Part shown: one piece after another, positions 1-46,258 of the stretch
Numbering within the stretch: position 1 is the stretch's first letter
Layout: every line of letters begins with the position of its first letter
Assembly: GCA_947380375.1 (NCBI GenBank)
Contig: CANCQX010000006.1
Location: forward strand, 1-46,258
Length of the DNA: 46,258 nucleotides
Origin: Flavobacteriales bacterium
GTDB taxonomy: Bacteria; Bacteroidota; Bacteroidia; Flavobacteriales_D; Crocinitomicaceae
Direction: 5' to 3'
Program-made: the position numbers and the translations under genes
The notes under the pieces: generated by a model
What the model saw: only the letters and a program-made list of their open reading frames with translations
Databases searched by the model: none
Told to the model about the DNA's origin: nothing

Positions 1-1
1 T

Positions 2-892
2 AAATCTATTCGATTGTTATTTATGAGTTTTTTATTATCCACATCTCTTTTTGGACAAATAAAAGATTTTGATAAAATTGAAATGCTCTATTCACAAGAG
101 CATTTTAAAATGGTTTATAGAAAATCAAATAGATTATTAGATAAACCCGATTATGATTTTTCTATGATACCTACTTTCTATAAAAGTATAAGTATTTTTC
201 AACTTACACAAAACAAAAAATGGTATAAAAAACATCCTTTAGAATTAGAAGAAGCTCGAGAATTATTTTTAAAAGTTCAAAATTCTAATGATGGCTCAAA
301 AATATTTAATGCTCATATTAATGAATTGATTTATTTAAAAAGTGACTTACTTACTTGGTTAGATGAGCTTAAAAGAAGTGGGGAATCAGATGAATACACC
401 TATTCAAAAAATACGTTAAATGGCTTATTCGACAAAATACCAAACATTGATAAACAAGGTGAATTAAATAAAAAAAATACTGATAAGGAGGTTAATGATC
501 CAAGTGTTAGCAAAGCTAGGAATGAAGTCGTACAATTTGCTAAAAAACAAATAGGTGTTCCTTATTTACCTGCAGGAGAAGATCCTAATGGATTTGACTG
601 TAGCGGTTTCACAACATATGTAATGAATGAGTTTGGAATTAAACTGCCTAGAAGAGCTTTGGATCAGGAAAAATCTTCTAAAATAATTAATCAAAAAAAT
701 GCAAAAAAAGGTGATTTAGTTTTTTTTGACAATGGTTCGGGTATATCACATGTTGGAATAATAGTTTCAAATAATGAATCAACCTTAGAAATGATACACG
801 CTAGCTCATCAAAAGGTGTAATAATAACTGATATTAAACAATCTGATTATTGGAAAACAAGAATTTACTCATTTGGTTCTTACTTGGAGTGA
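2..892 (+). CDS. Secreted NlpC/P60 cysteine peptidase (5' end cut by window edge)
   Basis: This is a probable cell-wall endopeptidase that cleaves peptidoglycan stem peptides outside the inner membrane. The first in-window start is a TTG at 14, but the frame stays open to base 2 and reads KSIRLLF before it, so the signal peptide (ending near SLFGQ) probably starts just left of the window. Numbering from 14, the C-terminal NlpC/P60 domain (about 172-290) shows the catalytic Cys196 in GFDCSGF, His246 in ISHVGI and a third polar residue, His262 in MIHAS. The N-terminal ~170 residues are helical, with no domain I recognise. It converges with the gene at 930, leaving 37 bases. The hydrolase family is clear; the exact bond cut is inferred. 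Confidence 0.85.
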   Translation, partial: KSIRLLFMSFLLSTSLFGQIKDFDKIEMLYSQEHFKMVYRKSNRLLDKPDYDFSMIPTFYKSISIFQLTQNKKWYKKHPLELEEARELFLKVQNSNDGSKIFNAHINELIYLKSDLLTWLDELKRSGESDEYTYSKNTLNGLFDKIPNIDKQGELNKKNTDKEVNDPSVSKARNEVVQFAKKQIGVPYLPAGEDPNGFDCSGFTTYVMNEFGIKLPRRALDQEKSSKIINQKNAKKGDLVFFDNGSGISHVGIIVSNNESTLEMIHASSSKGVIITDIKQSDYWKTRIYSFGSYLE

Positions 893-929
893 TTGAATGA
901 TCAAGTTAGGATTTTGTTTGGGATTAATA

Positions 930-1757
930 TTATATTATTGAAATAGAATCAGAGTTTAAACTAATTAATTTGTTTTTATATAGATTTCCAACAGCTTGTT
1001 TGAAAGTTTTTTTACTCATTCCTACTTGATCTCTGATGTCATCTGGATCACTTTTATCGGTAAGATACAAAACGCCTTTTCTGTTTTTAATTAAAGCTAA
1101 TAATCTTTCAGCTGAAGGTTCAATTTTTTGATATCCAGACTTTTCAAGTCGAACATCTAATTTACCATCTTCACGTATATTAAAAACAAAACCAATTTCT
1201 TTGTCACCTCTTCTTAGTTTACGAGTTAAGTCGCTGTGGTAAATTATACCCAAAAACTTACCATTAACAACAACTTTAACTCCTAAATCAAAAGTTTCAC
1301 AAATTAATAGTTCAACTTCTTTATTAATTTCAATTTCAGATATTTCTATTGAAAAACGTTTATTAGTTTTAGCAGTAGCTACTAATCTATCTGTGGAAGC
1401 ATCTAATAATAAGTAGATTAAGTAATACTTATCTTCTTCTAATTTATTAGTCTGCTCTCTGAATGGAACAAGAAGATCTTTTTCTAACCCCCAATCTAGG
1501 AAAGCTCCATAAGGAGTAACTTCTTTTACCCTTAAATACGCGAATTCATTTAAGGTTATAAAAGGTTGCTCTGTTGTTGCTACTAATCTATCTTCAGAAT
1601 CTTTGTATAAAAAAACATTAATATCTTGACCAACAGACATTTGTTGAGTCAAATATTTATTAGGTAATAAAACATCATTATCAAACTCATCTCCCAAATA
1701 AGCACCAACTGTTGTTATTCTAAGAATTGTTAGAACGTTATATTCACCTAATTTCAT
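930..1757 (-). CDS. S1 RNA-binding protein, CvfB family
   Basis: This is a 275-residue RNA-binding protein with tandem S1-like OB folds and a C-terminal winged helix, the CvfB/YitL architecture. Visible segments include the N-terminal TVGAYLGDE strand turn, the second S1 motif VTPYGAFLDWG near residues 80-90 followed by DLLVPF, and the winged-helix segment DDIRDQVGMSKKTFKQAVG near the end. In Staphylococcus CvfB is a pleiotropic virulence regulator; here a general post-transcriptional role is inferred. It starts 12 bases after the universal stress gene on the same strand, so the two are probably co-transcribed. Its length matches the family. Confidence 0.85.
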   Translation of the reverse strand: MKLGEYNVLTILRITTVGAYLGDEFDNDVLLPNKYLTQQMSVGQDINVFLYKDSEDRLVATTEQPFITLNEFAYLRVKEVTPYGAFLDWGLEKDLLVPFREQTNKLEEDKYYLIYLLLDASTDRLVATAKTNKRFSIEISEIEINKEVELLICETFDLGVKVVVNGKFLGIIYHSDLTRKLRRGDKEIGFVFNIREDGKLDVRLEKSGYQKIEPSAERLLALIKNRKGVLYLTDKSDPDDIRDQVGMSKKTFKQAVGNLYKNKLISLNSDSISII

Positions 1758-1769
1758 TATTATTTATTA

Positions 1770-2576
1770 TTAAAAAGAAAAAGTAGAATTAGCTTTAGAG
1801 TTAATTATAACACATGGCAAAAGCTCTTGATTAGTAATTAAATCTTGTGCGAAAGTATCAAATTGAGGAAGAATACTTGTTGAATGATAAGCTATAGCAA
1901 TTAAATCTATTTCTTTTTCAGTACAATAATTCATAATTTTCTTTTGATAAGAACCTTCATAAGGAAGTAACTCTATATTACACTTAACTTGTCTATCTTG
2001 ATATTGTTTACGTACAATAAGGATTCTATTTTTTATTTTTTGACTTAAATAAGGGTCTTCTCTTTTTTCGGCAACTAAAAAAACTTCAGCATCATAAATC
2101 TTACATAAATCACCTGCGATATCTACAATCTGAAGACTCTCTTTTTCGGAATCTATCGGAACTAATATTCTACGAACTGCTTTAACTTTTGTGTCTTGTT
2201 GAATAACGAAAAATGGAACATCAGAACTTGTGATTACCTTCATAGCATGACTTCCGAATACTTTCTGAAACCCTTTTGCTCCATGTGTACCCATTATAAT
2301 CAAGTTAACTTTCTCTTCCTTTACAATTTTAGCAATGTCTTCAAATATACTTCCAACTTTTACTATCCCTGTAATTTCTGTATTTTCAGTTTTTACAGTT
2401 TTTGAAATTATATCATTTAACTTTTGAGTTGCGTTTGTTAACTCTTTTTTATCTGAAACAAGATGAACAAGTTTTATTTCATTAATAAGATTACTACTCA
2501 AGTTAACTGCGTAATTTAAAGCAGCTTCACCAACAGAAGTGAAATCGTGTAATACTAAATAGATATTTTTATTCAT
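1770..2576 (-). CDS. Universal stress protein, tandem UspA domains
   Basis: This is a 268-residue cytoplasmic protein with two UspA folds in tandem (about 1-125 and 130-268). The first has the nucleotide-binding loop MGTHGAKGFQKVFGSH, close to the ATP-binding G-2x-G-9x-G(S/T) pattern but with 8 residues before the last glycine. The second domain lacks that loop and is probably degenerate. These proteins are induced under starvation, oxidative and other stress; the ligand here is unknown. It leads a two-gene operon with the CvfB-like gene, and a TATATTTG -7 box lies just upstream at 2596-2603. Confidence 0.9.
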   Translation of the reverse strand: MNKNIYLVLHDFTSVGEAALNYAVNLSSNLINEIKLVHLVSDKKELTNATQKLNDIISKTVKTENTEITGIVKVGSIFEDIAKIVKEEKVNLIIMGTHGAKGFQKVFGSHAMKVITSSDVPFFVIQQDTKVKAVRRILVPIDSEKESLQIVDIAGDLCKIYDAEVFLVAEKREDPYLSQKIKNRILIVRKQYQDRQVKCNIELLPYEGSYQKKIMNYCTEKEIDLIAIAYHSTSILPQFDTFAQDLITNQELLPCVIINSKANSTFSF

Positions 2577-2595
2577 TTTGTAAAGTTTTATTTGT

Positions 2596-2603
2596 CAAAT
2601 ATA
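2596..2603 (-). promoter_or_regulatory. Bacteroidota -7 element upstream of the universal stress gene
   Basis: On the minus strand the box reads TATATTTG, an exact match to TAnnTTTG, 19 bases before the ATG at 2576. I see no clear TTG at the -33 distance, so only the -7 half is supported. Confidence 0.5.
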
Positions 2604-2688
2604 AGCATAATGTCTATTGTTGGCGGTTGTTTTTTTTAACAATCCTATTGTTAAAACATTAGAATGTAACAATTAATGATTTAAATCA

Positions 2689-3804
2689 TCATTTATTTGA
2701 TTTATTATCTCGTTTTTGGCGTCTATTTATTTCACTATAGGGATATGTTGAATAAGTATCAGGTTTTAACTCTTTCTTTCTCAATGAAAAAAAGCTTCCT
2801 TTTAGTTTGTCTTTTGAGTTTTCATTTAAATTTTCTACCCCATCAGGAGTTCTTGCAATATGTTGAGAGCTTCCAGCAGCAGCATTCTTATCACTAGGGT
2901 CTATCCATTTATCTTTAATTTCTCGACTTTCTAATTCTCCTGTGTTTTCATTCTGAACGAAAATCTTTATTTTTTCACTTCCTTTTGCATTAACACCTGC
3001 TACATCTTCTTCTAAAACCCATTTATCTTTTACTAAAAAAAATGCATCATAAGTAAAATCAGGGACGTAGTATGAATAAAAACCAGTCATACTAGGTGTT
3101 TCTGGAGATAAGTGATCGTAAATTATTCGCGTGAAATTTTCTTCATATTTGAGTGACATATATGCTTTTTCAGAATGCTCAAAAAACACTCTTTTTAATG
3201 TTTCTGTTTTTGTTTTAAATATAGGGCTTCCAAGTTTTGGAATATTCCCGTTAAATGACAAGACATCTATTAATTTAATATTACTCATAGTGGAGTTTAA
3301 ATCCAATCCTAAAAGTGTATACATTTGCTTATTACCTTTTGATATAGGAATTATTTTATAATACAAGGCACCATACCAATCTTTGGCTTCTAAAACACCA
3401 TCAGGTTTAGGAGTTAGCATAAAAGAATTGTCAATTAATTCACTTACTAGATATTCTTTTTTACGTTCGTCAAATCTTAAGATTAGACAATAATATTTTT
3501 GAGAAGCATCATCTTGTTCAATATTCCAATTAAATAATCTTATTTTTTTATCATTACTAGAAACAGAGCCAAGCGTTATCAATTTAGAAAATGGATAATT
3601 CATTGCGTTTTTTAATTGAATTGCTTCAAGTAATGATTCTCTAAATAATTTGTTTTTTATTTCCTTTTCAGAATTTTTTGATGCTGAACGTAAATCACTT
3701 AATAATTTTACTAAATAATCTTCTTTTTTAATTAATATAGAATCTTCTTGAGCAAAATAATTGCCCAAAAAGAAAATAGTCGCTAAAAAGAAAATAGTCT
3801 TCAT
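2689..3804 (-). CDS. Secreted protein of unknown function
   Basis: This 371-residue protein starts with a signal peptide (MKTIFFLATIFFLGNYFAQ). I recognise no domain. The middle (about 60-290) is rich in beta-forming, aromatic segments with several Tyr/Trp pairs, such as DWYGALYYK, consistent with an extracytoplasmic beta fold. The last ~80 residues are charged and low in complexity, and it ends in a Lys/Arg/Asn-rich tail. No T9SS C-terminal sorting domain is evident. It stands alone between the stress operon and rpe. The coding call rests on length, signal peptide and composition. Confidence 0.75.
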   Translation of the reverse strand: MKTIFFLATIFFLGNYFAQEDSILIKKEDYLVKLLSDLRSASKNSEKEIKNKLFRESLLEAIQLKNAMNYPFSKLITLGSVSSNDKKIRLFNWNIEQDDASQKYYCLILRFDERKKEYLVSELIDNSFMLTPKPDGVLEAKDWYGALYYKIIPISKGNKQMYTLLGLDLNSTMSNIKLIDVLSFNGNIPKLGSPIFKTKTETLKRVFFEHSEKAYMSLKYEENFTRIIYDHLSPETPSMTGFYSYYVPDFTYDAFFLVKDKWVLEEDVAGVNAKGSEKIKIFVQNENTGELESREIKDKWIDPSDKNAAAGSSQHIARTPDGVENLNENSKDKLKGSFFSLRKKELKPDTYSTYPYSEINRRQKRDNKSNK

Positions 3805-3855
3805 ATTTTCATTAACGTTAAAATATATTATTTGTTATTATTTTTAATAAAAAGT

Positions 3856-4509
3856 TTATTTAATAGCTTTTAATTTTGAAATTGTTTCTTGTGGATTTTC
3901 AGAATTAAACACAAAACTACCTGCTACAAGCACATCAGTTCCAGCATTTAATAACTCAATAGCCGTTTCCAAATTTACACCACCATCAACTTCAATTAAT
4001 GTTTTAGTGTTTTTTTCTAAAATCATTTTTTTAACTTGTAAGACTTTAGAAATAGTGTTTTTAATAAATTTTTGTCCACCATATCCTGGGTTTACAGACA
4101 TTATCAAAACTAAATCTAAATCTTCAATAATGTCTTCTAATAAACTAACTGGAGTGTGAGGGTTTATTGCTACACCAGCTTTCATTCCTGACTCTTTTAT
4201 TAATTGGATCGTCCTGTGAAGATGTATACAAGCCTCATAATGAACAGTTAGTATGTCGGCTCCAACTTTTTTAAATTCTAAAATATATTTATCAGGATTT
4301 GATATCATTAAATGAACATCTAAAGGTTTTGTAGCATGTTTTTTAATAGCTTCAATAACGGGGAATCCAAATGAAATATTGGGGACAAATATACCATCCA
4401 TTACGTCGACATGAAACCAATCTGCAGTGGAAGTATTAATCATTTCAACATCGCGTTGAATATTTGCAAAATCACATGACAGAACTGAAGGAGAAATTAA
4501 ATGATCCAT
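3856..4509 (-). CDS. rpe: Ribulose-phosphate 3-epimerase
   Basis: This enzyme interconverts D-ribulose 5-phosphate and D-xylulose 5-phosphate in the pentose phosphate pathway. It is a 217-residue TIM barrel. The hallmark opening is SPSVLSCDF; the metal and catalytic residues sit in WFHVDVMDG, PLDVHLMIS and IEVDGGVN, and the phosphate-gripping loop is MSVNPGYGGQKF. I chose the ATG at 4509 rather than an upstream codon at 4548 because MDHLISPSVLSCDF is the family N terminus and a promoter box lies at 4536-4543. A second, fused RPE-like barrel is present at 9148, so this is the housekeeping copy. Confidence 0.96.
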   Translation of the reverse strand: MDHLISPSVLSCDFANIQRDVEMINTSTADWFHVDVMDGIFVPNISFGFPVIEAIKKHATKPLDVHLMISNPDKYILEFKKVGADILTVHYEACIHLHRTIQLIKESGMKAGVAINPHTPVSLLEDIIEDLDLVLIMSVNPGYGGQKFIKNTISKVLQVKKMILEKNTKTLIEVDGGVNLETAIELLNAGTDVLVAGSFVFNSENPQETISKLKAIK

Positions 4510-4535
4510 TTTTTTAATTTTAATAAGAATACATG

Positions 4536-4564
4536 CAAATATAATCAATAGAAGTTTTAATCAA
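4536..4564 (-). promoter_or_regulatory. Promoter of rpe
   Basis: On the minus strand there is a TTG at 4564-4562, an 18-base spacer, then TATATTTG at 4543-4536, matching the Bacteroidota sigma factor consensus. The box ends 26 bases before the chosen ATG. It overlaps the start of the longer reading frame, which supports the shorter protein. Confidence 0.6.
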
Positions 4565-4612
4565 TAAAGCATATCGTAAACTTTATAAGTAATTAATGGA
4601 TCAAGTCTAAAA

Positions 4613-4649
4613 AAAAAGTAAAAAAAAAGTTGAATAATTAAATTCAACT
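4613..4649 (-). terminator. Intrinsic terminator of tRNA-His
   Basis: The 8-bp stem AGTTGAAT (4628-4635) pairs with ATTCAACT (4642-4649) around a 6-base loop. On the minus strand it is followed by a long T run (complement of the A run 4613-4628). It lies a few bases past the tRNA 3' end. The opposite side also carries six Ts. Confidence 0.75.
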
Positions 4650-4655
4650 TTTTTG

Positions 4656-4730
4656 GGAGGCTAGTGGGGATCGAACCCACGACCTTCGGTACCACAAACC
4701 GACGCTCTAACCGACTGAGCTATAGCCTCC
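4656..4730 (-). tRNA. tRNA-His (anticodon GTG)
   Basis: The minus strand folds into a full cloverleaf. The anticodon loop TTGTGGT gives anticodon GTG, and the T arm is GTGGG-TTCGATC-CCCAC. The acceptor stem has eight pairs because an extra 5' G (position -1) faces C73, the identity signature of histidine tRNA. CCA is not encoded. It has its own upstream promoter and downstream terminator, so it is a single-tRNA transcription unit. Confidence 0.97.
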
Positions 4731-4741
4731 GTATTCGATTG

Positions 4742-4774
4742 CAAATATATATATATAAATTGTTTTTAACGCAA
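4742..4774 (-). promoter_or_regulatory. Promoter of tRNA-His
   Basis: On the minus strand TTG (4774-4772) is followed after 22 bases by TATATTTG (4749-4742), 11 bases before the tRNA 5' end. Spacing and sequence fit the Bacteroidota -33/-7 pattern. Confidence 0.7.
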
Positions 4775-4947
4775 TTTTTTTATTTTTTTAATGCTTTAAT
4801 TTTAATTGACTGAATATTAGTGTTAAATAGATATTAATTATTGATTAAATGCTCTGAAAAATTAGTCGAAATTTTATTTTTATTGATTTCAATTTATTAT
4901 TGTTAATAAATCTAATTACAAATATCAATTAATATGTAATACTAATC

Positions 4948-4955
4948 TATTTTTG
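4948..4955 (+). promoter_or_regulatory. -7 element upstream of the Gfo/Idh/MocA gene
   Basis: TATTTTTG matches TAnnTTTG and ends 13 bases before the ATG at 4969, implying a very short leader. No convincing -33 TTG is visible. Confidence 0.45.
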
Positions 4956-4968
4956 CAATAAAAAAAGA

Positions 4969-5898
4969 ATGCTAAAAATAGGTGTGTTAGGAGCTAGTAA
5001 TTTAGCAAAAGATCATATTAGGATTCTTTTAGAACTAAAAAGTCAATTTGAATTGATTGGCTTTTATGATCCTTGTGATAAATCAGCAGAGGAGTTAATA
5101 GAATCTTTTTCAATTAAAAGATTTTCAATGTATGAGGAGCTTTTAGAGAAGGTAGATTGTATTGATATTGTATCGCCAACAATTAAACATTATGAATTTG
5201 CCTCAATTGCCTTAAGGAAAAGTAAACATATTTTTATTGAAAAACCTTTAACACAGACAATTGACGAAGCTAAATCATTAATAAGTTTATCGAGAGAAGC
5301 TAGTGTAAAAGTTCAAATAGGATCTATTGAAAGATTTAATCCAGCCTTTTTAAAAAGCATTGATTTCTTGAAGAGACCTATGTACATTGAAACTCATAGG
5401 TTAAATCATTACAGTACGCATGTCAATGATATCTCGGTCGTTATGGATTTAATGATGAATGATATCGATGTCATTTTGAGTGTCGTTAAATCGGGTATAA
5501 GAAAAGTTTCAGCTTCAGGTGCTTCGGTATTTAGTGATGCGTTTGACATTGTTAGCGCTAGAATTGAATTTGATAATGGTTGTGTTGCGAGTTTAACAGC
5601 CAGCAGAGTAGCGCAACAAAAAAAATGTGAAACGAGTTTTTTTCAAAAAGAGTCTATTGTAAATGTAAATTTTTTGTCAAATGAAATTGAAGTTGTTTGT
5701 TCAGATAATATTAATTTAGAATTAACTAGAAAATTAATTTCAGAAAGACCTGTTATTACTGATACGAATCCTAAATTAGAAGAATTTAAATCATTTCACG
5801 ATTCAATCATTAAAGATTTGGATCCAATTGTTTCATTATCAAACGGTTATGAATCTCTATGTTTAGCTCATCAAATTGTTGATTTATTAGTAATTTGA
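4969..5898 (+). CDS. Gfo/Idh/MocA family NAD(P)-dependent oxidoreductase
   Basis: This 309-residue sugar or cyclitol dehydrogenase-type enzyme has an N-terminal Rossmann fold (KIGVLGASNLAKDH, residues 3-16), the family signature EKPLT (about 101-105) and a C-terminal alpha/beta domain. The segment MDLMMNDIDVI, carrying the usual catalytic-domain His/Asp-type motif, resembles oxidoreductases linked to nucleotide-sugar or lipid A precursor oxidation, but that does not fix the substrate. It precedes a lipoprotein and a glycosylphosphotransferase on the same strand, so a role in surface-sugar synthesis is inferred. The family is certain; the substrate is unknown. Confidence 0.88.
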   Translation: MLKIGVLGASNLAKDHIRILLELKSQFELIGFYDPCDKSAEELIESFSIKRFSMYEELLEKVDCIDIVSPTIKHYEFASIALRKSKHIFIEKPLTQTIDEAKSLISLSREASVKVQIGSIERFNPAFLKSIDFLKRPMYIETHRLNHYSTHVNDISVVMDLMMNDIDVILSVVKSGIRKVSASGASVFSDAFDIVSARIEFDNGCVASLTASRVAQQKKCETSFFQKESIVNVNFLSNEIEVVCSDNINLELTRKLISERPVITDTNPKLEEFKSFHDSIIKDLDPIVSLSNGYESLCLAHQIVDLLVI

Positions 5899-5958
5899 AC
5901 ATAAACTAGTCAAAGCAATAATTATAACATTTAAACGTTGATTTCTTATTCAAACATT

Positions 5959-6822
5959 ATGAAGTTTTTATTTTTAATCTTTTTATATAGCATATTTCTT
6001 TCATCATGTGTCAAGAACAATCCAGATCCTGCTTGGATTGAAGTGAATAAATGGACTTTGGAATCGAATCCAAATGCTATGTATGAAGAGGGAGAATTAT
6101 CACAAAATATAACTGATGCTTGTGTTTTTGTAGACGAAAAAATGATGGGTATTTTTGAAGTCCCTTTTAAAATACCTGTTCTTAAAAGTGGAGGAGTTAA
6201 TATTAAAATTTACCCAGTAATTCGAAACAACGGAATTTCGGCTTCTAAAAAAATATATCCTTTCTTGTCCTATCACCAAATAAATACAGATATTATTCAA
6301 AATAAAACCCTTACAATCAATCCGAAAACACATTATAATTCTAATGTTAAATTTTGGATTGAAGATTTTGAAGACGCAACGATAAAAATTGAAAATGATC
6401 CTATTTCTAAAGTTCAAATTCACTCTGGAGATGATCCTGCAGTTTTGAAATACGGGAATTTTTATGGTCGAGTAACTTTGAATGCTTCTGATTCATTATG
6501 GTTCGGGTATACCAATGGACATTTGTTATTGCCTAAGGGAGGAAAAGAAGTTTATTTAGAAATAGATTATTATAATACAAATAGTTTGACGACTGGATTA
6601 ATTGCTGAAACATCATTAGATTCTAAAAATAATATAAATATACAATTGAATAAACAGGATATTTCTACCATTCAATGGAAAAAAATATATATCGATTTAA
6701 AAGAGTTGGTTTCTTATTCTGCTTCTGCAGAATATTTTGAAATTTCTTTTCAAGCACTTTACGAAGCAGGTCTTCCTCAAACTGATATTTATTTAGATAA
6801 TATAAAACTTGTCTATAATTAA
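5959..6822 (+). CDS. Lipoprotein of unknown function
   Basis: This 287-residue protein has a lipoprotein signal: a hydrophobic stretch, then FLSSC with the lipidated Cys at residue 17. I chose the ATG at 5959 because the upstream TTG at 5938 would push the signal away from the N terminus. The body is beta-rich, with a C-terminal half (from about 120) that reads like a jelly-roll or carbohydrate-binding sandwich: repeated WFGYTNGH, EVYLEIDYYN and TDIYLDNIKL segments, the last typical of the final strand of such folds. Its stop lies 4 bases before the next ATG, so it is co-transcribed with the glycosylphosphotransferase. The glycan link is inferred. Confidence 0.8.
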   Translation: MKFLFLIFLYSIFLSSCVKNNPDPAWIEVNKWTLESNPNAMYEEGELSQNITDACVFVDEKMMGIFEVPFKIPVLKSGGVNIKIYPVIRNNGISASKKIYPFLSYHQINTDIIQNKTLTINPKTHYNSNVKFWIEDFEDATIKIENDPISKVQIHSGDDPAVLKYGNFYGRVTLNASDSLWFGYTNGHLLLPKGGKEVYLEIDYYNTNSLTTGLIAETSLDSKNNINIQLNKQDISTIQWKKIYIDLKELVSYSASAEYFEISFQALYEAGLPQTDIYLDNIKLVYN

Positions 6823-6826
6823 ATTT

Positions 6827-8221
6827 ATGCCCAGAAAAAAACTAACGTATTTCTTATTATTAATAGATTTTATAACAGCTTCATTTTCTTGGGCATTGTT
6901 TTATTATTTAAGGAAAACACAAATTGAAAATGTGAAATTTTCTGTAGATTCTACATTTTATTTCGGAGTGGTTTTAATTCCATTTGCATGGTTATGTTTA
7001 TATGCTTTACAGGGTACTTATTATGATGTAAGACGTTTATATCGTTTAAAGGTTGTGAATCAGACAATAGTTAGTGTCGTTATTGGATCAGTGATTTTAT
7101 TTTTTACATTATTATTGGATGACGATGTAAAGGATTATCAATTGTATTATAGCTCTATTTTTATATTATTTTCTAGTTATTTCGTTTTAACATTTATTCC
7201 AAGAATTCTTTTCGTTAGTTATATTGTTCATAAAGTACAACTAAATATAACCGGTTTTAGAACTTTATTAATTGGTGGAGATGAAAGGGCCTTATCTATT
7301 TATAATGAGATAATTAATCTACCAAGAGGAATTGGAAATAAATTTGTAGGATTTGTTTCGATAAATAAAGGAACTAGTATTTTAGAAACAGAACTTAAAT
7401 GTTTAGGATCTATAGAAAATCTAAATCAAATTGTAAGAGAATTTCAAATTGAAGAAGTTATAATTGCTCTAGAAAATAGTGATAAAAATAAATTGAAGGA
7501 TATTATTTCTAGAATTCAAGGTGGTGGTATTAAAATAAAAATATCGCCAGATATGTATGATATTTTATTAGGCTCTGTAAAAATGAATAATCTTTTTGGG
7601 GCTTTATTATTTGAAGTGAATTCAGATTCTATGCCTTTGTTTCAACAGGTATTGAAAAGAGGATTGGATTTAATATTATCTTTTTTAGCTGTGCTATTTT
7701 TAATTCCTTTTTATATAGTAATGGCTATTTTAGTTAAGTTTTCTTCAGATGGTCCTATTTTGTTTAAGCAAGAACGTATAGGATTGAATGGAAAACCATT
7801 TAGTATTATTAAGTTTCGAACAATGTTTCTTGATTCGGAAAAATTTGGACCTCAATTATCTTCAGAAAACGACCCTAGAATTACAAAAGTTGGTAAATTT
7901 ATGCGTAAATTAAGATTGGACGAATTCCCTCAATTTATTAATGTTTTAAAGGGAGATATGTCTTTAGTAGGTCCAAGACCTGAAAGACAATTTTATATTG
8001 ATGAAATTATAAAGTTGGAACCTCAATTTTTACAATTAACAAAGGTTCGACCTGGAATTACCTCTTGGGGGCAGGTTAAATTTGGTTATGCCGAAAATGT
8101 TGAGCAAATGATACAACGAATGAAATTTGATTTGTTATATATTAAAAATAGAACAATAGCATTGGATTTTAAGATATTATTTCATACAATTTTAATAATA
8201 CTTAAAGCCAAAGGTAAATAA
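6827..8221 (+). CDS. Polyprenyl glycosylphosphotransferase (initiating sugar transferase)
   Basis: This enzyme transfers a sugar 1-phosphate from a nucleotide sugar to undecaprenyl phosphate, starting a surface glycan at the inner membrane. The 464-residue protein has four N-terminal membrane segments (about 1-135), a soluble Rossmann-like region, then the WbaP/TuaA-type catalytic domain. That domain shows the reentrant helix after LKRGLDLILS, FKQERIGLNGKPFSIIKFRTM, DEFPQFINVLKGDMSLVGPRP and the closing VRPGITSWGQV. I chose the ATG at 6827, 4 bases after the lipoprotein stop; the TTG at 6809 would overlap. The exact sugar is not readable from sequence. Confidence 0.93.
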   Translation: MPRKKLTYFLLLIDFITASFSWALFYYLRKTQIENVKFSVDSTFYFGVVLIPFAWLCLYALQGTYYDVRRLYRLKVVNQTIVSVVIGSVILFFTLLLDDDVKDYQLYYSSIFILFSSYFVLTFIPRILFVSYIVHKVQLNITGFRTLLIGGDERALSIYNEIINLPRGIGNKFVGFVSINKGTSILETELKCLGSIENLNQIVREFQIEEVIIALENSDKNKLKDIISRIQGGGIKIKISPDMYDILLGSVKMNNLFGALLFEVNSDSMPLFQQVLKRGLDLILSFLAVLFLIPFYIVMAILVKFSSDGPILFKQERIGLNGKPFSIIKFRTMFLDSEKFGPQLSSENDPRITKVGKFMRKLRLDEFPQFINVLKGDMSLVGPRPERQFYIDEIIKLEPQFLQLTKVRPGITSWGQVKFGYAENVEQMIQRMKFDLLYIKNRTIALDFKILFHTILIILKAKGK

Positions 8222-8231
8222 GTTCTTAATT

Positions 8232-9056
8232 TTATATTTGAAAAAATCCATTAGTAATATCACATACTTTTTGAAGATGTTCTGGCATTTCAGATTCGTT
8301 CCATGGCTGAGTTGAACCAAATGTGTGTTCTGCATCTTCGATTTCAAATAATCTTGTTTTTAGCCAATTAGCAATATTTCTACCTTCTTCTATATCTACA
8401 GAAGTATCTAAATCACCATGAATAACTAGAGTTCTTTTAGTAGAGTTTAAACAAGCTTGTTCTATGTTTAAATCCTCTCTATTTTCTGTGAAATTTTCAT
8501 ATTGAGAATAATTATTTGGCATTTTTTGTTCAGTTCTACCATTTACAACATATCTTTTCCCTTGGGTTTTCCAAACTTTTAACTGTGTTCCTTCTGGAAA
8601 TCTTTTTTCGATATCACATATTGCTGCCCACGTAGCAATTTTTTTAACTCTATTATCTTTCGATGAAAGTAGGGCAATTCCTCCACCTCTTGAGTGACCG
8701 ATTAAATAAATCTCTGGTAACGACAAAAGTTGAGTTTCTATCCAATTTAAAACATGTTGGAGATCGTTAACTTCTTTAGAGTAATTATTTTCGCCGAATG
8801 CTTCAATATCATTAAAATCAATAGGGTTTTCAATCGTGCCACCATTATGTGTCATATTGAATTTAGAAAAACCATAACCTAATTCTGTAAAATAGTTTTC
8901 AACCAAATTCCAACATCCCCAATCTTTATAACCCATATATCCGTGAATGAAAACTATCAGTTTATCGTTGAAGTTTTTTGGAATAACTAGATCTACTAAA
9001 CTTTTTCTATTATTTGACCCAACAAATAGTTGATTTTTTAAATTCAATGTTTCCAT
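8232..9056 (-). CDS. Alpha/beta hydrolase (serine hydrolase)
   Basis: This 274-residue cytoplasmic alpha/beta hydrolase has the oxyanion-hole motif IHGYMGYKDWG (about 37-47), the nucleophile elbow IGHSRGGG, a late Asp in IHGDLDTSVD, and the catalytic His in AEHTFG. This is the dienelactone hydrolase/BAAT-like esterase group; the substrate is unknown. It converges with the sugar transferase (10-base gap) and is divergent from the RPE-CBS operon across a 91-base gap. Confidence 0.88.
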   Translation of the reverse strand: METLNLKNQLFVGSNNRKSLVDLVIPKNFNDKLIVFIHGYMGYKDWGCWNLVENYFTELGYGFSKFNMTHNGGTIENPIDFNDIEAFGENNYSKEVNDLQHVLNWIETQLLSLPEIYLIGHSRGGGIALLSSKDNRVKKIATWAAICDIEKRFPEGTQLKVWKTQGKRYVVNGRTEQKMPNNYSQYENFTENREDLNIEQACLNSTKRTLVIHGDLDTSVDIEEGRNIANWLKTRLFEIEDAEHTFGSTQPWNESEMPEHLQKVCDITNGFFQI

Positions 9057-9147
9057 AGTTTGTAAAATTACAAAATACTAGGTAATCTAATGGGAAACTG
9101 ACAAATATTTCGCTTCATTAACTATATTTACAAAACAAAATATAAAT

Positions 9148-10152
9148 ATGAAAATTTCAGCTTCTATATATAGTGATAAAAAAAGACCTTTACAAGTTGT
9201 AATTGACGATTTGGTTCAACATCAAGTTGAATTACTTCATGTTGATTGTAATGATGATTTATCTGTTTTTGAGGATATTAAAAATATTCGTAAATGGTGT
9301 GATTTACCAATTGATCTTCATGTTATTACAAATGATCCTGAAAAATATTTTGATTTATTAAGGTCCAATCCTGTTGAATACATAACTTTTCAGTACGAAG
9401 ATTTAAAATCACCTTTAAATATCCCTTCTGATATAACTGGAAAAAAAGGATTAGCAATTATTACACCAACTCTAGTTTCTGTTTTTGATACCTATTCAAA
9501 TTTTGATTTTATTTTAATAATGGCTACTATTCCTGGTCAAAGTGGCGGAATGTTTGATGCAGTTAATTTTTCAAAAATCAGACAATTTAGAAGTCAATTT
9601 CCTGAGAAATCGATTCATGTTGATGGTGGTGTGAATGGTGAAGTTTCCTTTATTTTAAGAAATATGGGGGTCAGTTCATCTGTTTCGGGATCTTACTTAT
9701 TTAATGCTCCAAGTATTGGACATGCATTAATGAATTTAACAAAACGAGAAGTCGAATCAGAATTTAAAATAAAAGATTTTATGATTCCTTTTGAGGAATG
9801 TCCGATTGTTAATGAAAATGATTTATCTATCCAATCCATTTTAGAGACAATTGAAACTGGAAATATGGGGTTTTGTCTAGTTGTAAATGAAGATAATGTA
9901 TTTAAAGGGTTGATTTCTAATGCAGATGTTCGGAAAGGCATGTTGAAGAATTTAAATGATTTAAATAAAATAAAAGGGGGTGATTTAATTAATAAAACAC
10001 CAAAAAGTATAAATGAAAATGACACTGTTTTTTCAATGCTAAAATTGATTAAAAACTGCTCATTTCCAATAATGTATCTTCCTGTGTTAGATAATAACGG
10101 AAAATCTTCAGGAATTGTTAATTTTGTAAATCTGATTAAAGCAGAACTATGA
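9148..10152 (+). CDS. RPE-like TIM barrel fused to a CBS domain pair
   Basis: This 334-residue fusion has a ribulose-phosphate 3-epimerase-like barrel at 1-205. It keeps the four metal/catalytic positions: His31 and Asp33 (LLHVDCND), His58 (IDLHVIT) and Asp159 (IHVDGGVN). The phosphate loop is altered to MATIPGQSGGMF. Residues about 208-334 form two CBS motifs (DFMIPFEECPIVNENDLS...GLISNADVRKGM and DLINKTPKSINENDT...IVNFVNLI), which usually bind adenine nucleotides and gate activity. The stop overlaps the DAHP synthase ATG (ATGA), so translation is coupled. CBS pairs normally sit on KdsD, another Ru5P enzyme. Epimerase activity on an unknown sugar phosphate is inferred; the domain calls are solid. 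Confidence 0.88.
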   Translation: MKISASIYSDKKRPLQVVIDDLVQHQVELLHVDCNDDLSVFEDIKNIRKWCDLPIDLHVITNDPEKYFDLLRSNPVEYITFQYEDLKSPLNIPSDITGKKGLAIITPTLVSVFDTYSNFDFILIMATIPGQSGGMFDAVNFSKIRQFRSQFPEKSIHVDGGVNGEVSFILRNMGVSSSVSGSYLFNAPSIGHALMNLTKREVESEFKIKDFMIPFEECPIVNENDLSIQSILETIETGNMGFCLVVNEDNVFKGLISNADVRKGMLKNLNDLNKIKGGDLINKTPKSINENDTVFSMLKLIKNCSFPIMYLPVLDNNGKSSGIVNFVNLIKAEL

Positions 10153-11147
10153 TAATCCATTTAAAAGACCAAATTTCAGCTATAGAAGCTGGTAAAATAG
10201 CAATTGAAAATCAAGCATTTCACATTGTTTACAATAACAAAAATGTTTTGATTACAGGATCAGGATTGAAAGAAATTCCTTTAGAATTAGAGAGTAAGGT
10301 AGATCAATTTTGGGTTTTCCCGAATGACATGCAATTATCATCTAAAAAATATCAAACTGAAAAGAGAGAAGTTCAAATCGGAAAAATTAAAATTGGTGGT
10401 ACTACAAATAACACTGTTTTAATTGGAGGTCCTTGTTCGGTTGAGTCTGAGGAACAAATTCGTGAATCTTCAGAATTATTAGTTTCTTTAGGGTTAAGTA
10501 CTTTAAGAGGAGGTTGTTATAAACCTAGAACAAGTCCTTACAGTTTTCAAGGGATGGAGTTGGAAGGTTTAAAATTGCTTTCTAAAATGAGGGGTGAGTA
10601 TGGCTTAAATGTTATTACTGAAGTTCGAGATGCTACTCAAATAGATGAAATTATTGAATATTCGGATGTTATTCAAGTTGGAGCGAAAGCGATGTATGAT
10701 CAGGGTATTTTACGTGCTTGTGCGAAAACAAATAAACCAATTTTGATTAAAAGAGGTTTTGGGTCAACATTACAAGAATTTGTTCAAGCAGCTGAATTTG
10801 TTTTATCAGGAGGTAATGAAAATGTTATTTTATGCGAAAGAGGTTTAAGAACTTTTGAAACAGGTACACGTTTTACATTGGATTTATGTGGAGTAGCTTG
10901 GTTACAAGAGTATACTAATTTACCGATAATTTTAGATCCAAGTCATGCAATGGGTTACGCTTATGGTGTTCCAAGTTTGGCTAGAGCATGTGTTGCAATG
11001 GGAATTGACGGTTTATTAATTGAAGCTCATCCAAATCCGAAAGTTGCAAAATCTGATGCTTCTCAACAATTAAATCATGCTGAATTTACAGCACTTCTTG
11101 AAACACTTCGACCAGTCGCTGAGAGCGTAGGTTATAAAATGATTTAA
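10149..11147 (+). CDS. aroF: 3-deoxy-7-phosphoheptulonate (DAHP) synthase, type I-beta
   Basis: By family this enzyme condenses phosphoenolpyruvate with erythrose 4-phosphate, the first step of the shikimate pathway. The 332-residue protein has an ~80-residue N-terminal regulatory-type segment and a barrel with GPCSVES (95-100, metal-binding Cys96), KPRTSPYSFQG (125-135), KRG (201-203), CERGLRTFE (229-237), DPSHAMG (263-269, His266) and EAHPNP (292-297). KPRT separates DAHP synthases from KDO8P synthases, which carry KANRS/T. No chorismate mutase domain is attached. It overlaps the RPE-CBS gene by 4 bases and precedes a KdsC-like phosphatase, an unusual partner, so it may serve a branch other than bulk aromatic synthesis. 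Confidence 0.9.
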   Translation: MIIHLKDQISAIEAGKIAIENQAFHIVYNNKNVLITGSGLKEIPLELESKVDQFWVFPNDMQLSSKKYQTEKREVQIGKIKIGGTTNNTVLIGGPCSVESEEQIRESSELLVSLGLSTLRGGCYKPRTSPYSFQGMELEGLKLLSKMRGEYGLNVITEVRDATQIDEIIEYSDVIQVGAKAMYDQGILRACAKTNKPILIKRGFGSTLQEFVQAAEFVLSGGNENVILCERGLRTFETGTRFTLDLCGVAWLQEYTNLPIILDPSHAMGYAYGVPSLARACVAMGIDGLLIEAHPNPKVAKSDASQQLNHAEFTALLETLRPVAESVGYKMI

Positions 11148-11180
11148 TTAAAAATTGAAAAAGAAAGTTATATAATAAGT

Positions 11181-11861
11181 ATGTTTTTAGAACAAAATAT
11201 TAAAGGTATTTGTGAAAAATACGGTGTCGATTTTTCTGATTTTTTAGGTGATTTGAATGTGGAAAATGCTTTAGAATTGTCTATTTTCGACCTAGAAGCA
11301 ATTTGCGATGAGAATAAAATAGATTTACATTCTTTATTATTTAAGCCAATGTTTAAAACAAACATTTGGAAAGCTAAAATTGCTAAAATTAAACTACTTG
11401 TCCTAGATGTTGACGGAGTAATGACAGATGGGGGAATGTATTTTACTGAAAACGGAGATCAGGTTAAAAAATACAATACCAAAGATGGAATGGCCATTAT
11501 TCATCTGACTAAAAAAAACTTTCAAGTTGCAATAATTTCTTCAGGTTTTACTGATAATATGGTAAAAAAGAGAGCTGAAATGTTGGGTATTCAAAACTGT
11601 TATGTTGGCAGAGATAACAAAATGGGTATTTTAAAACAATATTGTACAGATTTAAATATAGATCTAGAAAATGTTGCAATAATAGGTGATGACATTAATG
11701 ATTTAGAAATGATTAAAAATGTTGGTTTTTCAGCTAGTCCTTCTGATGGAATGGATGTAGTTAAAACAAATGTTGATATTATTTTAAGCAAAAAAGGGGG
11801 GGAAGGTTGTGTTAGAGAATTTATTGATTCATATCTTCTTGATAAACCATTAGAAAATTAA
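11181..11861 (+). CDS. KdsC-like HAD phosphatase with N-terminal extension
   Basis: This 226-residue phosphatase is of the C0 HAD (KdsC) type. Motif I LDVDGVMTDG carries Asp76 and Asp78; NGDQVKKYNTKDGMAI (91-106) is the KdsC substrate loop; the motif II region is IISSG; a conserved Lys147 follows; motif IV is GDDINDLEM (Asp170/171). KdsC hydrolyses KDO 8-phosphate and forms tetramers. The first ~55 residues are extra: a helical segment ending in LEAICDENKIDLHSLLF that resembles the end of an XRE-type helix-turn-helix but lacks a full one. It lies 33 bases after the DAHP synthase and 21 before the next gene. The true substrate (KDO8P, DAHP or another keto acid phosphate) is uncertain. Confidence 0.88.
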   Translation: MFLEQNIKGICEKYGVDFSDFLGDLNVENALELSIFDLEAICDENKIDLHSLLFKPMFKTNIWKAKIAKIKLLVLDVDGVMTDGGMYFTENGDQVKKYNTKDGMAIIHLTKKNFQVAIISSGFTDNMVKKRAEMLGIQNCYVGRDNKMGILKQYCTDLNIDLENVAIIGDDINDLEMIKNVGFSASPSDGMDVVKTNVDIILSKKGGEGCVREFIDSYLLDKPLEN

Positions 11862-11882
11862 CTGAAAAATATTAAAATACAG

Positions 11883-13112
11883 ATGAAAAAGATCAAGATT
11901 GGAATAGTAAGAGAAGGAAAAGTTCCGCCCGATAAACGTGTTCCACTTTCTCCAAAACAATGTAAGATTGTTCAGTTAAAATTTCCAAATGTTGAAGTAA
12001 TTGTTCAACCAAGTCCTATTCGATCTTTTTCTGATGATGAATATTTAGCTGAAGGAATACTACTAAACGAAGATTTGACAAATTGTGATATATTACTTGG
12101 TGTTAAAGAGGTTAATATAAGCGATTTAATTCCAGGAAAAAAATTTCTATTCTTTTCTCATACTATTAAAAAACAATCTTACAATAGAGCTTTACTACTA
12201 GCAATTTTAGAGAAGAAGATTCAATTAATTGATTATGAAGCTTTAAAAGATATTAATAACAAGCGAATCATCGGTTTTGGAAGGTATGCCGGAATTGTTG
12301 GTTGTTACAATGGTTTTAGAACTTTTGGGTTGAAACATAAATTGTATTCACTAAAAGAAGCTAATAAATGTGCAAATAGAGAAGAAGTTGAAAAAGAACT
12401 TAAAAAAGTAATTTTACCTTCAACAACAAAGATAGTTTTAACTGGATTTGGTAGAGTAGGGCATGGAGCTAGGGAGATTTTAGATTTACTTCCTATAACG
12501 GAAGTTTCACCTGAAGAATTTTTAAATCAAACATTCAAAACAGCTGTTTATTCGCAACTTGAAGTAGAAGACTATTATGGCAAAAAAGATGGATCAGAAT
12601 TCGATAAAAAAGAATTCTATTCTAATCCTGAAAAATTCAAGTCAACTTTTTCTAGATATTCTAAAATAGCTGATATGTATATTCCATGTCATTTTTGGAA
12701 CAATTCCTCACCTTACATTTTGACTAAAGAAGATTTAAAATCACCTGAATGTAAATTAACAGTTGTTGCTGATATTTCTTGTGATATAAACGAGCCAATT
12801 GCTTGTACTATTCGACCGAGTAAAATATCAGATCCAATATATGGATACAATGCAATTACTGAATCAGAAGATGATTTTTTAAAAGAGGGAGTTATCGCTG
12901 TAATGGCTGTAGATAATTTACCTTGTGAATTACCATTAGATGCTTCTCAAGATTTTGGAAATGAATTGATTAAAAATATATTACCTGCTCTTTTACTTGA
13001 AGATCCTGATGATATAATTGGAAGGGGAAGTGAAACTAATTTACAAGGAACATTGAATCCTCGTTTTGAATATTTAAGTGATTATGTAAATGGTGTAGTT
13101 GTTAAAAATTAG
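11883..13112 (+). CDS. Saccharopine/alanine dehydrogenase-like NAD(P) oxidoreductase
   Basis: This 409-residue enzyme belongs to the alanine dehydrogenase/PNT fold (Lys1-type saccharopine dehydrogenase group). The N-terminal domain opens with IGIVREGKVPPDKRVPLSP, the family lysine/arginine signature, and contains the KEV and FFSHTIKKQ segments. The Rossmann domain has VLTGFGRVGHGAREIL near residue 190, and the late VAVDNLPCELP segment is typical of the Lys1-like branch. These enzymes form or split the bond between an amino acid and a keto acid. In this operon an amination or reduction of a keto-acid product would fit, but that is inference. Its gaps to neighbours are 21 and 8 bases. Confidence 0.85.
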   Translation: MKKIKIGIVREGKVPPDKRVPLSPKQCKIVQLKFPNVEVIVQPSPIRSFSDDEYLAEGILLNEDLTNCDILLGVKEVNISDLIPGKKFLFFSHTIKKQSYNRALLLAILEKKIQLIDYEALKDINNKRIIGFGRYAGIVGCYNGFRTFGLKHKLYSLKEANKCANREEVEKELKKVILPSTTKIVLTGFGRVGHGAREILDLLPITEVSPEEFLNQTFKTAVYSQLEVEDYYGKKDGSEFDKKEFYSNPEKFKSTFSRYSKIADMYIPCHFWNNSSPYILTKEDLKSPECKLTVVADISCDINEPIACTIRPSKISDPIYGYNAITESEDDFLKEGVIAVMAVDNLPCELPLDASQDFGNELIKNILPALLLEDPDDIIGRGSETNLQGTLNPRFEYLSDYVNGVVVKN

Positions 13113-13120
13113 GCTGTAAA

Positions 13121-14485
13121 ATGGAATCAAAAAAAATAGTAAAAGGAAATAAGAAGACTATTCGTGGTTGGATCTTTTACGATTGGGCAAATTCTGTTTA
13201 TAATTTAGTTGTTTCTTCAGCAATTTTCCCTATTTTTTATGACACAATTACAAAACAGCGTTACGCAAAACAACTTGGGATTAACGTGGAAGACTTGAAA
13301 GAAGGTCAAACCATTTTAGTAGATTTTTTTGGCAGTAAACTTTCTTCATCCGTTTTATTTTCCTTTGTATTAGCCTCTTCCTTTTTGGTTGTAGCTTGTT
13401 TATCTCCTTTATTGTCTGGTGTTGCTGATTATACAGGGAGCAAAAAAAAGTTTTTAAAATTCTTTTGTTATTTGGGTTCAATATCTTGCATGACTTTATT
13501 TTGGTTTAATGATTTACCTATAGAATTAGGTATGTTCTCCGTTTTTTTAGCGAGCATAGGTTTTTGGAATAGTTTAGTTTTTTACAATGCATTTCTTCCT
13601 GAAATTGCTGAAATTGAAGATCATGATAAAATTTCAGCTAAAGGATTTATCATGGGTTATTTCGGGTCAATGTTATTATTGGTTCTTTGTTTGATTTGGA
13701 TGCAAGTACTTCATCAGCCTGCTAAATATTGTTTTTTATTTGTAGGTTTTTGGTGGATTGGATTTAGTCAAATAACCTATAAAGCTTTACCAAATAATGT
13801 TTACAGTAAAAAACCAAAAGTAGATAATATTTTATGGCGAGGTTTTAAAGAATTGAAATTAGTTTTTCAAGAGTTTAAAAAAACATACAGATTGAAACGT
13901 TTTTTAATCTCATTTTTCTTTTTTAATACGGGGGTTCAAACAGTAATGTTGATGGCTACAATTTTTGCGAATAAAGAAATTTCATGGCCCGAAGGAAGTG
14001 GTAATTCAGGATTAATAATTGCAATTCTATTAATACAAATAGTAGGAGCTGCTGGTGCTTTTATGATGTCTAGATTATCTGAAAAAATTGGAAATATTAA
14101 GACGTTGATTCTATCTGTAACAATTTGGGTTGGAATTTGTTTTATTGCTTATTTTGTTAAAACGCCCTTTCAATTTTATTTTTTAGCCTCAATGGTTGGC
14201 TTAGTTATGGGGGGAGTTCAAGCGATGGCACGTTCTACTTATTCAAAATTTCTCCCTGAAAACACATCAGATCATGCAAGTTATTTTTCATTTTATGATG
14301 TAACTGAAAAGTTAGGTATTGTTTTAGGTTTATTATTTTTTGGACTAATGGAGATGGTAACAGGTTCGATTCGATTTTCAATTATTTCAGTCGCTTTCTT
14401 TTTTATAGTAGGTTTAATTCTATTATTTTTCGTTCCAAAAGAAGAAGTGGAAGTTAAATTACACGAAGATTATATTCCTAAATAA
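13121..14485 (+). CDS. MFS transporter, UMF1 (Atg22-like) family
   Basis: This 454-residue inner-membrane permease has about 12 membrane segments. The N terminus IRGWIFYDWANSVYNLVVSS is the UMF1/Atg22-like hallmark, and LSPLLSGVADYTGSKKKFL is the MFS loop 2-3 signature. The substrate is unknown; Atg22 in yeast exports amino acids from the vacuole. It follows the saccharopine-dehydrogenase-like gene by 8 bases, so it may move a precursor or product of this pathway. Confidence 0.92.
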   Translation: MESKKIVKGNKKTIRGWIFYDWANSVYNLVVSSAIFPIFYDTITKQRYAKQLGINVEDLKEGQTILVDFFGSKLSSSVLFSFVLASSFLVVACLSPLLSGVADYTGSKKKFLKFFCYLGSISCMTLFWFNDLPIELGMFSVFLASIGFWNSLVFYNAFLPEIAEIEDHDKISAKGFIMGYFGSMLLLVLCLIWMQVLHQPAKYCFLFVGFWWIGFSQITYKALPNNVYSKKPKVDNILWRGFKELKLVFQEFKKTYRLKRFLISFFFFNTGVQTVMLMATIFANKEISWPEGSGNSGLIIAILLIQIVGAAGAFMMSRLSEKIGNIKTLILSVTIWVGICFIAYFVKTPFQFYFLASMVGLVMGGVQAMARSTYSKFLPENTSDHASYFSFYDVTEKLGIVLGLLFFGLMEMVTGSIRFSIISVAFFFIVGLILLFFVPKEEVEVKLHEDYIPK

Positions 14486-14487
14486 CG

Positions 14488-14607
14488 TTGAAAAAGTTAT
14501 TTGATTTAATTGTAGAAAAAACAAATGGTAGAATTACATACCATTTAATTGTCTATTTCCTAATGGTGTTATTAATTTCAATAGCTTGTTTAATTTTCCT
14601 TCATTAA
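14488..14607 (+). CDS. Possible 39-residue small membrane protein with TTG start
   Basis: Two bases after the MFS stop, a TTG opens a frame reading (M)KKLFDLIVEKTNG, then a hydrophobic stretch (about residues 20-38, YHLIVYFLMVLL onward), and stops at 14605-14607. There is no in-frame ATG before the membrane segment and an in-frame stop at 14479-14481, so TTG is the only good start. The charged head plus a single membrane helix and the tight coupling favour a real gene. No family is recognised. The alternative is a chance open frame. Confidence 0.4.
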   Translation: MKKLFDLIVEKTNGRITYHLIVYFLMVLLISIACLIFLH

Positions 14608-14616
14608 TAATTGGTG

Positions 14617-14649
14617 CAAAAAAAAGCCTCAACAATTAAGTTAAGGCTC
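14617..14649 (-). terminator. Intrinsic terminator of gcvT
   Basis: On the minus strand AGCCTTAAC (14648-14640) pairs with GTTGAGGCT (14633-14625) with one G-T wobble, followed by eight Ts (complement of the A run 14618-14625). It lies 24 bases past the gcvT stop. It also sits 3' of the plus-strand operon, but without a T run in that direction. Confidence 0.8.
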
Positions 14650-14672
14650 TAGTTGACAGTTTATATTGAAAT

Positions 14673-15755
14673 TTATTTTTTATAAAAAGGTAATTTCACT
14701 ACTTTAGCTTTCACTCCTTTATCTCGAATTTCAACAAATATCTCAGAATCTAATGCAGAATTTTCAATAGTAACATATCCTAATCCAATACCAATTTTCA
14801 TACTTGGCGACATTGTACCAGAATTTACTTTACCAATTACTGTACCTTCAGCATCAACGATAGGGTAGTCATGTCTTGGGATTCCTCTATCAATCATTTC
14901 GAAAGCAACTAATTTACGAGTAACACCTTCTTCTTTTTGTTTTTTCAAGAATTCAGAATCTGTGAAATCTTTAGTAAATTTTGTAATCCAGCCTAATCCT
15001 GCTTCTAATGGAGAAGTTGTATCATCAATATCATTTCCATATAAACAGAATCCCATTTCTAAACGCAATGTATCTCTTGCTGCTAAACCAATTGGTTTAA
15101 TGCCAAAATCTTTTCCTGCTTCAAAAACGTTATCCCAAACTTTTGCTGCATCTTCATTTTTAACATATATTTCAAAACCTCCTGAACCAGTATATCCTGT
15201 TGCAGAAATCATTACATTTTTAACACCTGCAAACGTACCATATTGAAAAGTATAATAAACCATATCTTTCAAATTAACATCTGTTAAAGATTGCATAGCT
15301 TCAGCAGCTTTGGGACCTTGAATTGCAAATAATGAATATGAATCTGATAAATTTTGCATTTCAACTCCTAAATCATTTAAACTTGAAATCCAATTCCAAT
15401 CTTTTTCAATATTAGAAGCATTTACAACTATGAAATATTCTTCTGAATTAACTTTATAAATAATTAAATCATCAACAATTCCACCTTTTCCATTTGGCAT
15501 ACATGAATATTGAGCTTTTCCATCTACCAAAACTGAAGCATCATTTGAAGAGAATTTTTGAATTAAAGCTAAAGCATTAGGTCCCTTTAATAAAAATTCA
15601 CCCATATGAGAAACATCAAACACACCAACTGCATTTCTAACAGTTTCATGTTCAGCTGTTACACCTTCATATTGAACGGGCATATTGAACCCAGCGAAAG
15701 GAACCATTTTACCACCTAACGCAATATGTTTATCTACTAATGCAATGTTTTTCAT
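14673..15755 (-). CDS. gcvT: Aminomethyltransferase, glycine cleavage T protein
   Basis: The T protein takes the aminomethyl group from the lipoyl arm of GcvH, releases ammonia and makes 5,10-methylene-tetrahydrofolate. The 360-residue protein shows the family opening [31 protein letters not shown] with the folate-site Asp, [14 protein letters not shown], and the C-terminal [17 protein letters not shown]. Length matches other GcvT proteins. It forms a single transcription unit with its own terminator; gcvH and gcvP are not in the window. Confidence 0.97.
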
Positions 15756-15823
15756 ATTTTTAATTTTGATATCAAATGTATGAATTTTTTTTATTTTTTA
15801 AAAAATTAATTAATGACTCAATT

Positions 15824-16926
15824 TTAAAGTATCTCTGCAACTTTTTGTCCGACTAAAGATCCAATTGCAACTCCCATTCCTCCCATTCGAACCCCCACAC
15901 TGATGTTTGGTTTAATTTGCTGAATAATAGGTTTTTTTGTCGTCCCTACACCCATAATTCCAGACCAAGTAAAGTCGATTTCCACCTTTTTATTCGGCAT
16001 AATAACATTATTCAATAAGTTTTTAAGTGAATCTTGAATTTGTTCAGTCTGACCAAAATCTGTTGTAGTTTCTCCTTCAAAATTCAGATTTCGCCCACCA
16101 CCTAATAAAATTCGATTATCTATGTTTCTGAAGTAGTAATATCCTTGTTGATAATGAAATGTGCCTTTTAAAGTTAAATTATGTATAGGTTTAGTAATTA
16201 TTACCTGGGCCCTTGCTGGTTTTACATCTTGATCTGGTAAAAATTGTTTAGCAAAACCATTTGTGCAAATTGCTACTTTAAGAGCCTTAATTTCGCCTAT
16301 TGAAGTTTCAATATGAACATTATTGTTTGTAGATTCTAATTTTTTTACTTCAATTCCAAATAAACATTTGATACCTTTTTCTGTAATTTTTTGGTGAAAT
16401 TTTTCCATCATTTTCCCCGTATTAATTTGACCTTCAAGACGGTTGTAAAAACTTGAATTTACTCCTTTAAAACTAAATTTTGAGTTTATGTCTGTATCAA
16501 TAGTATAGGTATTGCTTTCACCTGTTATCTCTTTAATTTTAGAGTTTAAATATTCAAGTTTTTCTAATGTTTTTAGATATTGATTGTTTTCAGCATTGGT
16601 AATTAAGTCCCATGAACCATTAATCTGCAGATCTAAGTATGATATTCCTATTAATTTTTTTAAATTTTGAAGACCTTTCCATCTCATTTCAACAGTATTC
16701 CATACATCTGATTCTGAAATATGTGATAGATCATCTACTAATTCTGTAGCACTTCCAAAGCATGCAAAACCAACATTTTTAGTGCTAGCTCCGGTAGGAA
16801 GGAAGCCTCTTTCTAGAATTAATACATTTGAATTTGGGTTGTTTTTTTTATTTCAAGAGCACAACTATATCCAACTATTCCTACTCCTATTATTAAAAAA
16901 TCGACATTTTCAAGATAAGTACTTCT
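15824..16926 (-). pseudogene. Decayed FAD-dependent oxidoreductase (DAO family)
   Basis: The intact 3' part (ATG-like codon at 16687 to stop at 15824) encodes the substrate and C-terminal parts of a DAO/glycine-oxidase-like flavoenzyme, ending with MGVGTTKKPIIQQIKPNISVG and GGMGVAIG. The FAD-binding N terminus lies upstream and is broken. NVDFLIIGVGIVGYSCALEIKK (GxGxxG) ends in an 8-A run (complement of Ts 16842-16849), after which the protein continues as SNVLILERGFLPTGASTKN only in another frame. Nine As would restore it. The 5' piece has no ATG and is preceded by an in-frame stop at 16927-16929. So it has lost function by at least one frameshift plus loss of the start, unless these are homopolymer sequencing errors. 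Confidence 0.82.
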
Positions 16927-17088
16927 TTACCAATAGCTTAAATGGTTTATATTTAACATAATTTTAGATTGTTTTGTGACTAATTTTAACGATATTTGTG
17001 TGTTGTTGAACTTAATTTAAAATAAGTTTATTCAAAATTAAACCAAATCTGTAACAAGTTATTCAGAATTACGTTTAAAAATAACAAT

Positions 17089-20000
17089 ATGAAATTAGTT
17101 TTATTTATAAGTACGTTATTATTTTCTTTTTTTGGGATTTCTCAGAATTTAACTTACCGTGTAAATGGTAAAATATCTAATAATGACACCAAAAAAATGG
17201 AAGCAGGTGTAACTGTATCATTTTTAAGTAATGGTAAGGTTTTAGCTTCCGTTGTATCTTCATCAAATGGGAAATACGATTTAAGAGCTGAAGGATTAAT
17301 GGGTGGGAACTTTCAGGTCACATATTCAAAACCTGGTTTTGTCACTAAAAAAGTAGGTTTTAATGGAGCTAAGATGACAGAAGAAGATATTCCAGCTGGA
17401 ATAGAATTTCCTTTACCAACTTTAGATATGGAGATATTTGCAGAAAGACCAAATGCAGATTTTTCATTTTTAAATTCCGAACCTGTAGCATCTTTTTTTT
17501 GGGATGAAACTCAATTAATTCTTAGTTATGATAAAGAATCAAGTGCAAAGACTAAAAAGAAAATAGAAGATTTATTGGCTTCAACTGTTCCGGCAACAAC
17601 ACCAGATCCATCAGATGCCAAATACCAAGCAGCAATCAAAGAAGGTGAGTCACTTTTTGTTCAAAAAAAATATGAACAAGCTTTAGTTAAATATGAAGAA
17701 GCTTCAGTTATTAAACCTAAAGAAACTCTTCCAATTTCCAAAATAAATGACATTGATAAATTGTTAAAGGCTCAAAAAAATGAACAGTTAGCAGGGCAAC
17801 AATTAGAAACCGAATATAAAAATTTAATTACTGCAGCTGATAATTTAAGAGATCAAAAAAAATATTCAGAAGCAATAATAAAATACAATGAAGCTTTAAA
17901 AAAGAAAGATGAATCATATCCAAAAAATGAAGTTACAAAATTAAATACATTAATAGCTGATCAGAAAGCTAAAGATTTACAGTTTGAAGCCCTAAAAAAG
18001 GAAGGGTTATTATTGGTAACTTCAAAAAAATGGAGTGAAGCAAAATCAAAATTAGAAGGTGCTATTGCTATTAAGCCAGATCCTGCAATTACTTTAAAAA
18101 TAAAGGAAATTGATTCTGAAATAGTTAAAGAGGCTTCACTTAAAGAAAAAGATGATAAATATAATTCAGCTATTAAATCAGGCGAAGATTTATTAATTGT
18201 AGGAAAATTATTAGAGGCAAAAGTAAAATTTTCTGAAGCAACTTTGATAGAACCAAATCAGGCTTTGCCTAAACAAAAAATTGCGGAGATTACTACTTTG
18301 ATTGCTAATCAAAATGCAAAAGAAACGGCAAACAATGAAGCAAAGGCTAAAATTGAAAAATTAATTTCTGAAGGAAATGCTTTATTCTCAAGAAATGATT
18401 TGACAGCATCAAAGTTAAAATTTGAAGAAGTTTTAAATGAGAATACAGGTAATAGTATTGCGACTTTAAAATTGAAAGAAATTAATTTAAAATTGGAAGC
18501 GGAGAAAGGTCAAGCTCAAAAAGATGCTGAATTTGAAACCTTAAAAAAAGAAGGGTTATTACTAGCGACATCTAAAAAATATCCTGAAGCTAAAGTGAAA
18601 TTACAACAAGCTCTTTCTATTAAATCTGATGGGGTTGTTAGTCAGAAGATCATAGAGATTGATAATGCAGTAAAAGAAAATCAAACACATTTAGCAATAG
18701 AAGAGGAATATAAAAAGTTAATAGCAGATGCGTCTAATTTGGAGATTTCTAAAAATTACGATGGGGCAATAACAAAATATAAAGAAGCTTTAATTAAAAA
18801 GCCTAACGAGATTTTACCTAAATCAAAGATTGCTGAAATAGAAAAAATAAAAACTGCATTAGCAAAAGAAGATGCTAACAAAGGTCAAGTTCAAAAAGAT
18901 GCTGAATTTGAAGTTTTAAAGAAAGAAGGTATGGCTCTAGCTGCGTCTAAGAAATACCTAGAAGCTAAAATAAAATTGGAGCAAGCAATTTTAGTTAAAC
19001 CAGATGTTCTCATTTCTCAAAAAATTGTTGAAATTGATAAAGCAATAAAAGATTCTCAAAGTCAAGCCAATTTGGAAGAAGAATTTAAAAAATTAATGGC
19101 TGAGGCAGCAAGTATGGAGGTCGATAAAAATTACGATGGTGCGATTGCAAAATATAAGTTAGCTTTAGTTAAAAAGCCATCTGAGTTGTTACCAAAAACA
19201 AAAATAGCAGATTTAGAAAAGTTAAAAAAAGCTTTAGAAAATCAGAACGTAGCAGAATCACAAAAACATGTAATTTATGATCAACATATTTCAATTGGAA
19301 ATAAAAATGTTCTTGAAAAAAAATACGATCTTGCTTTGGTAGAATATCAAAATGCTTTATTATCTAAGCCAAATGATAATGTTGCGCAAAATAAAATCGC
19401 AGAAGTAAAACAAATTTTAGATGATTTAAATAAAGCGAAAAGTGAAACTGATAATATAAAGAAAAATATAGATAAATTATTTTCAGATGCTGATCATTTA
19501 TTCAAACAAGAGAAGTATTTAGATGCTAAATTAATTTATGAAAAAATTCTTTCAATTGAATCTGATAATAAAAAAGCACTTCAACAAATTGCAGATTGTG
19601 ATCGATTAGAAAAAGCGAAAAGTTTGACTCAAGGGGATTCAGAATATAAAAAATTAGTGTCAGCGGCTGATAAAAAGTTTAATGAAAAGAATTATCTAAA
19701 AGCAAAAGAATATTACGAAAGAGCAGTGGTAATAAGAAATACAGACCCATATCCTAAACAAAAAATTGTGGAAATTGATAGGATTTTAAATCCAAAGCCC
19801 ATAGTTGTTGAAACTAAAACTGAAGTTAATATAGAGAAATTAGAGCCTTTAGGTTTACCATATTCAAAATCTATAATTGATGCAAAAGAAGAATTGAAAA
19901 AAGCAGAAATTGCAAGAGAAAACGCTCGTAATAGCGAATTAAAGAGTGGAATCAGTAATGTTAATGATAGAGCTTTAGAATTAGGAAATGAAAAACATCA

Positions 20001-21285
20001 AGAGCAATTACAAACTACAAAAAATGTGAATTTTGTTAATCAAGAAATAGAAAAATCGAATGACGATAAAAACGTTAGTCACCAAGATGTTATTGAATTA
20101 AATAAAAAAGTAAGTAAAGAACAAAGCGATTTTAATGACAATTCAAATATTCTAGAAAATAATGATCATTTTCAAATTCAAGATAAAATGGATTTGATCA
20201 TTCAAGATAACACAGCATTTAGTGATGATAAAAATTTATTATATGTGGTAAAAGGAGATCTAATAAAAAAATATAATACTGAATATTCCAATCAAATATA
20301 TATAAATTCTGAAAAATACGATGATAAAAATGTTACTTCGAAACAAGAAATTATTGATGTTGAACAAGTTATTTTTGAAAAACAAAAAGAAAATAAAGAT
20401 TCTAGAGTATTAGCTGAGGAAAGAATAGAAGCGTCTGTTAAAAAAACTGTTGAGAAATCAGATGATTTAACTAATACTGAGACTCGAGAAATATTAAATG
20501 TCAAAAGCCAAATAGTTAGCTCTGAAAAACTAATGACTGAAAAAAATGATAATGATGTAAAAAATTCTTCTGATATATCTGTTGATTTGTATGAAGTTAA
20601 AAATAATGTTCAAAAATCTGTTGATAATAGTGTTGAACATAAAACAGAAGAATCTAATATAGTAACTAATAAAATAGTTGACATAAATAAGAAGAACGCT
20701 GAGGAGAATGTTATTAATGAAGATAATCTTCAAAATTCTAATGAAAAATTAAAAGAGGCAAATAAAGTATTATTTGATAATACAAACGAAGAGTATAATA
20801 ATGAAATGGTTAAGTATTTAGCTAGTAAAAATAACATTAAAGGAAAAACAGATAAAATTAACGAATCAAATAATGCATCTAATGACAAATTAATCGAGCA
20901 TAATAGTACTTTAAAAGGGATGACAACATCGATTACTGAGGAAAACGGAAAACAGAATGATGAACAAGTTGATAAACATTTATCTGCGCAGCAGTCAATT
21001 CATGATAAAAAAGAAGATTTAAGTATAGATAAACCAGTTGTTGCTAATTCACTCGGTAAAGAATATCCTGAAGGAGTTTCACAAGAATCATTTACTCAAA
21101 ATGATGAAAATGGTTTAATGAAAGCAGTAATTACTCGAAGAATTGTTGTTGTAGGTGGAAAAGGTGATGTTTATGTTCGAACTCAAACATTAAGTACTAT
21201 TACTTATTCAAAAAATGGAAGCCCTTCGTCAGAACGAGTTTGGCAAAAAGAGACTCAAGGTCCAAATCTTGAAAAACATTTTTAA
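17089..21285 (+). CDS. Large secreted TPR-repeat protein with carboxypeptidase-like N-terminal domain
   Basis: This 1398-residue protein begins with a signal peptide (cleavage near FFGISQ). Residues about 20-100 form a carboxypeptidase-regulatory-like beta sandwich (YRVNGKISNN...SSSNGKYDLRAEG...VTYSKPGFVTKK). Residues about 178-900 hold 12 TPR-like units of 56-68 residues with a consensus like ...SKKYxEAxxKYxxALxxKPxxxxPKxKIxEIxxL. Residues about 905-1330 are Asn/Asp/Lys/Glu-rich, low in complexity and probably disordered or coiled. The last 50 residues form a compact conserved-looking end (VVVGGKGDVYVRTQTLSTITYS). It probably sits in the periplasm or on the surface as a scaffold. Its partner is unknown, and it is 27 bases ahead of mpl. 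Confidence 0.88.
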   Translation: MKLVLFISTLLFSFFGISQNLTYRVNGKISNNDTKKMEAGVTVSFLSNGKVLASVVSSSNGKYDLRAEGLMGGNFQVTYSKPGFVTKKVGFNGAKMTEEDIPAGIEFPLPTLDMEIFAERPNADFSFLNSEPVASFFWDETQLILSYDKESSAKTKKKIEDLLASTVPATTPDPSDAKYQAAIKEGESLFVQKKYEQALVKYEEASVIKPKETLPISKINDIDKLLKAQKNEQLAGQQLETEYKNLITAADNLRDQKKYSEAIIKYNEALKKKDESYPKNEVTKLNTLIADQKAKDLQFEALKKEGLLLVTSKKWSEAKSKLEGAIAIKPDPAITLKIKEIDSEIVKEASLKEKDDKYNSAIKSGEDLLIVGKLLEAKVKFSEATLIEPNQALPKQKIAEITTLIANQNAKETANNEAKAKIEKLISEGNALFSRNDLTASKLKFEEVLNENTGNSIATLKLKEINLKLEAEKGQAQKDAEFETLKKEGLLLATSKKYPEAKVKLQQALSIKSDGVVSQKIIEIDNAVKENQTHLAIEEEYKKLIADASNLEISKNYDGAITKYKEALIKKPNEILPKSKIAEIEKIKTALAKEDANKGQVQKDAEFEVLKKEGMALAASKKYLEAKIKLEQAILVKPDVLISQKIVEIDKAIKDSQSQANLEEEFKKLMAEAASMEVDKNYDGAIAKYKLALVKKPSELLPKTKIADLEKLKKALENQNVAESQKHVIYDQHISIGNKNVLEKKYDLALVEYQNALLSKPNDNVAQNKIAEVKQILDDLNKAKSETDNIKKNIDKLFSDADHLFKQEKYLDAKLIYEKILSIESDNKKALQQIADCDRLEKAKSLTQGDSEYKKLVSAADKKFNEKNYLKAKEYYERAVVIRNTDPYPKQKIVEIDRILNPKPIVVETKTEVNIEKLEPLGLPYSKSIIDAKEELKKAEIARENARNSELKSGISNVNDRALELGNEKHQEQLQTTKNVNFVNQEIEKSNDDKNVSHQDVIELNKKVSKEQSDFNDNSNILENNDHFQIQDKMDLIIQDNTAFSDDKNLLYVVKGDLIKKYNTEYSNQIYINSEKYDDKNVTSKQEIIDVEQVIFEKQKENKDSRVLAEERIEASVKKTVEKSDDLTNTETREILNVKSQIVSSEKLMTEKNDNDVKNSSDISVDLYEVKNNVQKSVDNSVEHKTEESNIVTNKIVDINKKNAEENVINEDNLQNSNEKLKEANKVLFDNTNEEYNNEMVKYLASKNNIKGKTDKINESNNASNDKLIEHNSTLKGMTTSITEENGKQNDEQVDKHLSAQQSIHDKKEDLSIDKPVVANSLGKEYPEGVSQESFTQNDENGLMKAVITRRIVVVGGKGDVYVRTQTLSTITYSKNGSPSSERVWQKETQGPNLEKHF
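18508..19257 (+). repeat. Tandem 375-bp duplication inside the TPR gene
   Basis: Two adjacent copies, starting at 18508 and 18883 (exactly 375 bases, 125 codons apart), each encode a pair of TPR units. Both open with KGQ(A/V)QKDAEFE(T/V)LKKEG and continue through SKNYDGA or DKNYDGA to KIAxxEK. They are far more alike to each other than to the other units, so this pair arose by a recent in-frame duplication. Confidence 0.8.
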
Positions 21286-21312
21286 ATTCAAAATTGATAA
21301 AAATTTAACATC

Positions 21313-22677
21313 ATGAATGTACATTTCATAGCAATTGGCGGAAGTGCCATGCATAATCTAGCAATCGCTTTAAGTCGAAAAGGGATAAATGTAACAGGAT
21401 CTGATGATGAAATTTTTGAACCATCTCGAACACGTTTAGAGAAACAGGGTATATTGCCGAATTCTATTGGCTGGAATTCGGAGCTAATTACTCATGACTT
21501 AAATGCTGTGATTTTAGGAATGCATGCAAGGGAAGATAACCCTGAATTATTAAAAGCAAAAGAATTAAATATTCCTATTTATTCTTACCCAGAGTATTTG
21601 TACGAGCAAAGCAAAGAAAAAATTCGAGTTGTAATAGGTGGAAGTCATGGTAAAACAACAATCACTTCAATGATTTTACATGTAGTTAATGAATTAGGAT
21701 TAAATGTTGATTACATGGTTGGTGCTCAATTAGATGGTTACGACTGTATGGTTAAGCTAACAGAAGATGCACCTATAATGCTGCTAGAAGGGGATGAATA
21801 TTTAAGTTCCCCGATTGACAGACGGCCAAAATTCCATTTATATAAACCATCAATCGCAATTTTAAGCGGGATAGCATGGGATCACATTAATGTATTTCCA
21901 ACAATTGATAATTATATTGAACAATTCGATATTTTCTGTCAGAAAATTGAAAAAGATGGTGTTTTAATATACAATACGGAAGATATTGAAGTGAAAAAAT
22001 TAGGTGATAAATATTCAGGTAAATTAAAAACAATTCGATACAAGACCCCTAGTTATGAAGTAACAGAATTTGGGACACGTTTCTTTTATGATGAAAAACA
22101 TTATGACTTGCAAATTTTTGGAGGACATAATCTTCAGAATTTAATGGGAGCAATGAGAGTCGGAGAGGCAATGGGAATTAACCCTCACACTTTCTTTCAA
22201 GCAATTACATCTTTTACTGGAGCGGGGAAACGATTACAAAAAGTAGTTGAAAATAAATCATTTACAATGTTTAAAGATTTTGCCCATTCTCCTTCAAAAT
22301 TAAAAGCAACGACAACTGCTGTAAAAGAGCAATTTAAAAATAGAAAAGTAATTGCTTGTATGGAGTTACATACTTTTTCTTCTTTGAAAAAAGAATTCCT
22401 ACCGCATTATAAAGGAGCAATGGATAAAGCTGATGAAGCAATTGTATATTTCAACCATGATGTCGTAAAACATAAAAAACTAGAACCTATTTCAGAAGAG
22501 ATGGTATTAGATGCTTTTGGTGGGAAAGTTAATGTAATGACTGAAACTAATGATGTTTTAAATTATATAAAAAATACAAATTGGAAGGATTCAGTTTTAT
22601 TAATGATGTCTTCAGGAACTTTTGATGGTATAAATTATGAAGAACTAGGGGAAGAAATATTAAAAGATACAAATTAA
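21313..22677 (+). CDS. mpl: Mur ligase, Mpl type (UDP-MurNAc:tripeptide ligase)
   Basis: Mpl joins UDP-N-acetylmuramate to L-Ala-gamma-D-Glu-meso-DAP tripeptide recovered from wall turnover. The 454-residue protein has the N-terminal Rossmann-type VHFIAIGGSAMHNLA and VTGSDD, the P-loop GGSHGKTTITSM (about 114-125), the lid and ligand segments LLEGDEYLSSP and ILSGIAWDHINVFP, and a C-terminal domain with FKDFAHSPSKLKATTTAVKE. The length fits Mpl (about 455) and the substrate loop is Mpl-like rather than MurC-like. The adjoining secreted TPR protein suggests an envelope setting. A MurC role cannot be fully excluded. Confidence 0.85.
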   Translation: MNVHFIAIGGSAMHNLAIALSRKGINVTGSDDEIFEPSRTRLEKQGILPNSIGWNSELITHDLNAVILGMHAREDNPELLKAKELNIPIYSYPEYLYEQSKEKIRVVIGGSHGKTTITSMILHVVNELGLNVDYMVGAQLDGYDCMVKLTEDAPIMLLEGDEYLSSPIDRRPKFHLYKPSIAILSGIAWDHINVFPTIDNYIEQFDIFCQKIEKDGVLIYNTEDIEVKKLGDKYSGKLKTIRYKTPSYEVTEFGTRFFYDEKHYDLQIFGGHNLQNLMGAMRVGEAMGINPHTFFQAITSFTGAGKRLQKVVENKSFTMFKDFAHSPSKLKATTTAVKEQFKNRKVIACMELHTFSSLKKEFLPHYKGAMDKADEAIVYFNHDVVKHKKLEPISEEMVLDAFGGKVNVMTETNDVLNYIKNTNWKDSVLLMMSSGTFDGINYEELGEEILKDTN

Positions 22678-22724
22678 TAAATCGATTATATAGTTATATT
22701 AAATACTAAATAAATGTTAAAATT

Positions 22725-22760
22725 AAAACTAGGCTAACTATAGGTTAGCCTAGTTTTTTT
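22725..22760. terminator. Bidirectional intrinsic terminator between mpl and the thiolase gene
   Basis: A 14-bp stem, AAAACTAGGCTAAC (22725-22738) and its exact complement (22744-22757), encloses loop TATAG. It is flanked by As on the left and a T run on the right, so it can stop transcription from both converging genes. Confidence 0.92.
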
Positions 22761-22776
22761 ATACTCAATAACTTGA

Positions 22777-23955
22777 TTAGATATTCTCAATTATAATCGC
22801 AGAAGCACCACCTCCACCATTACAGATTGCAGCACCGCCAATTTTACCATTATTTTGTTTCAGTACATTGATTAAAGTTACAACAACTCTAGAGCCAGAA
22901 TTCCCAAGTGGGTGACCCAAAGAAACAGCTCCACCATTTACATCAACTTTTGATGGATCTAAACCTAAAATTTTAGTATTAGCCAAACCAACTACAGCGA
23001 AAGCTTCATTTAATTCCCAAAAATCAACATTATCTGTTGTTAAACCTGCTTTAGCTAATGCTTTAGGAATCGCTAAAGATGGCGAAGTTGTAAACCATTC
23101 AGGAGCTTGCGCAGCATCGGCATAACTTCTGATTTTTGCAATTGGCGTCAAGCCGTGTTTTTCAACAGCTTCTTTTGAAGCTAAAATAAGTGCTGAAGCT
23201 CCGTCGTTTAAAGTTGAAGCATTAGCGGCAGTAATTGTACCATCTTTATCGAATGCAGGTTTTAAAGAAGGGATTTTATCTAAAAATACATTTTTATATT
23301 CTTCATCTTCAGAAATTAAAATCGCATCTCCTTTTCTTTGAGGAACTGAAACCGGTACAATTTCATTTGTAAATTTTCCAGCCTTCCATGCTTCAGCAGA
23401 TTTAATATAAGAAGCTACAGCGAAATTATCTTGATCTTCACGTGTAAAACCATATTCTTTAGCACAAAGTTCGGCACAATTTCCCATTGGAACTTTACTA
23501 TAAGCATCTAGTAAACCATCTTTGGTAATACCATCTAATAAATTAATATTTCCAAATTTTGTTCCATTTCTTCCTTCTAAATAATGAGGAACTTGAGACA
23601 TATTCTCCATTCCACCTACAACAACTATTTCATTATCACCAGCAATTATAGATTGAGCACCAATCATAATCGATTTCATTCCAGAAGCACATACTTTATT
23701 TACAGTTGTACAAGGAACATTTTGACCTAAACCTGCCCCTAAAGCAGCTTGACGAGCAGGAGCTTGCCCATTGCCAGCTTGTAATACATTACCCATAAAA
23801 ACTTCATCAATTAATTCAGCTTTTACATTTCCCTTTTCGAGTGCACCTTTAATCGCTGTAGCACCTAAACTTGTTGCTGAAACAGAAGATAAACCACCTA
23901 AAAAAGAGCCCATTGGAGTTCTAACAGCCGCAACAATATATACTTCTTTTATCAT
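22777..23955 (-). CDS. Acetyl-CoA C-acetyltransferase (thiolase)
   Basis: This 392-residue type II thiolase condenses two acetyl-CoA to acetoacetyl-CoA or runs the reverse cleavage. The nucleophile Cys is in TVNKVCASGMKS (about residue 89), the catalytic His in GGAVSLGHPLGNSG and the second Cys in ICNGGGGASA. I chose the ATG at 23955 because MIKEVYIVAAVRTPMG is the family start. Length and motifs are those of AtoB-type biosynthetic or degradative thiolases. It is a lone gene here and converges on mpl. Confidence 0.94.
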   Translation of the reverse strand: MIKEVYIVAAVRTPMGSFLGGLSSVSATSLGATAIKGALEKGNVKAELIDEVFMGNVLQAGNGQAPARQAALGAGLGQNVPCTTVNKVCASGMKSIMIGAQSIIAGDNEIVVVGGMENMSQVPHYLEGRNGTKFGNINLLDGITKDGLLDAYSKVPMGNCAELCAKEYGFTREDQDNFAVASYIKSAEAWKAGKFTNEIVPVSVPQRKGDAILISEDEEYKNVFLDKIPSLKPAFDKDGTITAANASTLNDGASALILASKEAVEKHGLTPIAKIRSYADAAQAPEWFTTSPSLAIPKALAKAGLTTDNVDFWELNEAFAVVGLANTKILGLDPSKVDVNGGAVSLGHPLGNSGSRVVVTLINVLKQNNGKIGGAAICNGGGGASAIIIENI

Positions 23956-24124
23956 GATATTTAGATTTAACACATTTAATTGTTTGCTAAAATAAGAATT
24001 TATTTCTTGTTAAAATTTAAATTTATTAGTTGAAAGGAGTTATTTTTTTGTTAATACACTTGTCTGAAATTCAATATTTAATAGATATTTACGAAAATTG
24101 TTAAAAACAAGCGTGAATTTTAAG

Positions 24125-24153
24125 TTGAAAAACAAACTCTTTTAGTAATTTTG
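24125..24153 (+). promoter_or_regulatory. Promoter of carB
   Basis: TTG at 24125-24127, an 18-base spacer, then TAATTTTG at 24146-24153 match the Bacteroidota pattern. The predicted transcript has a leader of about 55 bases before the carB ATG. Confidence 0.65.
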
Positions 24154-24181
24154 CGCGAATTTGGAGAATATTTTTCCGAAC

Positions 24182-24211
24182 ATGAAACTAAAAAAAATTA
24201 AAGCGCTTTAA
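24182..24211 (+). promoter_or_regulatory. Leader mini-ORF with an AAAGCGCTTT palindrome ahead of carB
   Basis: In the predicted leader, ATG at 24182 opens a nine-codon frame reading MKLKKIKAL and stopping 3 bases before the carB ATG. The same stretch has the perfect palindrome AAAGCGCTTT (24200-24209). Either could help control initiation of carB by coupling or by a small stem. It may be chance; no known attenuator is recognised. Confidence 0.3.
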
Positions 24212-24214
24212 AAG

Positions 24215-27031
24215 ATGCCAAAAAACAATTCTTACAAATCTATTTTAATAATAGGTAGTGGTCCAATCGTTATAGGACAAGCATGTGAATTTGATTACGC
24301 TGGCTCTCAAGCAGCAAGATCATTACGTGAAGAAGGAATTGAAGTAACTATTATCAATTCAAATCCGGCAACAATTATGACGGATACTGTAATTGCTGAC
24401 AATATTTATTTACAACCTTTAGAGCCTGAAAGTATTATTGAAATATTGAAGCAACATAAAATTGATGCTGTTCTTCCAACAATGGGTGGGCAAACAGCTT
24501 TAAATTTATGTATTCAATGTGATGAAATGGGTATTTGGGAAGAATACGGAGTTGAAATTATCGGTGTTGATATCAAAGCAATTGAAATTACAGAAAATAG
24601 AGAAGAATTTAGAGAATTGATGTTGAAAATTGGAATTCCAATGGCACCTCAAAAAACAGCTAAATCTTTTTTAGAAGGTAAAGAAATTGCACAAGAATTT
24701 GGTTTTCCATTATGTATTAGAGCATCATTCACTTTGGGTGGAGCAGGAGCTTCGATAGTTCATGATCCAAAAGATTTTGATGATTTATTAGATCGAGGTT
24801 TACAATTATCACCTATTCATGAGGTAATGATTGATAAGGCTTTATTAGGATGGAAAGAATTTGAATTAGAATTATTACGTGATTCAAATGATAACGTAGT
24901 TATTATCTGTTCAATTGAGAATTTTGATCCAATGGGAATTCATACTGGTGATTCAATTACAGTTGCTCCAGCAATGACTTTATCCGATCATACTTACCAA
25001 CGCATGCGTGATATGGCTATTCATATGATGCGTTCAATAGGTAATTTTGCAGGAGGTTGTAATGTTCAATTTGCAGTTTCTCCTGATGAAAAAGAAGATA
25101 TTATTGCAATTGAAATTAACCCACGTGTTTCTCGTTCTTCTGCATTAGCTTCAAAAGCAACAGGTTACCCTATTGCTAAAATTGCATCAAAATTAGCTAT
25201 CGGTTATCATTTAAATGAACTAGACAATCAAATTACAAAAACAACATCTGCTTTATTTGAGCCGACTTTGGATTATGTAATTGTAAAAATACCACGTTGG
25301 AATTTCAATAAATTCCCTGGAACAGATCGTAAACTTGGACTTCAAATGAAGTCAGTTGGTGAGGTTATGGGTATTGGAAGATCTTTTCAAGAAGCGCTTC
25401 AAAAAGCTTGTCAGTCATTAGAAATCAATAGAAATGGTTTAGGTGCTGATGGAAAAGAATTAACGAATCAAGATGAAATTTTACATAGTTTAGAGTTTGC
25501 TAGTTGGAATCGTTTGTTCCATATTTATGACGCAATTAAATTGGGAATTCCATTCAAGAAAATTGTTGAAAAAACAAAAATTGATATTTGGTTCTTAAAA
25601 CAAATTGAAGATTTAATTAAACTTGAGCGTAAAATTGAAAAATTCCATTTAGAATCTATTCCTAAAGAATTGGTTTATGAAGCGAAGCAAAAAGGTTATG
25701 CCGATAGACAAATTGCACATTTACTTCGTTGTTTAGAATCGGAAGTCCATAAAAAAAGAGAGGAATTTAACATTAGAAGAGTTTACAAATTAGTTGATAC
25801 TTGCGCTGCTGAATTTGAAGCTAAAACTCCTTATTACTATTCTACTTTTGAATACGAAAATGAAAGTGTAAGTTCTGATAAAAAGAAAGTTGTAATCCTC
25901 GGTTCTGGTCCAAATAGAATTGGTCAAGGTATAGAATTTGATTATAGTTGTGTTCATGGTGTTTTAGCTGCTAAAGAATGTGGTTACGAAACAATAATGA
26001 TAAATTGCAATCCTGAAACTGTTTCTACGGATTTTGATACGGCTGATAAATTATATTTTGAACCCGTTTTTTGGGAACATGTTTACGATATTATAAAACA
26101 TGAAAATCCAGAAGGAGTTATAGTTCAATTAGGTGGACAAACAGCTTTGAAAATGGCTGAAAAGCTTGAACGTCATGGAATTAAAATCATCGGAACTAGT
26201 TTTGAAGCATTAGATTTGGCTGAAGATAGAGGGAGATTTTCCAAAGTATTAGAGAAAAATAATATTCCTTTTCCTAAATACGGGATTGTTGAAAGCGCAG
26301 AACAAGCATTAGAATTATCAGATGAATTAGGGTTTCCATTATTAGTTCGACCTTCCTATGTATTGGGTGGACAAAAAATGAAAATTGTTATAAATAAAGA
26401 AGAATTAGAGCACCATGTTGTTGATATTATCAATGAAATGGGAGCGAATCAAATTCTTTTAGATCATTTTATTGGCGGCGCAATTGAAGCAGAAGCTGAT
26501 GCTATTTGCGATGGAGAAGAGGTATATATAATAGGAATTATGCAACATATTGAGCCAGCAGGAATTCATTCAGGAGATTCATTTGCTGTTTTACCTCCTT
26601 ATAATTTAGGGGATTTTGTAATTCAACAGATAGAAGATATTACTAAGAAAATTGCTGTTGAATTAAAAACAGTAGGTTTAATGAATATTCAGTTCGCAAT
26701 TAAGGATGATAAAGTATACGTAATAGAAGCAAATCCTAGAGCTTCTCGTACAGTTCCTTTTATTGCAAAAGCATATAATGAACCTTATGTAAATTATGCA
26801 ACTAAAATAATGTTAGGAGCTAATAAGGTAAAAGATTTCAATTTTAATCCTCGTAAAGAAGGTTATGCAATTAAAATTCCTGTTTTTTCATATGAAAAAT
26901 TTCCTGATGTAAAAAAAGAACTAGGTCCAGAAATGAAGTCTACAGGTGAAGGTATCCGATTTATTAAAAATTTGAAAGATCCTTATTTTGTAAAAATTTA
27001 CTCTGAGCGTAATTTATATTTATCAAAATAA
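24215..27031 (+). CDS. carB: Carbamoyl-phosphate synthase large subunit
   Basis: CarB makes carbamoyl phosphate from bicarbonate, ATP and ammonia passed from CarA, feeding pyrimidine and arginine synthesis. The 938-residue protein has two ATP-grasp halves: residues about 1-400 (ILIIGSGPIVIGQACEFDYAG...MGGQTALNL...IEINPRVSRSSAL) and about 550-935 (VVILGSGPNRIGQGIEFDYSC...LGGQTALKM...IEANPRASRTVPF), with an oligomerisation region between. It ends after KIYSERNLYLSK, about 135 residues short of the E. coli enzyme, so the C-terminal MGS-like allosteric domain is absent. I recall a similar length in other flavobacteria. carA is not adjacent. Confidence 0.97.
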   Translation: MPKNNSYKSILIIGSGPIVIGQACEFDYAGSQAARSLREEGIEVTIINSNPATIMTDTVIADNIYLQPLEPESIIEILKQHKIDAVLPTMGGQTALNLCIQCDEMGIWEEYGVEIIGVDIKAIEITENREEFRELMLKIGIPMAPQKTAKSFLEGKEIAQEFGFPLCIRASFTLGGAGASIVHDPKDFDDLLDRGLQLSPIHEVMIDKALLGWKEFELELLRDSNDNVVIICSIENFDPMGIHTGDSITVAPAMTLSDHTYQRMRDMAIHMMRSIGNFAGGCNVQFAVSPDEKEDIIAIEINPRVSRSSALASKATGYPIAKIASKLAIGYHLNELDNQITKTTSALFEPTLDYVIVKIPRWNFNKFPGTDRKLGLQMKSVGEVMGIGRSFQEALQKACQSLEINRNGLGADGKELTNQDEILHSLEFASWNRLFHIYDAIKLGIPFKKIVEKTKIDIWFLKQIEDLIKLERKIEKFHLESIPKELVYEAKQKGYADRQIAHLLRCLESEVHKKREEFNIRRVYKLVDTCAAEFEAKTPYYYSTFEYENESVSSDKKKVVILGSGPNRIGQGIEFDYSCVHGVLAAKECGYETIMINCNPETVSTDFDTADKLYFEPVFWEHVYDIIKHENPEGVIVQLGGQTALKMAEKLERHGIKIIGTSFEALDLAEDRGRFSKVLEKNNIPFPKYGIVESAEQALELSDELGFPLLVRPSYVLGGQKMKIVINKEELEHHVVDIINEMGANQILLDHFIGGAIEAEADAICDGEEVYIIGIMQHIEPAGIHSGDSFAVLPPYNLGDFVIQQIEDITKKIAVELKTVGLMNIQFAIKDDKVYVIEANPRASRTVPFIAKAYNEPYVNYATKIMLGANKVKDFNFNPRKEGYAIKIPVFSYEKFPDVKKELGPEMKSTGEGIRFIKNLKDPYFVKIYSERNLYLSK

Positions 27032-27035
27032 TTCA

Positions 27036-27320
27036 ATGATAGTAGAAGCAAGTGTTTCAGGAATTTTCAAGACAATCTTAATGATTCTTGGAGCATTTGT
27101 ACTTTTACGTTTTTTCGGTCAGTTTATGGTTGCTAAGCGAAACTTAGAGGAGGATAGACGATTAAAAGCCGATCAAGACACATTTGAGAAAGAATTAAAA
27201 AGAAAAAAAGAAACATTTGGAAGAACATCTATTCTTTCTGAAAACACTACCAATTCAGTATCTCCTAAAAATAAATCAAATACTACTATTGAAGATATTG
27301 ATTTTGAAGAAATTTCTTAA
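27036..27320 (+). CDS. Small membrane protein, DUF4834 family
   Basis: This 94-residue protein has one N-terminal membrane helix (FKTILMILGAFVLLRFFGQF, about 11-30), then a charged Lys/Glu-rich cytoplasmic tail (RNLEEDRRLKADQDTFEKELKR) likely to be coiled coil. It matches what is called DUF4834 in Bacteroidota, of unknown function. It starts 4 bases after carB and comes before the YfhO gene, an order I recall as common in this phylum. Confidence 0.75.
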   Translation: MIVEASVSGIFKTILMILGAFVLLRFFGQFMVAKRNLEEDRRLKADQDTFEKELKRKKETFGRTSILSENTTNSVSPKNKSNTTIEDIDFEEIS

Positions 27321-27401
27321 TTTTATTTTAATAGTGTTCTAAGTCAAAATTTGTAATTTCAAAGACTAATTGATTTTTAAAAGTATATTTAAAACTAAAG
27401 T

Positions 27402-30362
27402 ATGAAAAATTTCTTTTCAAAAAATTGGATTCATTTTGTAATTATTGCATTTTTTATTGTTATAACATTCGCATATTTCTCTCCTCAATTTGATGGTTTT
27501 GGATTAAAACAGCATGATTTTGAACAATATACAGGGATGTTTCATGAAACTCAAATGCATAGAGAAAAAACAGGCGAGGAACCGTTGTGGACAAATTCAA
27601 TGTTTGGAGGTATGCCAACAACTCAAATATCTGTATTTTATTCAGGAAATTTTTTCCAAAGAACAACTATTGGATTTGTTCAATTACTAGGTGGACCTGG
27701 TGCAATTGTATTTTTACATTTATTAGGGTTTTATTTATTGTCACTTTGTTTACGTTTAAACCCAATAGTTGGAGTAATTGGTGCTATTGCAGTTGCTTTT
27801 TCTTCTTATGAAATAATTATTTTACAAGCTGGACATAATTCTAAAGCAATATCTATTGCTTTAATGGCTCCTACAATTGGAGCTTTTTTGATGGCTTACA
27901 AGAGGAATTGGAAATGGGGAGCTATATTGTCCGCTTTGTTTATGTCCTACCAATTAGCCTCAAATCATTTACAGGTAACTTACTATATGGCAATTTTATT
28001 AGTAGGATTAGGTATTTACGAGTTAATAATAGCGGTAAAATCAAAACATTTTAAACAGTTTTTCATAACTTCTTCATGTTTAATTGGTGCATACTTATTG
28101 GCTTTTATAATTAATTATGGAAATATTTCTATTACAAATGATTATGCAAAACATACGATTCGAGGTGCAAATGATGTTACAATTAATCCAAACGGAACAA
28201 AATCTACGGTGCAATCAACAGGTTTAGATAAAGACTATATTACAAATTGGAGTTATGGAATTGGGGAATCTTTTACGTTAATTTCTCCTTATGTTAAAGG
28301 TTCTTCTACTGTTGCGTTGGGTGATAGTCCTTTCGTTGATATAACTGATAAAACAGATTTATCAAGCGAAGAAGTAAAAGCAGCTCAAAATATGGCTGTT
28401 TATTGGGGAGATCAACCTATGACTTCTGGTCCAGTTTTTATTGGAATAATTGTATTTTTCTTAAGTTTATTAGGAATGGTTTATTTAAAAGATAAATCTA
28501 AATGGGTTTTATTAGGTGTTTCTATATTATGCTTAATACTTTCATGGGGTAAAAACTTTATGGGGTTAACTAATTTTTTCATTGATTATGTCCCAGGATA
28601 TAATAAATTTAGAACTGTAACCATCATTTTAGTTATTGTAGAATTTTGTTTACCATTAATCGCTGTTTTGTTTTTAGATCAGTTATTTAAAGAAAGAGAA
28701 ACAATCAAAGAGAATAAAAAACCTTTTTTAATTGTTTCAGGTTCATTATTTATTCTATTAATTGGTTTAAAAATGTTCGGTATTGGTGATAATTATACTT
28801 CTGCTTCAGATAGGGATCAATTGGATCGTTATCGTTCAGGTATCGAATCTCAAATTAGTGGTATGGATCCTGCAGTTTTAGCGTCTCAATATAAATTAGA
28901 TGTAACTAATAAAGAACAAGTAGCTCAGTTTGTTGATAGTCAAATGGAGAGTGTTAATTTAGGATTTGAATCAATTAAAGTTGTTAGAAAAGAGATTTTT
29001 AATTCAAGCTTAAATAGAAGTATTTTAATCTTACTTTTTTCTTTTGGGCTTATTGCACTTTTATTTTACACTCTAACTTCAACTACAATTGTCTATTTAG
29101 GTTTAGCATTATTAGTAATGATTGAATTAATTCCAGTTGATCAAAATTATTTAAGTAGCGAAACTTTAGATAATGGTGATTATAAATATTGGACAGAGAA
29201 ATCAAAAATTTTGTATCCAATAAGCACTGAACAAGCAGATGATCAAATTATGCAAATTGAGACTTCTAGCAATAAAGCAGTAAATGAAGCTGTATTAAAG
29301 GGTGAAAAGGAAGGTGTTTCTAAAGCGAATGAACTTGAATATACAGGTGATGATAAAATGAGAGTTGTTAATTCATATCGTTTTTCTGCTTTAAATTATG
29401 CTACCAATTATAGAGTTTTTGATTTTAGTGGGGGATTTGGAAGTGCTAGAACATCTTATTTTCATAAATCTCTTGGCGGTTATCATGGTGCGAAATTGAG
29501 AAATATTCAAAACTTATATGATTTTCATTTATCTCGATCTAATAATAAGGTTTATGATATGATGAATGTAAAATATTTTATTCAGGAAGGTCAGCTTAAA
29601 CAGAATCTAACTGCCTTAGGAAATGCATGGTTGGTTAAAGCAGTTAAAAAAGTGGCTTCACCTAATGATGAGATTCTTGCTTTAGGGAGTAAGTTTAAAG
29701 TCTCTAATATTGGAAAAGGGCAACTTTTTGTAAATGGTTTAAAAACTAAAAATATAGCTCTATTTGGGAATGAAAAAATTCAATATGTTTTAAATGGATC
29801 TGATTCATTAAATGTTTCTTTACCAAATGGTTTGTCAAAAGGAATGACAGCATTATTTGTAATGGATGCAACAGGTAAGACAAATTTAATTCCAGCCCAA
29901 ACTCAAATGATGGATACTGCTAATTCATTTAATCAATTGGCTTCTATTGAGATTATTAGTGAGTTTAATCCTTCTATGGAAGCAGTAATGTTAAAATCTG
30001 AAGCTGAAAAATTAACTAGTCTAAAATATTCAGGTGAAGGATCTGTGAAAATGACATCTTATGCTCCAAATAAATTAAAATATACTGCAGATGTTAAAAC
30101 TAAACAATTAATAATTTTTTCTGAAATATATTATAAAGATGGATGGAAAGCATTTGTAGATGGAAAAGAAGTTGAAATTAGAAAAGTTGATTATTTATTG
30201 AGAGGTTTAGAAGTTGAAAAAGGTATCCATAAAATTGAGTTTAAATTTGACATACCTAAGTTTCATCAATCAAATAATTATGCAATTTTAGGATCTGGAA
30301 TAATACTCTTTATGATTGTATTTATGGGGTGGAAGGATATAAAGTTGTTAATTAAAAATTAA
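27402..30362 (+). CDS. YfhO family multi-pass membrane protein
   Basis: This 986-residue inner-membrane protein has about 12-14 helices in the first 560 residues, a long extracytoplasmic part with YRVFDFSGGFGSARTSYFHKSLGGYHGAKL (written here in shortened form as the segment near 665-690), and a last helix at the C terminus. The end motif SEIYYKDGWKAFVDGK plus VDYLLRGLEVEKG is the YfhO signature. YfhO proteins are GT-C-like and in Firmicutes glycosylate lipoteichoic acid; in Bacteroidota the sugar and acceptor are unknown. It follows DUF4834 after 81 bases. Confidence 0.9.
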   Translation: MKNFFSKNWIHFVIIAFFIVITFAYFSPQFDGFGLKQHDFEQYTGMFHETQMHREKTGEEPLWTNSMFGGMPTTQISVFYSGNFFQRTTIGFVQLLGGPGAIVFLHLLGFYLLSLCLRLNPIVGVIGAIAVAFSSYEIIILQAGHNSKAISIALMAPTIGAFLMAYKRNWKWGAILSALFMSYQLASNHLQVTYYMAILLVGLGIYELIIAVKSKHFKQFFITSSCLIGAYLLAFIINYGNISITNDYAKHTIRGANDVTINPNGTKSTVQSTGLDKDYITNWSYGIGESFTLISPYVKGSSTVALGDSPFVDITDKTDLSSEEVKAAQNMAVYWGDQPMTSGPVFIGIIVFFLSLLGMVYLKDKSKWVLLGVSILCLILSWGKNFMGLTNFFIDYVPGYNKFRTVTIILVIVEFCLPLIAVLFLDQLFKERETIKENKKPFLIVSGSLFILLIGLKMFGIGDNYTSASDRDQLDRYRSGIESQISGMDPAVLASQYKLDVTNKEQVAQFVDSQMESVNLGFESIKVVRKEIFNSSLNRSILILLFSFGLIALLFYTLTSTTIVYLGLALLVMIELIPVDQNYLSSETLDNGDYKYWTEKSKILYPISTEQADDQIMQIETSSNKAVNEAVLKGEKEGVSKANELEYTGDDKMRVVNSYRFSALNYATNYRVFDFSGGFGSARTSYFHKSLGGYHGAKLRNIQNLYDFHLSRSNNKVYDMMNVKYFIQEGQLKQNLTALGNAWLVKAVKKVASPNDEILALGSKFKVSNIGKGQLFVNGLKTKNIALFGNEKIQYVLNGSDSLNVSLPNGLSKGMTALFVMDATGKTNLIPAQTQMMDTANSFNQLASIEIISEFNPSMEAVMLKSEAEKLTSLKYSGEGSVKMTSYAPNKLKYTADVKTKQLIIFSEIYYKDGWKAFVDGKEVEIRKVDYLLRGLEVEKGIHKIEFKFDIPKFHQSNNYAILGSGIILFMIVFMGWKDIKLLIKN

Positions 30363-30377
30363 AACGTATAAAATTAT

Positions 30378-30412
30378 AAATACCTGTAAAGACATCTTTG
30401 CAGGTATTTTAT
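30378..30412. terminator. Bidirectional terminator between the YfhO and GNAT genes
   Basis: A 14-bp stem (AAATACCTGTAAAG at 30378-30391 with CTTTGCAGGTATTT at 30396-30409, one G-T wobble) has a 4-base loop and flanking A and T runs, between two converging genes. Confidence 0.85.
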
Positions 30413-30472
30413 ATTTAGTTATTTTTCTTAATATCTTTATCTTAACTAGGACTAGTGTAATTTTTTAAATTC

Positions 30473-31567
30473 TTAAATAACCCCTTGAGTAGCGATTCGT
30501 GATAGATTAAAATTCATAACATCCAATTCACTGTTTTCATTAAGGCTTTTCCAAACAAATGAAATACCTCTATCTAAATGAAAATAACCTAATTTAGCTC
30601 TGTTCTCCAATTCTTTTTTTGCATAATCATTGTGAGAAAAGTCCCAAGTTCTAATAAGTTTTAAATTCGTTTTATGTTTTTTTATTAAAAGTTTAATTGC
30701 TTTCTTATGAAGCTTAATTTTTTGAATTTCAGAAATTTTATTCGAATAAGTATCACTAATCAAGTACCAAACACCATTTAAATGATGATTAAATAACAAG
30801 TTTGCTACTAATAATTCATCCTGAAAGAAATTAATATTGAAAATTTCTTCATGATATGGGTTTTTTTCAATTCTCCAATTAAAAAAAGGAAAATCCTGTT
30901 TTATCATGAATCCTTTATTATTTTGTTGAATAAAAGGGGTGTCTATATTTAAAGGACTTTTTACCTCTTGAAATGAAAAATCATTATCTATTTCTGAAGT
31001 TGAAATAAAAATATTTTTAGAAGTATTTATTTTAGAAATTATACAAAGCGATAAAATCTTAGATAATGACAAGAAATTATTCTTAGAGTTTAATTTTGAA
31101 AGATAATTATAGGAAGAAATTATATTTAGAACCATTAATGATTGACTTTGATCAAATGGTATTTCAAATCCTAATTTTAAAAAAGGTTTTTTAGCAGAAG
31201 TAAATCCCCACAAATATTTAATATCTTGTTCTATACATTTAATAAAAAGATATTGATACATTTTTTCAAAAATATTCATACCTCTATAGTCAGGATGAAC
31301 AATCGAATCTTCGGATTTTGCAGAAAGTATTGTATTACCTGAATCCGTAATTAATTCAATAGGAATAGCACATTGAGTTCCAATTATTTTTTGCGTAATT
31401 ACGTCTTTTGCTATAACATAAATTGCTTTTCCAGCAGGAGCATCCTTAAATTCCCAATTAAATTTCTCTTTGTCTCTATAGCCATTTGTAATGAAATTAA
31501 AGAAATTTTTAACTTCTTCAATTTCTGATTCTTTTAGAAGAGAAATTTCTATATTTTGATTAGTCAT
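30473..31567 (-). CDS. GNAT-fold acetyltransferase in the surface-sugar operon
   Basis: This 364-residue protein has a GNAT N-terminal half (about 1-150) with the acetyl-CoA loop IVHPDYRGMNIFEKMYQYL near 90-108. The C-terminal half resembles a second GNAT-like lobe, as in FemAB-style or sugar N-acyltransferases. I chose the ATG at 31567 over an upstream TTG because it gives the ATGACTAA overlap with the previous gene. It is the last gene of a five-gene minus-strand operon for amino-sugar synthesis, so acylation of a sugar or glycan is inferred. The substrate is unknown. Confidence 0.72.
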   Translation of the reverse strand: MTNQNIEISLLKESEIEEVKNFFNFITNGYRDKEKFNWEFKDAPAGKAIYVIAKDVITQKIIGTQCAIPIELITDSGNTILSAKSEDSIVHPDYRGMNIFEKMYQYLFIKCIEQDIKYLWGFTSAKKPFLKLGFEIPFDQSQSLMVLNIISSYNYLSKLNSKNNFLSLSKILSLCIISKINTSKNIFISTSEIDNDFSFQEVKSPLNIDTPFIQQNNKGFMIKQDFPFFNWRIEKNPYHEEIFNINFFQDELLVANLLFNHHLNGVWYLISDTYSNKISEIQKIKLHKKAIKLLIKKHKTNLKLIRTWDFSHNDYAKKELENRAKLGYFHLDRGISFVWKSLNENSELDVMNFNLSRIATQGVI

Positions 31568-32837
31568 ATGCAAATTCTTTTATTATTTCATTTGGGGTAA
31601 TTGATTCTATTCCTGTTTCGTTCAAATAAAGAAGAATTTTTTTATATTCTTGAAGATATCCAGAATGTTTGTAATCAGTAAAATAAGGATTATGCCATAG
31701 TATTGAAAGAATTGAATTTGTTCTGTTTTTTTCAATAAAATCAATTATTCGATTAGAAGTTTCATTTAACGGGATTTTCATGTATTTATGAAGTGTTACA
31801 TCCATAATGTTTAAAGGAACTTCAACAAAATTAAATGTTTTTTTTGACTTAAGATCATAAGGCTTGAAAGGTAAACCATAATTATTTCTAAATCCATATC
31901 TTTCTGCAAAACCAAGACTTGCATCAAAATTTAGTGAGGAAGATTCTATACTCTCATAAGCGTTTGGTAGATTGAATTTTAAAAAATGGTATCGATTTAA
32001 ATTTGTATCAAAAGGTAAATCTTCTAATTCTTTAGCTATTGATGTGTGGTAAGTACTTTTATGCAAACCATTACTTTCTGAATATCTAATTAATTTTGAT
32101 ATTTCTTTAACTGAATAATCTGCATTTTTCACTTTATTGTCTGAAATTTTCTTTGTAGCAATCCAAAAAAAAGTACTTTTTAAATCATGAAGAGAATGAA
32201 GTTTAGAAATTTTATCAATGTTTTTCCAATTTGGATTTTGAATTATTTCATTTACAATTAATTTCAAAATAATGTCAAATCTTCCTCGTTTTAATGCCCA
32301 TAATCCATCTTGTAGAAAAGATCCGTGTATTAGATCAATGTCATGAGAGATGAAAATTTTGGTTGGTCTTTTATTGTAGTTTAGATTTAATGATGTTAAA
32401 TTTTGATTTATAAAATCATCGAAACATTTTTGCACTAAATTTTGGTCAATGCAACCAAATTTATTTTGATAAGAATTTTCGAATTGAAATCGTCCATATT
32501 TATCAAGAAGTTCATTTTTACAATTATATTCTTGAAAAGAATTTATCATATAAAATGCTGTTGCAAGCAAATCGGGGATATTACTATTAGGTAATAAAAT
32601 ATAGGGTGATTTTTTAAAATATACTTCATGACTGAATTTACTTTTATTAATTAATTCATCATAAAATTCAGTGTTTATAGCAATTGTTTGATAATCAGTA
32701 TGGTCAAAGATTAAATGAGCATTATTTTTTTGATCTATAAAATTTATTTTTAATAATTTATTTTTAGATAAAACTGAGAGTATATATTCCAAAGGATTAG
32801 AATAATTCTGATTTTTTTTAATAAAAATATTTATCAT
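31560..32837 (-). CDS. Polysaccharide deacetylase-like (NodB-type fold) protein
   Basis: This 425-residue protein has a deacetylase-type barrel from about residue 155: IFISHDIDLIHG carries the metal-site Asp pair, KSTYHTSIAKE and ILSILWHNPYF carry candidate metal and catalytic His residues, and DASLGFAERYGFRNNYGLPF is the active-site groove. I chose the ATG at 32837, which leaves a 35-base gap; a longer frame would overlap the GT gene. The N-terminal ~150 residues form a separate, unrecognised domain, as in Bacteroidota deacetylases with an added module. It may deacetylate a glycan in this operon. Confidence 0.78.
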   Translation of the reverse strand: MINIFIKKNQNYSNPLEYILSVLSKNKLLKINFIDQKNNAHLIFDHTDYQTIAINTEFYDELINKSKFSHEVYFKKSPYILLPNSNIPDLLATAFYMINSFQEYNCKNELLDKYGRFQFENSYQNKFGCIDQNLVQKCFDDFINQNLTSLNLNYNKRPTKIFISHDIDLIHGSFLQDGLWALKRGRFDIILKLIVNEIIQNPNWKNIDKISKLHSLHDLKSTFFWIATKKISDNKVKNADYSVKEISKLIRYSESNGLHKSTYHTSIAKELEDLPFDTNLNRYHFLKFNLPNAYESIESSSLNFDASLGFAERYGFRNNYGLPFKPYDLKSKKTFNFVEVPLNIMDVTLHKYMKIPLNETSNRIIDFIEKNRTNSILSILWHNPYFTDYKHSGYLQEYKKILLYLNETGIESITPNEIIKEFAYD

Positions 32838-32872
32838 AAAAATTGTAATATCAAAAGAGTTAGTTTTCAGTC

Positions 32873-33982
32873 TTAGTTTGAAATTAATTTTCGCCAATAA
32901 TTTTCTACTGAATCGGGAGACATCATTTCTTTTATTTTAAATTTGTTTAAAGATTTTTCATCTCCCGATAATACTTTAATTTCTTTTATATTATTTAGAG
33001 ATTCAATTGAAAATAAAATAAACCCTTTTCTTTTTAAAAAATTATAAGTAGTTGATTTTTCAGATAGATAAAGTGTTGTACCATTTAATAAAAAGAAAAC
33101 TATATTCCCCAATCCTTGTTGGCAATAACTATTTAGAAAAAAAATTGAAACTGAAGATAAGAGTGAATAATATTCTTCAATTGGTAATCGTTTTTCAAGA
33201 AAATCCACTTCAAAAGTAAAATTATTTATAATATTTTCTTTTAATTTTTTAATGTATTTTTTATTGCCGTTACTCAGCGGAATAATTATTTTTTCTTTAA
33301 GATTAAATTTTTTAATAGAATTTAAAACTTCATAATGGTTTAATAAAGGAGAGCCACTATGCCCAACCATTATTGTTTTATTAGTGTAATTTAATGAGAT
33401 AGAATTTGTTAAGTCATTTAAATTTAAATAGGATAAAAAATTATATTCTGTAGTAGTTGACTTTTTATATATCTCAAAATAATCATCTTCAACAAAACTA
33501 TAAAATTGATCAACTTTTTTAATCGTTTCAAAATATTTTTTTGAACTTATCAAAAAAGGTGATTTTATTTTTCCTTTAATTAAATGTAATGTATTTTCGA
33601 ATAGGAGAGAAGCAAGTTTTCGAAGTTTAAACTTGAAACAATATTTGCTGTATAGTTTTGATAAATTAAAAGGAAGTTGATAATATTCAAAACTCCAAAA
33701 TACCCAAGCTATTTTAATGTCAAAAGCACTTCTACTTTTTAATTTATCTAAAAATGAAAATTGAAAAACATGCAAACTATGAAAGACAATTTTATTAATA
33801 GTCCCATTATTTACTAATTGAAAAACTTCATTTTTTGTTTTTAGAATATTTACGTTAATATCTTGTTTTAATCTATTTTCAAAATAATAAAAATGTGTTT
33901 TAGGTTCAATTTTTTCTATGAATTCAATAGTTTTTGAACTAAAAAAACCACCTTTATCAAAGAAAATATGTAAAGTAATCAT
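32873..33982 (-). CDS. GT56 glycosyltransferase, WecF-like (Fuc4NAc-transferase family)
   Basis: WecF adds 4-acetamido-4,6-dideoxygalactose to lipid-linked sugars in enterobacterial common antigen. This 369-residue protein shares its layout: MVGHSGSPLLNHYEVL matches WecF VGNSGDRSNEH, then KIIIPLSNGNKKYIKKL, then EKRLPIEEYYSLLSSVSIFFLNSYCQQGLGNIVFFLLNG (shown in pieces here), where E. coli has FARQQGIG. The starting segment MITLHIFFDKGGFF and the overall length (about 360) also fit. It starts 1 base after the acetyltransferase stop, in the aminotransferase operon that would supply its donor. The exact donor and acceptor are inferred. Confidence 0.78.
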   Translation of the reverse strand: MITLHIFFDKGGFFSSKTIEFIEKIEPKTHFYYFENRLKQDINVNILKTKNEVFQLVNNGTINKIVFHSLHVFQFSFLDKLKSRSAFDIKIAWVFWSFEYYQLPFNLSKLYSKYCFKFKLRKLASLLFENTLHLIKGKIKSPFLISSKKYFETIKKVDQFYSFVEDDYFEIYKKSTTTEYNFLSYLNLNDLTNSISLNYTNKTIMVGHSGSPLLNHYEVLNSIKKFNLKEKIIIPLSNGNKKYIKKLKENIINNFTFEVDFLEKRLPIEEYYSLLSSVSIFFLNSYCQQGLGNIVFFLLNGTTLYLSEKSTTYNFLKRKGFILFSIESLNNIKEIKVLSGDEKSLNKFKIKEMMSPDSVENYWRKLISN

Positions 33983-33983
33983 C

Positions 33984-34616
33984 TTATTTTAATCTTTTTT
34001 TTAAAGTAGCAGGATTTCCTGCATACATAGTATAAGGAGGAACATCTTTAATAACTACTGATCCTGCTGCGATAATAGCACCTTCTCCTATTTTTATAGA
34101 AGGAAGAAGAATTGCACTAGTACCAATGAATGCAGATTTACCAATTTCACAATTACCTGAAATATTTGCTCCCGGACAAATCTCAACAAAATCATGAATT
34201 ATGGAGTCGTGACCAATTGTTGCGTTTAGATTTATTAAAACTCCATTACCTATTTGACAATTAGAAGTTATTATGCTTCCGGTCATAATGTTAACACCTT
34301 TTTTTATCGTATTGTTTATCGCCCCTATACTAGCGTTTTTAGAGATTAAATTAAAAGGTACTCCTCCTAATTCAGTGAAGATATTATACATTTTTTCTCT
34401 TGATGATGGTGATCCAATTCCTAAAATGAAATCAAAATTTTTAGTTAAGGATTTTACTTCTTCAAAAGAACGAATTACGGGAAATCTTTTTTCTATTATT
34501 GGATTTATTACTTGAGAAACATTGTCAAAAAAAGTAATTTCATCCAATAAATTGTTATTCGAAATATATACTTCTAAAGATTCAAGAGAGAATCCACTAG
34601 CGCCAATAATTAACAT
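33984..34616 (-). CDS. Sugar N-acetyltransferase, PglD/NeuD family
   Basis: This 210-residue acyltransferase has a Rossmann-like N-terminal domain (MLIIGASGFSLESLEVY), then a left-handed beta helix of hexapeptide repeats (about 85-190) including INLNATIGHDSIIHDFVEI, GNCEIGKSAFIGTSAILLP and a C-terminal YAGNPATLKKRLK. PglD-type enzymes acetylate a UDP-4-amino-sugar; the His in IGHDS is the catalytic base position. It overlaps the aminotransferase by 7 bases and precedes the GT56 gene by 1, matching the expected order: amination, acetylation, transfer. Confidence 0.88.
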   Translation of the reverse strand: MLIIGASGFSLESLEVYISNNNLLDEITFFDNVSQVINPIIEKRFPVIRSFEEVKSLTKNFDFILGIGSPSSREKMYNIFTELGGVPFNLISKNASIGAINNTIKKGVNIMTGSIITSNCQIGNGVLINLNATIGHDSIIHDFVEICPGANISGNCEIGKSAFIGTSAILLPSIKIGEGAIIAAGSVVIKDVPPYTMYAGNPATLKKRLK

Positions 34617-35689
34617 ATCTCTTTAATTTTAGTTAAAATTAAATTTTGCTCTTCTACTGTTAAATCGTGATAAAGAGGAAGACAAAGAACTCTTTTTGAA
34701 ATGTCCTCAGAAATTGGGCATTCATCTTTTATAGGTATGTAGTTTAATGTATTCAAGGAAGGGTTAAAATAACGTCTAACAGAAATGTTGTTTTTTTCTA
34801 AATGTTTAATTACATTCAATAATTTTGTTTCAGATTCAAATATTATAGGAAAATATGCATAATTAAAATCAATTTCAGTTAGATTATAATTCATACTATT
34901 AATAGGATAATCAGACAATTTATCTTTATAAAATAGCCATTGTGACTTTCTTTTTTTACAAATTTCTTCGGCAAAATTTAAATTTACCAATCCCATTGCT
35001 GCGCATAATTCATTCATTTTACCATTTATACCAACACCATCAAAAGTATTTGGTGAAGTATGTCCAAAATTTCTTAAAAGCAATAATTTTTTGTATGTTT
35101 TTTCATCTTGACAAACAATAGCACCGCCTTCAACTGAATGAAATAACTTCGTAGCATGAAAACTTATGGTTGAAATATCACCAAAATTTAATATATCTGA
35201 ATTTTTAAATTTAGTGGAAAAGCCGTGAGCATTGTCATAAATTACAGGAATACCATATTCATTTGAAATTGCTTTTATTTCGTCAAAATCACATGGGTAA
35301 CCATACACATTTGTTGCTAAAATTGCTTTTGTGTTACTTGTTATTTGTTCTTTTATTTTTAAAGGATCAATATTTAATGTTATTGGATCAATATCTGCAA
35401 ATCTAGGAATACAATTTTCCCAAATAATGGTTGAAGTAGTTGCTACATATGAATAAGGAGTTGTAATAATTTCGCCTTTTAATTCAAGTGCTTTAATTGC
35501 AATTTGTAATGCAATTGTACCATTAGAAACTAAAACTAAATAAGGGACATTGAAATATTTTTTTAAATTTTGTTCAAGTTTTGTAACCATCGGACCATGA
35601 TTCGTAAACCATTTATTTTTAAATATTTCAGAAACCTTGTCCTGAAACATTTCTAATGGAGGAGAGAATGGTTTTGTTGCAGTAATCAT
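34610..35689 (-). CDS. DegT/DnrJ/EryC1 sugar aminotransferase
   Basis: This 359-residue PLP enzyme aminates a keto-sugar nucleotide, such as a 4-keto-6-deoxyhexose, with glutamate. The PLP lysine is Lys181 in SFHATKLFHSVEGG, Asp152 in VIYDNAHGF contacts the cofactor nitrogen, and the strand region reads TTPYSYVATTST. The opening PFSPPLEMFQDKV resembles the WecE/VioA/FdtB type. It leads the five-gene operon; a -7 box lies upstream at 35734-35741. The genes that make the 4-keto sugar are not in the window. Confidence 0.92.
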   Translation of the reverse strand: MITATKPFSPPLEMFQDKVSEIFKNKWFTNHGPMVTKLEQNLKKYFNVPYLVLVSNGTIALQIAIKALELKGEIITTPYSYVATTSTIIWENCIPRFADIDPITLNIDPLKIKEQITSNTKAILATNVYGYPCDFDEIKAISNEYGIPVIYDNAHGFSTKFKNSDILNFGDISTISFHATKLFHSVEGGAIVCQDEKTYKKLLLLRNFGHTSPNTFDGVGINGKMNELCAAMGLVNLNFAEEICKKRKSQWLFYKDKLSDYPINSMNYNLTEIDFNYAYFPIIFESETKLLNVIKHLEKNNISVRRYFNPSLNTLNYIPIKDECPISEDISKRVLCLPLYHDLTVEEQNLILTKIKEIC

Positions 35690-35733
35690 ATAATGATAAA
35701 AAATAAATAAAATCTGAATGAATGAATCCCTTT

Positions 35734-35741
35734 CAAATATA
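35734..35741 (-). promoter_or_regulatory. -7 element of the amino-sugar operon
   Basis: TATATTTG on the minus strand is an exact TAnnTTTG match, 44 bases before the aminotransferase ATG. No -33 TTG is obvious. Confidence 0.45.
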
Positions 35742-35811
35742 GTAAACTTTTTTACTGAAAAATGAACATATATATAAAATAGGACAATTTCTATTTAAAA
35801 ATAGATTTAGT

Positions 35812-36678
35812 TTATTTATAAATAAATTCAAAATCAACTCTACGATTATGTTTTTTTCCTTCAGGTGTTTTGTTTGAATCAATTGGATTTTTTTCTCCTT
35901 TAAATTCAATATTTAATTTATCAACTTTAATTCCATGAGCAACGAAAAAGTCAATAATTGCTTGTGATCTTCTTCTAGAAAGGTCTTCATTATAAAGATC
36001 TGACCCGTCGGAATCTGTATGTCCTGTAATTTGAACCCTTAAATCAGAATGACCATTTACAATTCGAATCATTTTTAGAAGAAAAGTTTCGTATTCTTGT
36101 TTTATTATTGCTTCATCTACATCGAAATAAATAGGTTCAAATACAAATTCACTTCTTTCTTTCATTCTAATTTCTGGGGCATTTAAACCTATTTTTAAAT
36201 CATTTTTAAATACTTCAATCCAACTTTGGTTTAAAATGGTTTTCTCATCATTTGAAAATAGTGCAGTTGAACGATAAAGTATTATTTTCCCTGAATTTTG
36301 TCTGCAATCAGTACTTTGATAACGACCTTCTAAATATCCAGTACTATCGTTGTATTTTAAATTGGCTTCAAAAAGACACCAGGTAGTTTTACTATTTGAT
36401 TTCTTTTTTTCAATCATCATTTGTTTAAATTTAAGTAGGTTTTCAGAAAACTCACCTTTTATTTTTTTAACAGCATAAAAATCAGTTGAATAATATTCCT
36501 CACGTGATTTACCTTCAACAGTTTTTCCTGAAAGGGTAAGGTTTAAAAATAGAATATTACCTTGTTCCGTTTTTTGACCATCTTTGATGATTACTCCTTG
36601 CCAAGTACCTTTTAAATCAACTTGAGAATAAGTTGAAAACACATTTAGCAAGATTAATGTTAAAAATAGTTTCTTCAT
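35812..36678 (-). CDS. Secreted protein with OmpA-like peptidoglycan-binding domain
   Basis: This 288-residue protein has a signal peptide (MKKLFLTLILLNVFSTYSQ), an N-terminal beta-rich domain (about 20-165) that opens with LKGTWQGVI, a calycin-like start, and a C-terminal OmpA domain (about 178-288). The OmpA part shows IYFDVDEAIIK, VQITGHTDSDGSDLYNEDLSRRRSQAI, and the ending HNRRVDFEF. The domain binds diaminopimelate of peptidoglycan and anchors the protein in the periplasm. The function of the N-terminal domain is unknown. It lies head to head with the glutathione peroxidase gene. Confidence 0.88.
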   Translation of the reverse strand: MKKLFLTLILLNVFSTYSQVDLKGTWQGVIIKDGQKTEQGNILFLNLTLSGKTVEGKSREEYYSTDFYAVKKIKGEFSENLLKFKQMMIEKKKSNSKTTWCLFEANLKYNDSTGYLEGRYQSTDCRQNSGKIILYRSTALFSNDEKTILNQSWIEVFKNDLKIGLNAPEIRMKERSEFVFEPIYFDVDEAIIKQEYETFLLKMIRIVNGHSDLRVQITGHTDSDGSDLYNEDLSRRRSQAIIDFFVAHGIKVDKLNIEFKGEKNPIDSNKTPEGKKHNRRVDFEFIYK

Positions 36679-36747
36679 TGTAATAGGATGTATTCGTAAA
36701 AAGTCAAAAAATGTTCCAAAATGAAGAGTTTTATATTTTTTACAAAG

Positions 36748-36755
36748 TATATTTG
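36748..36755 (+). promoter_or_regulatory. -7 element of the glutathione peroxidase gene
   Basis: TATATTTG, an exact TAnnTTTG match, lies 26 bases before the ATG at 36782. No TTG is visible at the usual upstream distance. Confidence 0.45.
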
Positions 36756-36781
36756 TTATTATTAAATTATAACAAAAAAAT

Positions 36782-37333
36782 ATGAAAAAACTAGTAGTAG
36801 GCTTATTAGCAATAGTTACATTTGCTTTTATTTTTTCTGAACAAACTATGAATTCTATTCATCAATTTAAGGTAAAAGATATTGAGGGGAATGATTTTGA
36901 TTTTTCTTTCTTAAAAGGAAAGAAAATAATGGTTGTAAATACAGCGTCAAAATGTGGTTTAACTCCTCAATATGAACAATTAGAGGCTGTGTATAAAAAG
37001 TATAAAGATCAAAATTTTGTTATTATTGGTTTTCCTTCAAATGATTTTATGAGTCAAGAACCAGGAACAAATGATGAAATTTTACTTTTTTGTAAAAAGA
37101 ATTATGGTGTCACTTTTCCCATTATGGATAAAGTAGTTGTGAAGGGTAAAAAAAAGTGTGAGGTCTATCAGTTTTTAACTCAAAAATCGAAGAATGGATT
37201 ATTGGATAGTTCTGTTAAATGGAATTTTCAAAAATATTTATTGAACGAAGAAGGAGTTTTGGAAAAGGTTATTCCTCCAACGACGCTTCCGAATGATCCT
37301 TCTATTATTTCTTGGATCGAAGATAAAAAGTAG
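36782..37333 (+). CDS. Glutathione peroxidase-family thiol peroxidase
   Basis: This 183-residue peroxidase reduces peroxides through Cys58 in NTASKCGLTPQYEQL. The tryptophan is present in VKWNFQKYLL. The usual GFPCNQFGxQEPG loop reads GFPSNDFMSQEPG, so both the resolving Cys and the tetrad Gln are replaced (Ser and Asp). An N-terminal hydrophobic stretch (LVVGLLAIVTFAFIF) makes it membrane-anchored or exported, so it probably works in the periplasm. The electron donor is not clear; thioredoxin-type partners are usual in bacteria. Confidence 0.9.
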   Translation: MKKLVVGLLAIVTFAFIFSEQTMNSIHQFKVKDIEGNDFDFSFLKGKKIMVVNTASKCGLTPQYEQLEAVYKKYKDQNFVIIGFPSNDFMSQEPGTNDEILLFCKKNYGVTFPIMDKVVVKGKKKCEVYQFLTQKSKNGLLDSSVKWNFQKYLLNEEGVLEKVIPPTTLPNDPSIISWIEDKK

Positions 37334-37484
37334 TTGAATAACTAAATTAATGCTATTTAAATTAAGAGAGAAATTTCTGAAGTAATAATAAAAATTGAAT
37401 TTTCTTCCAATTTTTTAAAAAATAGAAAATTACGTTTTAAAAATATAATTACTATTTTTACACACTAAATAAATTACATATATT

Positions 37485-38552
37485 ATGTCTCACTCAATAA
37501 AACCAGGGGTTGCTACTGGTGATACGGTTCAGGAAATATTCAGATACGCAAAAGAAAAAGGATTTGCTTTACCTGCAATTAACGTAACTTGCTCAAGTGC
37601 GGTTAATGCAGTATTAGAAACTGCAGCAAAAGTAAATTCACCTGTTATTATTCAATTCTCAAATGGAGGATGTTTATTTAATGCTGGAAAAGCACTTTCT
37701 AATGAAAATGAAAGAGCTGCAATAGCAGGTGCAATAGCGGGTGCGAAGCATGTTCATACTTTAGCAGAATTGTATGGGGTAGCTGTTATTCTTCACACTG
37801 ATCATTGTGCTAAAAATTTATTGCCTTGGATTGATGGTTTATTGGATGCAGGTGAAGAATTTTTCAAGCAAACTGGTAAACCGCTTTATAGTTCTCATAT
37901 GATTGATCTTTCTGAAGAACCAATTGAGGAAAACATAGCGCTTTCTAAAAAATATTTAGAGAGAATGAGTAAAATTGGTATGACTTTAGAAATTGAATTA
38001 GGTATTACTGGAGGTGAAGAAGATGGTGTTGATAATACAGATATAGATAGTTCTAAGTTATATACTCAGCCTGATGAAGTAGCTTATGCTTATGAGGAAT
38101 TGATGAAAGTGAGCAATAAATTCACGATTGCTGCTGCTTTTGGGAATGTTCATGGAGTTTATAAACCTGGAAATGTTAAGTTGACGCCTAAAATTCTTAA
38201 AAATTCTCAAAGTTTTGTTCAACAAAAATTCAATACAGGAAACAATCCAGTTGATTTTGTTTTTCATGGTGGATCTGGTTCTACATTAGAAGAAATTAGA
38301 GAAGCAATTCAATATGGGGTTATTAAAATGAATCTTGATACAGATCTTCAATTTGCTTTTACAGAAGGTGTGAGGGATTACGTTGTTAAGAATGTTGATT
38401 ATTTAAAAACTCAAATTGGAAATCCTGAAGGAGATGATATTCCAAATAAAAAATACTACGACCCTAGAAAATGGATGCGTGAGGGAGAATTAACATTCGT
38501 AAAAAGATTAGAAAAAGCATTCAGCGACTTAAACAATATTAACACACTATAG
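37485..38552 (+). CDS. fba: Class II fructose-bisphosphate aldolase
   Basis: This zinc aldolase splits fructose 1,6-bisphosphate into dihydroxyacetone phosphate and glyceraldehyde 3-phosphate. The 355-residue protein has metal and catalytic residues in VILHTDHCAKNLL, EIELGITGGEEDGVDN, FGNVHGVYKPGNVKL and FHGGSGST, and the phosphate site in IKMNLDTDLQ. Length matches class IIA enzymes such as E. coli FbaA (359). It precedes accD by about 100 bases that carry a short-period repeat. Confidence 0.96.
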   Translation: MSHSIKPGVATGDTVQEIFRYAKEKGFALPAINVTCSSAVNAVLETAAKVNSPVIIQFSNGGCLFNAGKALSNENERAAIAGAIAGAKHVHTLAELYGVAVILHTDHCAKNLLPWIDGLLDAGEEFFKQTGKPLYSSHMIDLSEEPIEENIALSKKYLERMSKIGMTLEIELGITGGEEDGVDNTDIDSSKLYTQPDEVAYAYEELMKVSNKFTIAAAFGNVHGVYKPGNVKLTPKILKNSQSFVQQKFNTGNNPVDFVFHGGSGSTLEEIREAIQYGVIKMNLDTDLQFAFTEGVRDYVVKNVDYLKTQIGNPEGDDIPNKKYYDPRKWMREGELTFVKRLEKAFSDLNNINTL

Positions 38553-38554
38553 AA

Positions 38555-38646
38555 TTTCAGGTTTCAAATTGAAAAATTATAAATTGAATTCTTTTAATAA
38601 AGGATAATTTTAATCTTCAATCTGCAATCTTTAATCTTCAATTTAT
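38555..38646. repeat. Intergenic tract with 7-bp periodicity between fba and accD
   Basis: The gap is built of near-heptamers. The last 35 bases read in exact 7-base register as AATCTTC, AATCTGC, AATCTTT, AATCTTC and a degenerate fifth (38612-38646). The left half has GTTTCAA and ATTGAAA-like units of opposite polarity. The tract ends 6 bases before the accD ATG, so it takes up the whole ribosome-binding region. Confidence 0.65.
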
Positions 38647-38652
38647 AAAAAT

Positions 38653-39498
38653 ATGAGTTGGTTTAATAGAAAAAAAGAAGGGATAACAACTTCTACTAAA
38701 GATAAGAAAGAAACTCCTGAAGGACTTTGGCAAAAATGTTCTAATTGTAAAACGTTATTTACAATTGAAGATTTATCTAAAAATAGTTATGTATGTAATC
38801 GTTGTTCTCACCATGAGAGAATAGGTTCAGAAAATTATTTTAGAATTCTTTTTGATGGTGCAGAATACAAGGAATTAGACAAAGATTTAACATCTGGAGA
38901 TCCCTTGGAATTCGAGGATACAAAAAAATACGTTGAAAGAGTTAAAGCAACTCAAAAAGCTACTGGACTTACAGATGCAATAAGAACAGCTATTGGAAAT
39001 TTAGATGGTGAGAAGTTTGTAGTAGCAGCCATGGATTTTTCATTTATTGGAGGTTCTTTAGGATCTGTAATGGGTGAAAAAATTGCACGTGCAATTGATG
39101 TAGCTATTAAGGAAAAGGCACCATTTATGATTATTTCTAAATCTGGTGGAGCAAGAATGATGGAGGCAGGTTTTTCTTTAATGCAAATGGCAAAAGTTTC
39201 AGGTAAATTAGGTCAATTGGCTGAAGCTAAATTACCATATATTTCATTTTTAACTGATCCTACAACTGGTGGTGTAACAGCATCTTTTGCAATGTTGGGA
39301 GATATTAATATTGCTGAACCAAATGCTTTAATTGCTTTTGCAGGACCTCGTGTTGTTCGTGAAACAATTGGAAGAGATTTACCAGATGGATTCCAAACGT
39401 CAGAATTTGTTCTGGAACATGGTTTTTTAGATTATATCGTAGATAGAACGGAATTGAAAAAAACAATTGGACTATCACTGAAATTATTTAGATGTTAA
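38653..39498 (+). CDS. accD: Acetyl-CoA carboxylase carboxyltransferase subunit beta
   Basis: With AccA this subunit moves carboxyl from carboxybiotin to acetyl-CoA, giving malonyl-CoA for fatty acid synthesis. The 281-residue protein has the N-terminal Cys4 zinc ribbon (CSNCKTLF...YVCNRCSHH), then the crotonase-like carboxyltransferase core ([59 protein letters not shown]). Length fits the family. accA is not adjacent. Confidence 0.97.
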
Positions 39499-39502
39499 TT
39501 TA

Positions 39503-39531
39503 TTGTATTTCATAATAAATTCATATCTTTG
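39503..39531 (+). promoter_or_regulatory. Promoter of rpsO
   Basis: TTG (39503-39505), an 18-base spacer, then TATCTTTG (39524-39531) match the Bacteroidota pattern. The leader to the ATG is about 40 bases and includes a small hairpin GTCGA/TCGAC (39536-39549), a possible S15 feedback site. Confidence 0.6.
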
Positions 39532-39578
39532 CAGCGTCGAATAGTCGACATACATAATGATCATTAAATAATATTGGC

Positions 39579-39848
39579 ATGTATATTAATACAGAAATTA
39601 AAAAAGAAATCTTCGTTAAACACGGAGGATCAGAAACAAACACAGGTTCTACAGAAGCTCAAATTGCTTTGTTTACTTTTAGAATTAGTAATTTAACTGA
39701 GCATTTGAAAAAAAATCGTAAAGATTTCGTTACTCAACGTTCACTTCAATTATTAGTTGGTAAGCGTAGAAGTTTCCTTGATTATTTAAAGAAAAACGAT
39801 ATCTCAAGATACCGTGCAATTGTTAAGGAACTTGGTTTACGTCGTTAA
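39579..39848 (+). CDS. rpsO: Ribosomal protein S15 (uS15)
   Basis: This 89-residue 30S primary-binding protein contacts 16S rRNA helices 20-22. Signatures are GSTEAQIALFTFRISNLTEHLK and LLVGKRRSFLDYLKKND. It is full length, and its rpsO-pnp order is conserved across bacteria. Confidence 0.98.
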   Translation: MYINTEIKKEIFVKHGGSETNTGSTEAQIALFTFRISNLTEHLKKNRKDFVTQRSLQLLVGKRRSFLDYLKKNDISRYRAIVKELGLRR

Positions 39849-39868
39849 TATTTTGTAATATTGAAATT

Positions 39869-39896
39869 GAGGGGCAGTCGATAATTTTCGGTTGCC
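39869..39896 (+). terminator. Hairpin between rpsO and pnp (attenuator or processing site)
   Basis: GGGCAGTCG (39870-39878) pairs with CGGTTGCCC (39887-39895) with two G-T wobbles, and TTCTTATATTTTT follows. The T run is imperfect, so it may be a partial terminator or an RNase cleavage site, as in the E. coli rpsO-pnp region. Confidence 0.6.
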
Positions 39897-39949
39897 CTTC
39901 TTATATTTTTAACCGACCATTCAGGTCATACATTTGAAACAGAGAAAAT

Positions 39950-42094
39950 ATGAAATTAGGAATTAAACAATCGATTGTTACGGGAGGGAAAGAGATTTCT
40001 GTCGAAACAGGGAAATTGGCAAAACAAGCAGATGGTGCTGTTGTAGTAAGAATGGGTGATACCATGTTATTGGCAACTGTAGTTTCATCACAAGATGCAA
40101 AAGAAGGAGTAGATTTTCTTCCATTAACAGTTGATTATAGAGAGCGTTTTTCTGCAGCTGGTAAAATCCCAGGAGGTTTTCTTCGTCGTGAAGCTCGCCC
40201 TTCAGATGGTGAAGTTTTAGTTATGCGTTTAGTAGATAGAGCATTACGTCCATTGTTTCCTGATGATTATCACGCAGAAGTTCAAGTGATGATCCAGTTA
40301 TTATCTTATGATGGAATTAATAATCCAGATGTATTAACAGGTTTTGCTGCTTCAGCTGCAATTGCCGTTTCAGATATTCCTTTTAACGGACCAATGTCTG
40401 AAGTACGTGTTGGTCGTGTAGATGGTAAATTCATTTTAAATCCTACAATGGAAGAAATGAAATCATCTGATATGGATGTTGTTATTGCTGGTACTGCTAA
40501 AGATGTGAACATGCTTGAAGGTGAGATGAAAGAAATTTCTGAAGCTGAAATGGTTGAAGCAATTAAATTAGCACACGAAGCAATTAAAGAACAATGTCAA
40601 TTCCAAATTGATTTTGCTGCTCAAATTCCAACTTCTTCTCCAAAACGTGTTTATTCTCATGAAATTCACGATGAAGAATTACGTGCATTGGTTACTGAAT
40701 TCTCTATGGAGAAATGTAAAGCAGTTGCTCGTCAAGGATTGGCTTCAAAAGTTACTAGAACAGAATTATTTGAAGCTGTTAAAACAGAATTAAAAGCAAC
40801 TTTTTCAGCTGAAGAATTAAAAGAAAAAGGTGGATTAATTTCTGATTATTTTAGTGCAGCTAAGAAAAAGGCAGTTCGTCACGTAATGTTACACGAGAAA
40901 ATTCGTTTAGACGGACGAGCATTTGATCAAATTCGTCCAATTTGGGCTGAAGTTGATTATTTACCAATGGTTCACGGATCTGCTGTATTTACAAGAGGAG
41001 AAACACAATCATTGACTACTTTAACTTTAGGTGGTAAACAAGATGAACAATTATTGGACGGTGCAACTTTTAGAGGTACTGAAAAATTTATGTTACATTA
41101 TAATTTCCCCCCATTTTCTACAGGTGAAGCTCGTCCATTAAGAGGAACTTCAAGAAGAGAAGTTGGTCATGGGAATTTGGCGTTAAGAGCGTTGAGACAA
41201 ATGTTACCTGATAATAATCCTTATACAGTTCGTATCGTTTCTGATATTTTAGAATCAAATGGTTCGTCTTCAATGGCTACCGTTTGTGCTGGAACATTAG
41301 CTTTAATGGATGGTGGTATTCAAATAAAAGCTCCAGTATCTGGAATTGCAATGGGATTAGTTGCAGATGAAACAGGTGCATTCTGTGTATTATCTGATAT
41401 TTTAGGAGATGAAGATCATTTAGGTGATATGGATTTCAAAGTAACAGGTACAGCAAAAGGAATTACGGCTTGTCAAATGGATATCAAAGTAGATGGTTTG
41501 TCTTATGAAGTATTAACTCAAGCATTGAACCAAGCTCGTGCAGGTAGATTACATATTTTAGATAAAATTATTGAAACTATTGCTGAACCGAGAGCTGAAT
41601 TGAAACCACAAACTCCTCGTATTGAAATGTTGGTTGTGCCAAATGAAATGATTGGTGCAATTATCGGACCTGGAGGAAAAATAATTCAAGGTATTCAAAA
41701 AGAAACAGGTGCTACAATTTCTATTGAAGAGTTGGAAACTGGTGAAGGTAAAGTTCTTGTTATGTCAAATGACGGACCAAGTATGAAAGCTGCATTGGAT
41801 CGCATCAAACAAATCGCTTTCCCTCCAGTTGTGGAAGAAGGTGCTGAATACGAAGGTAAAATAAAATCAATTCAAGCTTATGGTTGTTTCGTTGAAATTT
41901 TACCTGGTACAGATGGATTAATTCATATTTCTGAATTCTCTTGGGAGAAATTAGATAAATTAGATGGTGTTTGTAAAGAAGGTGATTTAGTTCGATTTAA
42001 AGTAGTAGGAAAAGATCCTAAAACTAAAAAATGGAAATTATCTCGTCGAGTTTTATTGCCAAAACCAGAAAGAAAAGAAGAAGCGCAAGCTTAA
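39950..42094 (+). CDS. pnp: Polyribonucleotide nucleotidyltransferase (PNPase)
   Basis: PNPase degrades RNA 3'-to-5' by phosphorolysis. The 714-residue protein has two RNase PH domains (about 1-225 and 310-540, the second with FPPFSTGEARPLRGTSRREVGHG and the metal-site DILGDEDHLGDMDFKV), a KH domain (NEMIGAIIGPGGKIIQGI), and a C-terminal S1 domain (GKIKSIQAYGCFVEILPG) ending KPERKEEAQA. Length and motifs are standard. It follows rpsO with a hairpin between. Confidence 0.98.
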   Translation: MKLGIKQSIVTGGKEISVETGKLAKQADGAVVVRMGDTMLLATVVSSQDAKEGVDFLPLTVDYRERFSAAGKIPGGFLRREARPSDGEVLVMRLVDRALRPLFPDDYHAEVQVMIQLLSYDGINNPDVLTGFAASAAIAVSDIPFNGPMSEVRVGRVDGKFILNPTMEEMKSSDMDVVIAGTAKDVNMLEGEMKEISEAEMVEAIKLAHEAIKEQCQFQIDFAAQIPTSSPKRVYSHEIHDEELRALVTEFSMEKCKAVARQGLASKVTRTELFEAVKTELKATFSAEELKEKGGLISDYFSAAKKKAVRHVMLHEKIRLDGRAFDQIRPIWAEVDYLPMVHGSAVFTRGETQSLTTLTLGGKQDEQLLDGATFRGTEKFMLHYNFPPFSTGEARPLRGTSRREVGHGNLALRALRQMLPDNNPYTVRIVSDILESNGSSSMATVCAGTLALMDGGIQIKAPVSGIAMGLVADETGAFCVLSDILGDEDHLGDMDFKVTGTAKGITACQMDIKVDGLSYEVLTQALNQARAGRLHILDKIIETIAEPRAELKPQTPRIEMLVVPNEMIGAIIGPGGKIIQGIQKETGATISIEELETGEGKVLVMSNDGPSMKAALDRIKQIAFPPVVEEGAEYEGKIKSIQAYGCFVEILPGTDGLIHISEFSWEKLDKLDGVCKEGDLVRFKVVGKDPKTKKWKLSRRVLLPKPERKEEAQA

Positions 42095-42098
42095 AATA

Positions 42099-42179
42099 GA
42101 TTGAAAATTGATAATTGATAAATGAAAATTTGTCAATTATCAATTATTTTATCAATTGTCAAATATAAATTATCAATTA
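42099..42179. repeat. AT-rich 7-bp periodic tract with long inverted repeat downstream of pnp
   Basis: In 7-base register the tract holds two AATTGAT units (42106-42119), spacer-like units, then two CAATTAT units (42134-42147). The second is the rotated reverse complement of the first. This forms a 13-bp stem (42106-42118 with 42133-42145). Further copies of TTATCAATT(A/G) sit at 42149-42158 and 42170-42179. The stem may act as the pnp transcript end. Confidence 0.65.
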
Positions 42180-42190
42180 AAAAGTAAATT

Positions 42191-42448
42191 ATGTCAAGTA
42201 AAAGAATTTTAAAAAGAAACTTAAATAATATGGTTATCGAAATAGTTGAAGAGTGTTTCACTGTTCAAATGTTTGACGAAACTAAAGCTATCGCTTCAGA
42301 AAAATTAATTGAAGAAGCTGCAGCATTTCAAGATTCAATTTTATCAGAAATTAATAAAGCAAAAACTAAAAAAGATTTCGCTCCAATTACTTCAAAAATT
42401 GAAAATTCAGCACTTGAATTTATTACAAAATTGAACGAGTTAAATTAA
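42191..42448 (+). CDS. Small helical protein of unknown function
   Basis: This 85-residue, mostly helical, charged protein (LKRNLNNMVIEIVEECF and TSKIENSALEFITKLNELN) has no signal peptide or membrane segment. I recognise no family. It has a good ATG, sits 96 bases after pnp across a repeat tract and is closed by a clear terminator. Composition and codon use look like the neighbours, so it is a real gene, but its role is open. Confidence 0.72.
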   Translation: MSSKRILKRNLNNMVIEIVEECFTVQMFDETKAIASEKLIEEAAAFQDSILSEINKAKTKKDFAPITSKIENSALEFITKLNELN

Positions 42449-42495
42449 TTAAGCTATTGATAATCGATTAATTTGATTATTATATCTAAAATTGC

Positions 42496-42525
42496 AAAAG
42501 CGGATATTTTATCCGCTTTTTTTTT
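42496..42525 (+). terminator. Intrinsic terminator after the 85-residue gene
   Basis: AAAAGCGGAT (42496-42505) and its exact complement (42511-42520) flank loop ATTTT, followed by a run of Ts to 42525. It ends the rpsO-pnp-unknown group. Confidence 0.92.
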
Positions 42526-42573
42526 GAAAATAAACTTGTGAAAAATATTAAAAATCAAAAAAAAGTAATATAG

Positions 42574-42602
42574 TTGATTATTAACTTAAAAAATTATATT
42601 TG
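42574..42602 (+). promoter_or_regulatory. Promoter of the BLUF gene
   Basis: TTG (42574-42576), 18 bases, then TATATTTG (42595-42602) fully match the pattern; the start codon is 26 bases further on. Confidence 0.65.
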
Positions 42603-42628
42603 TAAAAATAACTATTGATAATGATTTT

Positions 42629-43060
42629 ATGGAAAAACTTAATTATTTAATCTATTCTAGTGAAAGAAACCCTAATTGTGTAGATGAAGAAATTCAAAAA
42701 ATATTAAAGTCTTGCGAGAAAAATAATCCGGGAAAGTATGTTACTGGTGTTCTTGTACATTCTAAAAATTATTTCTTACAATTTTTAGAAGGTGAAGAAA
42801 ATGAATTATTAAATTTATTTAATCTTATTAAAAAAGATCATAGACATTCAAAAGTTATGCTTTTAAATAAAGGAGAAATCAAAGAAAGAATGTTTCCAGC
42901 TTGGCATATGGGGTTTAAAGATGTTGATAAAGATGATTTGACTTTGATTACGGAAGCTACTCTAGATGAAAATGATGTGTTTAATAAATTATTGAAAGGT
43001 GGTATTATTGATGATAGCAAAGTATTAAAAATGCTATCTAGATTCTATAAATTGGTATAA
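42629..43060 (+). CDS. Stand-alone BLUF blue-light photoreceptor
   Basis: BLUF proteins bind FAD and switch state in blue light. This 143-residue protein has the flavin Tyr9 in LIYSS, the Asn33 region (KNNPGKYVTG), the switch Gln51 in YFLQFLEGE, and Trp92 and Met94 in PAWHMGF. It has only the BLUF core plus a short helical C terminus (about 100-143), with no GGDEF, EAL or cyclase domain, so it must act on a separate partner. It is a single gene with its own promoter, followed by a stem-loop and yaaA. Confidence 0.92.
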   Translation: MEKLNYLIYSSERNPNCVDEEIQKILKSCEKNNPGKYVTGVLVHSKNYFLQFLEGEENELLNLFNLIKKDHRHSKVMLLNKGEIKERMFPAWHMGFKDVDKDDLTLITEATLDENDVFNKLLKGGIIDDSKVLKMLSRFYKLV

Positions 43061-43081
43061 GTATAATTTATTTAAGTGTAT

Positions 43082-43124
43082 TTAATTCTACAAAAACTTT
43101 ATTTAAAAGGCTTTGTAGAATTAA
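43082..43124. other. Stem-loop between the BLUF gene and yaaA
   Basis: TTAATTCTACAAA (43082-43094) pairs with its exact complement (43112-43124), giving 13 bp around a 17-base loop. No T run follows on the plus strand, so it is only a weak terminator candidate, 20 bases before the yaaA start. Confidence 0.5.
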
Positions 43125-43144
43125 TAAAATAAAAAAGAAAATAA

Positions 43145-43909
43145 GTGAAAATTATTATTTCCCCAGCAAAATCGATTTCTTATAAAAAGAATGAAAATAA
43201 TTCCCTAACAAGTATTGCTTCATTTTTGAAAGAAACTGAATCTTTAGCTTCAAAGTTGAAAAAACTGTCTTCTAAAAAAATAGGAGGGATGATGCATTTA
43301 TCAAGTGATTTAGCTGAATTAAATTTTAATAGATTTCAAAATTGGGAAAGCCCATTAGTTGAAAGTGAAAATATATATCCAGCTATAAGTGCTTTTAACG
43401 GAGAAGTGTATAAAGGCTTTGATATCCAAACACTTTCAAAAGAAGAAATAGAAAGAGCTCAAAATGATTTACGAATTCTTTCAGGTTTATATGGAATTTT
43501 AAAGCCTATGGATTTAATTTATCCTTACAGACTTGAAATGGGAACGAAATGGGAAATTACTCCTAAGATCAAAAATTTGTATACTTTTTGGGGAGATAAA
43601 ATTTCAAAATTTCTTAAAAATGAAATGGAAACAGATGAAGTAATTATTAATTTAGCTTCTACTGAATATTTTAAAGCAGTTGATTTAAAAGTTTTAAAAT
43701 CAAGAGTTATAACACCCCATTTTAAAGATTTTAAGAACGGTCAATTGAAAATTGTCATGATGTACGCAAAACATCAAAGAGGAGCAATGGCAAGATATAT
43801 TATCCAAAATAAGCTTACAAATCCAGAGGAACTAAAACTTTATAACCAAGATGGTTATTCATTTGATGTAAATAGCTCTACAGAAAATGATTGGGTATTC
43901 GTAAGATAA
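43145..43909 (+). CDS. yaaA: Peroxide stress protein YaaA (DUF328)
   Basis: YaaA limits intracellular iron and DNA damage under peroxide stress in E. coli. The 254-residue protein has the family opening KIIISPAKSISYK, LSSDLAELNFNRFQNW, PAISAFNGEVYKGFD, RILSGLYGILKPMDLIYPYRLEMG and the closing KHQRGAMARYII. The start is GTG at 43145, the only codon that keeps the family N terminus. Length (about 255) fits. Confidence 0.95.
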   Translation: MKIIISPAKSISYKKNENNSLTSIASFLKETESLASKLKKLSSKKIGGMMHLSSDLAELNFNRFQNWESPLVESENIYPAISAFNGEVYKGFDIQTLSKEEIERAQNDLRILSGLYGILKPMDLIYPYRLEMGTKWEITPKIKNLYTFWGDKISKFLKNEMETDEVIINLASTEYFKAVDLKVLKSRVITPHFKDFKNGQLKIVMMYAKHQRGAMARYIIQNKLTNPEELKLYNQDGYSFDVNSSTENDWVFVR

Positions 43910-43930
43910 TTTTCGAATAAATTCTTTATC

Positions 43931-43988
43931 AACCTTAATCTAAACCTCAGTCTTAATCTCAATCTCAAACTAAATCTCAACCTAAATC
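43931..43988. repeat. Degenerate hexanucleotide tandem repeat between yaaA and the symporter
   Basis: About 9.5 copies of a 6-base unit, AA(T/C)CT(C/A/T), run in exact register, for example AACCTT, AATCTA, AACCTC. The tract occupies nearly the whole gap between two converging genes and runs into the symporter stop codon. Confidence 0.75.
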
Positions 43989-45202
43989 AATTCTGGTTCT
44001 TTATTCTCGATTTCTTTTTTATAGGTAGTTTCATCGAATTCTTTTTCACTTTTTGCAATTACTAAAGTCGCTACACCATTTCCGATAATGTTGGTAATTG
44101 CACGTGCTTCGCTTAAAAATTTATCAACGCCAAATAAGAATGCTAATCCTTCAACTGGGATTTTATGTAATGAACCTAATGTTGATGCTAAAACAATAAA
44201 TCCACTTCCTGTAACACCAGCGGCTCCTTTGGAAGTAACCATTAAGATACTTATGATTAAAAGTATTTCATTAAAACTTAAAGGTACATTGTAAATTTGA
44301 GCAAGAAAAATGACGGACATTGAAAGGTAAATCGCTGTACCGTCTAAATTGAAAGAATAACCTGTTGGAACAACCAGGCCAACTACTGATTTTTTACAAC
44401 CTAATTTTTCTAATTTGGTCATTAAGTTTGGTAATGCCGTTTCGGAGGAAGAAGTACCTAAAACAATAATTATTTCTTCTTTTATATATCGTAAAAATTT
44501 GAAAATATTTAATTTAAAATAACGCATTATTAGACCTAAAACGATTAATACAAATACAATCATTGTAAAATATACAGTAATAACTAACTTACCAAGAGGG
44601 ATTAAAGTATTAAGTCCGTATTCTCCAACTGTATATGCAATCCCTGCAAATGCTGCTACTGGAGCTAAATACATCACGTATTTTAATAATTTAAAAACAA
44701 ATTTGGATGCTTTTTCTAATTTCACAACTATTGAACTTCTTCTTTTCGAGTAATTTAGACTTATACCTAAGAAAATAGAGACAAGTAAAATTTGAATAGT
44801 TAAATTGGATTTTAAGAAGTTTAGCCAAGAGAAATTTTCCGAACTTTTACTTGTGTATTTTGAAACATCGTGAATTTCAATTTTTGACATATCAATACTT
44901 CCAGGTTTAAACATTAGGGCAAACCAAATTCCTATAGCTAAAGCAAGAGTGGTTACTATTTCAAAATAAATTAAAGACTTAAGTCCAATACGCCCCACCT
45001 TTTTTAAATCTCCCATCGAACTTATACCCAGAACAATAGTCAAGAAAATGATTGGCGGAACGAAACATTTTATGATAGTAATAAATGTTTTACTAATTAA
45101 TTCCATCTTTACGCCTGTTTCAGGGAAATAATGCCCTAATAAAACCCCTGCAATAATTGCAATTATTACATAAAATGTAAGATGTTTGAATATTTTTTTC
45201 AT
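43982..45202 (-). CDS. Dicarboxylate/amino acid:cation symporter (DAACS family)
   Basis: This 406-residue inner-membrane transporter takes up glutamate, aspartate or C4-dicarboxylates with H+ or Na+. It has about eight helices, two re-entrant loops and family motifs: the serine-rich hairpin GTSSSETALPNLM, the NLDGTAIY substrate/cation helix, and TSKGAAGVTGSGFIVLAS. It ends with an acidic cytoplasmic tail. GltP/GltT versus DctA type cannot be told from sequence alone. It stands between yaaA and fmt. Confidence 0.94.
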   Translation of the reverse strand: MKKIFKHLTFYVIIAIIAGVLLGHYFPETGVKMELISKTFITIIKCFVPPIIFLTIVLGISSMGDLKKVGRIGLKSLIYFEIVTTLALAIGIWFALMFKPGSIDMSKIEIHDVSKYTSKSSENFSWLNFLKSNLTIQILLVSIFLGISLNYSKRRSSIVVKLEKASKFVFKLLKYVMYLAPVAAFAGIAYTVGEYGLNTLIPLGKLVITVYFTMIVFVLIVLGLIMRYFKLNIFKFLRYIKEEIIIVLGTSSSETALPNLMTKLEKLGCKKSVVGLVVPTGYSFNLDGTAIYLSMSVIFLAQIYNVPLSFNEILLIISILMVTSKGAAGVTGSGFIVLASTLGSLHKIPVEGLAFLFGVDKFLSEARAITNIIGNGVATLVIAKSEKEFDETTYKKEIENKEPELI

Positions 45203-45286
45203 AGAAAGGTATTGATATTAATAGTAGTGTACTTGTAAATATATTTAAATTAATTAGATAATGATATTTCGAATAAATTTAAAAAA

Positions 45287-46243
45287 TCAGACACTTAATT
45301 CATCTACAGGATTTCCTGCTATTAAATCTTTAAAATTCATTCTTCTTTTTCCTTCTGGTTGTAATTCGATTACTTTTAAATAATAATCAATACAAGGAAT
45401 TAATATTCCATCTTTTACTACCTTTAATTTTCTTGAATTATCAACTTCGATATCTGTTTTTTCAGTTTTGAAAATTTTAAATGATTTTTCTTCATTTTTA
45501 GATTCGTTTTTGAAAATAGTCCAAGCTGTAGGGTAGGGAGAAAGACCTCTGCAAAAATTATGGACTTCATCAACTGATTTTGACCAATCTATTTGACACA
45601 TTGGTTTGAATATTTTGGGTGCAATTTTTAATTCTCCTTCTGTCAATTCAAGTTGTGGAATACCTACAACGTCTCCTAATCTGATTTTATCAATTGTTTC
45701 ACACGATACTTTAGCGCCAAGGAACATTAATCGGTCGTGTAATTCGCCAACTGTTTCATTATCTCCAATTTCGACAAATGAACGTTCAATTATTTTACCT
45801 GTATCTATTTCTTTTTCAATGAAAAAAGTTGTTACTCCTGTTTGTTTTTCACCATTAATTACTGCCCAGTTTATCGGAGCTGCTCCTCTATAATTTGGTA
45901 AAATCGAAGCGTGAAGGTTAATAGTTCCTTTTGGAGGCATTGCCCAAACAATTTCGGGCAACATTCTAAATGCAACAACTACAAAAAGATCAGCATTTAA
46001 ATCTTTTAATTCTTGAATGAAATTTTCATCTTTTAAATTTGTCGGTTGTAAAATATTTAATTCCTTTTCTAAGGCATATTTTTTCACATCACTTTCAGAT
46101 ATTTTTTGTCCACGACCCGCTGGTTTGTCGGGTGCGGTAATAACTCCAACTACGTTAAAATGATTAACTACTATTTCATTTAAGATAGTGACTGCAAATT
46201 CTGGAGTCCCCATAAAAACGATTCTGAAATTTTCTTTTGTCAT
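45287..46243 (-). CDS. fmt: Methionyl-tRNA formyltransferase
   Basis: Fmt adds a formyl group from 10-formyl-THF to initiator Met-tRNA. The 318-residue protein shows FRIVFMGTPEFAVTIL, the catalytic NLHASILPNYRGAAPINWAVI (shown as the Asn/His region near 110-130), the Asp in FIEKEIDTGKII, and a C-terminal OB fold (from about 210). It begins 15 bases from the right end of the window and is complete. Confidence 0.97.
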   Translation of the reverse strand: MTKENFRIVFMGTPEFAVTILNEIVVNHFNVVGVITAPDKPAGRGQKISESDVKKYALEKELNILQPTNLKDENFIQELKDLNADLFVVVAFRMLPEIVWAMPPKGTINLHASILPNYRGAAPINWAVINGEKQTGVTTFFIEKEIDTGKIIERSFVEIGDNETVGELHDRLMFLGAKVSCETIDKIRLGDVVGIPQLELTEGELKIAPKIFKPMCQIDWSKSVDEVHNFCRGLSPYPTAWTIFKNESKNEEKSFKIFKTEKTDIEVDNSRKLKVVKDGILIPCIDYYLKVIELQPEGKRRMNFKDLIAGNPVDELSV

Positions 46244-46258
46244 TATTGGTCTATTTTA

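What the first reader, a model, noticed from the sequence alone, without database searches (positions are those of the whole stretch)
9148..14607. Operon that copies KDO-pathway logic with exchanged parts
The order is RPE-CBS, DAHP synthase, KdsC-like phosphatase, Lys1-like dehydrogenase, MFS, small membrane ORF, with gaps of -4, 33, 21, 8 and 2 bases. In the known KDO pathway, KdsD (SIS barrel plus CBS pair) makes arabinose 5-phosphate from Ru5P, KdsA adds PEP, and KdsC removes phosphate. Here an RPE barrel carries the CBS pair, a DAHP synthase takes the KdsA place, and a KdsC homologue follows. A reductive amination step and an exporter could follow. This suggests a nine-carbon- or seven-carbon-keto-acid route, or a rewired shikimate feed, that I do not recognise as described.
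Basis: partly seen in the sequence, partly recalled or inferred. Interest (0 to 1): 0.75.

Follow-up and report, generated by a model that had tools for sequence, protein, structure and literature searches.

The report
Substitute route to endotoxin sugar Kdo
These bacteria seem to have replaced two standard enzymes that make Kdo, the sugar anchoring their outer-membrane lipopolysaccharide, with a different pair built from sugar-phosphate epimerase and aromatic-pathway parts; this suggests that a core step of envelope assembly has a second, undescribed solution.

Summary
The gene order is real. The conserved core is the first three genes: RPE barrel+CBS, a DAHP-synthase paralogue (DAHPS-X) and a KdsC-like phosphatase. 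The Lys1-like gene follows only in the home family (67 of 78 loci; 0 of 12 elsewhere).

The own genome has another DAHPS (with chorismate mutase), rpe, KdsC, kdsB and waaA, but no KdsA and no SIS-type KdsD was found.

RPE-CBS and KdsA exclude each other: 89 and 53 of 149 relatives; 74 and 308 of 396 genomes of the class; no genome has both. Both states occur within 14 families, while KdsB and WaaA stay vertical through at least four switches. The CBS pair is closest to that of KdsD.

Best reading: RPE-CBS and DAHPS-X replace KdsD and KdsA and feed the normal KdsB and WaaA; RPE-CBS probably makes arabinose 5-phosphate and DAHPS-X Kdo8P. The replacement is strongly supported; substrates are inferred. 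A seven-carbon Kdo analogue is not excluded. No description appeared in the paper searches made.

The parts
9148..10152 (+). RPE-CBS: ribulose-phosphate-3-epimerase-type barrel (about residues 1-198) plus CBS pair (about 205-334); proposed arabinose-5-phosphate-supplying enzyme
   Evidence: PF00834 E 1.9e-20 and PF00571 E 8.2e-10; predicted structure pLDDT 84.9, barrel = RPE Z 20.8, CBS rows include KdsD CBS pairs 3fna, 3k2v, 4o9k; CBS profile best PDB match 4o9k
10149..11147 (+). DAHPS-X: DAHP-synthase-family paralogue; proposed KDO8P synthase
   Evidence: NF006421 356.7 bits, TIGR01361 315.8 bits; separate clade from DAHP synthases of relatives; altered acceptor segment K180 M182 Y183 D184
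11181..11861 (+). KdsC-like HAD phosphatase with about 60-residue N-terminal extension; proposed Kdo8P phosphatase
   Evidence: TIGR01670 146.3 bits over cut-off 106.95; nearest solved 4hgr, 4hgq, 3e81
11883..13112 (+). Lys1/LKR-like dehydrogenase (AlaDh_PNT_N); home-family neighbour, not part of the conserved core
   Evidence: PF05222 E 1.8e-16; nearest solved 8e8t, E 9.8e-40; adjacent in 67 of 78 home-family loci, 0 of 12 others
13121..14485 (+). ATG22-type MFS transporter; home-family neighbour, not part of the conserved core
   Evidence: PF11700 E 5.4e-73; follows the Lys1-like gene in 52 of the 67 loci that have it
8232..9056 (-). divergent alpha/beta hydrolase; a relative sits in the same place next to the SIS-KdsA-KdsB-DAHPS-X cluster of another family (L044)
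   Evidence: PF00561; L044 3918-4733(-), E 2e-80; within 1.5 kb of RPE-CBS in 89 of 124 home-family loci (duplicates included) but in 3 of 41 class-wide loci and 0 of 4 others
3856..4548 (-). ordinary ribulose-phosphate 3-epimerase, showing that RPE-CBS is an extra paralogue
   Evidence: PF00834 E 5.2e-78; aligned to RPE-CBS

Best explanation
The first three genes are a KdsD/KdsA-independent way of making Kdo for lipopolysaccharide. Step 1 (inferred): RPE-CBS uses epimerase-type enediolate chemistry to form D-arabinose 5-phosphate, either by 2-epimerisation of ribose 5-phosphate or from ribulose 5-phosphate. Its CBS pair, of the KdsD kind, senses the pathway end product (inferred). Step 2 (inferred): DAHPS-X, a DAHP-synthase paralogue with a changed acceptor pocket, condenses that product with PEP to Kdo8P. 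Step 3 (inferred from homology): the KdsC-like protein, or the second KdsC of the genome, removes the phosphate. Step 4 (genes shown, function by homology): the ordinary KdsB and WaaA activate the sugar and attach it to lipid A. Shown by genome comparison: RPE-CBS and DAHPS-X stand where KdsD and KdsA are missing, and RPE-CBS was never found beside KdsA. The Lys1-like and MFS genes are accessory.
For: (1) Own genome: KdsA model finds only DAHPS-X (125.9) and DAHPS-chorismate mutase (52.2 bits; cut-off 314); KdsD model finds nothing above 49.2 bits (cut-off 203.7); kdsB and waaA are present. (2) Relatives: RPE-CBS in 89 of 149, KdsA over cut-off in 53 of 149, none with both. Of the 89, kdsB is over cut-off in 84 and waaA matched in 87. 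SIS-type KdsD at E<=1e-45 in 0 of 89 against 51 of the 60 others. (3) Class, 396 genomes: RPE-CBS 74, KdsA 308, both 0, neither 14; chance overlap would be 57.6. (4) Both states occur inside 14 families and 4 genera (my count). KdsB and WaaA trees need 4 changes of the label, including two KdsA genomes nested among operon genomes. (5) The residues invariant over all 40 KdsB compared, 20 operon and 20 KdsA genomes, include the nucleotide- and substrate-binding motifs. (6) Two DAHPS-X beside KdsA have branches of 1.81 and 2.16 against a median of 0.3, as if released from the job. (7) The CBS profile matches the CBS pair of a KdsD best of 54 (4o9k, E 1.2e-11). (8) A third barrel with a KdsD-like CBS pair, transaldolase-CBS, lies next to KdsA in a genome without SIS-KdsD. 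(9) The operon and the SIS-KdsA-KdsB cluster of L044 share a flanking hydrolase.
Against: DAHPS-X keeps KPRTSPYSFQG like true DAHP synthases and lacks the KANRS loop and the long beta7-alpha7 loop of KdsA, so a shorter acceptor (C4) is conceivable. No RPE-fold enzyme is known to me to make arabinose 5-phosphate. Four genomes carry DAHPS-X together with KdsA (L044, L045, L047, L048), so its function may not be identical everywhere. KdsC-like is not within 300 bases of DAHPS-X in 6 of 117 loci; in two of these it lies 0.6-1.6 kb away. The CBS structure match is tied with other CBS pairs. G027, an operon genome, has a 205-residue SIS protein (E 3e-26) in what reads like a surface-sugar cluster. 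The shared hydrolase is rarely near the trio outside the home family. KdsB has seven positions that lean one way in operon genomes, probably descent, since most of these are one family. No chemistry of the lipopolysaccharide of these species was found.
Confidence: 0.64

Rival explanations
1. The trio makes a seven-carbon analogue of Kdo. RPE-CBS epimerises erythrose 4-phosphate (which is ribulose 5-phosphate without C1) to threose 4-phosphate, DAHPS-X turns it into 3-deoxy-D-lyxo-heptulosonate 7-phosphate, and the KdsC-like phosphatase, KdsB and WaaA treat it as Kdo.
For: DAHPS-X keeps the KPRTS segment of DAHP synthases and the metal/acid-base residues of an epimerase are kept in RPE-CBS. The ring part of such a sugar would equal that of Kdo, so an unchanged KdsB site does not exclude it.
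Against: Two f1 genomes with ordinary SIS-KdsA sit inside operon-bearing relatives with the same KdsB and WaaA lineage. The CBS part is closest to that of KdsD. The acceptor segment of DAHPS-X differs from DAHP synthases at K180, M182, Y183 (47 of 47) and D184 (46 of 47).
Confidence: 0.15
2. The replacement is real but the first step is different: DAHPS-X uses another pentose phosphate, or RPE-CBS acts elsewhere (for example only regulates or channels), and the product is Kdo or an epimer of it.
For: Substrates are inferred only; the RPE-CBS loop after D33 is six residues shorter than in ordinary RPE, so the substrate has probably changed in a way not predictable here.
Against: SIS-type KdsD at E<=1e-45 is missing in 89 of 89 RPE-CBS genomes, and RPE-CBS is adjacent to DAHPS-X in 149 of 152 loci, which argues for a catalytic supply role.
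Confidence: 0.12
3. A second DAHP synthase with a phosphatase for a shikimate-derived, amino or nine-carbon metabolite, exported by the MFS, unrelated to lipopolysaccharide; the exclusion of KdsA is an accident of descent.
For: Scores as DAHP synthase over cut-off; the Lys1-like gene follows in 67 of 78 home-family loci and the MFS gene in 52 of these 67.
Against: 0 of 529 genomes has both systems, with both states inside 14 families and 4 genera. The Lys1-like gene is not next to the trio in 12 of 12 loci outside the home family. The shikimate pathway has its own DAHPS/chorismate mutase.
Confidence: 0.06

Closest known systems
Canonical Kdo pathway (KdsD, KdsA, KdsC, KdsB, WaaA)
   Same: Logic and likely end product; CBS pair on the first enzyme; PEP-condensing barrel second; KdsC-family phosphatase third; KdsB and WaaA kept
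   Different: First enzyme is an RPE barrel instead of a SIS domain; second is a DAHP-synthase-family protein instead of KdsA; no KdsD or KdsA found in the genome (96% complete)
DAHP synthase type I-beta (PRK08673/TIGR01361, e.g. PDB 1vs1)
   Same: Over both family cut-offs, KPRTSPYSFQG and the cysteine of GPCS kept
   Different: Segment GARNxQNF is GAK(A/S)MYD; beta7-alpha7 segment is GxxYG; separate clade; found with RPE-CBS and where KdsA is missing
Ribulose-phosphate 3-epimerase (TIGR01163)
   Same: Fold (Z 20.8) and residues H31, D33, H58, D159 aligned with the metal/acid-base residues (recalled roles)
   Different: 31% identical to the ordinary RPE of the same genome; DGxFVPN loop shortened by six; CBS pair added; far under the family cut-off (68.6 against 212.6 bits)
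Transaldolase/FSA-CBS next to KdsA in L298 (G093), also in G091, G139, G143
   Same: Another barrel carrying a CBS pair in a genome without SIS-KdsD at E<=1e-45
   Different: Stands with ordinary KdsA; aldolase family instead of epimerase family

Membership tests
KdsD (SIS-type arabinose-5-phosphate isomerase, TIGR00393) | SIS isomerase domain | tested here: not met
   RPE-CBS has PF00834 and no SIS; TIGR00393 matches only residues 207-325, the CBS part, 29.9 bits, cut-off 203.7
KdsD (SIS-type arabinose-5-phosphate isomerase, TIGR00393) | CBS pair like that of KdsD | tested here: met
   Profile of the CBS part: best of 54 PDB sequences is 4o9k, CBS pair of a putative KdsD, E 1.2e-11; structure rows 3fna, 3k2v, 4o9k Z about 15, tied with some other CBS pairs
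KdsA / KDO8P synthase (TIGR01362) | Score over family cut-off | tested here: not met
   126.6 bits against 314
KdsA / KDO8P synthase (TIGR01362) | KANRS-type loop and long beta7-alpha7 loop | tested here: not met
   KPRTS and short loop in alignment
KdsA / KDO8P synthase (TIGR01362) | Condenses arabinose 5-phosphate with PEP | not testable with these tools
   Needs an assay
DAHP synthase type I-beta (TIGR01361, NF006421) | Score over family cut-off | tested here: met
   315.8 against 267.75 and 356.7 against 335 bits
DAHP synthase type I-beta (TIGR01361, NF006421) | Acceptor segment as in DAHP synthases of relatives (GARNxQNF) | tested here: not met
   K180, M182 and Y183 in 47 of 47 and D184 in 46 of 47 DAHPS-X; other residues in 6 of 6 DAHP synthases of relatives
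DAHP synthase type I-beta (TIGR01361, NF006421) | Uses erythrose 4-phosphate | not testable with these tools
   Needs an assay
Ribulose-phosphate 3-epimerase (TIGR01163) | Score over family cut-off | tested here: not met
   68.6 against 212.6 bits
Ribulose-phosphate 3-epimerase (TIGR01163) | Metal/acid-base residues H, D, H, D | tested here: met
   H31, D33, H58, D159 invariant in 8 of 8 including the ordinary RPE; their roles are recalled
KdsC (TIGR01670) | Score over family cut-off | tested here: met
   146.3 against 106.95 bits
KDN-9-phosphate phosphatase (NF058599) | Score over family cut-off | tested here: not met
   155.4 against 180 bits
Lys1 / lysine-ketoglutarate reductase | AlaDh_PNT_N domain and LKR-like length | tested here: met
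   PF05222; 8e8t aligned over residues 7-372

The most novel reading that the evidence does not exclude
These bacteria do not make Kdo at all but a seven-carbon look-alike (3-deoxy-D-lyxo-heptulosonate from threose 4-phosphate), which the ordinary KdsB and WaaA accept. That would be an undescribed inner-core sugar of lipopolysaccharide in about a fifth (74 of 396) of the sampled genomes of this class.
Probability: 0.15. Interest if true: 0.92.

Novelty: new variant of a known kind. Interest (0 to 1): 0.77.

Why it matters
Kdo synthesis is a textbook step of Gram-negative envelope assembly, and KdsA is treated as a standard step and a drug target. If true, 74 of 396 sampled genomes of this class use another pair of enzymes; annotation of them as epimerase and DAHP synthase would give a false gap in Kdo synthesis and a false surplus in aromatic synthesis. 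It would also add an epimerase-fold and perhaps an aldolase-fold way to arabinose 5-phosphate, and show one kind of CBS sensor on three unrelated barrels. Both states inside single genera make it a natural experiment on how a core pathway is replaced, testable with three purified enzymes.

Tried and rejected
Capnocytophaga canimorsus and Bizionia argentinensis were considered as species with reported Kdo chemistry (passages read). By recall they are Flavobacteriaceae, while the titles of the 80 loci point mostly to Crocinitomicaceae and other Flavobacteriales, and I could not check which system those two species carry; they were dropped as evidence.

A nine-carbon (KDN) route was rejected on the sub-threshold phosphatase score and because KDN synthases are of the NeuB family (recalled). 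Rewired shikimate feed was rejected because the genome has DAHPS fused to chorismate mutase followed by an ORF that looks like aroA (the aroA reading is by eye, not from a scan). The Lys1-like and MFS genes as pathway parts were rejected. Plasmid records gave rpe-type matches in 67 records, none covering 80% of RPE-CBS; the 20 rows shown are annotated as rpe. KdsB positions that might tell Kdo from an analogue: none of the invariant sites differs; seven other positions lean by group. The structure paper I wanted for the KdsB sugar contacts was not held. The first neighbour count had no distance limit and counted some genomes more than once; one search replaces it. The hydrolase and Lys1/MFS tallies still include duplicates.

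Papers: PMC9478572, PMC3342949, PMC4730577, PMC5156936, PMC3149649, PMC7717453, PMC6650799, PMC6435475, PMC9947464: passages only. Searches for prior description: (listings only; one search returned none); none listed shows this system, in a library that lacks most subscription papers. Searches were background searches (listings).
Full report
OBSERVATION. The six features and their spacing are as stated. Pfam and NCBIfam confirm an RPE barrel with a CBS domain, a DAHP synthase family protein, a KdsC-family phosphatase, an AlaDh_PNT_N (Lys1/LKR-like) dehydrogenase and an ATG22-type MFS protein. The small ORF after the MFS gene has a match in only 1 of 85 loci.

WHAT IS CONSERVED. Of 158 distinct RPE-CBS genes, 152 had at least 700 bases downstream; the DAHPS gene follows within 300 bases in 149, and the KdsC-like gene is next in 111 of the 117 that could be judged. 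The Lys1-like gene is next in 67 of 90, all in the home family (67 of 78; 0 of 12 in other families), and the MFS gene after it in 52 of the 67. The core is therefore RPE-CBS, DAHPS-X and KdsC-like. In G022 RPE-CBS lies 11 kb from the DAHPS-KdsC pair (L068).

OWN GENOME. It has a second DAHPS-type gene, fused to chorismate mutase and followed by an ORF that reads like aroA, a second KdsC-family gene of 173 aa and an ordinary rpe in the window itself. It has kdsB and waaA. No KdsA: the only KdsA-model matches are DAHPS-X and the DAHPS-chorismate mutase, both far below cut-off. No SIS-type KdsD: the two matches have 49.2 and 30.3 bits, cut-off 203.7; one is the CBS part of RPE-CBS, the other lies in a 494-aa frame.

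MUTUAL EXCLUSION. In 149 relatives RPE-CBS (E<=1e-30) is in 89 and KdsA over cut-off in 53, plus two KdsA fragments at contig ends (G099, G126); no genome has both. Five have neither (G026, G075, G079, G094, G104); the first three are 73-82% complete. SIS-type KdsD at E<=1e-45 is in 51 of the 60 genomes without RPE-CBS and in 0 of the 89 with it; the best SIS match among the 89 is G027, E 3e-26, a 205-residue protein in what reads like a surface-sugar gene cluster. Among the 89, kdsB is over cut-off in 84 and waaA matched in 87. In an even draw of 396 genomes of the class (at least 90% complete) RPE-CBS (E<=1e-40) is in 74, KdsA (E<=1e-60) in 308, both in 0, neither in 14; 57.6 overlaps would be expected by chance. 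Together the two screens hold 529 genomes. Seven of the 74 are weak matches (six of family f15, whose CBS part is not recognised by Pfam in the two scanned, and G298); four of the f15 genomes were fetched as L278-L281 and have DAHPS-X and KdsC-like next to the barrel, and L282 (G298) has DAHPS-X. Both states occur within families f1, f3, f8, f10, f17, f23, f28, f31, f34, f38, f39, f44, f47 and f71, and within genera g18, g74, g77 and g80, so this is not one old split. I counted families and genera by eye from the tables; the f38 RPE-CBS is cut by a contig end.

DOWNSTREAM ENZYMES STAY PUT. Trees of KdsB (41 rows) and WaaA (20 rows), chosen by me from the relatives, each need four changes of the label operon/KdsA. 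Two KdsA genomes, G047 and G060, nest among operon-bearing members of their family, with KdsB 61-64% and WaaA 55-62% identical to operon-bearing members of their genus; their exact place within the family is unresolved in the KdsB tree. Operon genomes of f3 and f8 nest among KdsA genomes. Residues invariant over 20 operon and 20 KdsA genomes include N-x-QGDEP, F-x-R and H-x-G-x-Y, parts of the motifs that PMC7717453 (passages) names as nucleotide- and substrate-binding. Seven other positions lean by group (22, 102, 141, 198, 227-229), which I put down to most operon rows being one family. So both routes feed the same KdsB and WaaA.

SYNTENY. The window operon is flanked by a divergent alpha/beta hydrolase. 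In L044 (f3, a KdsA genome) a relative of that hydrolase (E 2e-80) flanks a cluster of SIS, KdsA, KdsB and DAHPS-X. The hydrolase is near RPE-CBS in 89 of 124 home-family loci but in only 3 of 41 class-wide loci and 0 of 4 others (duplicates included), so this is a supporting detail. In L045 KdsA and DAHPS-X overlap by four bases.

DAHPS-X. All operon DAHPS rows form one clade far from six DAHP synthases of relatives (branch 3.81 on each side; one operon row, L070, was mislabelled there because its RPE-CBS lies on another contig; the bootstrap had not settled). DAHPS-X found in KdsA genomes lies within this clade; two of the four (L044, L045) have very long branches (1.81 and 2.16; median 0.3), as expected if KdsA had taken over their job, though the place of such long rows is unsure; the other two are 0.65 and 0.77. 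At the acceptor segment K180, M182 and Y183 (47 of 47) and D184 (46 of 47) differ from DAHP synthases (R, S/T/A, Q, N) and from KdsA (F, C, R, Q). In Neisseria KDO8P synthase, Pro110, Phe112 and Leu113 are described as residues of the arabinose-5-phosphate pocket (PMC6650799, passages); by my reading of the motif these fall in this segment. The KPRTS segment, typical of DAHP synthases, is kept, which is the main sequence argument for a shorter acceptor.

RPE-CBS. The predicted structure (pLDDT 84.9) is an RPE barrel plus CBS pair. H31, D33, H58 and D159 are kept, but the loop after D33 is six residues shorter than in the ordinary RPE of the same genome, and other active-site segments differ. 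The CBS profile has the CBS pair of a putative KdsD, 4o9k, as the best of 54 PDB matches. From memory, 4o9k was solved with CMP-Kdo; the title was cut in the output. By structure KdsD CBS pairs are among the top CBS rows, tied with others.

A THIRD SUPPLIER. Four KdsA genomes without SIS-KdsD at E<=1e-45 (G091, G093, G139, G143) encode a transaldolase/FSA-type barrel fused to a CBS pair; in G093 it is directly next to KdsA and a HAD gene. The CBS part of the G093 protein also matches 4o9k (E 3.2e-11). In G104, which has no clear KdsA, only a CBS fragment next to such a HAD gene is seen at a contig end. FsaA, an E. coli aldolase of this family, makes arabinose 5-phosphate from glycolaldehyde and glyceraldehyde 3-phosphate (PMC9947464, passages). 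A KdsD-like CBS pair on SIS, RPE and transaldolase barrels points to arabinose 5-phosphate supply as the shared job (inference).

VERDICT. Functional replacement of KdsD plus KdsA by RPE-CBS plus DAHPS-X is strongly supported (about 0.9, my judgement). That the intermediates are arabinose 5-phosphate and Kdo8P, and the product Kdo, is inferred (about 0.64). A C7 analogue remains possible (0.15). No prior description was seen in the listings.

Noticed in passing
L298 2715-3728(-); L299 3763-4773(-); L300 2570-3577(+); L301 1565-2572(+): Transaldolase/FSA barrel fused to a CBS pair in KdsA genomes without a clear SIS-type KdsD; in L298 directly next to KdsA. Possible third arabinose-5-phosphate supplier.
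   Followed up: partly
window 11181-11360; L048 6079-6750; L057 9160-9834: The KdsC-like phosphatase carries an N-terminal extension that looks like an XRE-type helix-turn-helix (HTH_3 23.1 bits, cut-off 23, in L048; not detected in L057 or in the window copy); shorter copies without it occur, for example L055, L056, L283, L294.
   Followed up: partly
L044 6919-7911; L045 8633-9622; L047 7016-8011; L048 6752-7747: DAHPS-X in genomes that also have KdsA; two of the four have very long branches, possibly a released or new function.
   Followed up: partly
L278, L279 (family f15): RPE barrel without a CBS hit in Pfam, followed by DAHPS-X and KdsC-like, with an ORF upstream that reads like the HldE/RfaE heptose kinase (by eye).
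   Followed up: no
L300 5392-6000(+): A Lys1-like gene starts 1.8 kb downstream of transaldolase-CBS in G139, echoing the Lys1-like gene near RPE-CBS in the window; may be chance.
   Followed up: no
L053, L054 (G047, G060): Two genomes of genus g18 have a SIS-KdsA pair instead of the operon while keeping KdsB and WaaA of their family's lineage.
   Followed up: yes
L304 3557-4174(-) (G027): A SIS protein of 205 aa between what read like a nucleotidyltransferase and a glycosyl/surface-sugar gene in an operon-bearing genome; possibly an unrelated sugar isomerase.
   Followed up: no
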